In this document: in pieces, positions 1 to 64,000 of the stretch | Layout: each line of letters begins with the position of its first letter | Position numbering within the stretch: the stretch's first letter is position 1 | Assembly: GCA_018240325.1 (NCBI GenBank) | Contig: JAFEFZ010000241.1 | Span: 19,222-83,221, forward strand | DNA: 64,000 bases | From: Pseudomonadota bacterium | GTDB taxonomy: Bacteria; Pseudomonadota; Gammaproteobacteria; Burkholderiales; Burkholderiaceae_C | Direction of reading: 5' to 3' | Program-made: the position numbers and the translations under genes | Notes under the pieces: model-generated | What the model saw: the letters and a program-made list of their open reading frames with translations, nothing else | Databases searched by the model: none | Told to the model about the DNA's origin: nothing

Positions 1-3000
1 CGGCGTCGACGAGGAACAGCATCGCGCTGGTCGAAGCCAGCAGCCGCTCGCAGCTGTCGAGGATCTTGTCGAACACCGGCCCGGTGTCGGCGACCGAGCC
101 GCTGATGACCTGCAGCACGCCGGCCATCGCCGTCTGCTGCTCGAGCGCGTCCTGGGTCTCGTTGAACAGGCGCACGTTGCCGATCGCGATCATCGCCAGG
201 CCGACGAAGGAGCCGAGCAGCTCGACCGCCTGCGCGCTGAAGTCCGACGGCCGCGCGCGGCCGGCCGCGAGCACGCCGATGCACTCGCCGTCGCGCTGCA
301 TCGGCAGCATCAGGCTGGACTGCACGCCCAGCTCCTGCTGGAGCGCACGCGGGTGCGCAGTCAGTTCGATCGCCGACCAGTCGGGCAGGTGCAGCATCCG
401 GCCGCGGGCGAACACGCGCGACACGAAGTCGGCGCCGGCGTCGATCGGCACGACCGGCGCGTTCGGCGGCAGCGCGGCCGGCCCGTCGCGCCGCGCCATC
501 GCCACCGGCCGGTAGCCGCCGCGCGCGCGCATGAACACCGCCGCCCAGCAGCCGTCGAGCAGCCGGCACGACCATGCGGCGATCGCGTCGAACACCGGCC
601 GCACCGCCGACGGCGATGCGCTGATCGCACGCAGGATCTCGGCGGTCGCGGTCTGCCGGTCCAGCGCCTGCTGCGTCTCGCGGAACAGGCGCGCGTTCTG
701 GATCGCGATCGCCGCCTGCGCGGCGAAGGTCTCGAGCAGCGCCGCCTCCTTTTCGCTGAAGGCCTTGGCGGGGCTTCGGACCACGTACAGCCAGCCGACC
801 GGGCGGCCTTCGCGCGTCATCGGCGCGAGCAGCTGCGAATAGGGCCCGATCGCCAGGTGTTCGGCTACCCGGCGCAGCGTCCAGTGCACCTGCGGGTCGA
901 GCGCGTCGGCGATGCGCACCGAACGGCCCGCCAGGATCGCCGGCACATACACCTCGTTCGGGATGCGCTGCGCGGCGTAGTAGGCCTGCAGCTGCGCCAG
1001 GTTGGGGCCGTGGTGCGCGGCGATGTCGACGAAGCCGTCGGCACCCAGCAGCACGACGCCCTGTTCGGTGGTCTGGAACAGGCTCGCGCAGCTGGCCAGG
1101 ATCTTGTCGAACACGGGCTGCGTGTCGGCTGCCGAGTTGCCGATCACGTCGAGCACTTCGGCCGTCGCGATCTGGCGCTCGAGCGCTTCGCGGGTCTCGC
1201 TGAACAGGCGCGCGTTCAGGATCGCGACCACCGCATGGTCGGCGAAGATCTGGAACAGCTCGATCTCGGCATCGGCGAAGGGCCGAGGCGGCGTGCGCGC
1301 CACCACCAGCGTGCCGATGCCGCGGCCTTCGCGGCGCAGCGGCACGAACACCTGCGAGCAGTCGCCGAAGCCCATGGCCGCGACCACCGCCCGCAACTCG
1401 GGCGGCGTGTCCGCGCCGTCCAGCACCGACGCGAAGCGCAGCAGCCGCGCGTCGCGGATCGCCCGATGGACCGGCCCGTCGCGCAGCGGGATCGGAAACG
1501 CATGCTCGATCACGTCGCGCCCCGGCCCGCGGTGCGCGGCCAGCTGCAGCTCGGCGCGCGCCTCGTCGATGATCAGCAGCGACTGGCGCGTGCCCGGGAA
1601 CAGGTCCGCGCAGCAGCCGAGGATGGTGTCGAACACCGGCCGCGAATCGTCGATCGAGCGGCTGAGCGCCTGCAGCACGCGCGCGGTGGCGGTCTGACGC
1701 TCGAGCGCCTCCTGCGTCTCGCGCAGCAGGCGCGCGTTGTCCAGCGCCACGCCCATGCTCGCCGCCAGCGTCTCGAGCAGGCGCACGTCGGCGGCCGTGA
1801 AGGCGTGCTCGCGCTCGACGCTGTTGAGCTCCACCACGCCGCGTACCGTGCCGCCGGTGCTCAGCGGCACCAGCAGCTCCGACTTCGGCGAGCGCGCGTC
1901 CGGGTGCAGCAGGCGCGAGCCCAGGCGCTCGAGCGCCTCGGACCAGCGCTCGTTGATCAAGAGGCTGCGCCCGGTGCGCCGCACCTGCCAGAACAGGCCG
2001 CGCTCTTCGGCCGGCATCGGCGGCAACTCCACCCGCCGGCCGTCGTGGAATTCGTAGGGGATGTGCACCAGCCCCGCGGTCTCGTCCAGCATCCGGATCT
2101 GCACGCCCATGCCGGGGAAGATCGCGCGCAGCCGCTCGCCCACGGCTTCGTACACCGCCGGCAGCGTCTGTGCGCCAGCCAGCGCCTGCTGCACCGCGTT
2201 GATCACGGTCAGCTCGGCCGAACGCTGCTCGGCGTCGGCCTGCGCGGCCTGCGCCTGCGCGGTGCGCTCGGCCACCTGCCGCTCCAGCCCCTCCTGCACC
2301 CGCAGGTTGGCCAGCGCCACCGCAGCCTGCGCGGCCAGCAGCGCCAGCAGGTCGCGATCGCCCGCGTGCAGGCGGCCGTAGAGGCCGTCGAGATCCGCAT
2401 ACAGCAGGCCCAGCAACTCCTGCTGCGCGAGCAGCGGCAGCACCAGGCACGAGCGCTGGTCCACCGGCTCGGCGCCCTCGGGCCCGTGGCGCAGCGCGCC
2501 GCGCTGCGTGCGGCCCGCCTCGTCCAGCCAGGGCGCCACCGCCTGCTGCAGCGCGTCGGCCGATTCGCCCGGCGGCAGGCTGGCCGCGGCGCACACCCAG
2601 CCGCCGCCGGCGCCGGGCCACAGCAGCAGCGTGCGCTCGGCGCCGCACAGCTCGGCGGCTTCCTCGACCACGAACGCGGCCAGCGCCGACGGCGACTGCA
2701 GCTGGTTCAGCCGCAAGCCGGTGTCGACCAGGCGCGCGACCGGCTCGTCCGGACGCGCGTCGCCTTGCAGGTGGGCGAGCAGGCGCGCGGCCGGCAGCCG
2801 GGCTTCGCGGCCCGCCGCGAGCCAGGCGCGCAGGATCAGGCGGTGCACCGGCACTTTGCCGTACCAGCAGCGGCGCAGCCCCTCGTCGCGCAGGCCGGCG
2901 GCGCCGCGCCGCATCAGCCGGCAGCCGGCGGCCAGCGCCTGGCGCGCCGCGGCCGCCTTGCCGGCCGCGGCCAGCGCGCAGTGCCGCGCCCACCAGGCCG

Positions 3001-4267
3001 CAGCCGGCGAGTACATGCTGCCGATGCCGGTGTCGCCGCGCGCGCGCTGCAGCGCCACCGCTTCGCCGGTGGCGCGCAGCGCGGCGTCGGTCTGGCCCAG
3101 CGCCAGCAGCGCGCCGCCGAGCTCGGCCAGCACGATGATCCGCTGGGTGGGGTCACCGCGCTCGGTGTTCAGCGCCAGCGCCCGCGCGTAATGCCGGCGC
3201 GCACCGGCCCAATCGCCCTGCTGGCGCGCCGCGTGGCCGAGCAGCAGCCGCAGCACCACGCGAAACCATGGCTCCTGCACGTGCCGGCCGACCACCGCGG
3301 CGCGGCAGGCTGCGCGGCGGGCCGCGGCGGTGTTGCCGCGCAGGCCCTCGATCACCGAGTCCATCGTCGCGTAGTACAGCCTGCGCTGGCGCGTCGCCGG
3401 GTCGCGCTGGTCGATGGCCGCCGTCTGCGCGACGATGCGCTGCGCGCGTGCATACAGCCCGAGCGAGGTGCAGGTCATCGCCAGGTTGGCCAGGCTGGTG
3501 CGCGCGCGCTCGCCGAGCCCGGCAGCGAGGTAGGCGTCGATCGCCTGTTGCAGGCCCTGCAGCCGCAGGCCCATGTCGGCATGCTCGCGGTACAGCAGGT
3601 TCGCGGCCGCGCCGATGCCTTCCAGATCGCCCGCCTCGCGCGCGACCTGCAGCGCGCGCGCCGCCAGGCGCTCGCGTGCGGCCGCGTGGCCGAGCTGGTC
3701 GTGCGCGTAGGCCTGTGCCCAGTAGGCACGGCCGACGAGTGCCGGCTCGTGCGCCGCCGCCAGGCACGCTTCGGCGGCCTGCGCATCGCGCAGCGCGTCG
3801 GCGTTCGCGTAGTCGCGGAACCCGGCCTCGGCCAGCTGCAGCAGCGCCAGGCCCTGTAGGCGCGGGTCGCCGCAGCGTGCCGCGGCGTCACGCGCGGCGC
3901 GCGCCTCGTCGCGTGCCCGCCGGTAGTGGCCGCGGCGGATCCGGGCAGCGGCCGCTGCGATGCCGGCACGCGCAGCAAACGCATCGCCGCCCAGGCGCCG
4001 TGCCAGGCGGTGCAGGCGCTGCGCGTCGGCCAGCGCCGGTGCCGGATCGGCCGCGCCCAGGCGGCTGGCGATGCGCTGCTCGATCAGCGCGAACCGCTCG
4101 GCCGGCGGCAGGCCGCGCGCCGCCAGTGCCGCATCGATCAGCGCCATCGCCTCGCGGTGGCGGCCGCCAGCGGCCAGCGCCAGCGCGTCGGCCAGGGCCG
4201 GCGCGTGCCGAGGCCGGCCCCGGCGGGCGGGCCGCGGCGCAGCGGACGAAGTGCCGGATCGGGGCAT
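1..4267 (-). CDS. TPR and six-GAF domain signalling protein, 3' end outside window
   Basis: Large sensory protein reading leftward off the window edge; 1,422 codons are visible. Residues about 1-490 are helical, Ala/Arg-rich, TPR-like repeats resembling regulator sensor modules. From about residue 510 come GAF domains at roughly 510-bp periodicity: about 510-650, 695-843, 855-1020, 1030-1190, 1195-1362, and a sixth begun at the edge. The domains after the second are joined by near-identical linkers of the type NARLF.ET.EALE.QTATAEVL, a signalling-helix/coiled-coil signature. A longer coiled coil (about 650-695) separates GAF1 and GAF2. The start is the ATG at 4267, after which the TPR-like helices begin. 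The output domain (kinase, cyclase or other) lies beyond the edge and cannot be named. The ligand is unknown. The plus-strand frames over this region are shadows of it. Confidence 0.85.
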   Translation of the reverse strand, partial: MPRSGTSSAAPRPARRGRPRHAPALADALALAAGGRHREAMALIDAALAARGLPPAERFALIEQRIASRLGAADPAPALADAQRLHRLARRLGGDAFAARAGIAAAAARIRRGHYRRARDEARAARDAAARCGDPRLQGLALLQLAEAGFRDYANADALRDAQAAEACLAAAHEPALVGRAYWAQAYAHDQLGHAAARERLAARALQVAREAGDLEGIGAAANLLYREHADMGLRLQGLQQAIDAYLAAGLGERARTSLANLAMTCTSLGLYARAQRIVAQTAAIDQRDPATRQRRLYYATMDSVIEGLRGNTAAARRAACRAAVVGRHVQEPWFRVVLRLLLGHAARQQGDWAGARRHYARALALNTERGDPTQRIIVLAELGGALLALGQTDAALRATGEAVALQRARGDTGIGSMYSPAAAWWARHCALAAAGKAAAARQALAAGCRLMRRGAAGLRDEGLRRCWYGKVPVHRLILRAWLAAGREARLPAARLLAHLQGDARPDEPVARLVDTGLRLNQLQSPSALAAFVVEEAAELCGAERTLLLWPGAGGGWVCAAASLPPGESADALQQAVAPWLDEAGRTQRGALRHGPEGAEPVDQRSCLVLPLLAQQELLGLLYADLDGLYGRLHAGDRDLLALLAAQAAVALANLRVQEGLERQVAERTAQAQAAQADAEQRSAELTVINAVQQALAGAQTLPAVYEAVGERLRAIFPGMGVQIRMLDETAGLVHIPYEFHDGRRVELPPMPAEERGLFWQVRRTGRSLLINERWSEALERLGSRLLHPDARSPKSELLVPLSTGGTVRGVVELNSVEREHAFTAADVRLLETLAASMGVALDNARLLRETQEALERQTATARVLQALSRSIDDSRPVFDTILGCCADLFPGTRQSLLIIDEARAELQLAAHRGPGRDVIEHAFPIPLRDGPVHRAIRDARLLRFASVLDGADTPPELRAVVAAMGFGDCSQVFVPLRREGRGIGTLVVARTPPRPFADAEIELFQIFADHAVVAILNARLFSETREALERQIATAEVLDVIGNSAADTQPVFDKILASCASLFQTTEQGVVLLGADGFVDIAAHHGPNLAQLQAYYAAQRIPNEVYVPAILAGRSVRIADALDPQVHWTLRRVAEHLAIGPYSQLLAPMTREGRPVGWLYVVRSPAKAFSEKEAALLETFAAQAAIAIQNARLFRETQQALDRQTATAEILRAISASPSAVRPVFDAIAAWSCRLLDGCWAAVFMRARGGYRPVAMARRDGPAALPPNAPVVPIDAGADFVSRVFARGRMLHLPDWSAIELTAHPRALQQELGVQSSLMLPMQRDGECIGVLAAGRARPSDFSAQAVELLGSFVGLAMIAIGNVRLFNETQDALEQQTAMAGVLQVISGSVADTGPVFDKILDSCERLLASTSAMLFLVDA

Positions 4268-4384
4268 ACGCAGCCTGGGGCAACGCGCCGCATCGTAGCG
4301 GCGTGCGCGCGCGGCGTCGCGCCCGGGCTGCGCCGCGGCGCCGATCCGGCGCAGGCCGTGCCGCCGGCCGCGCCGCCCGGCGGA

Positions 4385-4600
4385 TCAGCCCGGCGCGTCG
4401 CGGCAGGGCACGCAGAGCTTGTCGCCGTCGGGGTCGCGCAAGCGGGCGCCGTCGGGGTGCGCGTGCTCGCGGGGCCGCAGGCCCGGCGGGCCTTCGTCGC
4501 GGCTGGCGAGCGCGATCGAAGGCGCGACGCCGCGCGCATCCAATGCTGCTGCGAACCCGCAACCGGCTGCCCAGGCGTGCACGAGCGCGCACCACCGCCG
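4385..4600 (-). pseudogene. decayed VOC/glyoxalase-family fragment
   Basis: Reading the minus strand, the last part of this interval encodes a VOC-superfamily C-terminus: DEGPPGLRP, then a short stretch ending RDPDGDKLCVPCR, matching the usual GAPGLRP...RDPDGNKL pattern. Upstream the similarity breaks up and there is no N-terminal half, so this is probably a remnant. It fills the gap between the multi-GAF gene and the TRAP operon. An alternative is a short functional VOC protein with a divergent N-terminus, which I consider less likely. Confidence 0.4.
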
Positions 4601-4660
4601 CTCTCGAGGAAACGCCGGGCCGCCCCAGGCCTCCTCGACCCCCACGCAGGGCGGGCCGTG

Positions 4661-4686
4661 CGCAGCCCGGCCCTGGGGTGCTCTTA
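4661..4686 (+). repeat. copy of a dispersed intergenic repeat
   Basis: The 20 bases from 4661 (CGCAGCCCGGCCCTGGGGTG) and the following CTC.TA recur, inverted and with a longer G run, at 23603-23629. Both copies are intergenic. It looks like part of a repetitive intergenic element of the genome. Confidence 0.4.
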
Positions 4687-4758
4687 GAATGCGCGGCCCG
4701 TGCGCGGGCACCGTGCGTGCCGGCGCGATCCGCGGCCGCGCCGCAGCCGACCCCGCCC

Positions 4759-5286
4759 ATGACCGCCCCTGCCGAGCCGCCGCCCGATCCGACAGGGCCC
4801 GATGAGCACACCGCCGTCCCGCTGGCGATCGAGGACTGGCTCACCGTGATCGTCATGGCGCTGCTGGCGCTGATCACCTTCGCCAACGTGCTGGTGCGCT
4901 ACTTCACCGACCAGTCCTTCGCGTGGACCGAGGAGATCTCGGTCTTCCTGATGATCGTGCTGGCGCTGGTCGCCGGATCGGCCGCGGTGGCGCGCAACCG
5001 CCACATCCGCATCGAGTTCTTCGCCGAGGCGGGCCCGGCGCCGCGGCGGCGCGCGTTCGCCCGCTTCGGCTCGCTGATGGTGGCACTGCTGTTCGCGCTG
5101 ATCGCGGTGCTCAGCGCGCGCATGGTCTACGACGACATCCGCTTCGGCGAGACCTCGCCCGGCATCGGCGTGCCCCAATGGTGGTATTCGGCCTGGCTGC
5201 CGCTGCTGTCGCTGGCGATCGCCGGCCGCGCCGTCGGGCTGTACCTGCGCCACACGCGCGCCGCCGGCAGCCGGGGCGGCGGATGA
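4759..5286 (+). CDS. dctQ: TRAP transporter small permease (DctQ family)
   Basis: Small membrane subunit of a tripartite ATP-independent periplasmic transporter, 175 aa, the usual length. After a short polar N-terminus (about 28 residues, Pro-rich) four hydrophobic segments are visible: VIVMALLALITFANVLVRYF, a second around ISVFLMIVLALVAGSAAVAR, a third around LMVALLFALIAVLSARMVY, and a last one near WWYSAWLPLLSLAIAGRAVG. The F.WTEEISVFL and R..HIRIE motifs are typical of DctQ. Its stop overlaps the start of dctM (ATGA), so the two are translationally coupled. The start chosen is the first ATG before the transmembrane core; I see no strong ribosome-binding site. Confidence 0.93.
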   Translation: MTAPAEPPPDPTGPDEHTAVPLAIEDWLTVIVMALLALITFANVLVRYFTDQSFAWTEEISVFLMIVLALVAGSAAVARNRHIRIEFFAEAGPAPRRRAFARFGSLMVALLFALIAVLSARMVYDDIRFGETSPGIGVPQWWYSAWLPLLSLAIAGRAVGLYLRHTRAAGSRGGG

Positions 5287-6581
5287 TCGGCGCGCTGCTG
5301 TTCGCCGCCTTCATCGCGCTGATGCTGGCGGGCGTGCCCATCGGCGTGGCGCTCGGCGCGGCCGGTGCGGCGGCGATCGCGCTGGCCAACGCGCACACAC
5401 AGTGGTTCGGCCTGCTGGCGGTGCCGCAGAACTTCTACGCGGGCCTGGGCAAGTACCCGCTGCTGGCGGTGCCGATGTTCGTGCTGGTCGGCTCGATCTT
5501 CGACCGCTCGGGCGTCGCCGCGCGCCTGGTCGCCTTCGCCACGGCGATCGTCGGCCGCGGCCCCGGCATGCTGCCGCTGATCGCGATCGCAGTGGCGATG
5601 TTCATGGGCGGCATCTCGGGATCGGGCCCGGCCACCGCGGCCGCCGTCGGCGGCGTGATGATCGCGGCGATGAGCCGCGCCGGCTACCCGGGCGCGTACT
5701 CGGCCAGCGTGGTCGGCGCGGCCGCGGCCACCGACATCCTGATCCCGCCTTCGGTGGCGTTCATCGTCTATTCGGTGCTGGTCTCCGGCGCATCGGTGCC
5801 GGCGCTGTTCGCCGCCGGGATGATTCCCGGCGTGCTCGTCGGGCTGGCGCTGATCGGCCCGGCCGTGTGGCTGGCGCGCCGGCACGGCATGGGCCGGCTC
5901 GAGGCCGGCCTGCCGCGGCCGCCGCTGGGCAAGAGCTTCGTCGAGTCGATCTGGGGCCTGCTCGCGCCGGTGCTGATCCTGGGCGGTATGCGCATGGGCT
6001 GGTTCACGCCCACCGAGGCCGCGGTGGTGGCGGTGTTCTACGGCCTGTTCGTCGGCATGGTGATCCACCGCACGATGACCTGGCGCGACCTGTTCCCGAT
6101 CCTGCGCGAAGCGGGCGAGTTGTCGGCCGTGATCCTGATCGTGGTGGCGCTGGCGGGCATCTTCGCGTATTCGCTGTCCACGCTCGGGCTGATCGACCCG
6201 CTCACGCAGGCGATCGTGCACTCGGGACTGGGCGAGTACGGCGTGCTCACGCTGGTGGTGCTGCTGCTGGTGGTGGCGGGCATGTTCCTCGACGGCATCT
6301 CGATCTTCCTGATCTTCGTGCCGCTGCTGTGGCCGCTGATGCAGCACTACCATTGGGATCCGGTCTGGTTCGGCGTGCTGCTCACGCTGATGGTGGCGAT
6401 GGGCCAGTTCACGCCGCCGATGGCGGTCAACCTGATGGTGTCGTGCCGCATCGCCGGCGTCGGCATGGAAGCGACGGTGCGCTGGGTCTTGCCGCTGGTG
6501 CTGGCGATGGGGCTGGTGGTGCTGGCAGTGATCGTGTGGCCCGAGCTGGCCCTGTGGTTGCCGCGCAAGCTGGGGTTCTGA
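5283..6581 (+). CDS. dctM: TRAP transporter large permease (DctM family)
   Basis: Large permease subunit, 432 aa, the family's normal size, with about 12 hydrophobic segments. It moves a carboxylate or related anion with sodium in partnership with DctQ and the binding protein encoded next. Visible family motifs include LLAVPMFVLVGSIFDRSG near residue 60, GGISGSGPATAAAVGGVMI around residue 115 and LIPPSVAFIVYSVL around residue 155. It starts within the dctQ stop codon (ATGA overlap), and 25 bases separate it from the substrate-binding gene, so all three form one operon. The substrate cannot be read from the permease. Confidence 0.95.
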   Translation: MIGALLFAAFIALMLAGVPIGVALGAAGAAAIALANAHTQWFGLLAVPQNFYAGLGKYPLLAVPMFVLVGSIFDRSGVAARLVAFATAIVGRGPGMLPLIAIAVAMFMGGISGSGPATAAAVGGVMIAAMSRAGYPGAYSASVVGAAAATDILIPPSVAFIVYSVLVSGASVPALFAAGMIPGVLVGLALIGPAVWLARRHGMGRLEAGLPRPPLGKSFVESIWGLLAPVLILGGMRMGWFTPTEAAVVAVFYGLFVGMVIHRTMTWRDLFPILREAGELSAVILIVVALAGIFAYSLSTLGLIDPLTQAIVHSGLGEYGVLTLVVLLLVVAGMFLDGISIFLIFVPLLWPLMQHYHWDPVWFGVLLTLMVAMGQFTPPMAVNLMVSCRIAGVGMEATVRWVLPLVLAMGLVVLAVIVWPELALWLPRKLGF

Positions 6582-6606
6582 AGTCTGTTCCAACCTGGAG
6601 GTGTCG

Positions 6607-7647
6607 ATGAAGCTGCGTTCCTTCCTGAAGCTGTCGCTCGCCGTCGCGGCGCTGGCCGCCGTCGGCGTCGGCCACGCACAGGCGCAACTGCCGCCCGGCT
6701 ACAAGCCCGAGTACAAGATGAGCCTGGTCGTCGGCACCGCGTTCCCGTGGGGCAAGGGCGGCGAGATCTGGGCCAACCTGGTCAAGGAGCGCACGCAAGG
6801 GCGCATCAACATCAAGCTCTATCCGGGCGTGGCGCTGGTGCAGGGCGACCAGACGCGCGAGTTCACCGCGATCCGCCAGGGCGTGATCGACCTGGCGATC
6901 GGCTCCACGATCAACTGGTCGCCGCAGATCAAGGAGCTGAACCTGTTCTCGCTGCCGTTCCTGATGCCCGACTACAAGGCGATCGACGCGCTCACCCACG
7001 GCGAGGTCGGCAAGCAGATCTTCGCCACCGTCGACAAGGCCGGCGCGCTGCCGCTGGCCTGGGGCGAGAACGGCTTTCGCGAGATCACCAACAGCAAGAA
7101 GCCGATCAAGGCCCCCGAAGACCTGAAGGGCATGAAGATCCGCGTGGTCGGCTCGCCGCTGTTCCTCGACACCTTCACCGCGCTCGGCGCCAACCCGACC
7201 CAGATGAGCTGGGCCGACGCGCAGCCGGCGCTGGCCAGCGGCGCGGTCGACGGCCAGGAGAACCCGCTGTCGATCTTCACCGCGGCCAAGCTGCAGACCG
7301 TCGGCCAGAAGTACGTGACGATGTGGGGCTACGTCGCCGACCCGCTGATCTTCGTCGTCAACAAGGACGTGTGGGCGAGCTGGACGCCGGCCGACCAGGC
7401 GATCGTGCGCCAGGCAGCGATCGACGCCGGCAAGGAGGAAGTGGCGATCGCGCGCAAGGGGCTGGACGAGCCCGGCAAGCCGCTGCTCAAGGAGATCGCC
7501 GCGCTCGGCGTGACGGTCACCGAGCTGACGCCGGCCGAGCGCGAAGCCTTCGTCAAGGCCACGCGCCCGGTGTTCGACAAGTGGAAGGCGCAGATCGGCC
7601 CCGGCCTGGTGGACGCGGCCGAGAAGGCGATCGCCGCGCGCAAGTAG
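6607..7647 (+). CDS. dctP: TRAP transporter substrate-binding protein (DctP family)
   Basis: Periplasmic solute receptor, 346 aa. The N-terminus is a classical signal peptide (MKLRSFLKLSLAVAALAAV then GHAQAQ, cleavage after AQA likely). Family motifs follow: GKGGEIWANLVKERTQGRI early, LDTFTALGANPTQMSW in the middle, and AVDGQENPLSIF in the region carrying the conserved Arg/Asn carboxylate contacts. I chose the ATG at 6607 rather than the in-frame GTG at 6601 because the GGAGG at 6597-6601 is then correctly spaced. The two 2-oxoacid dehydrogenase E1 genes follow only 13 bases later, hinting that the imported ligand may be a 2-oxoacid or related compound. That is inference. Confidence 0.93.
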   Translation: MKLRSFLKLSLAVAALAAVGVGHAQAQLPPGYKPEYKMSLVVGTAFPWGKGGEIWANLVKERTQGRINIKLYPGVALVQGDQTREFTAIRQGVIDLAIGSTINWSPQIKELNLFSLPFLMPDYKAIDALTHGEVGKQIFATVDKAGALPLAWGENGFREITNSKKPIKAPEDLKGMKIRVVGSPLFLDTFTALGANPTQMSWADAQPALASGAVDGQENPLSIFTAAKLQTVGQKYVTMWGYVADPLIFVVNKDVWASWTPADQAIVRQAAIDAGKEEVAIARKGLDEPGKPLLKEIAALGVTVTELTPAEREAFVKATRPVFDKWKAQIGPGLVDAAEKAIAARK

Positions 7648-7660
7648 GCACGAAGCGCCG

Positions 7661-11024
<3,364 letters not shown>

Positions 11025-11029
11025 GGGCC

Positions 11030-11050
11030 GGCTGCCCGATTCGGGCAGCC
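11030..11050 (+). terminator. hairpin after gdhA
   Basis: GGCTGCCC, a five-base loop, then GGGCAGCC: a perfect 8-bp stem 6 bases past the gdhA stop. No T-run follows, which is common in such G+C-rich genomes. Confidence 0.5.
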
Positions 11051-11075
11051 GCACCGCACACCCGGCACGCAGGCG

Positions 11076-12005
11076 ATGGCAGCCTCGACCGGGCCGGACG
11101 CGCCCGCTGCACCGCAGCGCCTGTACGCGCGGCTGACCCTCGCGGCGCTGTTCTGGGGCGGAACCTTCATCGCCGGGCGCCGCCTGGCGCTGGAGATGCC
11201 GCACTTCGTCGCCGCGGCCGCACGCTACGGGGTGGCCACTGCGGCGCTGCTGGCGTACCTGTGGCGGCGCGAGGGCCGCCTGCCGCGGCCCAGCACAGCC
11301 CAGTGGCTCGCGATCGGCGTGCTCGGCGCCAGCGGCATCTTCGCGTACAACGCGTTCTTCTTCGGCGCACTGGGGCGGCTGCCGGCCGGCCGCGCGGCGT
11401 TGATCATCGCCACCAACCCGGCGCTCACCGCGCTGGCGGCGTGGCTGATCTTCCGGTTGCGCTTCGCGTGGTGGCAATGGCTCGGCGTGGCGGTGGCCTT
11501 TGGCGGCGTGGCCATCGTCATCTCGCGCGGCGAACTGGCCACGCTCGGGTCGGGTGCCGTCGGCACCGGCGAGCTGCTGATGTTCGGCGGCGTGTTGTCG
11601 TGGCTGGTCTACACGCTGGTCGGCCGCGCGGTGCTGCGGCGGCCGGACGCGCTGTCGCCGCTGGCGACCACCACCTACGCATCGGCGGCCGGGCTCGCGA
11701 TGCTCGCGGCGGCGGCCGCGTTCGAGCTGCCGCAGCTCGAGCGGCAGCGCATCGGCGCGATCGAGATCGCCGCGATCGCCTACCTCGGGCTGTTCGGCAC
11801 CGCGGTGGCCTTCGTCTGGTTCTACGAAGGCGTCAAGCAGCTCGGCGCGGCGCGCACCTCGGTGTTCAGCAACCTGGTGCCGGTATTCGGCGTGCTGCTG
11901 GCGGTCGCAGTGCTCGGCGAGCCGCTGCTGGGCTCGATGGTGGCCGGCGGGCTGGTCACGCTGGCCGGCGTCAGCCTGACCAACCTCGAGCGCCGGGCAA
12001 CGTGA
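11076..12005 (+). CDS. EamA/DMT-family transporter
   Basis: Inner-membrane drug/metabolite transporter of 309 aa with ten hydrophobic helices in two EamA repeats (about residues 17-150 and 165-300). The typical first-helix motif ALFWGGTFIAGR is present, with the second repeat ending in FSNLVPVFGVLLAVAVLGEP. Such proteins usually export metabolites or amino acids; the substrate cannot be read here. It stands alone between gdhA and the convergent haoB. Confidence 0.88.
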   Translation: MAASTGPDAPAAPQRLYARLTLAALFWGGTFIAGRRLALEMPHFVAAAARYGVATAALLAYLWRREGRLPRPSTAQWLAIGVLGASGIFAYNAFFFGALGRLPAGRAALIIATNPALTALAAWLIFRLRFAWWQWLGVAVAFGGVAIVISRGELATLGSGAVGTGELLMFGGVLSWLVYTLVGRAVLRRPDALSPLATTTYASAAGLAMLAAAAAFELPQLERQRIGAIEIAAIAYLGLFGTAVAFVWFYEGVKQLGAARTSVFSNLVPVFGVLLAVAVLGEPLLGSMVAGGLVTLAGVSLTNLERRAT

Positions 12006-12011
12006 ACCGCG

Positions 12012-12035
12012 GCGTCGCGGCTGCTGCCGCGACGC
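12012..12035. terminator. bidirectional hairpin between the EamA gene and haoB
   Basis: A perfect 10-bp stem (GCGTCGCGGC / GCCGCGACGC) with a four-base loop in the short gap between convergent genes. It could serve both. Confidence 0.5.
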
Positions 12036-12088
12036 ACCGTGCGACGGCCCGGCCCAGCGGCGCCTGGCCGGCGCGGCCGCGCACCGGC

Positions 12089-13084
12089 TCAGCGCGCCGG
12101 ATCGGCTGCCGCCAGCTCGTAGACGACGAAGCCGTCGCTGCGAAACACCAGCGTCATGCCGGCCACGTCTTCCTGACGGTTGCCGATGACGGGCAGCAGC
12201 CGCGCGGCGAGCGTGTCGGCGCCGGCCGCGTCCTGCAGGGCGATCACCCGCAGCCGGTTGCCGGGCAGCTTGAGCACGCCGTAGGCCGCCTGGCCGGTTT
12301 CGCGCAGCCACCCCTGCACGCCGCGCACCGAGCGGTGCACATCGCCGCTGTCGGCGAAGTCGCGAAACGAGACGGCGACCCGGTCCGGATGCACCTGCCC
12401 GAGCAGCAGCAGGTCGCGCAGGTGCAGCACGACGATCAGGTTGCGCCCGGGCGCCAGCGACCGCAGCAGCGCGACACCTTCGTTCTCGGGCGACGCGAGC
12501 GCACGGGTGAACACCCCGAACGCGGCACGCTGCGCCGCATCGCCCGCTTCGCCCCAGAACGCCTGCTCGACCTGCACGACCCGGCGCTGCTGCGCGCGCC
12601 AGCGCTCGGGCACGAACAGCGGCACGCCCAGGTGGCGGTCGAAGAAGACCTCGCCGGCACCCCCGTGCCGCAACTGGCGTGAACTGTCCCACCAGGCGAG
12701 CAGCACGCCCTCGGGCGTACGGTGGCGGGCGAGGACGGCGGCCAGGCGCTGCGCCTCGTCGGCGGGCACCGTCAGGTACAGCAGCGGGTCATCGACCTGC
12801 GCGCGCCAGCCCAGCAGCACCGGCCCCTGGGCGGCAGCCGCAACGTCGGCTTCAGCCAGCACCTTGCCGTCCTCGGCATCGACCAGGTTGAACTGGCGCA
12901 GCGCCGGCGCCGAAGCCGCCTGCGACGGCGCGGCCTCGACGTAGCGATACGGCGCCGGCGCCGCCAGCGTGCGCCACGCCAGCCACGCCGCCGCGAGCAG
13001 CAGCAGCAGCCCGAGACCCCCGAGCAGCCGGCGGGGCCGGCGCATCGCGGCGGGCGGGCGGCGCCATGCGAGGGCGGTGCTCAT
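12089..13084 (-). CDS. haoB: HaoB-like hydroxylamine-oxidation-associated protein
   Basis: 331 aa with one N-terminal membrane anchor (LLGGLGLLLLLAAAWLAW, about residues 20-40) and a periplasmic remainder. It lies 79 bases downstream of the octaheme hydroxylamine oxidoreductase gene on the same strand, the position HaoB occupies in ammonia oxidisers and methanotrophs. Motifs such as LLGWRAQVDDPLLYLTV, RHRTPEGVLLAWWD, HLGVPLFVPERW and SFRDFADSGDVHRSVRGV agree with my knowledge of the HaoB family, whose function is undefined but which always accompanies HaoA. There are no heme motifs. Assignment rests on position plus family resemblance; no alignment was possible here. Confidence 0.75.
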   Translation of the reverse strand: MSTALAWRRPPAAMRRPRRLLGGLGLLLLLAAAWLAWRTLAAPAPYRYVEAAPSQAASAPALRQFNLVDAEDGKVLAEADVAAAAQGPVLLGWRAQVDDPLLYLTVPADEAQRLAAVLARHRTPEGVLLAWWDSSRQLRHGGAGEVFFDRHLGVPLFVPERWRAQQRRVVQVEQAFWGEAGDAAQRAAFGVFTRALASPENEGVALLRSLAPGRNLIVVLHLRDLLLLGQVHPDRVAVSFRDFADSGDVHRSVRGVQGWLRETGQAAYGVLKLPGNRLRVIALQDAAGADTLAARLLPVIGNRQEDVAGMTLVFRSDGFVVYELAAADPAR

Positions 13085-13094
13085 CGTGCAGCGG

Positions 13095-13146
13095 CGTCAG
13101 TTGCCGGCGTCAGTTGCCAACGTCAGTTGCCGGCGTCGATGCCAGG
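13095..13146. repeat. 13-bp tandem repeat between haoA and haoB
   Basis: Three near-perfect copies of CGTCAGTTGCCGG (13095, 13108, 13121) and a degenerate fourth (13134) fill most of the haoA-haoB gap. It may reflect slippage or a regulatory spacer. Confidence 0.7.
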
Positions 13147-13163
13147 CGCCAATGCCCGCGGCC

Positions 13164-14912
13164 TCAGTGCCCGACGTCGCGCCCGTCAGCGCCGTCCGAT
13201 CCGCGGCGCCGCCCGCGCAGCGCGGCGAACAGGAGCCCGCCGCCGGCCAGCGCCATCGTGCCGGAGACACCCCACACCGCATCGTCCAACCAGCGCGCGG
13301 CGCTGCGCAGCCAGCCCGCGCCGCCGTCGTGCAGCGAGCTGCGGCGCGTGCCGCCTTCCAGCTTCTGCACGCGCTGCTCCATCTGCGCCTTCTCGCGCAG
13401 CACGGTGTCGTACTCGTTGATGATCGTCTGGTCCTTGATCAGGTCGGACCAGCCGTGCGAGTAGGTCCAGCCGCCCGGGTTCACGTGCTGCAGGCCCTTC
13501 ATGTAGCGGGCGACATGCTGCTCCCACATCTCGGCGAAGGTGCGGTCCACCACCGTCGAGGTGTTGCCCTTGCTGAAGAAGAGGGAGTTGAAGGCGCCGG
13601 GTTCGTCCTTCTCGGGCTCGGGCAGCGCCGGGCGGTTGGTCTTCTGGCCGACCAGCAGCTTGTCGTCGTACAGCTTCTGCACCACCGCGCGCGATTCCTC
13701 GACGAGCTTCACGCCGGCCTTGATGCCGGAATCGGACATGTCGAGGTAGGTCGTCGCGAAGCGCTGCGAATGGCACTGCGCGCAGGTGCCGACCCAGGCC
13801 TGCTTGCGGTCCTGGAACCACGGGTGATCGAGGTTGTCGGCGATGTTCTTGAACGGCAGGAAGCCCCAGCGCACCTTGCGCGTCACGTTGTGGCTGTACT
13901 GGCCCTTGAATTCCATGTGGCAGGTCTGGCAGGTCGGCGCCGTCTGGCCGCCCTTGTCCATCGCATCGGCCAGCCGTGCGTTCCAGTCCCAGCGGTTGCC
14001 GTGGGCCTGGTAGGCGGTGCCGTGCTTGGACAGCAGGAACTGCTCGTACTCGTTGTGGTCGACGCCGTTGTGGCAGGTCGAGCAGGCTTCGGGCTTGCGC
14101 GCCTCGACGGTGGCGAACTCGTGCCGCGTGTGGCAGCCGTCGCACTTGGTCTGGTTGTAGTGGCACATCGTGCAGCCGGCGGCGACCTCGCGCTGCTGCA
14201 GCGCGGCCCAGCTCGCGGTCTCGACGTTGGCGGTGTAGTCCACCGCGTGCGACGGATGCCCCTGCGCCCACTGCTTCTGCGGCCAGGTCTGGGTGTCGCG
14301 CTCGGATTCGGCCTCGGCAAACTGCCGGATGTGGCAGGAGCCGCACTCGGCGCGCGTGGGCAGGTGCAGGTCCTTCGCGTGGTTGCCGCCGCTCTTGCCC
14401 ACGCCCATGTGGCAGTCGATGCAGCCGACGTCCTTCAGCGTCTGGCCCGCCGGCAGCAGGCCCTGCGCCTGCAGGCCCTGCTCGACCTCGACGATGATCT
14501 GCTTCTTGTACGCGCGGTTGTCGTCGGCCGGCAGCTGCCGGATCTGGTCGAGGTTCGCGTGCACGCTCTTGGACCACGAGCGCACCCAGCCGTGCGTGGC
14601 CGTCTCGTGGCACTGCACGCACTGCTCGCGCGTGACCTGCAGATCGAGCGCCGGCGGCTTGTAGAACAGCCCGGGCGCCATGTACATGTCGAAGGCCGTG
14701 GGCTCCCACCACTTGGCGAGCTTGCCCTTGGTCACGTTGGCCTTGTAGCGGGTGACGAGCGCTTCGTACAACTGCTTGGGCGTCGCCGATCGCTGCAGCT
14801 CGAGCGCCTTCAGGGTCTCGTCGGGCACCGTGTCCCAGATGTCGGCGCGCGCGCCCACCGCCGCCAGCACCAGCATCGACACCAGGGCAATCCGGCCCAG
14901 CAGGCTACGCAT
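13164..14912 (-). CDS. haoA: octaheme hydroxylamine oxidoreductase
   Basis: Periplasmic multiheme c-type cytochrome of 582 aa that in its family oxidises hydroxylamine by three (to NO) or four electrons. A signal peptide (residues 1-23, ending GARA) precedes the mature start DIWDTVP. Exactly eight CxxCH motifs are visible: residues 98, 164, 190, 247, 257, 277, 328 and 377, the HAO number. Family-specific blocks include YEALVTRYK, HPWFQDRKQAWVGTCAQCH and KGLQHVNPGGWTYSHGW. The tyrosine in the last block (Tyr484, or nearby Tyr470) is the candidate for the crosslink to heme P460 that separates true HAO from reductive relatives. A C-terminal membrane segment (about residues 547-566) could anchor it. 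GAGGAG lies 7 bases before the ATG. haoB follows; no cytochrome c554/cM552 genes are present. Confidence 0.9.
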   Translation of the reverse strand: MRSLLGRIALVSMLVLAAVGARADIWDTVPDETLKALELQRSATPKQLYEALVTRYKANVTKGKLAKWWEPTAFDMYMAPGLFYKPPALDLQVTREQCVQCHETATHGWVRSWSKSVHANLDQIRQLPADDNRAYKKQIIVEVEQGLQAQGLLPAGQTLKDVGCIDCHMGVGKSGGNHAKDLHLPTRAECGSCHIRQFAEAESERDTQTWPQKQWAQGHPSHAVDYTANVETASWAALQQREVAAGCTMCHYNQTKCDGCHTRHEFATVEARKPEACSTCHNGVDHNEYEQFLLSKHGTAYQAHGNRWDWNARLADAMDKGGQTAPTCQTCHMEFKGQYSHNVTRKVRWGFLPFKNIADNLDHPWFQDRKQAWVGTCAQCHSQRFATTYLDMSDSGIKAGVKLVEESRAVVQKLYDDKLLVGQKTNRPALPEPEKDEPGAFNSLFFSKGNTSTVVDRTFAEMWEQHVARYMKGLQHVNPGGWTYSHGWSDLIKDQTIINEYDTVLREKAQMEQRVQKLEGGTRRSSLHDGGAGWLRSAARWLDDAVWGVSGTMALAGGGLLFAALRGRRRGSDGADGRDVGH

Positions 14913-15106
14913 GGCTCGTCTCCTCGTGCGGGACCGGCCGCAGCCCGCCGGTGCGATGCCGGCACTGCGAACACGCCCGCCGGCGCATCGTCCGCAATCG
15001 CCGGCAGGCCCGCAAGTACCATGCACGACCGCGGCGGTGGAACCATCGCGCAAGGGCGGGCGGCATGGCCGGCACCGCGTCTGGCGCAGGGACCGGCGCG
15101 ATTCGG

Positions 15107-16588
15107 CTACGCGCGCCCGACCGCCGCAGCCAGGCGCTCGATGCCCGTCGCGATCTGGCTGCAGTCGAGTGCCGCGTAGCCCAGCAGCAGGCAGCGGCGG
15201 CAGTGCTCGGGCTGGCGCGCGTCGTGCAGCCACACGTTGGCGCTCTCCAGACCGTACACGCCCACGCCCTGCGCGCGTGCCAGGTTCTCCAGTTCCGGCG
15301 CCGGCGGCAGGCCGTCCGGCGCCTGCCACAGCACGTGCATGCCGGCCTGCGCGCCCACGGCAGCGGCGCCGCCGAAGCAGCGCGCCAGCGCCGCCCCGAG
15401 GGCATCGCGCCGCTGCGCATACTGCTTGCGCAGCCGGTGCAGGTGATGCGCGTAGTCGCCTCGTTCCAGGTATTCGGCCAGCGCCCCCTGCACCAGCCCG
15501 GGCGAGCCGTTGGTCATCAGGCCCTTGACGGTGATCGCCGCGATCCGCAGCTGCCGCGGCACGATCAGGTAGCCTACGCGCAGGCCGGCGGACAGACTCT
15601 TCGAGAAGGTGCCGAGGTAGATCACGCAGCCGTCGCGGTCGCCCGCCTTCAAGGCGGGCAGCGGCGGGCCGTCGTAGTAGAAGTCGCTGTCGTAGTCGTC
15701 CTCGATCAGGCAGCCGCCGCGATCGCGCGCCCATTGCAGCCACGCCTGGCGACGCCGCGCGGACATCGCCACGCCGCTCGGGTACTGGTGGGCCGGCGTC
15801 AGGTACATCAACCGGCAGTCGCTGCGCAGGTCGTCGGGGGCGGCGCCTTCGGCGTCCACCCGGCACGGCAACAGTTCGGCGCCGAAGCTCGAGAACACGT
15901 TGGCCGCGCCCAGGTAGCCGGGACTCTCCATGCCCACGGCCGTGCCCGGGCCCACCAGCAGGCGCCCGACGATGTTCAGGCCTTCCTGGATGCCGTTGGT
16001 GATGAGCACGTCGTCGCAGCCGCAGGCGATGCCGCGCGCGGCGCCGACGTGCCGGGCGACCGCTTCGCGCAGCCGGCGCAGCCCCGAAGGCTCGCCGTAG
16101 CTGCCGTCGCCCTGCCGAAGCTGCTGCATCGAGCGCTCGACCAGCACGCGCCACGCGCGCGCCGGAAACAGGCGTGGATCGGGGCGGCCGACCCAGAAGT
16201 CGAACTCGACTTCGCCCGCGTTGGGCGAGCGCAGGTGGTGCATGCGGCCCTTGAAGTGCACCGGCGGGCGCGGAGGGGCCGGTGCGCGTTCGCCGGCCGG
16301 CGCCCCCTGCCCCGCCGCGCGCAGAGACCCCGGCACCGCGCCGCCGTGTTCGACGACGAAGGCTCCCTGCGGGCCGCGCATCTGCACGTAGCCCTCGGCC
16401 ACCAGCCGCTCGTAGGCCAGCAGCACGGTGTTGCGCGAGATGCCGAGGTCGACCGCCAGCTGGCGCGTCGCCGGAATGCGCATGCCCGGCTTCAGGCGCC
16501 CGTCGCCGATCTGGCGCACGAACTGGCCGAACAGTTGCGCCTGCAGGCTCTCGCGCGAATCGGCCTGAAGCTGCAGCGGCAATTGCAT
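15107..16588 (-). CDS. MocR/PdxR-type GntR regulator with aminotransferase domain
   Basis: 493 aa transcription factor: N-terminal GntR winged helix (about 1-75, with RIPATRQLAVDLGISRNTV as recognition region) fused to a class I aminotransferase-like domain (about 115-490). The PLP-binding lysine sits in YLGTFSKSLSAGLRVGYL, and the usual MYLTPAHQYPSGV and DDYDSDFYYDG motifs are present. Such proteins sense PLP or amino-acid-related ligands and typically control a neighbouring gene. The ATG at 16588 is preceded by GGAGGT; longer in-frame starts lack similarity. It is transcribed away from the tctC-like gene across a gap of about 490 bp. Target unknown. Confidence 0.92.
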   Translation of the reverse strand: MQLPLQLQADSRESLQAQLFGQFVRQIGDGRLKPGMRIPATRQLAVDLGISRNTVLLAYERLVAEGYVQMRGPQGAFVVEHGGAVPGSLRAAGQGAPAGERAPAPPRPPVHFKGRMHHLRSPNAGEVEFDFWVGRPDPRLFPARAWRVLVERSMQQLRQGDGSYGEPSGLRRLREAVARHVGAARGIACGCDDVLITNGIQEGLNIVGRLLVGPGTAVGMESPGYLGAANVFSSFGAELLPCRVDAEGAAPDDLRSDCRLMYLTPAHQYPSGVAMSARRRQAWLQWARDRGGCLIEDDYDSDFYYDGPPLPALKAGDRDGCVIYLGTFSKSLSAGLRVGYLIVPRQLRIAAITVKGLMTNGSPGLVQGALAEYLERGDYAHHLHRLRKQYAQRRDALGAALARCFGGAAAVGAQAGMHVLWQAPDGLPPAPELENLARAQGVGVYGLESANVWLHDARQPEHCRRCLLLGYAALDCSQIATGIERLAAAVGRA

Positions 16589-16794
16589 GACCCCGACCTC
16601 CTGCGCCGCCCGCGCGGCGCGCACCGAACCTGCGCCGCCGGCGCGGCGCGCGCCGGGAGCATCCGGGGCCCGCGCGCTCGCTGCACGCGGCCGGCCCGCA
16701 TACCCGCACGGGCCGCGGGGTCTGCCGGCGCCGGCCTGTTGCGCAAGCACCCGCATCCGGCCGCCAGCGGCCACGGATCGCGACCGTTGCGCGC

Positions 16795-16900
16795 GTGCCG
16801 AACCTCGACGCGAAGCCGTTGCCGGCCGCAAGGACTTGGTCTACTGCCGCAACCCGCGCGACGCACGTGCCGAATGTCAACGCGAAACCGCTGCCGGGCC
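16795..16900. repeat. imperfect direct repeat in the mocR/tctC gap
   Basis: Two copies of a roughly 33-base element beginning GTGCCGAA (16795 and 16867, 72 bases apart) agree at most positions (…ACGCGAA.CCG.TGCCGG.C). Apart from this the interval 16589-17074 shows no gene. It must hold the divergent promoters of the two neighbours, which I cannot pinpoint. Confidence 0.5.
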
Positions 16901-17074
16901 GACGCCGTGGGCGCGATGCCGCTGGCCTTGGCAGCGCATCGGGCGGGCGACGCGGCAGGCCGAGCCGACAACGCTGCCGCAGCCCTGATGGCCGCGCCGC
17001 GCATCTGCGCTGGCGCCGCGGCTGCACGGGCGCGTATGCTGGTGCACCTGTCCAACCCCTTCGAGCCGACCGCC

Positions 17075-18067
17075 ATGACGCACACGCCCGCCCGACGCCG
17101 AACCGTACTGTTGACCTGCGCCGCCGCCGGCGCTGCCGGCCTGCTGCCGCGCGCCTTCGCGCAGGGCGCCGGCGACTGGCCCAGCCGCCCGATCCGCATG
17201 GTGGTGCCATTCGCACCGGGCGGCGCCACCGACGTGGTGGCGCGGCTGTTCGCGCAGCGGCTGGCCGAAGCGCTGAAGCAGCCGGTGGTCGTCGACAACA
17301 AGGGCGGCGCCAGCGGCACCATCGGCACCGCCGAGGTCGCACGCGCCGCACCCGATGGCTACACGCTGCTGATGAACACGGCCGGCGCGCAGGTGCTCAG
17401 CCCGGCGCTGTACAAGGTCAATTTCCATCCGCTGACCAGCTTCGCGCCGATCTGCCTGATCAACAACGTCGGCCTGGTGCTGGTGGCCAACCCTGGGCTG
17501 GGCGTCGCCAAGGTGCAGCAGTTGGCAGAGCTGGCGCGCAAGCCGGGCAAGCGGCTGAACTACGCCGGCGGCAGCGCGATGATCAGCCTGATCGGCGAGC
17601 AGCTGAAGGCCACGCTGGGTGCGGCCGACATGATCGTGGTGGCCTACAAGGGCACCGGCCCGCAACTGCAGGCGGTGGTGGGCGGCGAAGCCGACATCAC
17701 CGTCGATCCCTTCAACGGGGTGCAGCTGATCCGCGCCGGCAAGCTCAAGCCGCTGGCGGTGCTGTCGAAGAAGCGCTCGCCGGCGCTGCCGGACGTGCCC
17801 ACGATGGAGGAATCCGGGCTGCACGACATGACCTTCAGCTCCTGGGCCGGCCTGCTGGCGCCGGCCGGCACGCCGGCGCCGATCGTGCAGCGGCTCAACG
17901 CCGAGGTGCTGAAGATCCTGGCGCTGCCCGAAGTGCGCGAGCAGCTGGCCAAGATCGACTACGAACCTGTCGGCAGCACGCCCGAGCAGTTCGCGAAGGT
18001 CATTGCCGAAGACGCCGAGCGCTGGGCGCGGCTGGTCAAGGAGCGCAACTTCCAGCCGGGCAGCTGA
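17075..18067 (+). CDS. tripartite tricarboxylate transporter substrate-binding protein (TctC/Bug family)
   Basis: 330 aa periplasmic binding protein with a Tat-like leader (RRRTVLLTCAAAGAAGLLP, cleavage after AFA). Bug-family motifs are clear: WPSRPIRMVVPFAPGGATDV, the NKGGASGTIGT loop, APDGYTLL, and VPTMEESGL near the C-terminus. These proteins bind carboxylates or aromatic acids and are very numerous in Burkholderiales. No TctA/TctB permease is adjacent, so it is an orphan receptor, as most Bug proteins are. Start: ATG at 17075; an in-frame upstream ATG at 17038 would add 12 residues before the leader. Confidence 0.92.
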   Translation: MTHTPARRRTVLLTCAAAGAAGLLPRAFAQGAGDWPSRPIRMVVPFAPGGATDVVARLFAQRLAEALKQPVVVDNKGGASGTIGTAEVARAAPDGYTLLMNTAGAQVLSPALYKVNFHPLTSFAPICLINNVGLVLVANPGLGVAKVQQLAELARKPGKRLNYAGGSAMISLIGEQLKATLGAADMIVVAYKGTGPQLQAVVGGEADITVDPFNGVQLIRAGKLKPLAVLSKKRSPALPDVPTMEESGLHDMTFSSWAGLLAPAGTPAPIVQRLNAEVLKILALPEVREQLAKIDYEPVGSTPEQFAKVIAEDAERWARLVKERNFQPGS

Positions 18068-18099
18068 GCCGCCCGGGCGGGCGGCCCGGTGCGCACGCG

Positions 18100-18230
18100 G
18101 CTCGGCGGGCCGCAGGCGGCGGCTGGGCGGCTCGGCGGCTGGGCGGCTCGGCGGCGCTGTCGGCTTGGCAGCTCTGTCGGCTCGGCGGCGCTGTCGGCTT
18201 GGCAGCTCCGCTGCTGCTGCTGCTGCGGCT
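18100..18230. repeat. degenerate GGCGGCTCGGC tandem repeats upstream of bzdN
   Basis: The non-coding stretch 18068-18349 opens with iterations of GGCGGCTSGGC. Next come two copies of a 33-base unit containing GGCTCGGCGGCGCTGTCGGC, then a CTG run. No gene is supported here. It is probably slippage-derived DNA between tctC and the bzd promoter. Confidence 0.6.
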
Positions 18231-18349
18231 GCGGCGCCGGGCGCCCCGTGCGGGCCGCCGCAACGCCGGCAGATCGACGATGGCCGCACCGACGGGCCAT
18301 GACGGCTGCCGCCGGGGAACCGCCGCAAAGATGCACATCACATGCCTGT

Positions 18350-18363
18350 TTGATTCAAATCAA
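18350..18363 (+). promoter_or_regulatory. FNR/ANR box of the bzd operon
   Basis: TTGATTCAAATCAA matches the FNR/ANR consensus (TTGAT-N4-ATCAA) at all ten conserved positions. Its centre (18356.5) lies 80 bases before the bzdN start. If the site acts at the classical -41.5 position, transcription would start near 18398 with TATTTC (18386-18391) as a weak -10. This implies oxygen-controlled activation, matching an oxygen-sensitive reductase. The palindromic GGTATTACGGTACC just downstream might bind a second regulator. Confidence 0.75.
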
Positions 18364-18436
18364 GAAGCCCGCATTGACCCGGCGCTATTTCGGTATTACG
18401 GTACCGCAATGCTTTTTTAGTGCCGAGGAGAAGGCG

Positions 18437-19615
18437 ATGGCAACCGACCCCCCTGCCCCGAGCGACGGCGATCTCGACGACATCCTCGAGTACTGCAACA
18501 ACCTGCGCCAGGCGCCGGTGCCGGCCGACGACGCGCTGCCCGAGGGCTTCACCGGCACGATCGGCCACTTCCCGGTGTACTTCCCCGAGGAAATCGCGCA
18601 TTCGGTCGGCCTGCTGCCGGTGGGCCTGCTCGGCGGCGGCAACAAGCTCGAGCTGAAGCACGCCGACGCCCACATGGGTTCGTTCGTGTGCTCGATCTGC
18701 CGCTCGACCACCGAGATGGGGCTGAACGGCGCGCTCGGCAACCTGTCGGGCTTCGTCACCCACCCGATCTGCGACGCCGCCAAGCACCTGGCCGGCATCT
18801 GGGCGCGCAACTTCCCCGAGCAGCTTGCGCAGATCCTGTACCTGCCGCAGAACGTGAACACGCCGGGCGCGGTGCGCTACGTCGCCGCCGAATACCAGCG
18901 GCTGCGCGCCGAGATGGAGAAGAAGGCCGGCCGCAGCTCCGACGACGAATCCCTGCGCGCCAGCATCCGCGCCTACAACCGCAACCGCCGGCTGCTGCGC
19001 GAGCTGTACGCGATCCGCCGCGACGAGCCGTGGAAGCTCAGCGCCACCGAGTCGTACCTGCTGCTGCGCGCGCGCACCCGGCTGCCCTGCGAGCAGCACA
19101 ACCTGCTGCTCGAGCAGGCGATCGCCGGCATCCGCGCGCGCCGCCGCCCGCCGCTGGACAAGCCGCGCGTGGTCTTCGTCGGGGGTTTTTGCGAGCAGCC
19201 GCCGCTGGAGATGCTCGAGGCGATCGACGACAACTGCTACGTGGTCGACGACGACCTGCTGGTGGGCCTGCGCTGGATCACCGCCGACGTGCCCGAGACC
19301 GGCGACCCGGTCTGGGCGCTGGCCGAGAGCTTCGTCGAGCGCTCCGACGCGAGCCCGGTGCAGCACGACGAGCGCAAGACCAAGGAAGGCTACCTGATGG
19401 ACATGATCCGCCGCAGCCGCGCCGACGCGGCGATCGTGACCGCCGCCAAGTTCTGCGAGCCCGGGCTGGACGAGCAGGTCGCCTGGTCCAAGCACCTCGA
19501 CGAGGTCGGCGTGCAGTACCTGGTGCTCGAGTTCGAGGAGAAGATGAGCTCGTTCGAGCAGATGGCGATGCAGCTCGAGACCTTCGCCGAGTCGCTGCTG
19601 TTCGCCACCGCCTGA
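18437..19615 (+). CDS. bzdN: benzoyl-CoA reductase subunit N (BcrC-like)
   Basis: 392 aa subunit of the ATP-dependent class I benzoyl-CoA reductase, which reduces benzoyl-CoA to cyclohexadienoyl-CoA in anaerobic aromatic catabolism. It belongs to the HgdC/BcrBC half that carries the substrate-reducing Fe-S cluster. Cysteines in [15 protein letters not shown], near [12 protein letters not shown] and in [12 protein letters not shown] are the expected ligand region. The [24 protein letters not shown]-terminal block is typical. AGGAG precedes the ATG at 18437. It is first in the order N-O-P-Q (C-B-A-D in Thauera nomenclature). Subunit lengths across the operon match the Azoarcus (bzd) type, so I use those names. 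Confidence 0.93.
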
Positions 19616-19633
19616 GCACCAAGGAGATCCGTG

Positions 19634-21037
19634 ATGGACACCGCCACCCTGGACCAGACCGCCGCCGCGGCCGCCGCTGCCGCCCCGACCACCCCGACCG
19701 CCCCGACCGCTGCGTCCGCAGCCCCTGCCGCCGATGCCGGATTCAACGCCCACCTCGCCGGCCAGCAGCTGATGAAGGACTGGTACGCCGGCCTCGAGCA
19801 GGCGCAGGCACGCGGCCAGAAGGTCGCCAACGTGTTCGTGATGGGCAACGCCGTCGAGATCCTGCGCAGCTTCGACTTCCAGCTGGTGTTCCCCGAGATC
19901 AACTCGCTGCAGACCGGGGTGCGCAAGGTGTCGCAGGAGTACCTGCGCGAGTCCGAGGACTACGGCTACTCGCCCGACGTGTGCTCGTACGTCAAGGCCG
20001 ATGTCGGGCTGATCCTGCGCGAGCAGCAGCACCCGGCGGGCACGATCCCGAAGGCCGACATCGCGATCACGTCCAACATGTGCAGCACCTTCATCAAGTG
20101 GGGCGAGATCTGGGAGCGCATGCTCAAGATGCCGACCTTCACGCTCGACCTGCCGGGCCAGCGCGGCGGCAACTGGCAGGTGCGCCGCGGCGATGCGCAG
20201 CACATGGCCGACGCGCAGTGGGTCGAGGCGCAGTTCCGCGACCTGATCGGGCGCTGCGAGAAGATCACCGGCCGGCGCTTCGACTACGACCGGCTGGCCG
20301 AGGTCGAGGACCGCGTCAACCGCATGGTCGCGCACTGGAACGCCGTGATGGCGCTGAACCGCGTGTGCCCGGCGCCGTACAACGCAATGCTCGACGGGCT
20401 GACCTACATCGGCATCATGAACGTGTACCGCGGCACCGAGCAGGGCGTGGACTACATGCGCCGGCTCGAGGAATCGTTGCGCGCCAAGGTCGCACGCGGC
20501 GAGGGCCGGGTGCCGAACGAACGCTTCCGGCTGCTGTTCTCGGGCACGCCGTGCTACGTGTCGATGCGCCGGCTGGTCGAGCTGTTCGAGAGCTGGGGCG
20601 GCGTGTTCGCCTACTCCGACTACCTGACCTTCGCCGCCGGCGGCATGGACGCCGGCGAGATGGTCTACGACACCTCGCGCCCGCTCGAGAGCCTGGCCGA
20701 GATCACCGCGCTGGCCGCGCAGCGCGGGCTGTCGAACCAGTTCTTCGCGCACGAGCGGCTGGCGCAGCAGATCCGCGACTTCGACGTCGACGGCATCGTG
20801 TTCCACGGCATCAAGAGCTGCCGCTTCGTGTCCTCGGGCATGGCCGACACGCGCAACTACCTGAACAAGCGGCTGAACATGCCGAGCCTGTACATCGAGT
20901 CGGACCTGATCGACCCGCGCTACTGGTCCGACGCGCAGATCAAGAACCGCGTCGATGCGTTCTTCGAGTCGCTGCAGCAGCGCGGCGGCGCCGCGCCCGG
21001 CGCGCACGGCCACCCCGCTGCCGCGAAGGAGGCCTGA
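19634..21037 (+). CDS. bzdO: benzoyl-CoA reductase subunit O (BcrB-like)
   Basis: 467 aa partner of BzdN in the catalytic half of benzoyl-CoA reductase. An Ala/Thr/Pro-rich N-terminal tail of about 35 residues precedes the conserved core ([20 protein letters not shown]). Cysteine contexts [38 protein letters not shown] and [12 protein letters not shown] include likely Fe-S ligands. The ATG at 19634 follows AAGGAG at a better distance than the in-frame GTG at 19631. It lies 18 bases after bzdN and 2 bases before bzdP, in the same operon under the FNR box. Confidence 0.93.
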
Positions 21038-21039
21038 TC

Positions 21040-21852
21040 ATGAAGTACACCGGCGGCGTGGACGTGGGCTCCACGCAGACCAAGGCGGTGATCCTGGACG
21101 AGGGCGGCCGCGTCGTCGGGCGCGCGCTGCTCGACATGGAAACCAGCATGGTCACGATCGCGAACGACGCGTTCAAGGCCGCGGTGGCCGACGCCGGCAT
21201 CGACGAGCGCGACGTGGTGCGCATCGCCAGCACCGGCTACGGCCGCTACAACGTGTCCTTCGGCCACGAGCAGGTGACCGAGATCAGCTGCCACGCGCGC
21301 GGCGCGGTGTCGCTGTTCCCGGGCACGCGCACCGTGATCGACATCGGCGGCCAGGACACCAAGGCGATCGCGGTCAAGCCCGACGGCCAGGTGGCCGACT
21401 TCACGATGAACGACAAGTGCGCCGCCGGCACCGGCCGCTTCCTGGGCGCGGCGTCGTATGCGCTCGAGATGCCGCTCGGCGACCTGGGGCCGCTCGCGCT
21501 GCAGGCGCGCAACCCGGTGCGCATCACCACCACCTGCACCGTGTTCGCCGAGTCCGAGATCATCAGCCACCTGGCCAAGGGCATCCTGCCCGAGGACGTG
21601 CTGATGGGCGTGCACCAGGCGATCACCAGCCGCTGCGTGTCGCTCGCGCGGCGCGTGGGCATCCATGCGGAGGTGACCTTCACCGGCGGCGTCAGCCGCA
21701 ACGTGGCGATGGTGCAGTTGATCGAGAAGGCGGTGGGCATGCCGATCAACGTCAGCCCCGACGCGCACTTCTGCGGCGCGCTCGGCGCGGCGCTGGTCGC
21801 GCGCGACCACGCATTCGGCACTGCCGCCGCGCCCGCCGCGGCGCTGGCTTGA
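21040..21852 (+). CDS. bzdP: benzoyl-CoA reductase ATPase subunit P (BcrA/BadF-type)
   Basis: 270 aa member of the ASKHA-fold BadF/BadG/BcrA/BcrD family. This half of the reductase hydrolyses ATP to push electrons from its bridging [4Fe-4S] cluster into the catalytic subunits. The phosphate loops [16 protein letters not shown] and [13 protein letters not shown] are intact. The cluster cysteines sit in [11 protein letters not shown] and [11 protein letters not shown]. Thauera and Rhodopseudomonas BcrA/BadF are about 438 residues; this one is far shorter, as in the Azoarcus type. AAGGAGG lies before the ATG and bzdQ follows 10 bases after the stop. Confidence 0.92.
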
Positions 21853-21862
21853 GGAGGCTCGC

Positions 21863-22843
21863 ATGATCTACGTCGCCGGCATCGACATCGGCTCCACCTA
21901 CACCAAGGCGATCGCGCTCGACGCCGGGCGCCGCGTGGTCGGCACCGCGGTGCGCCGCACCGGCTTCAAGCTGGCACAGGCGTCGGAGGCGGTGTTCGAC
22001 GACCTGATGAAGACCTGCGGCCTCGAGCGCGACCAGGTGGTCTATGTCGGCGCCACCGGCTACGGCCGCTACACCGTGCCCTTCCGACACGCGCAGATCA
22101 CCGAGCTGACCGCGCACGCACAGGCCGCGGTGCACCTGTTTCCCGACACGCGCACCATCCTCGACATCGGCGGCCAGGACATCAAGGCGATCAAGGTCGA
22201 CGCCGAAGGCCGCGTCAAGGCCTTCCGGCTGAACGACAAGTGCGCGGCCGGCACCGGCGCCTTCCTCGAGAAGACGGCGCGCTACCTCGGCCTGAGCACC
22301 GAAGACATCGGCCCCTACGCGCTGCGCTCGACCGCGCCCAAGGCGATCAGCAGCGTGTGCGCGGTGTTCGCCGAATCGGAGGTGATCAACCACCTGTCCA
22401 ACGGCATCCCGGCCGAGGACATCATGATGGGCGCGATGGTGTCGCTGGGCGGGCGCGCGATCCAGCTGATGCGCCGCGTCGGCCTGGAGCCGGGCTACAT
22501 GCTCACCGGCGGCATGACGCGCAACGAGGCGATGGTCCACGCGCTCGAGAAGGCGCTGGGCTCGAGCTTCCACGTGGCGCCGAACGGGCTCGGCCAGCTC
22601 AACGGCGCCTACGGTGCCGCCTATCTCGGGCTGCGGCGGGTGGAGAAGCTGCTGGCCGAGGGCCGGCCGATGCCGCCGACCGCCGCCGCGCAGCAGGGGC
22701 AGGCGCCGGCCAAGGCGGTGCGCCGCTGGTCGGCGATGGCGGCGACGCGCAAGCGCTTCGAGCCCTGCAGCAGCGACGGCACCGGCTGCCCGGTGGTCGT
22801 CGTCAAGCGCAACACCGACGCGCCGGCGCAGGCGCTTGCCTGA
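21863..22843 (+). CDS. bzdQ: benzoyl-CoA reductase ATPase subunit Q (BcrD-type)
   Basis: 326 aa second ATPase subunit, pairing with BzdP to hold the bridging [4Fe-4S] cluster. It has the motifs [45 protein letters not shown] and SSVCAVFAESEVINH. A C-terminal tail of about 55 residues past the ASKHA core (from about residue 270) contains two cysteines (FEPCSSDGTGCPVV). A GGAGG precedes the ATG. It ends the four reductase genes; a 31-codon ORF and hemerythrin follow. No ferredoxin gene (bzdM equivalent) is adjacent. Confidence 0.92.
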   Translation: MIYVAGIDIGSTYTKAIALDAGRRVVGTAVRRTGFKLAQASEAVFDDLMKTCGLERDQVVYVGATGYGRYTVPFRHAQITELTAHAQAAVHLFPDTRTILDIGGQDIKAIKVDAEGRVKAFRLNDKCAAGTGAFLEKTARYLGLSTEDIGPYALRSTAPKAISSVCAVFAESEVINHLSNGIPAEDIMMGAMVSLGGRAIQLMRRVGLEPGYMLTGGMTRNEAMVHALEKALGSSFHVAPNGLGQLNGAYGAAYLGLRRVEKLLAEGRPMPPTAAAQQGQAPAKAVRRWSAMAATRKRFEPCSSDGTGCPVVVVKRNTDAPAQALA

Positions 22844-22887
22844 AACCCGCAGCGCGCGATCCGCAGCCGGCAACCGGGGAGTTCGAC

Positions 22888-22983
22888 ATGAGCTGCGCCG
22901 CCGCCCAAGCCGGCATCGACTGCAAGCGCGCCGGAGCCAGGGCCGCGGTGAAGCACGAATTCAACCCGCTGCGGCAGCCCTGA
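22888..22983 (+). CDS. 31-aa hypothetical peptide, bzd operon
   Basis: Short ORF with a good GGGGAG 7 bases before its ATG, placed between bzdQ and the hemerythrin gene on the same strand. The peptide (MSCAAAQAGIDCKRAG... ending in EFNPLRQP) has two cysteines ten residues apart and a basic middle; no domain is recognisable. Position and ribosome-binding site argue for translation, but the length makes it uncertain. It may be a leader peptide or small metal-binding protein. Confidence 0.45.
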   Translation: MSCAAAQAGIDCKRAGARAAVKHEFNPLRQP

Positions 22984-23015
22984 GCAGCCGCCCTACCCTT
23001 CGAGGACACACCGCC

Positions 23016-23459
23016 ATGGAATCGATCAGCCATTACATGCAGGAAGACCACGTGCGCATCGACGCGATCGCCGAGCGCGCGGCAGCGGCAGCCGCCGCCG
23101 GCGACGCGGCGGCGATGGCGCGCGAGGGTGCGCTGTTCCTCGAGCAGCTGCAGCGGCACATCGACATGGAAGAGCGGCTGCTGTTCCCCGCCTTCGAGGA
23201 GCGCACCGGCATGACCGCCGCCGGCCCGAGCGTGCAGATGCGCGAAGAGCACCTGCAGATGCAGCCAGTGTTCGAGCAGATGCACGCGGCGATCGCCGCG
23301 CAGGACGGTGCGGCCTGGCGGCGCGCGGCGCAGGCGCTGTTCGAGATCCTGATGCCGCACAACATGAAGGAGGAGCAGATGATGTACCCGATGCTCGACG
23401 ACACGCTCGGCTCGGACGCCCGGGGGCTGCTGGCGGAGCTCAAGGCGATGGCCGATTGA
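23016..23459 (+). CDS. hemerythrin HHE-domain protein
   Basis: 147 aa helical protein with diiron-ligand patterns of the hemerythrin/HHE family: HYMQEDHVRIDAIAE (first His), LQRHIDMEERLLFPAFE (H..xE), MREEHLQMQPVFEQMH and LMPHNMKEEQMMYPMLD. Such proteins bind or sense O2 or buffer iron. Being last in the oxygen-sensitive benzoyl-CoA reductase operon, it plausibly protects the reductase from oxygen or reports oxygen. That role is inference from position. A short spacer (32 bases) separates it from the 31-aa ORF. Confidence 0.88.
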   Translation: MESISHYMQEDHVRIDAIAERAAAAAAAGDAAAMAREGALFLEQLQRHIDMEERLLFPAFEERTGMTAAGPSVQMREEHLQMQPVFEQMHAAIAAQDGAAWRRAAQALFEILMPHNMKEEQMMYPMLDDTLGSDARGLLAELKAMAD

Positions 23460-23470
23460 GAGCGCCCCCA

Positions 23471-23507
23471 GGCGGCGGCAAATGCCCGCCGCCGCCCCCC
23501 GAGGGGG
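23471..23507. terminator. double hairpin between the bzd operon and the pps/ppc operon
   Basis: GGCGGCGG...CCGCCGCC (8-bp stem) is followed at once by CCCCC-GA-GGGGG. The genes on both sides converge here, so this may end both transcripts. The region 23460-23642 has the look of a repetitive intergenic element and carries no gene. Confidence 0.5.
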
Positions 23508-23602
23508 TGAGTCAACTCGGGGCGGCCCTTCGTCGACTCGTGAGCGCGCATGGCCGCTCCAAAGCGTTCACACCGGAGCGCGCAAGCGCGGAGGTTGCCT
23601 TA

Positions 23603-23629
23603 TGAGCACCCCCCCAGGGCCGGGCTGCG
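23603..23629 (-). repeat. inverted copy of the dispersed repeat seen at 4661
   Basis: Reverse-complement match to 4661-4686, with a longer C run in the middle. It adjoins a palindrome (GGGCTGCGCGCAGCCC, 23622-23637) that could fold as a hairpin. Confidence 0.4.
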
Positions 23630-23642
23630 CGCAGCCCGCTGC

Positions 23643-24095
23643 CTACCCGCTGCCGGCCGCGCCCAGCAACTCGCGGTACAGCGTGCGTTCGAACCGGCGC
23701 ATCGGCGCCGCCTGCCCTGCAGGCCAGCGGTAGCGCAGCGCACTGGTCGCCACGCCGGGCCAGGACTGGTCGAGCACGCTGCGCACCGCCAGCTGCCACA
23801 GCTCCATCGCCGGCGCGCAGGCCAGCTCCGGCGCCAGCCGCCGCGCGCGGCCGTCGATCAGCAGGTTGAGCCCGCCCTGCCCGATCACCTGCACTGCCGC
23901 CAGGCCGCTGCGCTGCCAGTTGGCGCTGGTGCGGCCGCCGCGGTCCACCGCGATGCGCAGCCGCCGCGGCCCGGCCGCCACCGCCCATGAATAGGTCGCG
24001 TGCGGCCGGCCGCGGCCGTCGGCGCTGAGCAGCAGCACCGGCAGGCCGGCGACCAGCAGCGGCAGCGCCTTGGCGTCGAAGCCGGCGGCCGCCAT
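23643..24095 (-). CDS. FMN-binding split-barrel (PNPOx-like) protein
   Basis: 150 aa protein resembling pyridoxamine-5'-phosphate-oxidase-like split barrels: LLVAGLPVLLLSADGRGRPHATY is the first strand pair, and RTSANWQRSGLAAVQVIG the region that usually contacts flavin phosphate. It is the last gene of the phenol operon, 2 bases after the riboflavin kinase stop, hence translationally linked to flavin supply genes. It might bind FMN or prenyl-FMN, or be a flavin-dependent redox enzyme; no substrate can be named. Longer in-frame starts run through the kinase gene and are shadows. Confidence 0.65.
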   Translation of the reverse strand: MAAAGFDAKALPLLVAGLPVLLLSADGRGRPHATYSWAVAAGPRRLRIAVDRGGRTSANWQRSGLAAVQVIGQGGLNLLIDGRARRLAPELACAPAMELWQLAVRSVLDQSWPGVATSALRYRWPAGQAAPMRRFERTLYRELLGAAGSG

Positions 24096-24097
24096 CG

Positions 24098-24517
24098 TCA
24101 GGGCAGGATCTGCACCTGCACGGCATCGCCGTCGTGCAGGCCGAGGGCCGCGCGCAACGCCACCGGCGCGACCAGTTCCAGCTTGTCGTCGGGGTAGCCG
24201 TCCACCTCGGGGAACACGGCGGCGGCTTCGACCCGATCGTTCAGCCGCACCCTGAAGCACTTGGCGGCGCAGAAGCCGGGCGCCGGCGGCAGCGCGATGC
24301 CCGGCCGCTGCGCCAGCCCGCTGCGCCAGTGCCGCCAGGCCTCGCCGCCCATGCGCAGGTTCAGCGTGCCCGGCCACGGTTCGAAGCCGAGCGCGCGGCG
24401 CATCCCGGCGCGCACCCAGTCGAGCGCGACGAAACCCGCGCCTTCGCCCAGGCCGCGGCACAGCTCACCGCTGAACGTGGCCGCCGCGGCCGGCGATTCA
24501 GCTGCGCGAGCGGGCAT
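24098..24517 (-). CDS. CTP-dependent riboflavin kinase (DUF120 family)
   Basis: 139 aa, the size of single-domain DUF120 enzymes, which phosphorylate riboflavin to FMN using CTP and are best known from archaea. Family motifs are visible: FSGELCRGLGEGAGFVALDW at the start, LGFEPWPGTLNLRM (the PGTLN substrate loop), CFRVRLN, VFPEVDGYPDDKLELVAP and LRAALGLHDGDAVQV. Its first 20 bases overlap the end of ubiX, whose product consumes reduced FMN, so production of FMN and its prenylation appear coupled. The identification is by motif only. A bacterial DUF120 next to ubiX/ubiD is uncommon as far as I know. Confidence 0.78.
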   Translation of the reverse strand: MPARAAESPAAAATFSGELCRGLGEGAGFVALDWVRAGMRRALGFEPWPGTLNLRMGGEAWRHWRSGLAQRPGIALPPAPGFCAAKCFRVRLNDRVEAAAVFPEVDGYPDDKLELVAPVALRAALGLHDGDAVQVQILP

Positions 24518-25085
24518 GCTCGCGCTCTTCGTTGCCGGTCCAGCGCTTGAACAGGCTGCAGTCGACGCCGAACTGGTCCAGCGCCTTGTTGACCGACTGG
24601 TTGACGATGTCGTCGATCGTCTGCGGCCGGTGGTAGAAGGCCGGCAGCGGCGGCACCAGCACGGCGCCGTTCTCGGTGACCTGCACCATCAGCCGCAGGT
24701 GGCCCAGGTGCAGCGGCGTCTCGCGCACCATCAGCACCAGCCGGCGCCGCTCCTTCAGCGTCACGTCGGCGGCGCGGATCAGCAGGTTGGTGTTGAACGA
24801 ATGCGCCAGCGCCGACAGCGTCTTGATCGAGCACGGTGCGATCACCATGCCGTCGTGCTTGAACGAGCCGCTCGAGATGCAGGCGCCGACGTCGTTGAGC
24901 TCGTGCACGTGGGTGGCGAGCGCCTTGATCTCGTCGATGCTGCGGTCGGTCTCGTAGACGATGGTGCGCTTGGCCGAATCGGACATCACCAGGTGCGTCT
25001 CGATCTGCATCTGCTTGAGCACCTCGAGGATGCGCACGCCATAGATGGCGCCGCTGGCACCCGACATTCCGACCACGAGCCGCAT
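24498..25085 (-). CDS. ubiX: UbiX-type flavin prenyltransferase
   Basis: 195 aa flavin prenyltransferase: attaches dimethylallyl to reduced FMN, making the prenyl-FMN cofactor of UbiD-family (de)carboxylases. Motifs: MRLVVGMSGASGAIYGVRIL (nucleotide loop), HDGMVIAPCSIKTLSALAHS, VTLKERRRLVLMVRETPLHL and the tail MVQVTENGAVLVPPLPAFY. I prefer the ATG at 25085 to the one at 25091, because AGAGG directly abuts the latter but is 6 bases from the former. It follows the third ubiD gene by 40 bases, in the phenol-carboxylation operon where Thauera also carries a ubiX homologue. Confidence 0.95.
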   Translation of the reverse strand: MRLVVGMSGASGAIYGVRILEVLKQMQIETHLVMSDSAKRTIVYETDRSIDEIKALATHVHELNDVGACISSGSFKHDGMVIAPCSIKTLSALAHSFNTNLLIRAADVTLKERRRLVLMVRETPLHLGHLRLMVQVTENGAVLVPPLPAFYHRPQTIDDIVNQSVNKALDQFGVDCSLFKRWTGNEEREHARSRS

Positions 25086-25125
25086 CGTCATCCTCTGGGT
25101 TGTCGGATCCGCCGTCGGCTCCGCG

Positions 25126-26475
25126 TCAAATCATCATATCGCCGAGCAGCGCGCGCGCCTTGGCCAGCGCCTGCGGCTCGAGCCGCGCCTTGTCGAGCGC
25201 CGCGCCGCCGCCGCCGCGGGTGGCGTCGAAGCCGATCTTCGAGCCCTGGCCGGCACCCGCGGCCGACGGGTCGATCACGTAGGCGTCGGTGCCGGTGATC
25301 ACGATCGTGTCGTGCGCCGGCCGGTGGCGGGTGGCCATCGCCCAGGCCACCTCGCGCGGGTTGCGGATGTCGACGTCGTCGTCGACCACCGTCACCGACT
25401 TCAGCCGCTTGTCGAAGGCCAGCGCCAGGTGGATCAGCCGCCGCACCTCGGAGCGCGAGGTGCCGGCGACCGCGATCACCATCGAGAAGCCCGCCGTGCC
25501 GCTGGCGATCTCCAGGTCGGCCACGCCGGCCACGTGCGCGCGCAACTGGCCGAGCATCTCGGTGCCGGCGGCCAGCCACAGCAGCATGTCGACGTCGTTG
25601 GCCCAGGGCGTCAGGCCGGGGTAGATCGGCTCGCGCCGGTGCGTGACCGCGGTGACCTCGATCACCGCGCTGTCGGCGCTGAAGTAGGCGCCGGTGTTCT
25701 CGCCGAAGGGGCCTTCGTGCTGGCGCACGCCCGGCAGCACGCGCCCTTCGATCACCACCTCGGCGCGTGCCGGCACTTCCACCGCCACGGTCTCGCCGGG
25801 CACCATCGGCACCGGCTCGCCGCGCAGCGCACCGGCGATCGCCATCTTGTCGGGCACCTGCGGCCCGACCTTGCACACCGACGCGACCACGATCGCCGGC
25901 TCCAGGCCCAGCGCCACCGCCACCTCGAGCGGCTCGCCGCGCGCTTCGGCCGCCGCGTGGAACAGCGTCAGCGGCGGGTTGGCGAGGAACAGGCCGAGCC
26001 GGCGCGGGCCGTGCACCTGCATCCGGTGGATGCCCATGCCGCGCCGCCCGGTGCCGGGCTCGCGGCACAGCACCACGCCGGTGGTGATGTACGGCGCGGC
26101 GTCGAGCTCGTGGTGCGTCAGGATCGGCAGCAGCCCGGTCAGGTCGTCGGCCTGCGTGACGACCACGTCCTTCACCGGCACCTGGGTCGCGCCGACCGGC
26201 TCGATGCCCTGCTGGCGCCGCTGCAGGTAGGCCTCGGCCAGTTGCGCCGGCGTGGTCTCGAAGGCGCGCGCCAGCCGCTCGCGGTTGGCGATCAGGTTGC
26301 CGCACACGCGCCAGCCCGGATGCCCGACCACCGATTCGAACAGCAGCGCCGGCGCGTCGGCGCGCGCCTCGCGCAGCGCCGCGGCGATCTCGAAACGCGG
26401 CGAGAAGGGCTCGGCCACGCGGCGCAGGCCGCTGCCGAGCCCGTCGAGGAACGCCCGCAGGTCGCGCCAGGCCAT
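25126..26475 (-). CDS. third UbiD-family carboxylase-like protein
   Basis: 449 aa UbiD-family protein in addition to PpcA and PpcB. It has RFEIAAALREARADAPALLFE, the metal/flavin region with TGVVLCREPGTGRRGMGIHRM, and EGPFGENTGAY, which carries the catalytic Glu of the family (E..R/E..E triad region). Thauera phenol clusters contain a comparable extra UbiD gene next to ubiX. Possible roles are a further (de)carboxylase, a chaperone for cofactor maturation, or a regulator of phenylphosphate carboxylase; none is proven. Gap to the ppcC gene is 18 bases. Confidence 0.88.
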   Translation of the reverse strand: MAWRDLRAFLDGLGSGLRRVAEPFSPRFEIAAALREARADAPALLFESVVGHPGWRVCGNLIANRERLARAFETTPAQLAEAYLQRRQQGIEPVGATQVPVKDVVVTQADDLTGLLPILTHHELDAAPYITTGVVLCREPGTGRRGMGIHRMQVHGPRRLGLFLANPPLTLFHAAAEARGEPLEVAVALGLEPAIVVASVCKVGPQVPDKMAIAGALRGEPVPMVPGETVAVEVPARAEVVIEGRVLPGVRQHEGPFGENTGAYFSADSAVIEVTAVTHRREPIYPGLTPWANDVDMLLWLAAGTEMLGQLRAHVAGVADLEIASGTAGFSMVIAVAGTSRSEVRRLIHLALAFDKRLKSVTVVDDDVDIRNPREVAWAMATRHRPAHDTIVITGTDAYVIDPSAAGAGQGSKIGFDATRGGGGAALDKARLEPQALAKARALLGDMMI

Positions 26476-26493
26476 GTCCGGTTCTCCGCGTCG

Positions 26494-26748
26494 TCAGCGG
26501 TACTTGGCCGGCAGGCGCTCGACCTCTTCGAGCACCCGGATCGAGAAGCGCTGTGGCGCCAGCTGGCCGCGGCCGTAGCGCACCTGCAGCGCGTCGGGGT
26601 GGGCGTCGAGCTGGCTCGACACGCGCACCTTCGCGCGCTTGTAGGTGTACTTGTGGATGCCCGGATCGAGCGTGCGGATCGTCAGCTCCAGGTCGCGGCC
26701 CTCGGCCAGCTCGGCCAGGTCGGACACGAACACTTCCCATTGGCTCAT
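26494..26748 (-). CDS. ppcC: phenylphosphate carboxylase gamma subunit (10 kDa)
   Basis: 84 aa, matching the small subunit of the four-subunit phenylphosphate carboxylase that converts phenylphosphate and CO2 to 4-hydroxybenzoate. The sequence (MSQWEVFVSDLAELAEG, then HKYTYKRAKVRVSSQLD and LEEVERLPAKYR) resembles no general domain, as expected: PpcC is unique to this enzyme. Placement directly after ppcA, with an 18-base gap, is the main support. Confidence 0.82.
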   Translation of the reverse strand: MSQWEVFVSDLAELAEGRDLELTIRTLDPGIHKYTYKRAKVRVSSQLDAHPDALQVRYGRGQLAPQRFSIRVLEEVERLPAKYR

Positions 26749-26766
26749 CGCAATTGCCCTTTCGCG

Positions 26767-28221
26767 TCAGCGCGCAACCGGCGCGAAGCCGTAGTTGGTC
26801 CAGTTGGACAGCACCTTGTCCTGCACGTCCTTCGGGTAGACGTTGCGGAACGACACCAGCGACGGCACGTCGTTGATCTTGTCCCAGTCCACCGGCCACA
26901 GGCAGTCGAACAGCACCTGCGAGCCGATCGACCACTTGCGGTCGTGCGGGTTGGCGTGCGGGTACAGCGCGGTGCCGGTGGTGTTCTTGAACACGTGGAT
27001 GCCGCGCTCGGGGTTGCAGCGCGTGCAGAACGCGTGGTAGACCTCGTCCCAGTTGTAGATGTCGGTCTGGTCGTCGACCACCATGACCATGTGGAACCAG
27101 GGGCCGAGCTTGGAGCCGAAGGCCAGCTGCGCGATCTGCATCGCGATGCCGGCGTAGGTGGGCTTGACGCCGACGATCATCATGTGGTGCGTCGAGCGCG
27201 GATGCATGTACACGCCGGTGATCGGGATGCCCTGGCTGCGCAGCAGCTTGTCGAGCTCCAGGCCGAGCGAGAACGAGCGCAGCAACTGGCCCTCGTCCTG
27301 CGGCACGCCCATGTTGGAGATCGTCATCGTCGCGTTGTTGCGCCAGGTGATGCAGTTGACGCGGAAGGTGACGCGGAAGTCGCGCGGGCTGGTGCGGTAG
27401 CCGGTGTACTCGCCGAAGGGCCCTTCCTCGACCTTGTAGTCGGGGCAAATCTCGCCTTCGATGATGATCTCGGCATCGGCCGGCACCTCGAGGTCGTTGG
27501 TCTCGCACTTGACCAGCTTCACCGGCTCGCCGGCGAGCATGCCGGTGAGCTCGGGCTCGGGGATCGGCGACGGCGCGCAGGCCGCCATCGCCGCCAGCGG
27601 CGACAGGCCGATCGCGGTGGCGAAGGGGCAGGTCTCGCCGCGCGGCAGGTAGTAGTCGTTCAGCGCCTTGCCCAGGTCGGAGAAGGGGAACACCGCGCCC
27701 GACATCGTGCGGCTGTCGAACATCATCTGGCGGTACATGCCCCAGTTCACGTCGCCGCGCACCGGGTGCTTGGTGATCACCGCATGCCAGGTGCCGACGT
27801 AGCGGCCGCCGTCGCCGTCGTGCACCAGCGGTACCGGCAGCCGGCACAGGTCGACGTCGGCACCACGCAGGATGTTCTCCTTGCACGGCGCCTGGTCGCG
27901 CGTCACGATCACCGGCGCGACCGGCTCGCCGCTGGTGCGCTTCAGGTATTCGCGGCCCAGTTCGGGCAGCGGCGTCTTCGGGTCCAACCCCATCGAGATC
28001 GCCATGCGGCGGTAGGTCGACAGCGGTGCGCCGAAGTAGCGAAAGCCCGGGTAGTCCTTGATGCTCTCCATCAGCGGCGCCGGCGCGGCGAGCTCGCAGA
28101 CGCGGCGCACGATCGCGCCGGCCTCGTTCTCCCAGTCGACCTGCTGCGCGATGCGCACCGCGTCGCCGGCGGCGATGCAGGCCTCGACGAACTCACGATT
28201 GCTGCGGGGGGGTGTGGCCAC
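26767..28221 (-). CDS. ppcA: phenylphosphate carboxylase alpha subunit (UbiD family)
   Basis: 484 aa UbiD-family subunit of phenylphosphate carboxylase, expected to use prenyl-FMN with a metal. Conserved blocks: LCRLPVPLVHDGDGGRYVGT, MMFDSRTMSG, EEGPFGEYTGYRTSP (family active-site Glu) and STHHMMIVGV. I place the start at a GTG (28221) because AAGGAG lies 9 bases upstream, no ATG occurs between the previous gene and the conserved N-terminus, and the length then matches the known subunit. In the reference enzyme alpha, beta and gamma carry out phenol-carbon exchange, while delta is needed for phenylphosphate. Neighbours: ppcD upstream, ppcC downstream. Confidence 0.92.
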   Translation of the reverse strand: MATPPRSNREFVEACIAAGDAVRIAQQVDWENEAGAIVRRVCELAAPAPLMESIKDYPGFRYFGAPLSTYRRMAISMGLDPKTPLPELGREYLKRTSGEPVAPVIVTRDQAPCKENILRGADVDLCRLPVPLVHDGDGGRYVGTWHAVITKHPVRGDVNWGMYRQMMFDSRTMSGAVFPFSDLGKALNDYYLPRGETCPFATAIGLSPLAAMAACAPSPIPEPELTGMLAGEPVKLVKCETNDLEVPADAEIIIEGEICPDYKVEEGPFGEYTGYRTSPRDFRVTFRVNCITWRNNATMTISNMGVPQDEGQLLRSFSLGLELDKLLRSQGIPITGVYMHPRSTHHMMIVGVKPTYAGIAMQIAQLAFGSKLGPWFHMVMVVDDQTDIYNWDEVYHAFCTRCNPERGIHVFKNTTGTALYPHANPHDRKWSIGSQVLFDCLWPVDWDKINDVPSLVSFRNVYPKDVQDKVLSNWTNYGFAPVAR

Positions 28222-28256
28222 TTGCCGTTGCTCCTTGGGTTGATGTTTGTGAGGAT

Positions 28257-28766
28257 TCAGCCGATCTTGGACAGGATCGCGTCCCACTTGCCCTGGGTCT
28301 TCAGGATCATCTCGGCGGCCTCGCGCACCGCGCCGTGGCCGCCGCGCGCAGTGGTCACGTAGGCGGCGGCGTCGCGCACCTCGGCCACCGCATCGGCCAC
28401 CGCGATCGGCAGCCCCACGCGCTTCATCATCGCGAGGTCGACCAGGTCGTCGCCGACGTAGGCCACCTGGGCGTCGCTGATGCCCATCTCGGCGAGCATC
28501 TGCTCGTAGGGCTCGGTCTTCTTGCGGATGCCCTCGTGGAAGCGCTTGATCTTCAGCTCCTCGGCGCGGTGGCGCACCGAGCCCGACTTCTTCGAGGTGA
28601 TGATCGCCACGTCGATGCCGCACATCTGCAGCGCGACCACGCCGAAGCCGTCCTTGATGTCGAAGTTGCGCTGCTCGACGCTGTTGTCGTCGATCACGAT
28701 CCGGCCGTCGGTCATCACGCCGTCGACGTCCAGGATCACCAGCTTCACGCCCTTGGCCTTGTCCAT
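28257..28766 (-). CDS. ppcD: phenylphosphate carboxylase delta subunit (HAD/KdsC-like)
   Basis: 169 aa HAD-superfamily phosphatase-like protein, the 18-kDa delta subunit. HAD motifs: LVILDVDGVMTDG (nucleophile Asp within DVDG), IITSKKSG (motif II), and YVGDDLVDLAMM (metal Asp pair). In the family it is thought to handle the phosphate of phenylphosphate so the ring can be carboxylated. It resembles the KdsC group of small tetrameric phosphatases but the operon context decides the assignment. AGGAG lies just before the ATG at 28766. Confidence 0.9.
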   Translation of the reverse strand: MDKAKGVKLVILDVDGVMTDGRIVIDDNSVEQRNFDIKDGFGVVALQMCGIDVAIITSKKSGSVRHRAEELKIKRFHEGIRKKTEPYEQMLAEMGISDAQVAYVGDDLVDLAMMKRVGLPIAVADAVAEVRDAAAYVTTARGGHGAVREAAEMILKTQGKWDAILSKIG

Positions 28767-28786
28767 GCGGATCTCCTGCTGCTGTG

Positions 28787-29335
28787 CTAGTGCGGGTACT
28801 TGACGGCCGGGCCTTCGAGCGCCGCGCCAATCGCACGGCTGTGCCCGCCCCAGCGCACCACCGGCTTGCCGCCGTCGCGCACGCCGTGGCCGGTGACCAG
28901 GCCGAGGAACAGGTCGTGGTCGCCGCAGGCGGCCACCTTGAGCACGCGGCACTCGTAGCTCGCCGCCGCGCCGGCCACGCGCGGGCTGTCGATCGACGTC
29001 GACGGCTCGAACTTCAGCGCCAGCTTCTCGAGCTTCTTCGGGTCGTCGCCCTTGATCGAGCCGGCCAGCAGCGCCTGCGGGTTCTGCGCTTCGTCGACGA
29101 CGTTGAGCGTGAACTGCCGGCCCTCGTTGACCAGCCGGTGGGTACGCATGCCCGGGCGCAGGTAGACGGCCACGATCACCGGGTCGTAGGACACCCACAT
29201 CGCCGTCACCGCGGCCACGTCGGTGGCGTCGCCGACGCGCGCGCACAGCAGCGCCTCGGGGCACGGCAGGCTCGACAGCAGCTTGCCCAGTTCGGCGTGC
29301 CGGGCACGCCGCGCGTCTTCACTCTTGGCGGTCAT
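28787..29335 (-). CDS. flavin reductase-like FMN-binding protein
   Basis: 182 aa flavin-reductase-domain (split-barrel) protein placed between ppcB and ppcD. Features: PEALLCARVGDATDVAAVTAMWVSYDP (strand pair with the Thr/Ser-x-S/Y flavin contact), YLRPGMRTHRLV, GRQFTLNVVDE, and LFLGLVTGHGV near the end. Such proteins reduce free FMN with NAD(P)H or bind it. Since UbiX needs reduced FMN, a role in feeding prenyl-FMN synthesis for the carboxylase is plausible. That is inference from position. Gap to ppcB is 13 bases, so the gene is firmly within the operon. Confidence 0.85.
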   Translation of the reverse strand: MTAKSEDARRARHAELGKLLSSLPCPEALLCARVGDATDVAAVTAMWVSYDPVIVAVYLRPGMRTHRLVNEGRQFTLNVVDEAQNPQALLAGSIKGDDPKKLEKLALKFEPSTSIDSPRVAGAAASYECRVLKVAACGDHDLFLGLVTGHGVRDGGKPVVRWGGHSRAIGAALEGPAVKYPH

Positions 29336-29348
29336 CGCGAGCCTCCCG

Positions 29349-30773
29349 TCAGTCGAGGCCGAACTCGGCCCAGCGCCCGCGGATGCGGGCCACCGTCTCG
29401 TCGTCCAGGCGCGACTCGACGGGTTTCTGCTTCCACTCGTAGGGGATGCACGCGTCCATCAGGATGCGCGAGGTGGTCAGCTTGTCGCCCGCCGGGTCGA
29501 GCGCCGGGTCGAGCGGCGTCGAGCGGCCGCGCTTGATCAGCTCGGTGCCGCGCATCGGGTCGTAGCGGCACGACAGCGCCCACACCACGCGCTGCAGGTC
29601 GTCGGCAGCGATGTCCTCGTCGACCGTGATCACGCCCTTGATGCCATAGCTGCCGGTGTTGCTGCCGATCACCGCGTCGGCGACCTGGCGCGAGTGCCCC
29701 GGATACGCCTGCTTGACCGACACCACCGCCCAGAAGCGCCCGGCCGATTCGGGCAGCACGCACACCGTCTGGATGCCGGGGATCTTCATCTTCTCGAGCT
29801 CGGTCCACAGCGTCGCGGTGCGCGTGAAGGCCAGCAGCATGTGCACGTCGGTCACCGGCCGGCCCTGGCCGGTGGCCCACAGCACCGGGTTGTTGCGGTG
29901 CAGGATCTGCTTGACCTCGAGCGCCGGCTTCGGGATCGGCTTGTGCAGCTCGTCGGTGTAGTAGCCGGTGTACTCGGCAAAGGGGCCCTCGGGGCGGAAG
30001 GCGGTCGGGTCGATCTCGCCCTCGAGCACGATCTCGGCGCCGGCGGGCACCGGCAGCCCGGTCAGCGGCGCCATCAGGTACTCGGCCTGCTGGCCGCGCA
30101 CGGTGCCGGTGATGTCGAAGTCGCTCGCGCCCTTGTGCATCAGCGTGCCGGCCATGAACAGCAGCGGGTCGCAGCCGATCACCGCGGCGGCGGGCATCTT
30201 CTTGCCCATCTTGGCGTACTTCTTCATGATGCGCTCGCCGCGCTTGCCCGGCAGGATCTGCACGCCGCAGGTCTTGTTGTCGAGCATCTGCATGCGATAG
30301 GTGCCGAGGTTGGTCTCGCCGGTCTCGGGATCCTTGAGCACCACGAACACCGTGGTGCCGATGTAGCGGCCGCCGTCCAGCGGGAAGAAGCGCGGCACCG
30401 GGAACATGCTCAGGTCGACCTTGTCGCCGGCGATCACGTTCTCGAGCACCGGGCCGTCCTTGACCTCGCGCGCCTTGATCAGGCCCTCGGCGCTGATGCT
30501 CTTCTTCATCCACGCCTGCGCCGATTCGCACAGCGTGTTGCCGTGCGGCAGGCCGAGCATGATCGCCAGCCGCTTGGTGGTGGCGAAGGCGCCGGTGAAC
30601 ACCGGCGTCGAATAGCCCTTGACGTTCTCGAACAGCAGCGCCGGGCCCTTGCGCTCCTCGACCAGCTTGGAGATGTGCGAGATCTCCAGGTTCCAGTCCA
30701 CCGGCGCGGCGATGCGCTTGAGCTCGCCGGCCTGCGCGCACTGTTCGATGTAGCTTCTGAGGTCCATCTGCAT
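29349..30773 (-). CDS. ppcB: phenylphosphate carboxylase beta subunit (UbiD family)
   Basis: 474 aa UbiD-family partner of PpcA. Blocks: PALLFENVKGYSTPVFTGAF, LSMFPVPRFFPLDGGRYIGT, LGTYRMQMLDNKTCGVQI, PEGPFAEYTGYYTDE (active-site Glu segment) and the C-terminal metal region GSYGIKGVITVDEDIAADD. It is the first ppc gene after ppsC, the order in Thauera. AGGAG precedes ATGs at 30773 and 30767; either could start the protein. Which of the two large subunits is A or B is assigned from gene order and relative length. Confidence 0.9.
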   Translation of the reverse strand: MQMDLRSYIEQCAQAGELKRIAAPVDWNLEISHISKLVEERKGPALLFENVKGYSTPVFTGAFATTKRLAIMLGLPHGNTLCESAQAWMKKSISAEGLIKAREVKDGPVLENVIAGDKVDLSMFPVPRFFPLDGGRYIGTTVFVVLKDPETGETNLGTYRMQMLDNKTCGVQILPGKRGERIMKKYAKMGKKMPAAAVIGCDPLLFMAGTLMHKGASDFDITGTVRGQQAEYLMAPLTGLPVPAGAEIVLEGEIDPTAFRPEGPFAEYTGYYTDELHKPIPKPALEVKQILHRNNPVLWATGQGRPVTDVHMLLAFTRTATLWTELEKMKIPGIQTVCVLPESAGRFWAVVSVKQAYPGHSRQVADAVIGSNTGSYGIKGVITVDEDIAADDLQRVVWALSCRYDPMRGTELIKRGRSTPLDPALDPAGDKLTTSRILMDACIPYEWKQKPVESRLDDETVARIRGRWAEFGLD

Positions 30774-30813
30774 TGGCTCCTGGGGTGGGATTCGGGGGTT
30801 CGCGTTGCGCGGG

Positions 30814-31488
30814 TCAGGCGGCCTTGGCGACCGCATGCGCGTCCTGCACCGACTCGATCACGGAGTAGCCGGCGCGCTCGAGCGCGTCGGTCACCGCGGC
30901 GACGCTCGAGCCGTGGAAGCGCACGATCAGCTTCTTCAGCACCGCCGGCTGCTTGCCGTTGCCGATCGGGTAGATCGCCACCAGCTCGGCGCCGCTGGCC
31001 TCGACGATGTCGGTCACGCGGCCGATCGTGCCCGGCACCAGCGCCATCGGCGCCAGCGTGACGCCGCAGCGCCGCTCGAAGGCGCCGAGGAAGTGCGCGG
31101 CCAGCGCGAAGACTTCGTTGGCCGAGATCAGCCCGACCACCGCGCCGCCGCTCATCACCGGAAACTGGCCGACGTTCAGCTCCTGCCCCTTCTGCAGGCA
31201 GGCTTCCATCGTGTCGTCGGCCTCGACGGTGGCGGGGTTGCGCACCATCAGGTCGCGCACCCGCAGCCGGCTGCTGAAGAACGCGTATTCGTCGGGGCTC
31301 TGCGCGCGCGCCACGTGGTGCGCGGCGCGCAGGCAGCTGGTGCGGGTCAGCAGCCCACGCAGCCGGCCGTCCTCGACCACCGGCAGACCCTGTAGGTTGG
31401 TCTCCGACAGGATGCGGTTGGCTTCGCCCAGCAGCGTGTCGCCGGTCACCGTCACCGGCGTCGGCTTCATCCAGTTGCGCACGATCAC
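30814..31488 (-). CDS. ppsC: phenylphosphate synthase subunit 3, CBS-domain protein
   Basis: 224 aa regulatory subunit that stimulates phenylphosphate synthase. Two CBS domains (about 7-60 and 78-135: MIVRNWMKPTPVTVTGDTLL and RVRDLMVRNPATVEADDTM) are followed by an ACT-like C-terminal segment (LVAIYPIGNGKQPAVLKKLI..). Size (24 kDa) and position match the third component of the Thauera enzyme. CBS pairs normally bind adenine nucleotides, fitting a sensor of energy charge. It is 24 bases downstream of ppsB. Confidence 0.9.
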   Translation of the reverse strand: MIVRNWMKPTPVTVTGDTLLGEANRILSETNLQGLPVVEDGRLRGLLTRTSCLRAAHHVARAQSPDEYAFFSSRLRVRDLMVRNPATVEADDTMEACLQKGQELNVGQFPVMSGGAVVGLISANEVFALAAHFLGAFERRCGVTLAPMALVPGTIGRVTDIVEASGAELVAIYPIGNGKQPAVLKKLIVRFHGSSVAAVTDALERAGYSVIESVQDAHAVAKAA

Positions 31489-31512
31489 GCCTGTGTCTCC
31501 TTCAACGTGGGT

Positions 31513-32628
31513 TCAACTCACCCGCCGGCCCGACAGCAGGCCGGAGACGATGTAGTTCATCGCCGAGGTCGCTTCGGGCGCGTTCGCCGCCCTGGGCTTG
31601 GCGCTCCACACGGTCTCGGGCCGCGCCTGCAGGATGAAGATGTTGCTGCCCGAGGGCACGTCCTTGTCGACCGCCCACTCCACGTCCATCGGGCGGCCGT
31701 AGTGCTTCTCGATCTGCTTGCCCATCCACGCGAGCTCGCAGATCTCGTCGTCGATCAGCGACTGCACCGTCTGGCGCTCGAAGGGCACTTCGACCAGGTG
31801 GCTGCACTGGTTCTTCAGGTCTACCGTGTAGCAGTGCTCCTTGCGCGAGATCGTGCGCTCGGTGATGTCCAGCGTCACCTTGTTGACGACGAAGTGGTCG
31901 GGCGTGACCTCGCCCGACACCACCGACTCGCCGAAGCCGTAGTTGGAGTCGATCACGATCACCGAGCGGTCGCCGTTGGCCGGGTGCAGCGTGAACATCA
32001 CGCCGGCGGTGTAGGCGTTGGCCATCTTCTGCACGCCCACGCTGATGGCGACTTCCTCGTGAGGGAAGCCCATCTTCTGCCGGTAGCCGATCGCGCGCCC
32101 GGTGTACAGGCTCGAGATGCAGCGGCGCACGTGGTGCAGCACCTCGTCGGCGCCGCGGATCCACAGGTAGGTGTCCTGCTGGCCGGCGAAGCTGGCGTCC
32201 GGCAGGTCTTCGGCGGTGGCGCTGGAGCGCACGGCCACCGGCGACGCCGGCAGCCCGCAGCGGATCGACAGCCGCCGGTAGGCCTCGGCGATCTGGTCCT
32301 CGAGCTCGATCGACATCGGCCGCGACTCGATCATCTGCCGGATCGCCGCCGACGCCTGCTCCAGCCGCACGATGTCGTCGTGCGGCAGCCCCTGCAGCAG
32401 GGCGGCGATCTCGGGCAGGATGCCCGCTTCGCTCAGGAAGCGGGTGCAGCCGTGGGTGGTGACCGCGAAGCCCGGCGGCACCCGCACGCCCATGCGGGTG
32501 AGCTCGCCGAGCGACGCGCACTTGCCGCCGACCTCGGGCAGCGAGGACTTGTCGCAGTCCTCGAACCAGCGCACCACGGGCGCGTCGTCGTGCGACGCGC
32601 GCGGCAGCGATTGCACGGCCGCCTGCAT
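31513..32628 (-). CDS. ppsB: phenylphosphate synthase subunit 2 (PEP-synthase N-domain-like)
   Basis: 371 aa, 40-kDa component resembling the ATP-binding N-terminal part of PEP synthase/pyruvate phosphate dikinase. Motifs: EVGGKCASLGELTRMGVRVP, PVAVRSSATAEDLPDASFAG and DVEWAVDKD...FILQARPETVW. It uses ATP to phosphorylate the active-site His of PpsA, making AMP and phosphate, so phenol becomes phenylphosphate at the cost of two energy-rich bonds. The ATG at 32628 sits 2 bases after the ppsA stop, so the two are coupled. Confidence 0.93.
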   Translation of the reverse strand: MQAAVQSLPRASHDDAPVVRWFEDCDKSSLPEVGGKCASLGELTRMGVRVPPGFAVTTHGCTRFLSEAGILPEIAALLQGLPHDDIVRLEQASAAIRQMIESRPMSIELEDQIAEAYRRLSIRCGLPASPVAVRSSATAEDLPDASFAGQQDTYLWIRGADEVLHHVRRCISSLYTGRAIGYRQKMGFPHEEVAISVGVQKMANAYTAGVMFTLHPANGDRSVIVIDSNYGFGESVVSGEVTPDHFVVNKVTLDITERTISRKEHCYTVDLKNQCSHLVEVPFERQTVQSLIDDEICELAWMGKQIEKHYGRPMDVEWAVDKDVPSGSNIFILQARPETVWSAKPRAANAPEATSAMNYIVSGLLSGRRVS

Positions 32629-32630
32629 GA

Positions 32631-34466
32631 TCAGCGCGCGATGCTGACCGCGCCCGACGAGCCGTCCACCCGCAGCATCATGCCGCTGCGGATGATCTTG
32701 GTGGCGTGGCCGGTGCCCACCACCGCCGGCATGCCGTATTCGCGGCACACGATCGCCGCGTGGCTCATCACGCCGCCGACGTCGGTGACGCAGGCGCCGA
32801 TCTTGGCGAAGGCCGGCGCCCACGACGGCGAGGTGGTCGGCGCGACCAGGATCTCGCCCTCCTGCAGCTCGCCGACCTCGGCCACCGTGCGGCACACCCG
32901 CGCCTTGCCTTCGACGATGCCGGGGCTGCCGGCGAAGCCCTTGAGCTCGGTGACCTTGTCGGGATCGCCCACTTCCTGCACCGATGCCCAGTCGGCCAGC
33001 GACTTGTTGGTCACGCCCCAGAGCACGATCGTGAACGGCTCCTGGATGACCTCGGGCGCGACGCCGATCGCCGGCGGCGGCGCCCAGGCCTTGAACTTCT
33101 CCATCACGCCCTTGCGCCACTCGATCTCGGGCGGCCAGGTGGTGGTGCCGCGCGGCGTGACGCCGGTGGCCCAGGCGGTGACCACGTCCCACAGCGCCTG
33201 CTTGATCTCGTCGCGGCGCAGCAGCCAGACGTCCTCGACCTCCTTGATGATGCCGTGGGTCTGCAGGATCGCGGCGACCTCGCGCATCTTGTTCCAGAAC
33301 ACCGAGTGGAACCAGTGCTCCACGTAGAACAGGTGGTTCTCGACGTACGGGAACACCGTCTTCGCGCAGCCCAGCAGCTCGTCGAACTGCCGGCGCGCGG
33401 CCTCGTCGGTGATCAGGTCGCGGTACTCGGCGGTGATGCGGTCGCGCTCGGCGCGCACCTTCTCGGTCGGGCGCTCGATCGACACGCCGGCGCGGATCTT
33501 GTCGATGTAGGTCTGGATGCCGTTCAGCGGCACGTTCATCTGGTCGTTCCACGAGCGGTCGTGGTGGAACCAGCCGGTGCCGGTGGACACGTTGAACCAC
33601 GGCTCCTTGGCGAGGTTCAGCGCCATCAGCCATTCGCGGCCCTTGGCGTCGGCCTTCAGCCCGCCCTCGACCACGCTCCATTCGGCGCTGGCCTTGACCA
33701 GGTCGCCCACGCCCAGCTCGATCGCCTTCGCGGCGAGCTTCTTCAGCTCCTCGTCGGGCTGGTACATGATCACGTCGATGCCCGAGATCATCTGCGTGAC
33801 GCGCTGCGCCGGGATGCTCGGGAACTGCTTCTGCACGAAGTCGAGGAAGAACACGTAGGCCGCGTAGCCGAGGTTCAGGAACTCGAAGTGGTACTGCCAG
33901 CACTTGATGCCGAGGTTGATCAGGTCGTCGTAGGCCTTCAGCAGGTGGTAGCCCTTCGATTCGCCGATCGCCTCGGTCACGACGCTGGAATCCTCCATGT
34001 CGGGCAGCGCCGGGATCTGCAGGGCCTCGAGCTCGCGGATGGTCGCCTCCATCTTGATCTTCCACTTGGCCTCGAGCGCGTCCCAGTTCTTGTAGTAGTG
34101 GCCGGCGCGCTCCATGAAGTGCGGCACGCGCGCACCGATCTCGTCGCCGTCCTTCACCGGCACCGGCGAGATGTACACGTAGCCGTTGATCACGCGGTGG
34201 TCGACGCCGCGCACCGGCGGGACCATGAAGATGCGGTTGTTGAACTGGCTCAGCGCCAGGTACCAGGCTTCGTCCCAGATGGTGTCGAAGGGGTACAGCG
34301 GCTCCGGGTAGTGCAGCCCGTCGTAGAACCAGAAGGTCTCGCGCTCGTACTGGTTGCGCACCGGGTCGTCGGTGACGAACTGGTACTGGTACGGGTACAT
34401 CCGCTCCCAGCCCTCGGTGCCGGGAATGGTCTGGGCTTTGACGTCGTGCGGTACCGGAAATTTCAT
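32631..34466 (-). CDS. ppsA: phenylphosphate synthase subunit 1 (phospho-His carrier)
   Basis: 611 aa (about 70 kDa), the catalytic subunit that takes the phosphoryl group on a histidine and passes it to phenol, the first step of anaerobic phenol breakdown. The swivelling phospho-His domain is at the C-terminus (about 505-611): APTTSPSWAPAFAKIGACVT, then DVGGVMSHAAIVCREYGMPA, where His in MSHAAIV is the phosphorylated residue. The N-terminal 500 residues bind phenol and are specific to this family. First gene of a 12-gene operon with a -24/-12 promoter 65 bases upstream. Confidence 0.95.
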   Translation of the reverse strand: MKFPVPHDVKAQTIPGTEGWERMYPYQYQFVTDDPVRNQYERETFWFYDGLHYPEPLYPFDTIWDEAWYLALSQFNNRIFMVPPVRGVDHRVINGYVYISPVPVKDGDEIGARVPHFMERAGHYYKNWDALEAKWKIKMEATIRELEALQIPALPDMEDSSVVTEAIGESKGYHLLKAYDDLINLGIKCWQYHFEFLNLGYAAYVFFLDFVQKQFPSIPAQRVTQMISGIDVIMYQPDEELKKLAAKAIELGVGDLVKASAEWSVVEGGLKADAKGREWLMALNLAKEPWFNVSTGTGWFHHDRSWNDQMNVPLNGIQTYIDKIRAGVSIERPTEKVRAERDRITAEYRDLITDEAARRQFDELLGCAKTVFPYVENHLFYVEHWFHSVFWNKMREVAAILQTHGIIKEVEDVWLLRRDEIKQALWDVVTAWATGVTPRGTTTWPPEIEWRKGVMEKFKAWAPPPAIGVAPEVIQEPFTIVLWGVTNKSLADWASVQEVGDPDKVTELKGFAGSPGIVEGKARVCRTVAEVGELQEGEILVAPTTSPSWAPAFAKIGACVTDVGGVMSHAAIVCREYGMPAVVGTGHATKIIRSGMMLRVDGSSGAVSIAR

Positions 34467-34530
34467 CGCGTGTCTCCTGCTCGTGCGGTGATGGAGCGTG
34501 GTCGGGCCCCGCGGGCCGTGGCTTGTCCTA

Positions 34531-34546
34531 TGCAGGCTTCGTGCCA
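34531..34546 (-). promoter_or_regulatory. sigma-54 (-24/-12) promoter of the pps/ppc operon
   Basis: On the minus strand TGGCACGAAGCCTGCA has the invariant GG and GC separated by ten bases and matches TGGCAC-N5-TTGC except one T. Transcription would begin near 34520, leaving a leader of about 55 bases before ppsA. It faces the sigma-54 activator gene, the usual XylR/DmpR arrangement. Confidence 0.85.
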
Positions 34547-34637
34547 GGCCAGCCCCCGCGACGGCACCCGCCTGGGCAGGCGCGGGCCGCTGCGCGCCGG
34601 CACGCCGCGCAGGCGTGCCGCGGCGGTGCATCGGCGC

Positions 34638-34653
34638 TTGTCCATTTGGTGAA
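34638..34653. promoter_or_regulatory. promoter-proximal XylR/DmpR-type activator site
   Basis: TTGTCCATTTGGTGAA resembles the XylR/DmpR upstream activating sequence (TTGANCAATTGATCAA) at 11 of 15 informative positions. It lies about 125 bases upstream of the predicted ppsA transcription start, in the normal enhancer range. Confidence 0.55.
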
Positions 34654-34677
34654 ATCGGCGGCCCGCTCGGCCCAGCG

Positions 34678-34693
34678 GGCACCAATTGATCAA
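34678..34693. promoter_or_regulatory. promoter-distal XylR/DmpR-type activator site
   Basis: Read on the minus strand TTGATCAATTGGTGCC matches the first eleven positions of the XylR/DmpR activator consensus, then diverges. Centre-to-centre distance to the proximal site is 40 bp, close to four helical turns, so two dimers could sit on one DNA face. Confidence 0.65.
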
Positions 34694-34752
34694 GCGCGGC
34701 GGCGCGGCTGCCGCGCCCCTGGCGTATTCCCCGACGCACGGCGCCGCTGACC

Positions 34753-34766
34753 TTGATTTCGTTCAA
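34753..34766 (+). promoter_or_regulatory. FNR/ANR-like site upstream of the activator gene
   Basis: TTGATTTCGTTCAA has nine of the ten conserved FNR positions. Its centre lies 65 bases before the activator start, so it could tie activator expression to anaerobiosis. Confidence 0.45.
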
Positions 34767-34824
34767 CCACGCCGCGGCCGCGGTGGCGTACAAGGGTCGA
34801 CTGCACTACCGAGGAGCCCGCCCG

Positions 34825-36555
34825 ATGACGCGTCTTCGAAGCGTGGCGGCAGCGGAGCCCGCCGACGACCTGCGCTCGCGCGTGCGCTTCTGCCCCGACA
34901 GCGGCCAGATCTGGCTGCACGAGAACCGCATGCTGCTGGTGCACGCCGAGGCGCAGGCGCTGCTGCGCCGCGAGCTGATCGACAGCCTCGGCATGGAGCG
35001 CGCGCAGGGCCTGCTGATGCGCATGGGCCATGCGTCGGGCGTGCGCGACGCCGAGGCCGCGCGCAAGCGCGCACAGGAGCGGCCGGACATCGACGCCTTC
35101 ATGACCGGGCCGCGGCTGCACACGCTCGAAGGCATCGTGCGCGTGCAGCCGGTGGCGCTCGAGCTCGACCGCGCCGCCGGCCGCTTCTACGGCGAGTTCC
35201 TGTGGGAGAACTCCTGGGAAGGCCAGTGGCACCGCCACTACTACGGCACGCACCACGAGCCGGTGTGCTGGACGCAGATCGGCTACTCCTGCGGCTATGC
35301 GTCGGCGTTCATGGGCCGGCCGATCCTGTTCAAGGAGGTCGAGTGCGTCGGCATGGGCAACGCCAACTGCCGCATCATCGGCAAGCCGGTCGAGGAATGG
35401 GACGACGCCGCGCAGCACATGCGCTTCTTCACGCCCGAGTCGATCGCCGACCAGCTGTTCGAGCTGCAGACCCAGGTGGTGCAGCTGCGCTCGACGATCG
35501 GGCAGCAGGACGGCATGGGCGCCGAGATGATCGGCCAGTCGCCGGGCTACCGCGCCGCCTGCGAGCTGCTGCGCGCCGCCGCGGGCAGCCACATCAGCGT
35601 GCTGCTGCTCGGCGAGACCGGCGTCGGCAAGGAGCTGTTCGCACGCGCGCTGCACCGCATGAGCCGGCGCGCCGACAAGCCCTTCGTCGCCGTCAACTGC
35701 GCCGCGGTGCCGCACGAACTGGTCGAGGCCGAGCTGTTCGGCGTCGACAAGGGTGCGTACACCGGTGCGCTGGTGGCGCGCGCCGGGCGCTTCGAGCGCG
35801 CCGACGGCGGCACGCTGTTCCTCGACGAGGTCGGCGACCTGCCGCTGCCGGCGCAGAGCAAGCTGCTGCGCGTGCTGCAGGAAGGCGAAGTCGAACGCCT
35901 GGGCGGCACGCAGCCGCGCAAGGTGGACGTGCGCCTGGTGGCCGCGACCAACCAGAAGCTGGCCGAGGCGGTGAAGGCCGGGCGCTTCCGCTCCGACCTG
36001 TACTACCGGCTCAACGCCTACCAGATCGACATCCCGCCGCTGCGCGAGCGCAAGGAAGACATCTCGCCGCTGGCGCGCCACTTCCTCGACAAGTACGCGG
36101 CGATCAACGGCAAGAAGCTGCGCGGCTTCACCGACCTGGCCAAGCGCGCGCTGCTCGGCTACGCGTGGCCGGGCAACGTGCGCGAGCTGCAGAACATGGT
36201 CGAGCGCGGCGTGATCCTCGCGCCCGGCGGCGCGCGCATCGAGGTGCAGCACCTGTTCCCGAGCAACGCGCAGCAGCTCCACACCGAGGGCCTGGAGATG
36301 GTCGACAGCCTCGGCGGCGGCTCCTGGGAAGCCGGCCGGGCGCTGTGCGACGCGGTGCTCAACGGCGTGATGACGCTCGACGGCATCGAGGCGATGCTGC
36401 TCGAGGCGGCGGTGGACAAGGCGCGCGGCAACCTGTCGTCGGCGGCGCGGCTGCTCGGGCTGACGCGGCCGCAGCTGGCCTACCGGCTGAAAAGGCTGCA
36501 GGAGACCGCCCCGGGCGGGCGCGCCGACGGTGCAGCCCCGGACCCTGCGCGATGA
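34825..36555 (+). CDS. sigma-54 phenol-responsive activator (XylR/DmpR family)
   Basis: 576 aa activator with three modules. Residues about 1-210 form the XylR_N/V4R effector domain ([58 protein letters not shown], including the V4R zinc-type Cys region). Residues about 240-480 are the AAA+ domain: Walker [18 protein letters not shown], Walker [18 protein letters not shown]-terminal Fis-type HTH ([21 protein letters not shown]) ends it. The sigma-54 contact loop reads GAYTGA instead of the usual GAFTGA. GAGGAG precedes the ATG at 34825. It diverges from ppsA and surely controls that operon; phenol or phenylphosphate as effector is inference. Confidence 0.93.
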
Positions 36556-36613
36556 CGAACCCGCAAGGCCGCGCCAGGCCGAATGCCGCCGGGCAAGGCC
36601 CGACGCATCCGCC

Positions 36614-37081
36614 GTGAGCGCGGATCTGCGCGCGCGGGTCGAGCAGCTGCTGCAGACCCACCACGTGATGACGCTGGCCACCCACGACGGCCAGGCGCCG
36701 TGGGCGGCGGCCGTGTTCTACGCGCCCGACGGGCTCGACCTGCTGTTCCTGTCCAAATCGAGCACCCGGCACGCGCGCGGCCTGACGCACGACGCGCGCT
36801 GCGCCGTCACGATCCAGCGCGACTACCGCGATTGGCCGCAGATCACCGGCATCCAGGCCGAAGGCCGCTGCACCGAGCTGCACGGCGCCGAACGCGACCG
36901 CGCGCGCGCCGTCTACGCGCAGCGCTTTCCGCTGGTCGGCCCGGCGGGCGGTGCGCCGGCGAAGATCGCGCAGGCGCTGGCGCGGGTCGGCTGGTACCGC
37001 TTCCGGCCGCAGCGGCTGTACCTGATCGACAACGCGCTCGGCTTCGGCCACCGCGACGAGCTCGATTGCACCGCCGGGTAG
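36614..37081 (+). CDS. PNPOx-family FMN-binding protein
   Basis: 155 aa split-barrel protein of the PPOX class: HHVMTLATHDGQAPWAAAVFY, LLFLSKSSTRHARGL (flavin-phosphate contact region), and YRFRPQRLYLIDNALGFGHR at the C-terminus. Such proteins bind FMN, F420 or heme; the last motif is also common in heme-handling members. No ATG precedes the conserved start, so I choose the GTG at 36614; an in-frame ATG at 36530 would run through the end of the activator gene. It follows that gene by 58 bases, so the two may be co-transcribed. Confidence 0.7.
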   Translation: MSADLRARVEQLLQTHHVMTLATHDGQAPWAAAVFYAPDGLDLLFLSKSSTRHARGLTHDARCAVTIQRDYRDWPQITGIQAEGRCTELHGAERDRARAVYAQRFPLVGPAGGAPAKIAQALARVGWYRFRPQRLYLIDNALGFGHRDELDCTAG

Positions 37082-37085
37082 TGCC

Positions 37086-37102
37086 GGCCGCGCGCCGCGG
37101 CC
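37086..37102. terminator. hairpin between convergent genes
   Basis: GGCCGCG-CGC-CGCGGCC, a perfect 7-bp stem in the 33-base gap between the PNPOx gene and the ligase gene. Confidence 0.4.
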
Positions 37103-37114
37103 GACACCGCCCGC

Positions 37115-39259
37115 TCAGGCCGTGCCCTGGTACAGCTCCAGCAGCTTGCGGCGCAGCAGCTTGCCGGTGGGCGTGCGCGGCAGCATGTCGATCGGCAGCA
37201 GCTGCGACGGGCGCTGGTACGGCGGCAGCGCGGCGATGCGCCGGTCCAGCTCGGCGCGCAGCGCCTTGACGTCGGCCGCGCCGGCCGAGTAGTAGTACGC
37301 GACCGCGCCCATGCCGTCGGCATCCGAGACCCACACTGCCGCGCCTTCGCGCAGCCCCGGCAGGCCGGCGCCCAGGCGCTCTTCCAGATCGACCAGGTTC
37401 ACCCAGCGGCCCTTGACCTTGACCATCGAATCCTCGCGCCCGGCAAAGCGCCAGTGGCCCGACTCGGTGCGCAGGAACAGGTCGGCCGGGCAGAAGCGGC
37501 CGTCGCGGAAGCTGTCGGCCTGCGCGGCCGGGCGGTCGAGGTAGCCCAGCGCCTGCATCGGGCTGCGGATCAGCAGCCGCGTCGGCGTGCCGGCCGCCAC
37601 CGCGTCGGCGTCCAGCGGCTCGGCCTGCGTGCCCGGCGACACGCACAGCGCGTCGTCGCCGTCGACCGCCGTCAGCACCAGCACCAGCACTTCCGACGCG
37701 CCGTAGCCGTCGATCATCGGCAGCCCGGTCGCGTCGCGCCAGGCCTGGCGCAGGCTGGCCGGCAGCGCCTCGCCGGCCGACACGCACACGCGCACGCCGG
37801 CATCGGCGACGGCGCGTGCGCGCCCTTCGTGCAGCAGCGCGCGGTACAGCGACGGCACGCTGAACAGCACGGTCGGCCGGCGCTGCACGACGGTGGCGGC
37901 CACCGTCTCCGGCGTCGGCCACTGCGCATCGAGGATCAGCGTCGCGCCCAGGCGCAGGCCCGCGAGCAGCAGGTTGGTCAGCGGGTACGCGAAGAACAGC
38001 TTGGAGCTGGCATAGAGCCGGTCGTCGGGCCGGATGCCCATGCGCTCGGCCGAGATGCGGCCGACTTCGCGCACGCAGCGGTGCGCGTGCACCACCGCCT
38101 TGGGCTTGCCCGAAGTGCCCGAGGTGTGCAGCCAGAAGGCCGGCGTGTCCGGGTCGACGATCGCCGGCGCGTCGGGCTGCGCCGCCGCCACCGCGCGCCG
38201 GCCTTCAGCCAGCGGGATCACGTGCGCGCGCCAGGGCTCGGGCGTGTCGGCGTCGGTCTCGGCGACGATCACGTTGAAGCCGGCTTCCTCGAGGATGTAC
38301 TGCCACTCGGGCGCCGGCACGCGCGGGTTCACGCCCACCGCGATGCCGCCGGCCCAGATCGTGCCGAGCCAGCACACGACCCAGTCCAACCCGTCGGGCA
38401 GCTTGACCGCGACGCGGTCGCCGGGCCGCAGGCCGCGCGCGCGCCACACCGCCGCGGCGCGCGCGACCCGGTCGCGCAGCTCGGCGTAGCTCAGGCGCTC
38501 GTCGCCGCATTCGATCGCGATCTTGGCGCCGTCGTGCGGCGCGAGCAGCAGTTGCGCAGCGTTCAGCGGCGCGCCATGCGCGGCGTCGGCGCCGGCTGCA
38601 GGCGCGCCGAACAGCCCCGGCATGCGGTCGCGCCAGCGCGCGAACTCGGTGGTCAGGATGCTGACGTGCTCGCGCTCCTCGGCCGCGAGTTCGGCGTACA
38701 GCCGGTGTTCGGCCGAATCGGGCGCGCAGTGGGCGGCGCGCTCGCTGAAGAAGGCGACCGCGCGCTTCTCGAGCCCGATCGCCAGCTTGAAAAGGCCGGC
38801 CGCGTCGCGCGGCGGCTCCCCGGTGCCGGCGTAGACGGCGGCCGTCTCCAGCCGGAACTGCGGCGACGGATCGGGCAGGTCGAGGTGGTAGCGGCGCGCG
38901 AGCGTCTCCATGTGCTCGCCCTCCATCACCGCGAAGCGGCCGAAGAGGGTGCGCAGCTCGGCGTCGTCGCAGTCGAGCGCGGCGCGCTGGTAGAAGGCGC
39001 GGCCGCCGAGCTCGATCTCGAACGCGGTGCGCACCGCGGCGGTGGCAGCGGCCTCGTGGCCGGCGGCCGCTGCCGGCTCGGCGCGCAGCTCGAGCCGGCC
39101 GCCGCACTGCGGGCAGCGCCCGTAGGGGAAGGCGAAGCCTTCGCTGACCTTGCCGCAGCCGGTGCAGCGCCACTGCATCGGCGCACCGGCGCAGCAGATG
39201 TACGGGCCGTCGTCCTCGTCGTCGAGCGGCTGGTGGCACTTGGGGCAGAGCACGGTCAT
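37115..39259 (-). CDS. aryl-CoA ligase fused to zinc ribbon and rubrerythrin-like domain
   Basis: 714 aa three-part protein. Residues 1-60 form a zinc-ribbon region with three CxxC pairs (CPKC, CTGC, CPQC). Residues about 75-225 are a rubrerythrin/ferritin-like four-helix unit with a full diiron ligand set: EIELGGRAFYQ, MEGEHMETL, GLEKRAVAFF, EEREHVSIL. Residues about 240-714 are a benzoate-CoA-ligase-type AMP-forming enzyme: LHTSGTSGKPKAVVHAH, DGYGASEVLVLV, GREDSMVKVKGRWV, and PRTPTGKLLRRKL with the catalytic Lys. It should activate 4-hydroxybenzoate or benzoate to the CoA thioester, the step after carboxylation. AGGAG lies 8 bases before the ATG and the frame is uninterrupted, so the fusion appears real. 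The role of the diiron part is unknown; peroxide or oxygen protection is possible. Confidence 0.9.
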   Translation of the reverse strand: MTVLCPKCHQPLDDEDDGPYICCAGAPMQWRCTGCGKVSEGFAFPYGRCPQCGGRLELRAEPAAAAGHEAAATAAVRTAFEIELGGRAFYQRAALDCDDAELRTLFGRFAVMEGEHMETLARRYHLDLPDPSPQFRLETAAVYAGTGEPPRDAAGLFKLAIGLEKRAVAFFSERAAHCAPDSAEHRLYAELAAEEREHVSILTTEFARWRDRMPGLFGAPAAGADAAHGAPLNAAQLLLAPHDGAKIAIECGDERLSYAELRDRVARAAAVWRARGLRPGDRVAVKLPDGLDWVVCWLGTIWAGGIAVGVNPRVPAPEWQYILEEAGFNVIVAETDADTPEPWRAHVIPLAEGRRAVAAAQPDAPAIVDPDTPAFWLHTSGTSGKPKAVVHAHRCVREVGRISAERMGIRPDDRLYASSKLFFAYPLTNLLLAGLRLGATLILDAQWPTPETVAATVVQRRPTVLFSVPSLYRALLHEGRARAVADAGVRVCVSAGEALPASLRQAWRDATGLPMIDGYGASEVLVLVLTAVDGDDALCVSPGTQAEPLDADAVAAGTPTRLLIRSPMQALGYLDRPAAQADSFRDGRFCPADLFLRTESGHWRFAGREDSMVKVKGRWVNLVDLEERLGAGLPGLREGAAVWVSDADGMGAVAYYYSAGAADVKALRAELDRRIAALPPYQRPSQLLPIDMLPRTPTGKLLRRKLLELYQGTA

Positions 39260-39290
39260 CGGGCAACTCCTGGGGTGGCGCGGCGCATCG

Positions 39291-41627
39291 TCACGAGGCC
39301 TCGCCCACCGCTTGCGGGGCTTCGAAGGCGGCCACCTGTTCGGGCGACGGCGGCCAGTCGGCGCGCCCGCCCTGCAGCCAGGCGCCGATCGCGCGTGCGG
39401 CACGGCGGCCGGCGGCCATCGCCAGGATCACGGTGGCGCCGCCGGTCACGATGTCGCCGCCGGCGAACACACCGCGCAGCGAGGTGGCCTGGGTGCTGTC
39501 GTCGGCGGCGATGTAGCCGCGGCGGTCGAGCTCGAGCCCCGGCGTCGCGCGGCCGACGATCGGGTTGGCCTTGGTGCCGAGCGCGTAGATCACGGTGTCG
39601 CACGGCCATTCGACGAACTCACCTTCCAGCGGCACCGGCGAGCGGCGGCCGCGCGCGTCGGGCTCGCCCAGCGTCATGCGCTGCGCGCGCAGCGCGCGCA
39701 CGTCGCCGTCGTCGTTGACCAGCACCTCCACCGGCGCGTGCAGGAACGAGAACACCACGCCCTCTTCCTTGGCGTGGCGCAATTCCTCGACGCGCGCCGG
39801 CGCCTCGGCCTCGGAGCGCCGGTACACGCAGCGCACCTCGGGCGCGCCCAGGCGCCGCGCCACGCGCAGGCAGTCCATCGCGGTGTTGCCGGCGCCGATC
39901 ACGATCACGCGTTCGCCCAGCGCGATCGGCGTGTCGCGGTACGGGAAGCGGTCGCCTCCCATCAGGTTCACGCGGGTCAGGAACTCGTTGGCCGAATAGA
40001 CCTGGCCAGCGAACTCGCCCGGGATGCCGAGGAAGGCCGGCGCGCCCGCACCGGCGGCGACGAACACGGCGTCGAAACCCATCGCGCCGGTGAGCTGGTC
40101 GATCTTGAAGGTCTTGCCGATGACCTTGTTGGTCTCGAACTTCACGCCGGCATCGCGCAGGCGGTTGACTTCGCGGTCGATGATGTCGCGCGGCAGCCGG
40201 AACGACGGGATGCCGTAGCGCAGCACGCCGCCGACCACGTGCAGCGCCTCGTACACCGTGACCTCGACGCCGAGCTTGACCAGGTCGGCCGCCGCGGCCA
40301 GGCCGCCCGGGCCCGAGCCGACGATCGCCACCCGGCCGGCGCCGTCGTGCTGCGGCACCTCTGCCGCGCGCGGGCGCGCGTTGTCGCCGACGAAGCGCTC
40401 GAGCCGGCCGATCGCCACCGGCTCCATCTTCGCCTTGACGAGCACGCACTGCGCTTCGCACTGGCTCTCCTGCGGGCACACGCGGCCGCACACCGACGGG
40501 AACGGGCTCGAGTCGTAGATCGCGTCGACCGCGGACTCCAGGTCGCGCAGCAGCAGGTGGCGGATGAAGCGCGGGATGTCAATGCGCACCGGGCAGCCTT
40601 CGATGCAGGTGGGCTTGATGCACTGGATGCAGCGCTCGCTCTCGCGCAGCGCCGCCGCCCAGTCGTAGCCGAGGTTGACCTCGTCGAAGCTGGCGGCGCG
40701 CTCGGCGGCGTCGCGCTCGGGCATCGGCACCTGCACGCGCTCGAGCGCCGAATACTTCTTGTAGGTGCGCTTGCCCTGCTTGACCAGCAGCTCCTCGAGG
40801 CTGCAGACGTGGTCGAGGTCGGCGTTGGCCTGCTGCTCCTCCTTCTTGAAGCGCTTCTGGCGCGCGAGCAGCTCCTTGAAGTCGATCTGGTGCGCGTCGA
40901 AGTCGGGGCCGTCGACGCAGGCGAAGCGGACCTCGCCGCCCACGGTGACGCGGCACGAGCCGCACATGCCGGTGCCGTCGACCATGATCGTGTTCAGCGA
41001 CACCATCGTGCGCACGCCCGACGGGCGCGTGACTTCGGTGCACGCATGCATCATCGGCATCGGCCCGATCGCGACCACCAGGTCGGGGCGGTCGCGCTCG
41101 ATCAATTCGGCCAGCGCCGCGGTCACGAAGCCGGGCCGGCCGGCGCTGCCGTCGTCGGTGCACAGGATCAGCTCGTCGGCCCAGGCGGCGAGCTTGTCGT
41201 CCCAGAACACCAGGTCCTGGTTGCGGAAGCCGACGATGCAGGTGGTGCGGTTGCCCGCCTGCTTGAAGGCACGCAGCTGCGGGTACACCGGCGCCACGCC
41301 CAGCCCGCCGCCGACGAACACCACGTGGCCCACCTTCTGCACATGCTGCGGCAGCCCGAGCGGGCCGACGAAATCGGCGAACTCGTCGCCGGCGGCGTAG
41401 CGGTCGCGCATCTCGCGCGTGGTGCGCCCGAGCGCCTGCACCACCACGGTGACGCTGCCGCGCTCGCGGTCGAAGTCGGCCACGGTCAGCGGGATGCGCT
41501 CGCCGGCTTCGTCCAGCCGCAGCATCACGAAGTGGCCCGGCTCGGCGGCGTTGGCGACGTCGGGTGCGTCGATCTCCCACAGGAAGGTCTGCTCGGAGAA
41601 CTGCTCTCGCTGGAGGATTCGCGTCAT
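39291..41627 (-). CDS. single-chain NfnA-NfnB-like flavoprotein (NAD(P)H:ferredoxin oxidoreductase)
   Basis: 778 aa fusion of two flavoprotein halves. Residues about 1-275 are a PyrK/SudB (NfnA)-like ferredoxin-NADP reductase: FAD/NAD region GGGLGVAPVYPQLRAF and a [2Fe-2S] binding GTGMCGSCRVTVGGEVRFAC. Residues about 330-778 are GltD/NfnB-like: N-terminal [4Fe-4S] cysteines CIQCIKPTCIEGCPVRIDIP and CGRVCPQESQCEAQC, an FAD site VAIVGSGPGGLAAA, and an NADP site VIVIGAGNTAMDC. Separate NfnAB proteins perform flavin-based electron bifurcation between NADH, NADPH and ferredoxin. In Azoarcus the related BzdV is proposed to reduce the ferredoxin for benzoyl-CoA reductase. It is 31 bases upstream of the ligase gene, same operon. 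Confidence 0.88.
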   Translation of the reverse strand: MTRILQREQFSEQTFLWEIDAPDVANAAEPGHFVMLRLDEAGERIPLTVADFDRERGSVTVVVQALGRTTREMRDRYAAGDEFADFVGPLGLPQHVQKVGHVVFVGGGLGVAPVYPQLRAFKQAGNRTTCIVGFRNQDLVFWDDKLAAWADELILCTDDGSAGRPGFVTAALAELIERDRPDLVVAIGPMPMMHACTEVTRPSGVRTMVSLNTIMVDGTGMCGSCRVTVGGEVRFACVDGPDFDAHQIDFKELLARQKRFKKEEQQANADLDHVCSLEELLVKQGKRTYKKYSALERVQVPMPERDAAERAASFDEVNLGYDWAAALRESERCIQCIKPTCIEGCPVRIDIPRFIRHLLLRDLESAVDAIYDSSPFPSVCGRVCPQESQCEAQCVLVKAKMEPVAIGRLERFVGDNARPRAAEVPQHDGAGRVAIVGSGPGGLAAAADLVKLGVEVTVYEALHVVGGVLRYGIPSFRLPRDIIDREVNRLRDAGVKFETNKVIGKTFKIDQLTGAMGFDAVFVAAGAGAPAFLGIPGEFAGQVYSANEFLTRVNLMGGDRFPYRDTPIALGERVIVIGAGNTAMDCLRVARRLGAPEVRCVYRRSEAEAPARVEELRHAKEEGVVFSFLHAPVEVLVNDDGDVRALRAQRMTLGEPDARGRRSPVPLEGEFVEWPCDTVIYALGTKANPIVGRATPGLELDRRGYIAADDSTQATSLRGVFAGGDIVTGGATVILAMAAGRRAARAIGAWLQGGRADWPPSPEQVAAFEAPQAVGEAS

Positions 41628-42121
41628 GGCATCGAATGGATTGGGCCGCGGGGATTGGCCGGCCGAACGCCGGCCGCTTCGACACGGTCCGCCGCCGTGC
41701 AGGGCATCGCATCAGGCCGCCGCCGGGCGGCGGCGGCAGGGCCGGCGCGGCTCACCGCCCCGCCCTCGAGGCGCGTCCGGCAGCCGTCATCGCTGCACCC
41801 TGCTGCGCCCCAAGCCGTCGGTCATCGCCTGCTGCCTCGTGAGTGATCCGGGCACAGCATAGGACGCAGCCCGCGCAGCGGCTATGCAGGCGCACCCGCA
41901 GGCGAAGGCCTAAGTGCGGAACAATTGATGCAGCTCAAGTACATCTTCAAATCGGCGCACGCGCATCGTGCGCCGTGTCACCACGCGTGCAAGGCCGGCT
42001 GCGCTGCGGGCCCGGCCTGCCGAAGCGTCAGCGGCGCTTGGCCGCGCAACCGAGCGCCGCCCCGATCGGCGATCAGCGACAGGCGATCGGCGCAACCGCC
42101 GCGGCGGCCGCGGCATCCCGA
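41628..42121 (-). promoter_or_regulatory. intergenic region upstream of the nfnAB-ligase operon
   Basis: 494 bases without a supportable gene. At 41925-41938 TTGATGCAGCTCAA matches nine of ten conserved FNR positions. The overlapping 41916-41931 also fits 11 of 15 positions of the XylR-type activator consensus. I found no -24/-12 element between this site and the start at 41627, so sigma-54 control is not supported. Short GATCGGCG iterations lie at 42065-42095. Confidence 0.4.
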
Positions 42122-43375
42122 TCAGAGCAGCTGGAACGCCAGGATCGCGATGATCGTCGGCCCCAGCGCGGCGGCGAACAGCCCCAGCGGATGAATGGCA
42201 CCCTGGTCGAAGTGCCCGCGCAGGATCGCGAAGCCGGCCGGGTTGGGGGCGTTGGCGATCACGGTCAGCCCGCCGCCGGTGACGGCACCGGCCACGAGCG
42301 CGAACTTGAACTCGTCGCTGAGCCCTTCGACCAGCGAGCCGAGGTAGGTCAGCGCGGCGTTGTCGGTGATCGCGGTGAGCGCAGTCGCACCGTAGAACAC
42401 CGTGTTGGCGTCCATGCCGCGCAGCAGCGGCTCGAGCCACCACCGCTGCTGGCCGCCGAGCACCACCAGCCCGGCCAGGAAGAAGGCCACCAGCAGGCCT
42501 TCGCGCAGGATCAGCCGGTCCTGGAAGTGCGGGTAGGCGGTCGCCAGGCCCATGAAGAACAGGAACAGCCCCATGAACACCGCCGGATGGTGCGAGAACG
42601 CGACCACTCCGGCCAGGAACAGCACGTGCAGCACGATCACCCACGCGGGCAACCGGCCGCTGCCGCCGCTTTCGGTGCGCGGCAGCGCGGCCAGCTCGCG
42701 CCGGAACAGCACCGCAGCCGCCAGCGCATTGACGCCGACCGCGACCGCCGCCTTCCACCCGAAGTTCGCCAGCATGTGCCAGCTGTCCCAGCCCCACTTC
42801 GACGCGACCATCAGCACCGGCGGCGCGGCGAACGAGGTCAGCGTGCCGCCGATCGACACGTTGACGAACAGCACGCCGAGCGTCGCGTACTTGAGCTTCT
42901 GCGACACGCTGCCGACGCTGAACAGCCTGTCGCGCAGCATGATCGCGGCCAGCGTCATCGCCGCGGGTTCGGTGATGAACGATCCGAGCAGCGGCACGAA
43001 GGCCAGCGCCACGAAGTAGAAGGCCATGCTGCCGGCCAGCGGCACCAGGCGCGCGATCACGTCCACCGCGTCGCGTGCCAGCTGCAGGATCGCGCGGCTG
43101 CCGGCGACGACCATGATCACGAACACGAACATCGGCTCGGTGAAGTTGCGCGAGTCGAGGTAGGCGGTTGCCGCATCGCGCCCTTGCAGCGCCAGCATCG
43201 CCAGCATCAGCACCATCGCCCAGAAGCCGAAGACCACCTCGACCTCGCCCAGCAGGTGCCAGATGCCGGCGTGCTCGGGGTTGCGGTGTGCCAGTCCCTC
43301 GAAGAACTTCGTGGAGAAGGTGTGCACCACCGCCACCGCGAACAGGCCGGCGCCCACGACTTCGATGGTGCTCAT
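42122..43375 (-). CDS. putative Na+/H+ antiporter-family membrane protein
   Basis: 417 aa polytopic membrane protein with about 11-12 hydrophobic segments of ion-transporter type. Motifs such as FITEPAAMTLAAIMLRDRLF, SIGGTLTSFAAPPVLMVA, AITDNAALTYLGSLVEGL and GGGLTVIANAPNPAG resemble the NhaD-like/putative antiporter family, where polar residues in paired re-entrant segments carry ions. Substrate (Na+, or an anion) is uncertain. The ATG at 43375 begins directly before the first helix; longer frames upstream are spurious. It is separated from the catabolic genes by about 490 bp and likely independent. Confidence 0.8.
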   Translation of the reverse strand: MSTIEVVGAGLFAVAVVHTFSTKFFEGLAHRNPEHAGIWHLLGEVEVVFGFWAMVLMLAMLALQGRDAATAYLDSRNFTEPMFVFVIMVVAGSRAILQLARDAVDVIARLVPLAGSMAFYFVALAFVPLLGSFITEPAAMTLAAIMLRDRLFSVGSVSQKLKYATLGVLFVNVSIGGTLTSFAAPPVLMVASKWGWDSWHMLANFGWKAAVAVGVNALAAAVLFRRELAALPRTESGGSGRLPAWVIVLHVLFLAGVVAFSHHPAVFMGLFLFFMGLATAYPHFQDRLILREGLLVAFFLAGLVVLGGQQRWWLEPLLRGMDANTVFYGATALTAITDNAALTYLGSLVEGLSDEFKFALVAGAVTGGGLTVIANAPNPAGFAILRGHFDQGAIHPLGLFAAALGPTIIAILAFQLL

Positions 43376-43692
43376 GCTTGCCTTCTTCGACGAAGTTGTC
43401 CGCAGGGCCCGCGCGATCCGCGGTGCGCCCGCCCGGGAGCGGAACGGGCGCCGGCCCATTGTGCCCTGCCCCTTCGCACCGGCCCTGCGTCGATCCCGCA
43501 TGGCCGGTCCGGTCTTGGCACCGCCGGCGCGCCGCCCCGAATCGATCGCGGCCAGGGCCTGCCGGCCGCCAGGCCGATGCGGCTGCGGCAGCGCCGCCGC
43601 GGCTGCCGGCCCGCAATCTTGCCCGGCAGCGCGACGCGAGGCAGACTTGCCGGAACCTCTCAGCCTCTCAGGCCAGCCTGCAGCGCACCGCC
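43376..43692. other. divergent promoter region between antiporter and pentapeptide genes
   Basis: 317 bases without a gene. It must contain the promoters of both divergent neighbours. A small palindrome CTTCGACGAAG (43383-43393) just before the antiporter start could be an operator. Nothing else is recognisable. Confidence 0.3.
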
Positions 43693-44973
43693 ATGCCGAC
43701 ACGAGCCGCATCCGCCGGGTTCACCGGCAACCAGGCCGACCTGGACGAGTTCCTGCGGCTGTGCGCCACGCCGCTGCACAGCGGCGCGCGCGGCGAGGCG
43801 CTGGTGCGCTGGCAGATCTACAACACCGTGGCCGTGCCGACCGAAGCTGCGCGCCGGCGGCGCGAGCGGGGCGAAGTGCTGTGGCGCAAGGGCGACCACC
43901 GCTACGAGCCGCGCCGGGTCGACCTCAGCGGCGCGGACCTGGGCACGCTCAGCCTCGGGCGCGTCAAGCTGCGCGGCGCGATCCTCGACCGGGTGCAGGT
44001 GCGCGGGTTCTTCAAGGCCGCCGACTTCCGGGGCGCCCGGTTGCGCGCGGCCGACCTGCAGGGCGTGCAGTTTCTCGGTGCCGACCTGCGCGAGGCCGAC
44101 CTGGGCGGGGCCGACCTGCGCGGCGCATCGTTCGAAGGCGCGCGGCTCGACGGCTGCACGATGGATGCCCGCACCCAGCTCGACGGGGCCGCCTTCGTCG
44201 GCGCGAGCCTGGCGCGCGCCCGGCTTGCGGGCGCCCGCCTCGACGGCTGCGACCTGCGCGGCTGCAGCCTGGTCGGCGCCGATCTGCGCGGCACGAGCCT
44301 GCGCGGTGCGCGCGTCTACGGCTGCTCCGCCTGGGGCCTGACGCTGGACGACAGTGCCGAGCGGCGGCGCACGCTGCATGCCGACCTGTCGATCGACCCG
44401 GCCGGCGGCCCGCTGCCGAGTGCGCCCAACCTGGAGCTGGCGCAGTTCATCTCCCTGCTGCTGCACAACCCGAAGCTGCGCGACGTGATCGACGCCGTCA
44501 CCACGCGCGGCGTGCTGCTGCTCGGCCGCTTCACGCCCGAGCGCATCGCAGTGCTGCGCTCGCTGCGCGACGCGCTCGCGGCGCGCGGCTGGTATCCGAT
44601 GCTGTTCGACTTCGAGCCGCCAACCCAGCGCGATACGCGCGAGACCGCCAAGGTGCTGGCCGGCCTGGCGGCGTTCATCATCGCCGACGTCAGCGACGCG
44701 TCGAGCGTGCCGCTGGAACTGGAGACGCTGGTGACCGACTACGCGCTGCCGGTGATCGTGATCGCCGAAAAGGGCCGGCGCGACTTCGCGATGCTGGACA
44801 CGCTCTACGCGCGCGCGGGCGACCGGCTGTCGCCGCCGTCGCACTACACCGATGCGCGCCATCTGCTGGCCTCGCTGGGCATGCTCATCGACGAGGCCGA
44901 TGCCACGCGCCAGCGGCTGGCGGCCGCGAAGAACCAGCCGCCGGCGTGGCGCGAGCTGCCGCCGGCGCCCTGA
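43693..44973 (+). CDS. pentapeptide-repeat protein with C-terminal TIR-like domain
   Basis: 426 aa. Residues about 75-215 are about 25 pentapeptide repeats (A[D/N]LxG type: VDLSGADLGTLSL, ADLREADLGGADLRGASFEG), which build a right-handed square beta-helix. Residues about 270-400 resemble a TIR-like nucleotide-binding domain: GVLLLGRFTPERIAVLRSLR, LFDFEPPTQRDTRETAKVLA, FIIADVSDASSVPLELETL. This combination occurs in bacterial proteins of uncertain function; TIR domains are often NAD-consuming effectors of anti-phage systems. It sits just outside the duplicated mutS leader bounding the defence island, so it could be part of the native neighbourhood or an older defence gene. No catalytic Glu was assigned. 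Confidence 0.8.
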   Translation: MPTRAASAGFTGNQADLDEFLRLCATPLHSGARGEALVRWQIYNTVAVPTEAARRRRERGEVLWRKGDHRYEPRRVDLSGADLGTLSLGRVKLRGAILDRVQVRGFFKAADFRGARLRAADLQGVQFLGADLREADLGGADLRGASFEGARLDGCTMDARTQLDGAAFVGASLARARLAGARLDGCDLRGCSLVGADLRGTSLRGARVYGCSAWGLTLDDSAERRRTLHADLSIDPAGGPLPSAPNLELAQFISLLLHNPKLRDVIDAVTTRGVLLLGRFTPERIAVLRSLRDALAARGWYPMLFDFEPPTQRDTRETAKVLAGLAAFIIADVSDASSVPLELETLVTDYALPVIVIAEKGRRDFAMLDTLYARAGDRLSPPSHYTDARHLLASLGMLIDEADATRQRLAAAKNQPPAWRELPPAP

Positions 44974-45137
44974 GTGCCCCCAGGGCCTGGCGGCGGGCGC
45001 GCGCATCGGCGCGGCCATCAAGGACAATGGCGGCCGCCGCGCCCGGGCGCCCGGCCCGATGCTGCCGCACCCGCACTGCGCATCCGCGGCCGGCCCGCGG
45101 CGCCAGGCGGGCAGCGTCCGCCGCCCACCCGCCTGCC

Positions 45138-45321
45138 GCACCGCGCCTTCATCGCCACCCGCTTCCTGCCGTGCCCCCCGCCTTCGCTGCCGCTGCACCG
45201 TCGCCGCGGATCACCCGCCATCGGCCGCCGCTTCGGGCCATCCGCCGCCGCAGGCGCCAACCGCCCCCGGCACCACATGCCGGCCGCACGAACGAAGAAT
45301 GAATCGCGAGCAGGACCTGTC
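45138..45321. repeat. left copy of the 184-bp duplicated mutS leader
   Basis: Identical to 56799-56982 except for three transitions (near 45144 and in CGGATCACCC against CGGGTCGCCC), with no indels. It contains the mutS leader and its first codons (ATG at 45299, MNREQDLS). The match stops abruptly at 45321. The preceding 44974-45137 holds no gene; a 14-base match (CATCAAGGACAATG) at 45017 recurs at 56682. Confidence 0.95.
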
Positions 45322-45805
45322 CGCGACGTGGGCTCGTCAGGCGCGCGGATTCGCTGTCGCCGTGGATCGCGGGTACATCGCTCGCGTCGGCAACACGCAC
45401 TACCACGCGCGGAGCATCGAAGCTGCCATCGCCGGCGTTCGCCGCAAGCAACGGGTCGCAACTGGGGAGACTGTGGCGCGACGCTCGAGCTACTCGCTGA
45501 CGATCGACGAATTCGTCCGGCGCTACCTGCGCTATGACATCACGGTGACTCTCGACGACGCCCGCGAAACCGGCTCGTGCGAGTTCGGCATCCGCTCGTG
45601 GTGTGACGCCGTCGGCCTTGACTACGAAGCCGCAGAAGCTCCGATGGCCGCGGTTCTCGCCGGGTTCCGGAGGATGCCGATGATCGAAGTGCGGCGCGCG
45701 GTGATGCATGCCGTTCGGGAACATCGGCGGCTGATGCGCAAGACACAGGCACTGGGCGGTCCCACCACCCCCGCGAACGCAGAGGAGGAGCCCTGTTGCG
45801 TGTGA
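45299..45805 (+). CDS. hypothetical protein using a duplicated mutS start (chimeric ORF)
   Basis: 168 aa ORF whose first eight residues (MNREQDLS) and start signals are those of MutS, after which the sequence is unrelated: ATWARQARGFAVAVDRGYIA, then HYHARSIEAAIAGVRRKQRV, YSLTIDEFVRRYLRYDITVT, TGSCEFGIRSWCDAVGLD. The foreign part resembles hypothetical proteins of phages and mobile elements, with an ARSIEAA / TGSCEFGI layout, but I cannot name a function. Its original start was presumably lost when the island joined the duplicated mutS leader. The frame is intact, so it may be expressed from the mutS signals. Confidence 0.6.
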   Translation: MNREQDLSATWARQARGFAVAVDRGYIARVGNTHYHARSIEAAIAGVRRKQRVATGETVARRSSYSLTIDEFVRRYLRYDITVTLDDARETGSCEFGIRSWCDAVGLDYEAAEAPMAAVLAGFRRMPMIEVRRAVMHAVREHRRLMRKTQALGGPTTPANAEEEPCCV

Positions 45806-45836
45806 CGACTCCGCCCACGTCGAATGTGCAAGGGGT

Positions 45837-48671
45837 CTACCACCCGCGCATGAGCTGCTCCCGCACCGCCTGTGCATCCAGCACCAGCGGGGAACTCTCC
45901 CAGTCCGCGTCCTCCACCTTGCTGTACTTGGCATCGAAGGGGTTGCGGGTCGCCGCCGTGCGGTCGATCAGCCGCCGCGCGGCCTGCTCGTCGGCCAGCG
46001 CGATCTGCACCCACACGTCCTCCAGCGTGTCCGGGATCTGGCCGAACAGCTGGTGGATCGACGCCAGCCGGTCGGCCAGCACCTGGTGCACCCGGTCTTC
46101 CACCGACCCGCGGTAGCGCAGGTTGGCGATCCACACCTCGCTGCGCTGCTGGCCGATGCGCTGGATGCGGCCCTTGCGCTGCTCCAGCCGCGTCGGGTTC
46201 CACGGCAGGTCGATGTTGATCAGCGTGCCCAGCCGTTGCAGGTTCAACCCTTCCGAAGCCGCATCGGTGCCGAGCAGCAGCTTCAGTTCGCCGGCGCGCA
46301 CGCGCGCCTTCAGCCACTCGCGCTCGCAGCGCTGGAAGCGCCCGCCGCTCCACAGGCCCGAGCGGTTGCTGCCGGCGTACAGGCCGATCTCCATGTCGGC
46401 GAACTCGGGCCGCTTCGCCAGCTCGTCGCCCACCCAGCGCGCCGTGTCGTAGTACTGCGAGAACAGGATGCACCCGCGGCCGATCCAGCGTTCGCCCACG
46501 TCGCTGCGGGTGCCGAGCAGGTAGCCGGGCACGGCGTCGAGCTTGGGATCGTTGCTGCCCCCCTGGCGCAGCAGCGCCAGGCAGCGCTCCAACGACGCCG
46601 CCTCCGCCTTCGTGAAGTCCTTGAAGTCCGACACGGCGGCGGCCGGCTGCCCGTCCGCGTCAGCGCCGCCGTTGCCGCCGTTGCCGCCGTTGCCGCCGTT
46701 GCCGCCGTTGCCGTCGTCGCTGTCGTCGTCGTCCTCGTCCGTCGGCTCGTCGGGCGTCGCCCCCAGCAGCTTCATCACCGTGCTGCGGCCGGCCTCGATC
46801 GAGCTGCCCAGCCGGCGCAACAGCAGCGTCTTGAAGAAGCCGGCACCGCGCACCCGCTGCTGCAGCAGGCGGCAGAAGTGCTCCGCCTCCCCGTAGGCGT
46901 CGCGCAGGTAGCCGCCCAGGCCGAGCGCATCGGCATCGTCCTCGCCGAACAGGCGCACCTGCACTTTCGGCAGGAACCAGCTGCCGGTCGCCGGGTTGAC
47001 GGTCGCCTCGAGGTAGCCGCGCGTGCGCCGCACGATGCAGCGCAGCAGCGGGTTGAACTGCGCGCCGTAGCCCGGCAGCACGCCGTTGGCCAGTTGCACG
47101 CGCCGGATCGCCGGCGACAGCCGCTCCAGCATCTCGGGCGTGAACTGCCAGCTGCTGTCGTCTGCATCCAGGTTGCGGCGAATGCGGTCGAAGGCAGCGC
47201 CTTCCACGCGTGCCGGCAGCGGGTCGCGCACGTACTGCCAGCCGGCCACCACGTCCACCGGCACGCCGGCGTCGCCGGTAGCCACCGCGAGGCAGTGGCT
47301 CGCGCGGAACCACGGACTGGTGCGCGTCCAGCCGCCGAGCACGCCGTCGTTGCCTTGCGACAGGATGTCCAGCAGATCCCAGGCCTCCACCGGGTGCAGC
47401 TGCACCGGCGTGGCGGTGGCCAGCAGCATGCTCTTGGTACGCGGGCCGATCTGCTTCAGGAAGGCCATCAGCTTGTTCGGGTCGGCGCGCTCGTCGACCT
47501 CGTCGGGGCCGGCGTCCACCTTGGGCACGTTGCGGCGGCGGGCGCGATGCGCTTCGTCGACGATCACGCAGGCGTATCGGCGCGCCAGCAACTGCTGCAA
47601 GGCCTCCGGCTGGCCGCGCACCACCAAGCCCTGCGAAACCAGGCCGATGCGGCGCGGGCACCTGCCGAGCGCCTTGACGCCGTCGGACGGGTATTCGAGC
47701 TCGTTCTCGTCCACCCAGGCGCGGCCGTTCCAGCGCGCCGACGGCAGCTGCAGCAGCTCCATCAGCTCGCCCTGCCACTGCTGCAGCAGCGGCTTGGGCG
47801 CCAGCACCAGCACCGGAGCGCCGTCGGCGTCGTCCAGCGCCATCAGCAGCGCCGCCATCGCCAGCTGCACCGTCTTGCCCAGGCCCACCTGGTCGGCCAG
47901 CACCAGGCGTGCACCACCCAGGCGGTGGCGCTGCAGCGCCAGCTGGGCAAAGTACTTCTGGTGCGGCCACAGCCCCTGCTCGCGGCGGTACACCGGCGTT
48001 TCCACGGCCGCGGCCGCGGCGGCAGCCTGGGTGTCGGTAGTGGCCTGCCACTGCGGCGGCTCGATCACGCGGCGCACGGCGATGCGCCGCACATCCTGCG
48101 CGATGAACGGGCACACGCTCAGGTCCATCGCGCGCGGGTCGTTCCACAGCGCGTCGAACTCCTCCTGCACCCAGGCCACCGCGTCGGGCGAGTCGTCCTC
48201 CCACAGCAGCTCGTAGTTCAGCCGCCAGGCCGAGGCGCTTTCGTTGACGCTGCCCAGGAAGGCCGTGGCCGTGCCGTCGGCGCGGCGGATCACGCCCGCC
48301 TTCCCGTGGACCAGGCCGAAGGCTTCGTCGGGCAGCACGCGCACCTCGACGCGCCGGCTGGTCAGCGCCTCGTACAGCGCCCGGTAGCGCGGCAGCGCCG
48401 CCGGCGGTGCCGCCTCGGGCTGTCCAGCGCACCAACTGCGCCGCAGTGCCGCCTGCGCGGCGGCCGCGGTCACCAGGTCCTGCGGGTCGAGGTCGGAGTT
48501 GCAGACGATGCGCACCGGCCCCTGCACCTGCTGCAAGGCTTCGCCGGCCACTTCGAACAGGCTCGAGCGGAAGTAGCCGGCAATGCGGTCGTAGGCCACC
48601 GCACCGGCCAGGCGCTGGCCGAGCACCGTGCAGTCGAGACGCTGGCGGCGGCTGGAGTGCCGGTTCAGCAC
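45837..48671 (-). CDS. PLD-domain SNF2-type helicase of the defence operon
   Basis: 944 aa. The N-terminal part (about 1-200) has a phospholipase-D-like HxK motif (LVHGKAGVIRRADGTATAFL, then GSVNESASA). It is followed by a Snf2/SF2 helicase: LADQVGLGKTVQLAMAALLM (Walker A GLGKT), CVIVDEAHRARR (DEAH), LLATATPVQLHPVEAW, and the C-terminal LLGTDAASEGLNLQ and QRKGRIQRIGQQ (motif VI). A linker with acidic run DEDDDDSDDGNGG and Gly-Asn repeats splits the helicase lobes. Such PLD-helicases accompany DUF1156/DUF499 genes in defence islands. Last gene in the operon, 31 bases after the antitoxin. Confidence 0.9.
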   Translation of the reverse strand: MLNRHSSRRQRLDCTVLGQRLAGAVAYDRIAGYFRSSLFEVAGEALQQVQGPVRIVCNSDLDPQDLVTAAAAQAALRRSWCAGQPEAAPPAALPRYRALYEALTSRRVEVRVLPDEAFGLVHGKAGVIRRADGTATAFLGSVNESASAWRLNYELLWEDDSPDAVAWVQEEFDALWNDPRAMDLSVCPFIAQDVRRIAVRRVIEPPQWQATTDTQAAAAAAAVETPVYRREQGLWPHQKYFAQLALQRHRLGGARLVLADQVGLGKTVQLAMAALLMALDDADGAPVLVLAPKPLLQQWQGELMELLQLPSARWNGRAWVDENELEYPSDGVKALGRCPRRIGLVSQGLVVRGQPEALQQLLARRYACVIVDEAHRARRRNVPKVDAGPDEVDERADPNKLMAFLKQIGPRTKSMLLATATPVQLHPVEAWDLLDILSQGNDGVLGGWTRTSPWFRASHCLAVATGDAGVPVDVVAGWQYVRDPLPARVEGAAFDRIRRNLDADDSSWQFTPEMLERLSPAIRRVQLANGVLPGYGAQFNPLLRCIVRRTRGYLEATVNPATGSWFLPKVQVRLFGEDDADALGLGGYLRDAYGEAEHFCRLLQQRVRGAGFFKTLLLRRLGSSIEAGRSTVMKLLGATPDEPTDEDDDDSDDGNGGNGGNGGNGGNGGADADGQPAAAVSDFKDFTKAEAASLERCLALLRQGGSNDPKLDAVPGYLLGTRSDVGERWIGRGCILFSQYYDTARWVGDELAKRPEFADMEIGLYAGSNRSGLWSGGRFQRCEREWLKARVRAGELKLLLGTDAASEGLNLQRLGTLINIDLPWNPTRLEQRKGRIQRIGQQRSEVWIANLRYRGSVEDRVHQVLADRLASIHQLFGQIPDTLEDVWVQIALADEQAARRLIDRTAATRNPFDAKYSKVEDADWESSPLVLDAQAVREQLMRGW
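46671..46715. repeat. 9-bp tandem repeat inside the helicase gene
   Basis: Five copies of GTTGCCGCC (the last with one change) encode a Gly-Asn-Gly run in the interdomain linker. Copy-number changes would keep the frame. Confidence 0.85.
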
Positions 48672-48702
48672 GGCAAGGCGCGGGCCCCGGCGCTGGGTGG
48701 CC

Positions 48703-48936
48703 TCACTCGTCGCCGGCCACGGGCGTGCGCACCGGCACCCTGTCGAGCACCGCCGCCAGCGCAGCCGGGTCGGCGCGCTCGGCGCGCTGGCGCAGGTAGG
48801 TCTCGGCGGTGATCGCGGCGATCTTCTCGGTCACCGCGCTGGCCACGAACTGATCGACGGCAACGCCGTCCTGCGCCGCCATCTCCTGCAGGTGGCGCTG
48901 GATCGACTGCGGCAGTTTCAGCGTGATGGAGGTCAT
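48703..48936 (-). CDS. ribbon-helix-helix type antitoxin
   Basis: 77 aa: MTSITLKLPQSIQRHLQEMA followed by QDGVAVDQFVASAVTEKIAA is a typical N-terminal ribbon-helix-helix/toxin-antitoxin antitoxin pattern, with a C-terminal tail that would wrap the toxin. It overlaps the PIN toxin stop by four bases (ATGA), so the pair is co-translated. Toxin before antitoxin is the less common order. Confidence 0.8.
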   Translation of the reverse strand: MTSITLKLPQSIQRHLQEMAAQDGVAVDQFVASAVTEKIAAITAETYLRQRAERADPAALAAVLDRVPVRTPVAGDE

Positions 48937-49367
48937 CGCAAACGCTCCAGAAGTTGCTTGGGGTTCAGCACCTCGATGCCGAATTGTGCCGCGGGCCCGA
49001 AGTCGCGCCCGTTGAACGTGACGATGCACCGGGCGCCGGCCGCGACCGCCAGTTCGAGCACCATGTCGTCCTTGGCATCGCGAAGCATCGGGCGCCACAG
49101 GAAGTGGATGCGCTGGTGGTCGGCCAGTGCGCACAGGTTGTCGAGCACGGCATCGATGTCGCGCCCGCTCAGGCCCAGCGCTTCGGGATCGCGGCGCAGC
49201 ACGTCTTCGTACTCGAACAGCAGCGGCGTCGACAGCACGATGCGCACCCGCGCGGCGGCCACGGCGCGCAGCAGGCGGTGCGACTGGCCGCTGGCCGAAT
49301 ACAGGCCGGCATAGAGCACGTTGGTGTCCAGCACCACGCGCGGCGGCGGGGCCACGGCTTCAGGCAT
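48933..49367 (-). CDS. PIN-domain ribonuclease toxin
   Basis: 144 aa PIN protein: RVVLDTNVLYAGLYSASGQS (first Asp), STPLLFEYEDVL, DAKDDMVLELAVAAGARCIV (acidic centre), and TFNGRDF near the C-terminus. It resembles the 'putative toxin-antitoxin system toxin component, PIN family'. Its start overlaps the end of the DUF1156 methyltransferase by 8 bases, placing the toxin-antitoxin pair inside the defence operon. Confidence 0.85.
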   Translation of the reverse strand: MPEAVAPPPRVVLDTNVLYAGLYSASGQSHRLLRAVAAARVRIVLSTPLLFEYEDVLRRDPEALGLSGRDIDAVLDNLCALADHQRIHFLWRPMLRDAKDDMVLELAVAAGARCIVTFNGRDFGPAAQFGIEVLNPKQLLERLR

Positions 49368-52182
49368 GGTCGTTGCGCAGCCGGCCGGCGAGGATGCGCG
49401 CCGCCTGCGAATCGGCGGCCCATTCCTCCATGCCGGCGGCGTTGGCCAGCAGCGCCAGCCATTCGAGCAGGCCGACGAAGCGTTCGCGCCGCATCCAGTA
49501 GCCTGGGCCGAAGGTGTCGCGCAGGTACTGGCGGCCGGGCTCAGGGTTGGCGTCGGCGGCCGCGGTCTCGCGCAGCGCGAACAGCAGGTGGCGCAGCGGC
49601 GACGCGGCGAACGGATGCGGCGCGCCAGTGGCGGCGCGCCCGCGGCGGGCCGGCAGCACGGCGGCCGCGCCGTCGCCACCGCCGACGGGTGCCAGCACCG
49701 CAGCGCCGAAGCCGCTGGCGGTGCGCATGCGCGCGCCGTTGGCCTTGTCGCTTTCCAGCAGCGGCCTGATGTCGGTGACGCCGAAGCCGCGCGCCAGCTC
49801 CTCGTACATGCCCTGGCGGCGTTCGCCGCGGCTCTCGATGTCGAGGGCGCGCAGGTAGTAGCGCTCGGCCAGGTTCAGGTCGCGCCACGCGCCTTCGAGC
49901 CCGCGCGGGATCAGCGTGTCGCAGGCGATGCCCACCGCGCGCTCGATCACCGCCTGGAAGTCGCTCTTGTCGCCCTTGGCACGCACCGCGAACACCTCGT
50001 GCTCGACGTCGCGGCCGTCCAGGCTGCCGTACTGCGTCAGCACCTTCAATGCGGCGGCATAGGCCGCGAGCTGGTAGTCGGCGTCGTTGAAGTTGGGCTC
50101 GCCGCCCTCGTCCAGCGCCTGCATCGAGGCGAGCTGGCGCTTGACCTCGTCTTCGACCAGCGGATACACCTCGTCGAGGAAGCCGGACTCGCTGCCGATG
50201 CGCTTGCGCAGCACCAGACACACCGTGCCCTGCACGTAGTTGCCCTTCTTGATGCCCGATGCCTCGGTCTCGGTGCTGATCGTCCAGGCGGCGGTGGCCT
50301 TCAGCCCGGCGGCCCACAGGATCATGCCGAGGTCGGCCCACACCGCCGGGTTCTGGTGCGTGAACATCACCAGCTGCATGCCGCCGTCGGGCATGTGGGC
50401 GGCGAGGTTGCGGTAGATCTCGACCATCGAGCGGCGGAAGTCGTCGCCGTCGCCGCGCACCGCGAGTTCGGCGCGGGCGTCGGGGACCCATTCGGGGAAC
50501 GCGCGGGCGAGCTGCTTGTCGTACCAGGCGAGGAAGAAGTCGCCGAGCTCGTGGTAGTTGACGGCGTCGGCGTAGGGGGGGTCGGTGAGCCAGAGGTCGC
50601 AGTTCGCTTTGACGTCGCGTGCGTCAAGCACTGCAACATCGCCGGTTAGTTGACCGTCGACAACCCCCGCAAATGAAGCCTGGGAAAAAACCAGCGTGGT
50701 CAGCGGTCGAGTCGAATAGTTGAAGAGAGTGTTCAGCGCTTGGTTCAGGAAGGTATTCTTTCCACGGCCCATCTGGGTACGACTCGACAGCCAACAGCTC
50801 AGCCGAGAGTTCCAGTCCGCGAATCTGCTGACACTCAGCATCGCCGCTGCCAATGACTCCTTCGTGCCCGTAGCCGTTAGCTGACTCATGAGCAGCCCAT
50901 GAACCAGTAGCTGTCTCGGCGTGAACAGGTGATGCCAATGCGTCCAGCCACGCGTGCGAATCGGCTCTTCGGTCTTGTCGCCTCCCGCTGGAATGGCCTT
51001 CGAAGGAATGAAGCCCTGCCGCTGCCAGTCGACAAAGCGCTCGCGCAGCAGCGCCAGCACCTGCTCCTCGCGCGCCAGGTCGTCGGTATCGGGCGCGGCG
51101 TAACGGCGGCGGCCGTCGGCATCGACCCAGCGGATGCAGTACAGGCGCTCCTGGAACATGTCGCCCGGGCGCGGCACGAGGTCGTCGTTGGTCCAGCGGC
51201 GCAGGCCGTCGGGGCCGCGCAGCGCCTCGACGCTCCAGCTTCGGTTCGGGTTGAAGGGGTCGACCACGCGGCTGTCGACCACGGTTGCGCCGTTCTTCGC
51301 CTTGTGGCGCTTCAGTTCGGCGTCGCCCACGGTGGCGATCTCGGGCCGCAGGCGGTCCGATCCCGGTACGCGGTGCCAGCGCGCGATGACCCCGCTGTAC
51401 TCGTCGACCAACCAACTCGGTGACAACGGGATGTAGTAGTTGCAGCCCTCGGGCTTGACCTCGACGCAGTACACGAAGGCTTCTGCGCGCTCGCCGCGGG
51501 CGTTGTGCTCGATGCCCCACTCGGTCACCTGCCGGTCAGCGGCGGCCAGCGCCTCGGTCTGCACGCGCATCACCTCGACCTGCACCTCGGGCCCGCCGCC
51601 CAGCAGATTCAGGCTCGCCCAGGTCAGCAGCCCGGCGACCGGGTTCAGGTCGGAGCCGAAGGCGTCGCAGCCGATGCGCGCCGCCTCGAAGGGGATCGAG
51701 CCGCCGCCGCAGAATGAATCCCCCACGCGTGGGCGGTGGCCGAAGGCGCGCCGACCCAGCTGGTCGACCAGCTCGGGCAGGCTGGCCGCGCTGGTGCCCA
51801 GGTGGTCGTTGACGCTCGCCCAGGCCTCGACCGAGGGGCCGGCGGCGTTCTCGGGCCGCGCGCAGTGGGCGATGCGCTCGGCATAAGGCAGCGCGTCGAA
51901 GCCGGCGCGGCCCAGCCTGCGCTGCACGGCAGGCTTGCAGCGCGCCCAGGCGCCGTCGTCGTCCATCGTCAGGATCTGCAGGAAGACCTTGCGGTCCTTC
52001 TTCGCGTCGGCCGACGCCGGCATCAGCATGCCGACGATCGCCGCGCGCACCAGCACCAGCGGCTTGCGGCCCCACCACTTGCCCAGGCCGGTCAGCGTCT
52101 GGCTGGCCCCGGCCTTGCGCTCCTTGTAGCTCTCGGCCGACAGCCGTGCGATCGGGAACTGGGTTTCGATGAACGCGGGCAT
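49360..52182 (-). CDS. DUF1156-type DNA (adenine-N6/cytosine-N4) methyltransferase
   Basis: 940 aa. The N-terminal DUF1156 block (FPIARLSAESYKERKAG...LTGLGKWWGRKPLVLVRA) is followed by an SAM site DSFCGGGSIPFEAARIGCDA (about 155) and DPPYADAVNYHELGDFFLAW (about 535), whose DPPY is the amino-methyltransferase catalytic motif. It should methylate host DNA, either as self-marking for the defence system or as an effector component. From about 50625 to 51010 (residues about 390-520) base composition is visibly more A+T-rich than the rest. It is 13 bases downstream of the DUF3780 gene and overlaps the PIN gene. Confidence 0.9.
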   Translation of the reverse strand: MPAFIETQFPIARLSAESYKERKAGASQTLTGLGKWWGRKPLVLVRAAIVGMLMPASADAKKDRKVFLQILTMDDDGAWARCKPAVQRRLGRAGFDALPYAERIAHCARPENAAGPSVEAWASVNDHLGTSAASLPELVDQLGRRAFGHRPRVGDSFCGGGSIPFEAARIGCDAFGSDLNPVAGLLTWASLNLLGGGPEVQVEVMRVQTEALAAADRQVTEWGIEHNARGERAEAFVYCVEVKPEGCNYYIPLSPSWLVDEYSGVIARWHRVPGSDRLRPEIATVGDAELKRHKAKNGATVVDSRVVDPFNPNRSWSVEALRGPDGLRRWTNDDLVPRPGDMFQERLYCIRWVDADGRRRYAAPDTDDLAREEQVLALLRERFVDWQRQGFIPSKAIPAGGDKTEEPIRTRGWTHWHHLFTPRQLLVHGLLMSQLTATGTKESLAAAMLSVSRFADWNSRLSCWLSSRTQMGRGKNTFLNQALNTLFNYSTRPLTTLVFSQASFAGVVDGQLTGDVAVLDARDVKANCDLWLTDPPYADAVNYHELGDFFLAWYDKQLARAFPEWVPDARAELAVRGDGDDFRRSMVEIYRNLAAHMPDGGMQLVMFTHQNPAVWADLGMILWAAGLKATAAWTISTETEASGIKKGNYVQGTVCLVLRKRIGSESGFLDEVYPLVEDEVKRQLASMQALDEGGEPNFNDADYQLAAYAAALKVLTQYGSLDGRDVEHEVFAVRAKGDKSDFQAVIERAVGIACDTLIPRGLEGAWRDLNLAERYYLRALDIESRGERRQGMYEELARGFGVTDIRPLLESDKANGARMRTASGFGAAVLAPVGGGDGAAAVLPARRGRAATGAPHPFAASPLRHLLFALRETAAADANPEPGRQYLRDTFGPGYWMRRERFVGLLEWLALLANAAGMEEWAADSQAARILAGRLRNDHA

Positions 52183-52195
52183 GGGGCGACGGCGA

Positions 52196-52834
52196 TCAGA
52201 GGTTCAGCGACAGTTGCGAGTGGCCCAGCAGCTCGCGCCGGGCTCGCGGCGACATGCCCTCGCCCTTGACGAAGGGGTTGTCGGCCAGCGCGGCCCGCAG
52301 CGCCTTGCGCCAGCCGATGCCCTTTTGCAGCGCCTGGCCGGTGGTGGCGACGGTCATCGTGTAGAGCCACCAGCGCTCCTCGGGCGCGAGCGCTTCCCAG
52401 TTGCGCAGCGCGTTCGGGATGTCGGCGGGCGGCGCGTCTTCCACCGCCCAGCACAGCACGCACAGCTCCTTGCCCAGCGACGCGTGCAGCGGCACCGGCC
52501 GGGCCGGGTTCTTGACGAACTTGGCCACCGGCAGGCCGTTGGCGCGCAGGCGGCGGTTGGCCTCTTCCCAGAAGGCAGGGGCCAGCGCCAGCCAGCGGGC
52601 GCGGTCGATCAGCACGCGCAGCGCAAGGTCGGCCGGGTTCAGCGGCGCGCTGTGGCGTTCGCCCAGGCCGTCCAGGTCGGCGCCGCGGTGCTCGGAGATG
52701 CAGACCATCGCGTCCAGGGCCGCGCCCTTGGGCACGTCGACCAGGAAGCCGTGGCGCGCCTCGTCGGGCAGGAAGCCCAGGCCGACGGCCGTGCGGCCGG
52801 CGGCGCCCTGGCGGCGGGTTGCGGGGCTCACCAT
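52196..52834 (-). CDS. DUF3780 family protein
   Basis: 212 aa protein with features I associate with DUF3780: VGLGFLPDEARHGFLVDVPK, the R..W..LAPAFWEEANRRL helix, and PEERWWLYTMTVATTGQAL. No enzymatic motif is visible. DUF3780 genes occur almost only between DUF499 and DUF1156 genes, as here (3 and 13 bases from its neighbours). It is probably an accessory subunit of the defence complex. Confidence 0.85.
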   Translation of the reverse strand: MVSPATRRQGAAGRTAVGLGFLPDEARHGFLVDVPKGAALDAMVCISEHRGADLDGLGERHSAPLNPADLALRVLIDRARWLALAPAFWEEANRRLRANGLPVAKFVKNPARPVPLHASLGKELCVLCWAVEDAPPADIPNALRNWEALAPEERWWLYTMTVATTGQALQKGIGWRKALRAALADNPFVKGEGMSPRARRELLGHSQLSLNL

Positions 52835-52837
52835 GGC

Positions 52838-55800
52838 TCAGTCCTGCTGCACCTTGGCCATGTCGAAGGGCTGGTGGGTGGCGCGCAACCAGTCGAGCAG
52901 CGCCTGCCCGGTGGTGAAGGCGAGCGAGCCGACCGTCATGCGCAAACCGCCGGGGCCGACGATGTCCTGCAGCTTGTCGGCAGCCTGCTTCAGGCTGGCG
53001 GCGGAGTAGCCCGAGTCGAGCGCGCCGGAGTATTCGACGTGCTGCAGCCCGTCGGCGCTTTCGGCGCTGAGCTGCAGGTCGTGCGCGATCACGGTGGCGG
53101 CTTCGTCCAGGCGCTGGATGAAGTCCCACACCGCGCCGGCGTCGTCGAGCTTGGCGCGCTGTGTCCAGCGGGCCGGCCGGGTGGGGTCGAGCCTGGGCCC
53201 GTCACCGCCAGGCTGCGGGATCGGGATGCGCAGCACCTCGGAGTTGAGGCCGAAGGCGCCGGCCACGGCGATGGCGCTCACGATCCGGCTGCCCGCGGGC
53301 ACGCGCAAGCCGCCGTCGTAGGTGGCTGCGCCGACATGGGTGGGCGCGGAGCCGTCGGTGGTGCAGCGGATCTCGATGCCGGCGGCGCGCGGCAGCGCGC
53401 GCAGCTCCACTTCGAAGTGGTCGCCGCGGTTGTGCAGCCGGTACTTCAGCCGGATGCGCGCCGACCATTCCTTGACCGGGCTGACGCGGGCGGGGTCCGC
53501 CGGGTCGTGCGCCAGGAAGCGGTAGCGCAGCGCCGTAGCCTCGAAGCGCGCCGGCACGGGCACGGGGCTGGAGGCGGGCGTCGGGTCAGCGTCGCCGGTT
53601 TCGAAGACGACGGCGGGCGCATGCAGCGGCTCGACCTTCAGCCAGGTGCGGCCGTCGCCGTCGTCGTCCACCGAGAGTTCGCGTACTTCCACCGACGGCG
53701 CGGGCGGCGGGAACGGGCCGCGGCGCACGTGGTTGCCCTCTTCGCGCCACAGGCCGCGGCGCAGGCATTCGGCCTTCAGGTCGTCCAGCGCCGAGGTCTT
53801 GTGCAGCGGCCAGTTGGTGTTGACCGCGGCGTTGCGCTTGAAGTCCGACCACAGCACGACCTTGGTCTCGACGCTGCCGAAGAGCCGGGCCTCGGCGCGC
53901 GAGCGGAAGGCGTCGTCGTCGAACTTGACGGTGAACTTCTGCGCGCCTTCGAGCGTCTGGCGGATCGTGGCTTCACCGCTGCGGTTGCCGGCAAAGGCCA
54001 GGTCGACGCCGGTGGCGCGCAACGCGGTGTTGATGCTGGGGTAGACGATCTGGTCGAAGGCCTCCTTCAGCGCGGCGTTGAACTGCAGTGCGATGCGGTC
54101 ACGCAAGGCGTCGAGTGCGCGCCATTGCGGGTCGTCGGCGGGGGTCTGTTCCTGGCGCAGCTCGTCTTCGATGCTCTGCAGTGCGCGAGTCTGGCGGGCC
54201 GAGTCGATGACCTTCTGGAAGGTGTCGCGCGAGCCGGTGAGGAACAGCACGCGGTTCTTGTACTGCTGCTGGCCCCACCAGCCCTGCCAGTCGGCCGAGA
54301 TCGGCAACTGGTTGGCCTGCCCGCCGGGGCGCACGACGACCAGCGTCGTCTTCTCCTGCTCGAGCTGCACCTCGTCGGGCGGCGGCAGCACCTTCACCAT
54401 CTGGTAGCAGTCGCGCAGACTGGCGGCGAAATGCTGCTCGAGGTGCTCGCGCAGCATGCGATCCACCGTCTCGGCGTGCAGCGACAGGGCGGTGGCGCGC
54501 AGCTTGGCGGCCAGGTTCTGCTGGTTCTTGAAGTAGAGCCGCCCATCGGCCGAGTTGTGCAGATACCAGGCGCGCGTGGCCAGCTTGTCGAGCACGTTGG
54601 CCTTGAAGGTGGACAGGTCGCGCCCCGGGCGCTGCAGACAATCGACGAGCTGGTATTCGCGCAGGCCGTGGATGGCGCCGGGGGTGGTGGACAGCGACGC
54701 GACGAGGATCAGGCGGGCCGCGTCGGAGGCGTCGGCATTGCCGTTGGCGAGGTCGATCTGCTCGGCTTCGGCGTCGCCGCCGTGGGCGATGTCGTGCGCG
54801 ATGGCTTCGCTCAGCGACGGGTTGATGGTGCGGATTTCGGAGGCGATCTCGTCGACGTTGAGGTCGATGTCGTAGGGGTGGATCAGGTCCCTGCCTTCGG
54901 CCTTGCCGGTCTTCCACAAGTCGGCTACCACCATCTGCATCAGGCGGATGACGCCGCGGGTCTGCTGGAAGCCCTCGTTCTCCTTGAACTTGCCGACCAG
55001 CTCGCGCAGGTCGGGGTGGAAGGGGTAGGCATCGACCAAGCGCGAGAACAGCGACTCGGGCGCGGTGGTGGTGAGGTTCATGCGCACTGCCTCGCGCAAG
55101 GCATCGCGGTAGGCGCCGGCAATGCGCTCGACCTCGGCTGGAGGCGCCACCGCCGAGAACAGCCGCTTGCGCAGGATGTGGTACAGCTCGTCGCCGTTGG
55201 GGTTGACCGGCGTGATCGGCACCGCGATGCGCCGGGCCTCGGCGCTGATGCCCTGCACCGCGCGGCCGAACGCTGCCTGCAGGCTGGCCTGGCCGACGGT
55301 GAAGTTGGTGCCGGCCAGATCGGACAGCACCAGGCAGACGTTGTCCATCTCGGCGACGGCGACGAACAGGTTGGCCAGCGCGGTGGTGGTGACGACGCCC
55401 AGATCGGCATTGCCCACCGGCACGGCGACCGCGTATTCGAGGTACGGCGGCAGCTCGTCGAGGAACAGCACCAGCGGGTCGCCGCCGAGCAGCTGCTTCC
55501 AGGCTTCGGGGCCCGGCGCGCTGAGCAGCGGCGACACGTAGCGGGCGAACTGGCCGGCCTTGCCCAGCTGCTCGGCGATCGAACCCCAGATGCCGCCCGG
55601 GGCGTCGGTGCTGCGGCCGTTGAAGCCGACGACCCGGCAGCGGCCGAGCCTGGGCGCGGGGTCCTTGTCGCCCAGCACGCGGCGCCGCAGCTCGGCGTCC
55701 TTGGCCAGCAGGCCCAGGCCGATCATGCTGTGCGTCTTGCCGCCGCCCATGGCCTGCGACAGCAGGAAGACCGATGAGCCCGCGCCGTTGCCCGACAGGT

Positions 55801-55972
55801 GCCTGAAGGCGCGGTCGACCAGCGCGACCATGCCGTTGGTGAAGTAGTTCTCGTCGAAGAACTCGCCGCCATGCACCTTGCCCTGGAGGAACGTGTCCAG
55901 GCTGAGGACCGTTGCGCGGCGGTCAGCGGCGAAGACCGAGTCGCGGGGGGTGCAGTGGGTTTTGAGTGTCAT
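52838..55972 (-). CDS. DUF499 AAA+ ATPase of the defence operon
   Basis: 1044 aa, first gene of the operon. A P-loop near residues 73-81 (LLSQAMGGGKTHSMIGL) and Walker B LVLFLDELPPYLEY define the ATPase. NLTTTAPESLFSRLVDAYPF and RGVIRLMQMVVADLW are typical DUF499 segments, and a long C-terminal region (about 780-1044) has beta-rich folds. DUF499 ATPases are found in defence islands with DUF1156 methylases and helicases; a role in sensing or translocating DNA is presumed. Start: ATG at 55972, an MTLKTHCTPRDSV N-terminus typical of this family. Confidence 0.88.
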   Translation of the reverse strand: MTLKTHCTPRDSVFAADRRATVLSLDTFLQGKVHGGEFFDENYFTNGMVALVDRAFRHLSGNGAGSSVFLLSQAMGGGKTHSMIGLGLLAKDAELRRRVLGDKDPAPRLGRCRVVGFNGRSTDAPGGIWGSIAEQLGKAGQFARYVSPLLSAPGPEAWKQLLGGDPLVLFLDELPPYLEYAVAVPVGNADLGVVTTTALANLFVAVAEMDNVCLVLSDLAGTNFTVGQASLQAAFGRAVQGISAEARRIAVPITPVNPNGDELYHILRKRLFSAVAPPAEVERIAGAYRDALREAVRMNLTTTAPESLFSRLVDAYPFHPDLRELVGKFKENEGFQQTRGVIRLMQMVVADLWKTGKAEGRDLIHPYDIDLNVDEIASEIRTINPSLSEAIAHDIAHGGDAEAEQIDLANGNADASDAARLILVASLSTTPGAIHGLREYQLVDCLQRPGRDLSTFKANVLDKLATRAWYLHNSADGRLYFKNQQNLAAKLRATALSLHAETVDRMLREHLEQHFAASLRDCYQMVKVLPPPDEVQLEQEKTTLVVVRPGGQANQLPISADWQGWWGQQQYKNRVLFLTGSRDTFQKVIDSARQTRALQSIEDELRQEQTPADDPQWRALDALRDRIALQFNAALKEAFDQIVYPSINTALRATGVDLAFAGNRSGEATIRQTLEGAQKFTVKFDDDAFRSRAEARLFGSVETKVVLWSDFKRNAAVNTNWPLHKTSALDDLKAECLRRGLWREEGNHVRRGPFPPPAPSVEVRELSVDDDGDGRTWLKVEPLHAPAVVFETGDADPTPASSPVPVPARFEATALRYRFLAHDPADPARVSPVKEWSARIRLKYRLHNRGDHFEVELRALPRAAGIEIRCTTDGSAPTHVGAATYDGGLRVPAGSRIVSAIAVAGAFGLNSEVLRIPIPQPGGDGPRLDPTRPARWTQRAKLDDAGAVWDFIQRLDEAATVIAHDLQLSAESADGLQHVEYSGALDSGYSAASLKQAADKLQDIVGPGGLRMTVGSLAFTTGQALLDWLRATHQPFDMAKVQQD

Positions 55973-56798
55973 CAGGCATCGAGGGCAATGGTCAGACGGA
56001 CTGCAGCGGTCCCAGGGTGCCGCCGAGCTTCGTGATGGTGCCGGCGGATCTCATGCTGCGCAGCCATGGACCGCCGGCGCCGCGTACTGTTGAGGGATCA
56101 CTTCAGCCGACGACGAGACAGGGGCGAAACCACGGGCCTCATCCGCATGCCAGAGCCCGTCGACCGCGAATCGGGCCTCACCGGCGCACGGCCGCTGCAT
56201 CGCGAAGTTGCCGCCACCAAGCCGACGTGGCGCTTGCTTCGGATGCCTCCCTTCGCAGCCGACGGATTGTGCCGCCTGAAGCTTGACGACCGGCGTTGCC
56301 CGCGTGTGCCGAATTGCTCGCGCCGATGCGGTGGCCGGCGTCCATCCCGGCCTTCCGGCCGAGGAAGGCCGCGAAGTCCTTCCAGCTTGCGTCGTCCGCC
56401 CGCGTGTCGAGCAGCCTGTCGCAGAGACGCTGCATCGCCTACTCGACCGCGTCGATGGTGTTCGCCCGTGGACCCCGCTTCACACTTGATCGATAGTCTT
56501 CGAGTCATTGCTCGGGCAAGGCGTGCATTTCGCTCCGGCGGAAGGTCGTTGCCGATGATCAGGCCAGGGTAATGCCCAACTGTCGTCGATACCACTCTCG
56601 CGCCGACCCTGCGAAGGAATGCGTATGACTACTTGGTGCGGGTGACCTGCACACCGAAGCCCACAGGTGCGCCCTCGTGGGCATCAAGGACAATGCATGA
56701 TCTGCCGTCGGGGCTTGGTCTGCTGGTCGATGCATCCGCCGGTCACGTCGGCAACTGGCTTGTGCTCGATGATGAGCACCGCTCGCCGCCCGTATTGC
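55973..56798. other. gene-poor right end of the defence island
   Basis: About 830 bases between the DUF499 start and the right repeat. It must hold the promoter of the minus-strand defence operon. Short frames exist on both strands (for example an 85-codon frame, minus, 56178-56435, with DTRADDASWKDFAAFLG; and a frame containing [20 protein letters not shown], plus, 56630-56790). None has convincing start signals or recognised similarity, so they are best regarded as remnants. Confidence 0.5.
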
Positions 56799-56982
56799 GC
56801 ACCGCGCTTTCATCGCCACCCGCTTCCTGCCGTGCCCCCCGCCTTCGCTGCCGCTGCACCGTCGCCGCGGGTCGCCCGCCATCGGCCGCCGCTTCGGGCC
56901 ATCCGCCGCCGCAGGCGCCAACCGCCCCCGGCACCACATGCCGGCCGCACGAACGAAGAATGAATCGCGAGCAGGACCTGTC
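56799..56982. repeat. right copy of the 184-bp duplicated mutS leader
   Basis: This copy joins the intact mutS gene and is thus the original leader and start. The partner copy is at 45138-45321, 11.5 kb to the left, same orientation, three mismatches. The repeat begins in mutS-upstream DNA at GCACCGCGC and ends inside codon 8 of mutS. Confidence 0.95.
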
Positions 56983-59539
56983 GGCCCACACGCCGATGAT
57001 GCAGCAGTACCTGCGCATCAAGGCCGAGCATCCGGCGACGCTGGTGTTCTACCGGATGGGCGACTTCTACGAGCTGTTCTACGACGACGCGCGCCGCGCG
57101 AACCGGCTGCTCGACATCACGCTGACCACCCGCGGCAGCAGCGCCGGCGAACCGGTGGTGATGGCCGGCGTGCCCGTGCATTCGGTCGAGAGCTACCTCG
57201 CGCGGCTGCTCGCGCTCGGCGAGGCGGTGGCGGTGGCCGAGCAGGTGGGCGATGTCGCCACGGCCAAGGGGCCGGTGGAGCGCAAGGTCACGCGCATCGT
57301 CACGCCGGGCACGGTCACCGACAGCGAGCTGCTCGCCGAGCGCGCCGACACGCTGCTGCTGGCGCTGCACCTGCAGCGCGGCCGCATCGGCCTGGCCTGG
57401 CTCGCGCTGGCCGGCGGCCGCCTGGGCATGGCCGAGTGCAGCGAGGCCGAATTCGCCGGCTGGCTGGCGCGGCTCGACCCGGCCGAACTGCTGTTCGACG
57501 GCAACCCGCTGCCGCCGGCCGCGCTGGCGCTGCGCGCCGCGCGCACGCCGCGCCCGGCCTGGCAGTTCGACACGGCGCTGGGCCTGCGCAAGCTGTGCGC
57601 GCAGCTGAAGGTCGCGTCGCTGGCCGGCTACGGCGCGCAGGCGCTGGCCGCCGCGCAGGCCGCCGCCGCGGCGCTGCTGAGCTACGCCGAGCACACCCAG
57701 GGCCAGGCGCTCGCGCACGTGACCCGGCTCGAGGTCGGCCGCGGCGGCGACCTGCTCGAGCTGCCGCCCACCACCCACCGCAACCTCGAGCTGACGCAGA
57801 CGCTGCGCGGCGAGCCGGGCCCGACGCTGCTGTCGCTGCTCGACACCTGCGCGACCGGCATGGGCAGCCGCTGCCTGCGCCACTGGCTGACGCACCCGCG
57901 GCGCGATCGTGCCGATGCCGTCCAGCGCCACGCCGCGATCGCGCGGCTGGCCGATGCCGGCTTCGACGCGCTGCGCGCCGCGCTGCGCCGCGTCAGCGAC
58001 GTGCAGCGCATCACCGCGCGCATCGCGCTGCGCCAGGTGCGCCCGCGCGAGCTGGCGGGCCTGCGCGCCACGCTGCTGGCGCTGCCGGCACTGCGCGCCG
58101 CCGCGCCCGCGGGCAGCGCGCTGCTCGACGCGCTGCATGCGGCGCTGCAACCGGCGCCGGCGATTGCCGAAGCGCTCGCCGCGATCGCCGACGAGCCGGC
58201 GGTGCTGCTGCGCGACGGCGGCGTGATCGCCGCCGGCGTCGATGCCGAGCTCGACGAGCTGCGCGCGATCGGCCAGAACTGCGACGCCTTCCTGCTCGAG
58301 CTCGAGCAGCGCGAGCGCGCGCGCACCGGCATCGCCAACCTGCGCGTGCAGTACAACAAGGTGCACGGCTTCTACATCGAGGTCACCAGTTCCAACCTCG
58401 ACCGCGTCGGTGCCGACTACCGGCGCCGGCAGACGCTGAAGAACGCCGAGCGCTTCATCACGCCCGAGCTGAAGGCCTTCGAGGACAAGGCGCTGTCGGC
58501 GTCGGAGCGCGCGCTGGCGCGCGAGAAGTGGCTGTACGAGCAACTGCTCGACGCGCTGCAGCCGCACCTGGCAGATCTGGCGGCGCTGGCCGACGCGCTC
58601 GCCGCGCTCGACGCGCTCGCGGCGCTGGCCGAGCGCGCCGCCACGCTCGACTGGTGCCGGCCCGAGTTCGTCGCGCACCCGTGCATCGACATCGAAGCCG
58701 GCCGCCACCCTGTCGTGCAGGCGCGGCTGGCCGAGACCGGCGCCGGCCCCTTCATCGCCAACCACTGCCGGCTCGACGCCAAGACGAAGCTGCTGGTGAT
58801 CACCGGGCCCAACATGGGCGGCAAGAGCACCTACATGCGCCAGGTGGCGCTGATCGTGCTGCTGGCGGCGATGGGCTCCTACGTGCCGGCCGCCGCCTGC
58901 CGGCTGGGGCCGATCGACGCGATCCACACCCGCATCGGCGCGGCCGACGACCTGGCCAACGCGCAATCGACCTTCATGCTCGAGATGACCGAGGCGGCGG
59001 CGATCGTGCACGGCGCGACCGACCAGAGCCTGGTGCTGATGGACGAGATCGGCCGCGGCACCAGCACCTTCGACGGGCTGGCGCTGGCCTCGGCGATCGC
59101 CTCCCACCTGCACGACCGCAACCAGAGCTTCACGCTGTTCGCGACCCACTACTTCGAGCTGACCGAATTCCCGGCGAAGCACGAGCGCGCGCTCAACCTG
59201 CATGTGGGCGCGGTGGAAAGCGGCCACGACATCGTGTTCCTGCACCAGATCGAGCCCGGCCCGGCCAGCCGCAGCTACGGCGTGCAGGTCGCGCGGCTGG
59301 CGGGCATGCCGCCGGCACTGATCCGCCGGGCGCGGCACACGCTCGAGGCGCTGGAGCAGCAGGCGCAGGCCGGCCATGCGCAGATCGACCTGTTCGCGCC
59401 GCCGCCGGCCGCAGCCGAAGCCGCGCCGTCGGCGCTGGAGGCGGCGCTGGCGCGCATCGACCCCGACACGCTGACGCCGCGCGACGCGCTCGAAGCGCTG
59501 TACCGGCTCAAGTCCCTGCAACGCACCAAAGCCCCATGA
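56960..59539 (+). CDS. mutS: DNA mismatch repair protein MutS
   Basis: 859 aa, full length. Mismatch-contact motif [20 protein letters not shown] (Phe-x-Glu) near residue 35, clamp/lever regions in the middle, and an ABC-type ATPase: Walker [21 protein letters not shown], signature [13 protein letters not shown], Walker [18 protein letters not shown], and [10 protein letters not shown]. It recognises base mismatches and recruits MutL. Start is the ATG at 56960 ([17 protein letters not shown]); internal ATGs at MMQQ are alternatives. The following hydrolase gene overlaps its stop (ATGA). Confidence 0.98.
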
Positions 59540-60396
59540 CTGCGCCACTGCACCCGTCCGACCGAACCGAGCCCACAGCCGCGGCCCACGCCCCGGCCGG
59601 CACGATCGTCTTCGCCCACGCCAACGGCTTCCCGGCGGCGACCTATGGCGTGCTGTTCGACGCCTGGCGCGCCGCCGGCTGGCGCGTGCTGGCGCCGGCC
59701 AAATTCGGCCACGACCCGCACTACCCGGTCAGCGGCAACTGGCCGCGGCTGCGCGACGAGCTGATCCACTACATCGAGCGCGAGGCCGGCGGTGCGCCGG
59801 TGCAGCTGGTGGGGCACTCGCTCGGCGGCTACCTGAGCCTGCTGGCCGCCAGCCGCCGGCCCGACCTGGCTGCCGGCGTGGTGCTGCTCGATTCGCCGCT
59901 GGTGGCCGGCTGGAAGGCGCACGGCCTGCGCGTGGCCAAGCTCACCGGGCTGATGCGGCGCGTGTCGCCGGCGCAGGGCTCGCACAAGCGGCGCACGCAC
60001 TGGCCGTCGGCGCAGGACGCGCAGGCGCATTTCGCAGGCAAGCGCGCGTTCCAGCGCTGGGACCCGAGGCTGCTGCACGACTACGCGCACCGCGCCACCG
60101 AGCCCGATCCGACCGGCGGCGTGCGCCTGGCGTTCCGGCGCGAGGTCGAGACGCGCATCTACCTGACCGTGCCGCACCACCTGCCGGCGCTGCTGCGCCG
60201 CCACCCGCCGCACTGCCCGATCGCCTACCTCGGCGGCACGCGCTCGCACGAAGGCCGGCAGATCGGCCTGGCCGCGACCCAGGCGCTGACCCACGGCCGC
60301 GCCGGCTGGATCGAGGGCTCGCACCTGTTCCCGATGGAGCAGCCCGAAGCCACCGCGCGCGCGGTGCTCGAGCTGATCGGCACGAGCCGGGGCTGA
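59536..60396 (+). CDS. alpha/beta-fold hydrolase
   Basis: 286 aa. [20 protein letters not shown] forms the oxyanion strand-loop, and [15 protein letters not shown] has the nucleophile Ser in GHSLGG. The His is likely in [13 protein letters not shown] at the C-terminus. Substrate unknown. Its ATG overlaps the mutS stop, so the two are co-translated; it converges with cueR with only three bases between the stops. Confidence 0.9.
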
Positions 60397-60399
60397 AAC

Positions 60400-60870
60400 T
60401 CAGCGCGTGCGCCGCCGCCCGGGCTGCAGCCCCGCATGGGCGCCGTGCGGCGCGGGCTCGCCGCGCACGGCGGCTGCCGATTCGAGCGTGTCGATGATCG
60501 GGCACTCGGGCCGGTCGTCGCCGTGGCAGCAGTGCACCAGGTGTTCGAGCGTGGCCTTCATCGCCTGCAGCTCGGCGAGCTTGGCGTCGAGCTCGACGAT
60601 GTGCGCCTGCGCCAGCGCCTTGACCTGCCGGCTCGGGCGCTCGCGGTCCTGCCACAGGCCGAGCAGCGCACGGATCTGCTCGATCGAGAAGCCCAGGTCG
60701 CGCGAATGGCGGATGAAGCGCAGCGTGCCGATCTCCTTGTCGCCATAGAGCCGGTAGCCGGCGTCGGTGCGCGCCGCCTGCGGGAACAGGCCGACGCTCT
60801 CGTAGTGGCGGATCATCTTCGCCGACACGCCCGAGGCCTTGGCGGCGTCGCCGATGTTCATCGGGTTCAT
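60400..60870 (-). CDS. cueR: CueR-type copper-responsive MerR regulator
   Basis: 156 aa. An N-terminal MerR helix-turn-helix (IGDAAKASGVSAKMIRHYES, VGLFPQAARTDAGYRLY) is followed by a dimerisation helix and the Cu(I)/Ag(I)-binding loop CHGDDRPEC, with the two cysteines spaced as in CueR (C-x7-C). It activates copA and the divergent chaperone gene when Cu(I) rises. Starts at 60870 or 60861. The gene follows copA by 11 bases, so its expression is tied to that of copA. Confidence 0.93.
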   Translation of the reverse strand: MNPMNIGDAAKASGVSAKMIRHYESVGLFPQAARTDAGYRLYGDKEIGTLRFIRHSRDLGFSIEQIRALLGLWQDRERPSRQVKALAQAHIVELDAKLAELQAMKATLEHLVHCCHGDDRPECPIIDTLESAAAVRGEPAPHGAHAGLQPGRRRTR

Positions 60871-60881
60871 CGTCCTCGTCC

Positions 60882-63332
<2,451 letters not shown>

Positions 63333-63368
63333 CGCGTTCCCCGAATGGCAACAGTGCAACGTGCGAAA

Positions 63369-63399
63369 ATCTTCGGGCTTCCCATGCTGGCAAGGTCAA
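63369..63399 (-). promoter_or_regulatory. CueR-type promoter of copA
   Basis: On the minus strand TTGACC (63399-63394), a 19-bp spacer containing the dyad CTTGCC..GGGAAG, and GAAGAT as -10 (63374-63369). The long spacer is the MerR-family hallmark. Confidence 0.7.
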
Positions 63400-63450
63400 C
63401 ACGGCCCGCCGCTATTCCGCGATTGGCGCAAGGTTATTGGCGGCATGGCC

Positions 63451-63481
63451 TTGACCTTCCCACTGTGGCAGGGGCGACAGT
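63451..63481 (+). promoter_or_regulatory. CueR-type promoter of the CopZ-like gene
   Basis: TTGACC, 19-bp spacer with the dyad CTTCCC..GGCAGGGG, then GACAGT as -10. It is divergent from the copA promoter and built on the same plan. Confidence 0.7.
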
Positions 63482-63516
63482 GTCGCCGCCTCCAACCCTT
63501 CGTGCAGGAACCTCCG

Positions 63517-63774
63517 ATGTACGCCTTCGAAGTCCAAGACATGACCTGCGGCCATTGCGTGAACGCCATCACCCAGGCGCTCACCGCCGTCGACCGCGAC
63601 GCCAAGGTGCAGATCGACCTGGCCGGCCACCGCGTCGAGGTGGAGTCGGCCGCGGCCACCGCCAAGGTGCTGGCCGATGCGATCCGCGAAGCCGGCTACA
63701 CGCCCAAGCGCGTGTTCGCCGCGACGGTGGCCGCCGCGGCCGAAGGCGGCGGCTGCTGCGGCAGCTGCGGCTGA
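63517..63774 (+). CDS. CopZ-like copper chaperone (HMA domain)
   Basis: 85 aa. The single heavy-metal-associated domain has DMTCGHCVNAITQAL, where the two Cys bind Cu(I), followed by the usual beta-alpha-beta-beta-alpha-beta pattern (VQIDLAGHRVEVES, IREAGYTP). A C-terminal tail GGGCCGSCG adds three more cysteines and may be a second metal site. It is divergent from copA and shares CueR control. A cytosolic Cu(I) shuttle is its likely role. Confidence 0.9.
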   Translation: MYAFEVQDMTCGHCVNAITQALTAVDRDAKVQIDLAGHRVEVESAAATAKVLADAIREAGYTPKRVFAATVAAAAEGGGCCGSCG

Positions 63775-63776
63775 AG

Positions 63777-63792
63777 CCGACGCTCGCGTCGG
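63777..63792 (+). terminator. hairpin after the CopZ-like gene
   Basis: CCGACG-CTCG-CGTCGG followed by ATCTT: a 6-bp G+C stem immediately after the stop codon. Confidence 0.55.
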
Positions 63793-63841
63793 ATCTTCGA
63801 CCGCCGGGGCCGCGGCACCCGGCGCGGCACCCGCCGCGGCT

Positions 63842-64000
63842 TCAGGCCGCGGCGCGGGGCAGGCCCAGCCGCCGCGGCGACAGGTAGTCCTGCCGGTAGG
63901 CCTCGAAGGGCATCGTGTCGGCAGCTTCGATCTGCCGCTGCTGCGCGAGCGACTGCGCGGCCAGCGCCGCGTAGCGCTGCTGCGCCTCGTCGGACCAGGG
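63842..64000 (-). CDS. gshA: C-terminal fragment, probably glutamate-cysteine ligase
   Basis: Only the last 52 codons of a minus-strand gene are visible, ending in TGA at 63842. The sequence (QQRQIEAADTMPFEAYRQDY then LSPRRLGLPRAAA) matches the C-terminal pattern of proteobacterial glutamate-cysteine ligase (ADTLPFE.YR..YL). That enzyme catalyses the first step of glutathione synthesis. The fragment is short, so the name is tentative. Confidence 0.55.
   Translation of the reverse strand, partial: PWSDEAQQRYAALAAQSLAQQRQIEAADTMPFEAYRQDYLSPRRLGLPRAAA

Follow-up and report, generated by a model that had tools for sequence, protein, structure and literature searches.

A Type-2 BREX-related cassette between direct 184-base copies of the mutS leader, and its probable insertion at the mutS start

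The island upstream of mutS and its genes

The window studied here, i.e., the whole 64-kb stretch of DNA that was analysed, contains an intact mutS gene and, upstream of it, an island of genes placed between two direct copies of the mutS leader (Table 1). Four minus-strand genes of the island, at positions 45837-55972, matched the PADLOC and Pfam models for a DUF499 ATPase, a DUF3780 protein, a DUF1156 methylase, and a PLD-helicase. Of these, only the methylase and the helicase passed the curated NCBIfam cut-offs. The ATPase scored 82 bits with PF04465 (cut-off, 23) and 724.9 bits with NF042962, below the cut-off of 1200, and the standalone DUF3780 gene scored 136.6 bits with PF12635 (cut-off, 27) and 128.4 bits with NF042961, below the cut-off of 200. 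For the helicase, Pfam listed PLDc_2 at residues 53-176, followed by SNF2 and Helicase_C, and did not list TUDOR.

A DUF499 ATPase, a standalone DUF3780, a DUF1156 methylase, and a PLD/HKD-helicase define the Type-2 BREX-related (BR) class in the available text of its description (PMC12839542). The island contains all four genes, has the HKD/PLD helicase domain in place of TUDOR, and shows Fn3-like matches in the C-terminal part of the DUF499 ATPase. Judged from the encoded proteins, the composition of the cassette is that of a Type-2 BR system, for which phage restriction and N6-adenine specificity are predicted only. Unlike the systems in that text, the island has a PIN toxin-antitoxin-like pair (48703-49367) between the methylase and the helicase; the pair shows an operon-like overlap and covers the methylase stop codon.

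Recombinase, transposase, or integrase genes were not found among the island ORFs scanned with Pfam, PADLOC, NCBIfam, and further profiles. The lack of an integrase, which had been noted in a previous interpretation made from the letters of the DNA (hereafter, the sequence-only reading), is thus borne out for the ORFs tested. The same reading described about 11.5 kb of defence-type genes; this description holds for 45837-55972, and the two ends of the island (45322-45836 and 55973-56798) gave no defence-family match. For the 826-base segment at the right end, comparison with plasmids and with 199 further genomes of the order found no relatives.

The tetranucleotide correlation of the island was 0.948, as compared with 0.938-0.960 for six other segments of the window. 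As the island is no different from the rest of the window in this respect, we dropped composition as proof of foreign origin. No tRNA genes were found in the 64-kb window. To the left of the island, positions 43684-44973 encode a pentapeptide-repeat protein with a long C-terminal region, which had matches (1e-10) of 40-43% identity in 5 of the 59 other congeners sampled.

Table 1. Positions of the repeats, genes, and other features at the mutS locus in the window
Feature	Position	Strand	Evidence
14-base match upstream of left repeat	45016..45029	+	Identical to 56682..56695
Left repeat copy: mutS leader, start codon, codons 1 to 8 (codon 8 partial)	45138..45321	+	181/184 vs right copy
Predicted chimeric ORF, 168 aa: C-terminal part of gene E joined in frame to mutS codons 1-8	45299..45805	+	Homologue comparison
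PLD(HKD)-SNF2 helicase	45837..48671	-	NF042964 above curated cut-off
Small gene, probable antitoxin; weak HicB/Arc-like matches, no Pfam match	48703..48936	-	Profile searches
PIN-domain toxin-like gene, overlapping the methylase gene end	48933..49367	-	PIN_3, TIGR00305
DUF1156 DNA methyltransferase	49360..52182	-	PF06634; NF042963 above curated cut-off
DUF3780 protein	52196..52834	-	Above Pfam cut-off, below NCBIfam cut-off
DUF499 AAA+ ATPase	52838..55972	-	Above Pfam cut-off, below NCBIfam cut-off
Stretch of 826 bases from the ATPase gene to the right repeat, without convincing gene	55973..56798		ORF scans and relative searches
14-base match upstream of right repeat, five bases out of register	56682..56695	+	Identical to 45016..45029
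Right repeat copy: leader and first 7 2/3 codons of intact mutS	56799..56982	+	Pairwise comparison, own-genome search
Intact mutS, 859 aa, five MutS domains	56960..59539	+	Pfam

The duplicated leader and the truncated gene at the left junction

In the pairwise comparison, 181 of the 184 bases of the two repeat copies, which have the same orientation and are 11,661 bases apart, were identical. All three differences are transitions (45147 C/T, 45210 A/G, and 45213 A/G); they may be allelic differences brought by a donor or later mutations. Identity is lost sharply at both edges, where only one more matching C (45137/56798) extends the repeat to 182/185, and the right edge is the second base of mutS codon 8. 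The similarity is far beyond chance. These results confirm the near-identical direct repeats of 184 bp, with three transitions and an end in mutS codon 8, that the sequence-only reading had described, and the length and domains of mutS agree with its assignment of the right copy to an intact gene. The own genome (G000, a draft in 321 contigs, contamination 1.87%) has no other strong copy; the next best of five matches was 69% identical over 128 query bases. Likewise, blastn self-comparison of the 64-kb window gave no further repeats of at least 40 bases and at least 88% identity, and no sigma-70-like promoter match was found in the leader. The island does not have the form of a composite transposon: the flanking repeat is the mutS leader, its copies in the own genome are only the two, and there are no flanking insertion sequences.

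A 14-base match outside the repeat had been taken as a hint that the homology was once longer than 184 bases. The match is present; its left copy starts at 45016 instead of the 45017 first given, and the offset of 11,666 places it five bases out of register with the repeat. When neighbouring bases are counted, it extends to 18/20. First-order Markov simulation produced a 14-mer no more than 10 bases from the register once in 20,000 runs, this limit having been chosen after the match was seen, and unrestricted local alignment gave p values of 0.0115 to 0.015. The occurrence of the match upstream of both copies is suggestive; beyond this one short out-of-register match, nothing points to a longer homology, and no similarity was seen in the stretch of 100-odd bases between the match and the repeat.

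The left copy was said to enter a foreign reading frame, and homologue comparison strengthens this claim, as the frame is that of a 5'-truncated gene (gene E). The piece at 45320-45802 corresponds to the C-terminal ~160 residues and continues the frame of mutS codons 1-8 from the repeat edge onward. Five full-length relatives came from a pattern scan of GTDB genomes: one on the G137 contig and the others in Thiomonas delicata, Rhodoferax ferrireducens, Thauera propionica, and one other bacterium. Counted from the first ATG of the open frame, they have 350 to 445 residues, of which 207 to 299 are N-terminal of the start of the window copy. From these comparisons, the left junction cuts a gene, and the 168-residue chimera is a predicted product that could be made. 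Among 299 other genomes of the order, three had matches to gene E. The match in G137 was 50% identical and covered residues 2-151 of a 161-residue query; the other two were short and weak, at 33-35%. The fragment also has a weak likeness (E 2.3e-5) to a family of phage tail-assembly chaperones. No relatives were found in viral contigs (22 pattern matches), and phages gave no match. On plasmids, the window piece had no match and a full-length relative had a single partial one, at 31% over residues 99-227 in Microvirga terrae.

The missing N-terminal half of gene E is absent from the window according to a profile of the five homologues. A search of the own genome with a full-length relative found only the known piece (E 1e-8; scores for 5 of the 19 first candidates). 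To the eye, the right 826-base segment seemed to end in the missing half, as if a circle had been opened inside gene E. We rejected this circular permutation because six-frame alignment gave no significant match (best p 0.068 for the whole region and 0.024 for a target chosen post hoc) and the profile found only the known C-terminal part, with the next best E value, 0.067, elsewhere.

The locus could also be an artefact of assembly or binning, in which sequences of two strains were joined at the mutS leader. Misjoins favour repeats, and the genome is a draft with many contigs and some contamination. However, a misjoin at the leader alone leaves the joint between mutS and gene E at codon 8 unexplained, and no long shared sequence is apparent at this joint because the relatives of gene E have other residues before that point. 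The repeat copies also differ at three sites. We consider an artefact quite unlikely.

mutS loci and related cassettes in other genomes

The sequence-only reading predicted an empty site in close relatives, in which the pentapeptide-repeat gene would be joined to mutS through a single leader. Such a site was not found. A 602-base probe of the leader and the mutS start found a match in 68 of the 81 congeners, one of them being the own genome; the alignments of the other 67 began at query position 164 or later, in coding sequence, and none reached the leader. With the leader alone as the query against 100 relatives, the matches outside the own genome were at most 48 bits and none was at the mutS position. 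The leader is known solely from its two copies in the window. In G365, which gave the earliest-starting match, a different gene precedes mutS, and the upstream DNA resembles the leader only in scattered bases. The regions upstream of mutS are mostly dissimilar among the congeners (alignments longer than 150 bases in 13 of 190 pairs). In 20 congener loci (~4 to 18 kb), no genes of the left flank or the island were found upstream of mutS except for a weak AMP-ligase match (L100, 26% identity). DNA comparison placed the hydrolase gene downstream of mutS in six congener loci. An ancestral neighbourhood of the pentapeptide-repeat gene and mutS is an assumption.

Two other candidates were rejected. 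The antiporter gene of the left flank was found in 22 of the 81 congeners (own genome counted). In G360 and G017 it shares a contig with mutS, at distances of about 248 and 269 kb, and it does not fix the ancestral neighbour. As for the mutS start as an insertion hotspot, a long duplication of the mutS start was found in none of the 20 congener loci; weak matches to it, of 19-41 bases and one of them inverted, were seen in four.

A DUF499 match at 1e-20 was found in 12 of 81 congener genomes including the own genome. The closest relative, in G359, is 88% identical, and the others are 29-33% identical. The G359 cassette has the four BR genes in the same order with 82-83% DNA identity, and the DNA homology with the window ends at both ends of these genes; the PIN pair had no match in it. 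In G359 (C22, L173 11920-14835), a tyrosine integrase gene lies directly after mnmE and before the cassette, and a gene with a Toprim domain lies after the cassette. A mutator-family transposase gene interrupts the DUF1156 methylase of the same cassette (L174 5140-6411). Downstream of the integrase, no exact match of at least 13 bases that could be a second attachment repeat was found in the compared stretch (best inexact match, 17 bases, 94%, E 0.065), and no flanking direct repeat was seen around the cassette. The mutS gene of G359 is on a different contig from the cassette. In G368 (C12, 130663-152322; L176/L177), the BR system, a 33% relative, lies between two identical direct copies of a 2,620-base IS21-family element, an arrangement like that of a composite transposon.

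We compared the flanks of 12 other BR loci. Nine of the 11 other congeners that matched DUF499 contributed one locus each (in G026, one of its two places), and another three loci came from 3 of 10 other genomes. Flanking repeats were the IS21-family pair in G368 and matches of 29 and 42 bases in G371; the other ten had none. A duplication like that of the mutS leader was found at none of the 12 loci, at least four of which (those of G003, G035, G371, and G052) were cut or incomplete. Because the G359 copy lies near a tyrosine integrase and the G368 relative lies between IS21-family copies, the cassette is mobile cargo found in several kinds of carrier, and the version in the window probably lost its integration module or never had one.

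Origin of the duplication

The sequence-only reading offered two mechanisms for a mobile defence cassette, integration by homologous recombination through a carried mutS leader and a site-specific event. The mobile cassette agrees with our results. Between the two mechanisms we lean to host recombination; no positive sign of a site-specific event was seen. We consider it probable, though well short of certain, that a Type-2 BREX-related cassette on broken mobile DNA was inserted at the mutS start and left the 184-base direct duplication of the leader and first codons.

We infer that the incoming molecule would have lost its integration module and would have carried a near-identical mutS leader. 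A circle with the cassette and the leader would have been broken and closed again, so that codon 8 of mutS became joined to gene E at about codon 208. Then, a single crossover in the leader between the trimmed, re-circularised molecule and the chromosome would have left the chimera at the left end and a restored mutS at the right end. This is the simplest route, with every step beyond the sequence being one that we infer. No donor was found in the genomes searched. In Escherichia coli, single crossovers with a circular plasmid whose homologous segment had been partly lost gave duplications of 109-950 bp in 14 sequenced clones, according to the available text of PMC3240628. The likeness is in the integrated DNA with a direct duplication of a chromosomal segment; laboratory plasmids were used there, whereas the incoming molecule is postulated here.

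Linear DNA from a conspecific donor with the cassette upstream of mutS would give an identical final sequence by one-sided homologous recombination (homology-facilitated illegitimate recombination). The mutS side of the donor would have recombined homologously, and the other end, broken in gene E, would have joined codon 8 of the recipient mutS. This route accounts for the broken left gene and the allelic-looking differences, but the reported events, as far as given in the same text (PMC3240628), mostly deleted recipient DNA of about the insert size, and here there is a duplication. The joints reported there were mostly in micro-homologies of 3-10 bp. No such donor was found, and we regard this route as possible but unlikely.

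Site-specific integration would require that the element brought an attachment region that restored mutS and that its integrase was lost or acted from elsewhere; the own genome has three tyrosine-recombinase matches, all outside the island. Precedents exist for elements that target 5' gene ends, such as SpyCI at mutL (PMC3430984) and the GInts (PMC5385486), and in the accessible part of PMC2647930, prophages of Pseudomonas fluorescens occupy the interval from mutS to cinA. Site-specific insertion with long target duplication has also been proposed for a Helicobacter restriction cluster (PMC4978471, in part). The SpyCI islands resemble the present case in that they, too, are mobile DNA placed where a mismatch-repair gene begins (for them, the 5' end of mutL); unlike them, as described in the text available, the island has no integrase that we could find, and mutS keeps its leader, whereas SpyCI parts mutL from its promoter. 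The GInts, with a ginABCD operon, have repeats of only 10-11 nt in the text seen (PMC5385486), as opposed to 184 bases and no integrase found here. With no recombinase among the island ORFs tested, the locus lacks the make-up of a tyrosine-integrase island; in addition, no long mutS-start duplication occurs in the 20 congener loci, and the left edge falls within unrelated coding sequence. We judge a site-specific event to be very unlikely.

Restriction-modification genes have been found inserted with duplications of their target that are on the order of 100 bp long (PMC3874152; also PMC3031569 and PMC1643837, all in the portions available). This insertion with long target duplication is attributed to Nobusato et al. 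(2000) and Furuta et al. (2010) by papers that cite them. The island has the structure of such an insertion, with a long duplication of host sequence, restriction-type genes, and no recombinase among the ORFs scanned. Both cases have methyltransferase-bearing defence genes, a long direct duplication (order of 100 bp) of host sequence, and no transposase or integrase found. Here, in contrast, the genes are a Type-2 BR cassette, the duplicated gene start is in frame with a truncated foreign gene, and an empty allele was not found among the congeners. To the extent of the sources available, the insertion signature is uncommon but already described for restriction genes in other bacteria, and the present locus would carry the pattern, exemplified in those sources by Helicobacter restriction genes, over to a different group and a BREX-related system. 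Limited literature searches gave no title that joined long target duplication with DUF499/DUF3780/DUF1156 systems.

RecA recombination between the repeats is expected to remove the island and restore one leader, and the mutS product suppresses recombination between imperfect repeats. In a bolder reading, the cassette would spread by capturing a host leader, which would serve it as a portable arm of homology; host recombination would suffice and the target gene would always be rebuilt. As the target is mutS, the state of mismatch repair would then gate the gain and loss of the island, and the left leader would drive the chimeric gene of mutS and E. We think this reading very unlikely.

Within one genus, BR cassettes were found in three settings, beside an integrase, between IS21-family copies, and without an integrase at mutS. 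These settings make the movement of defence genes without a recombinase of their own a testable question. Relatives of the ATPase were found in 147 of 72,556 plasmid records, all with less than 60% identity.
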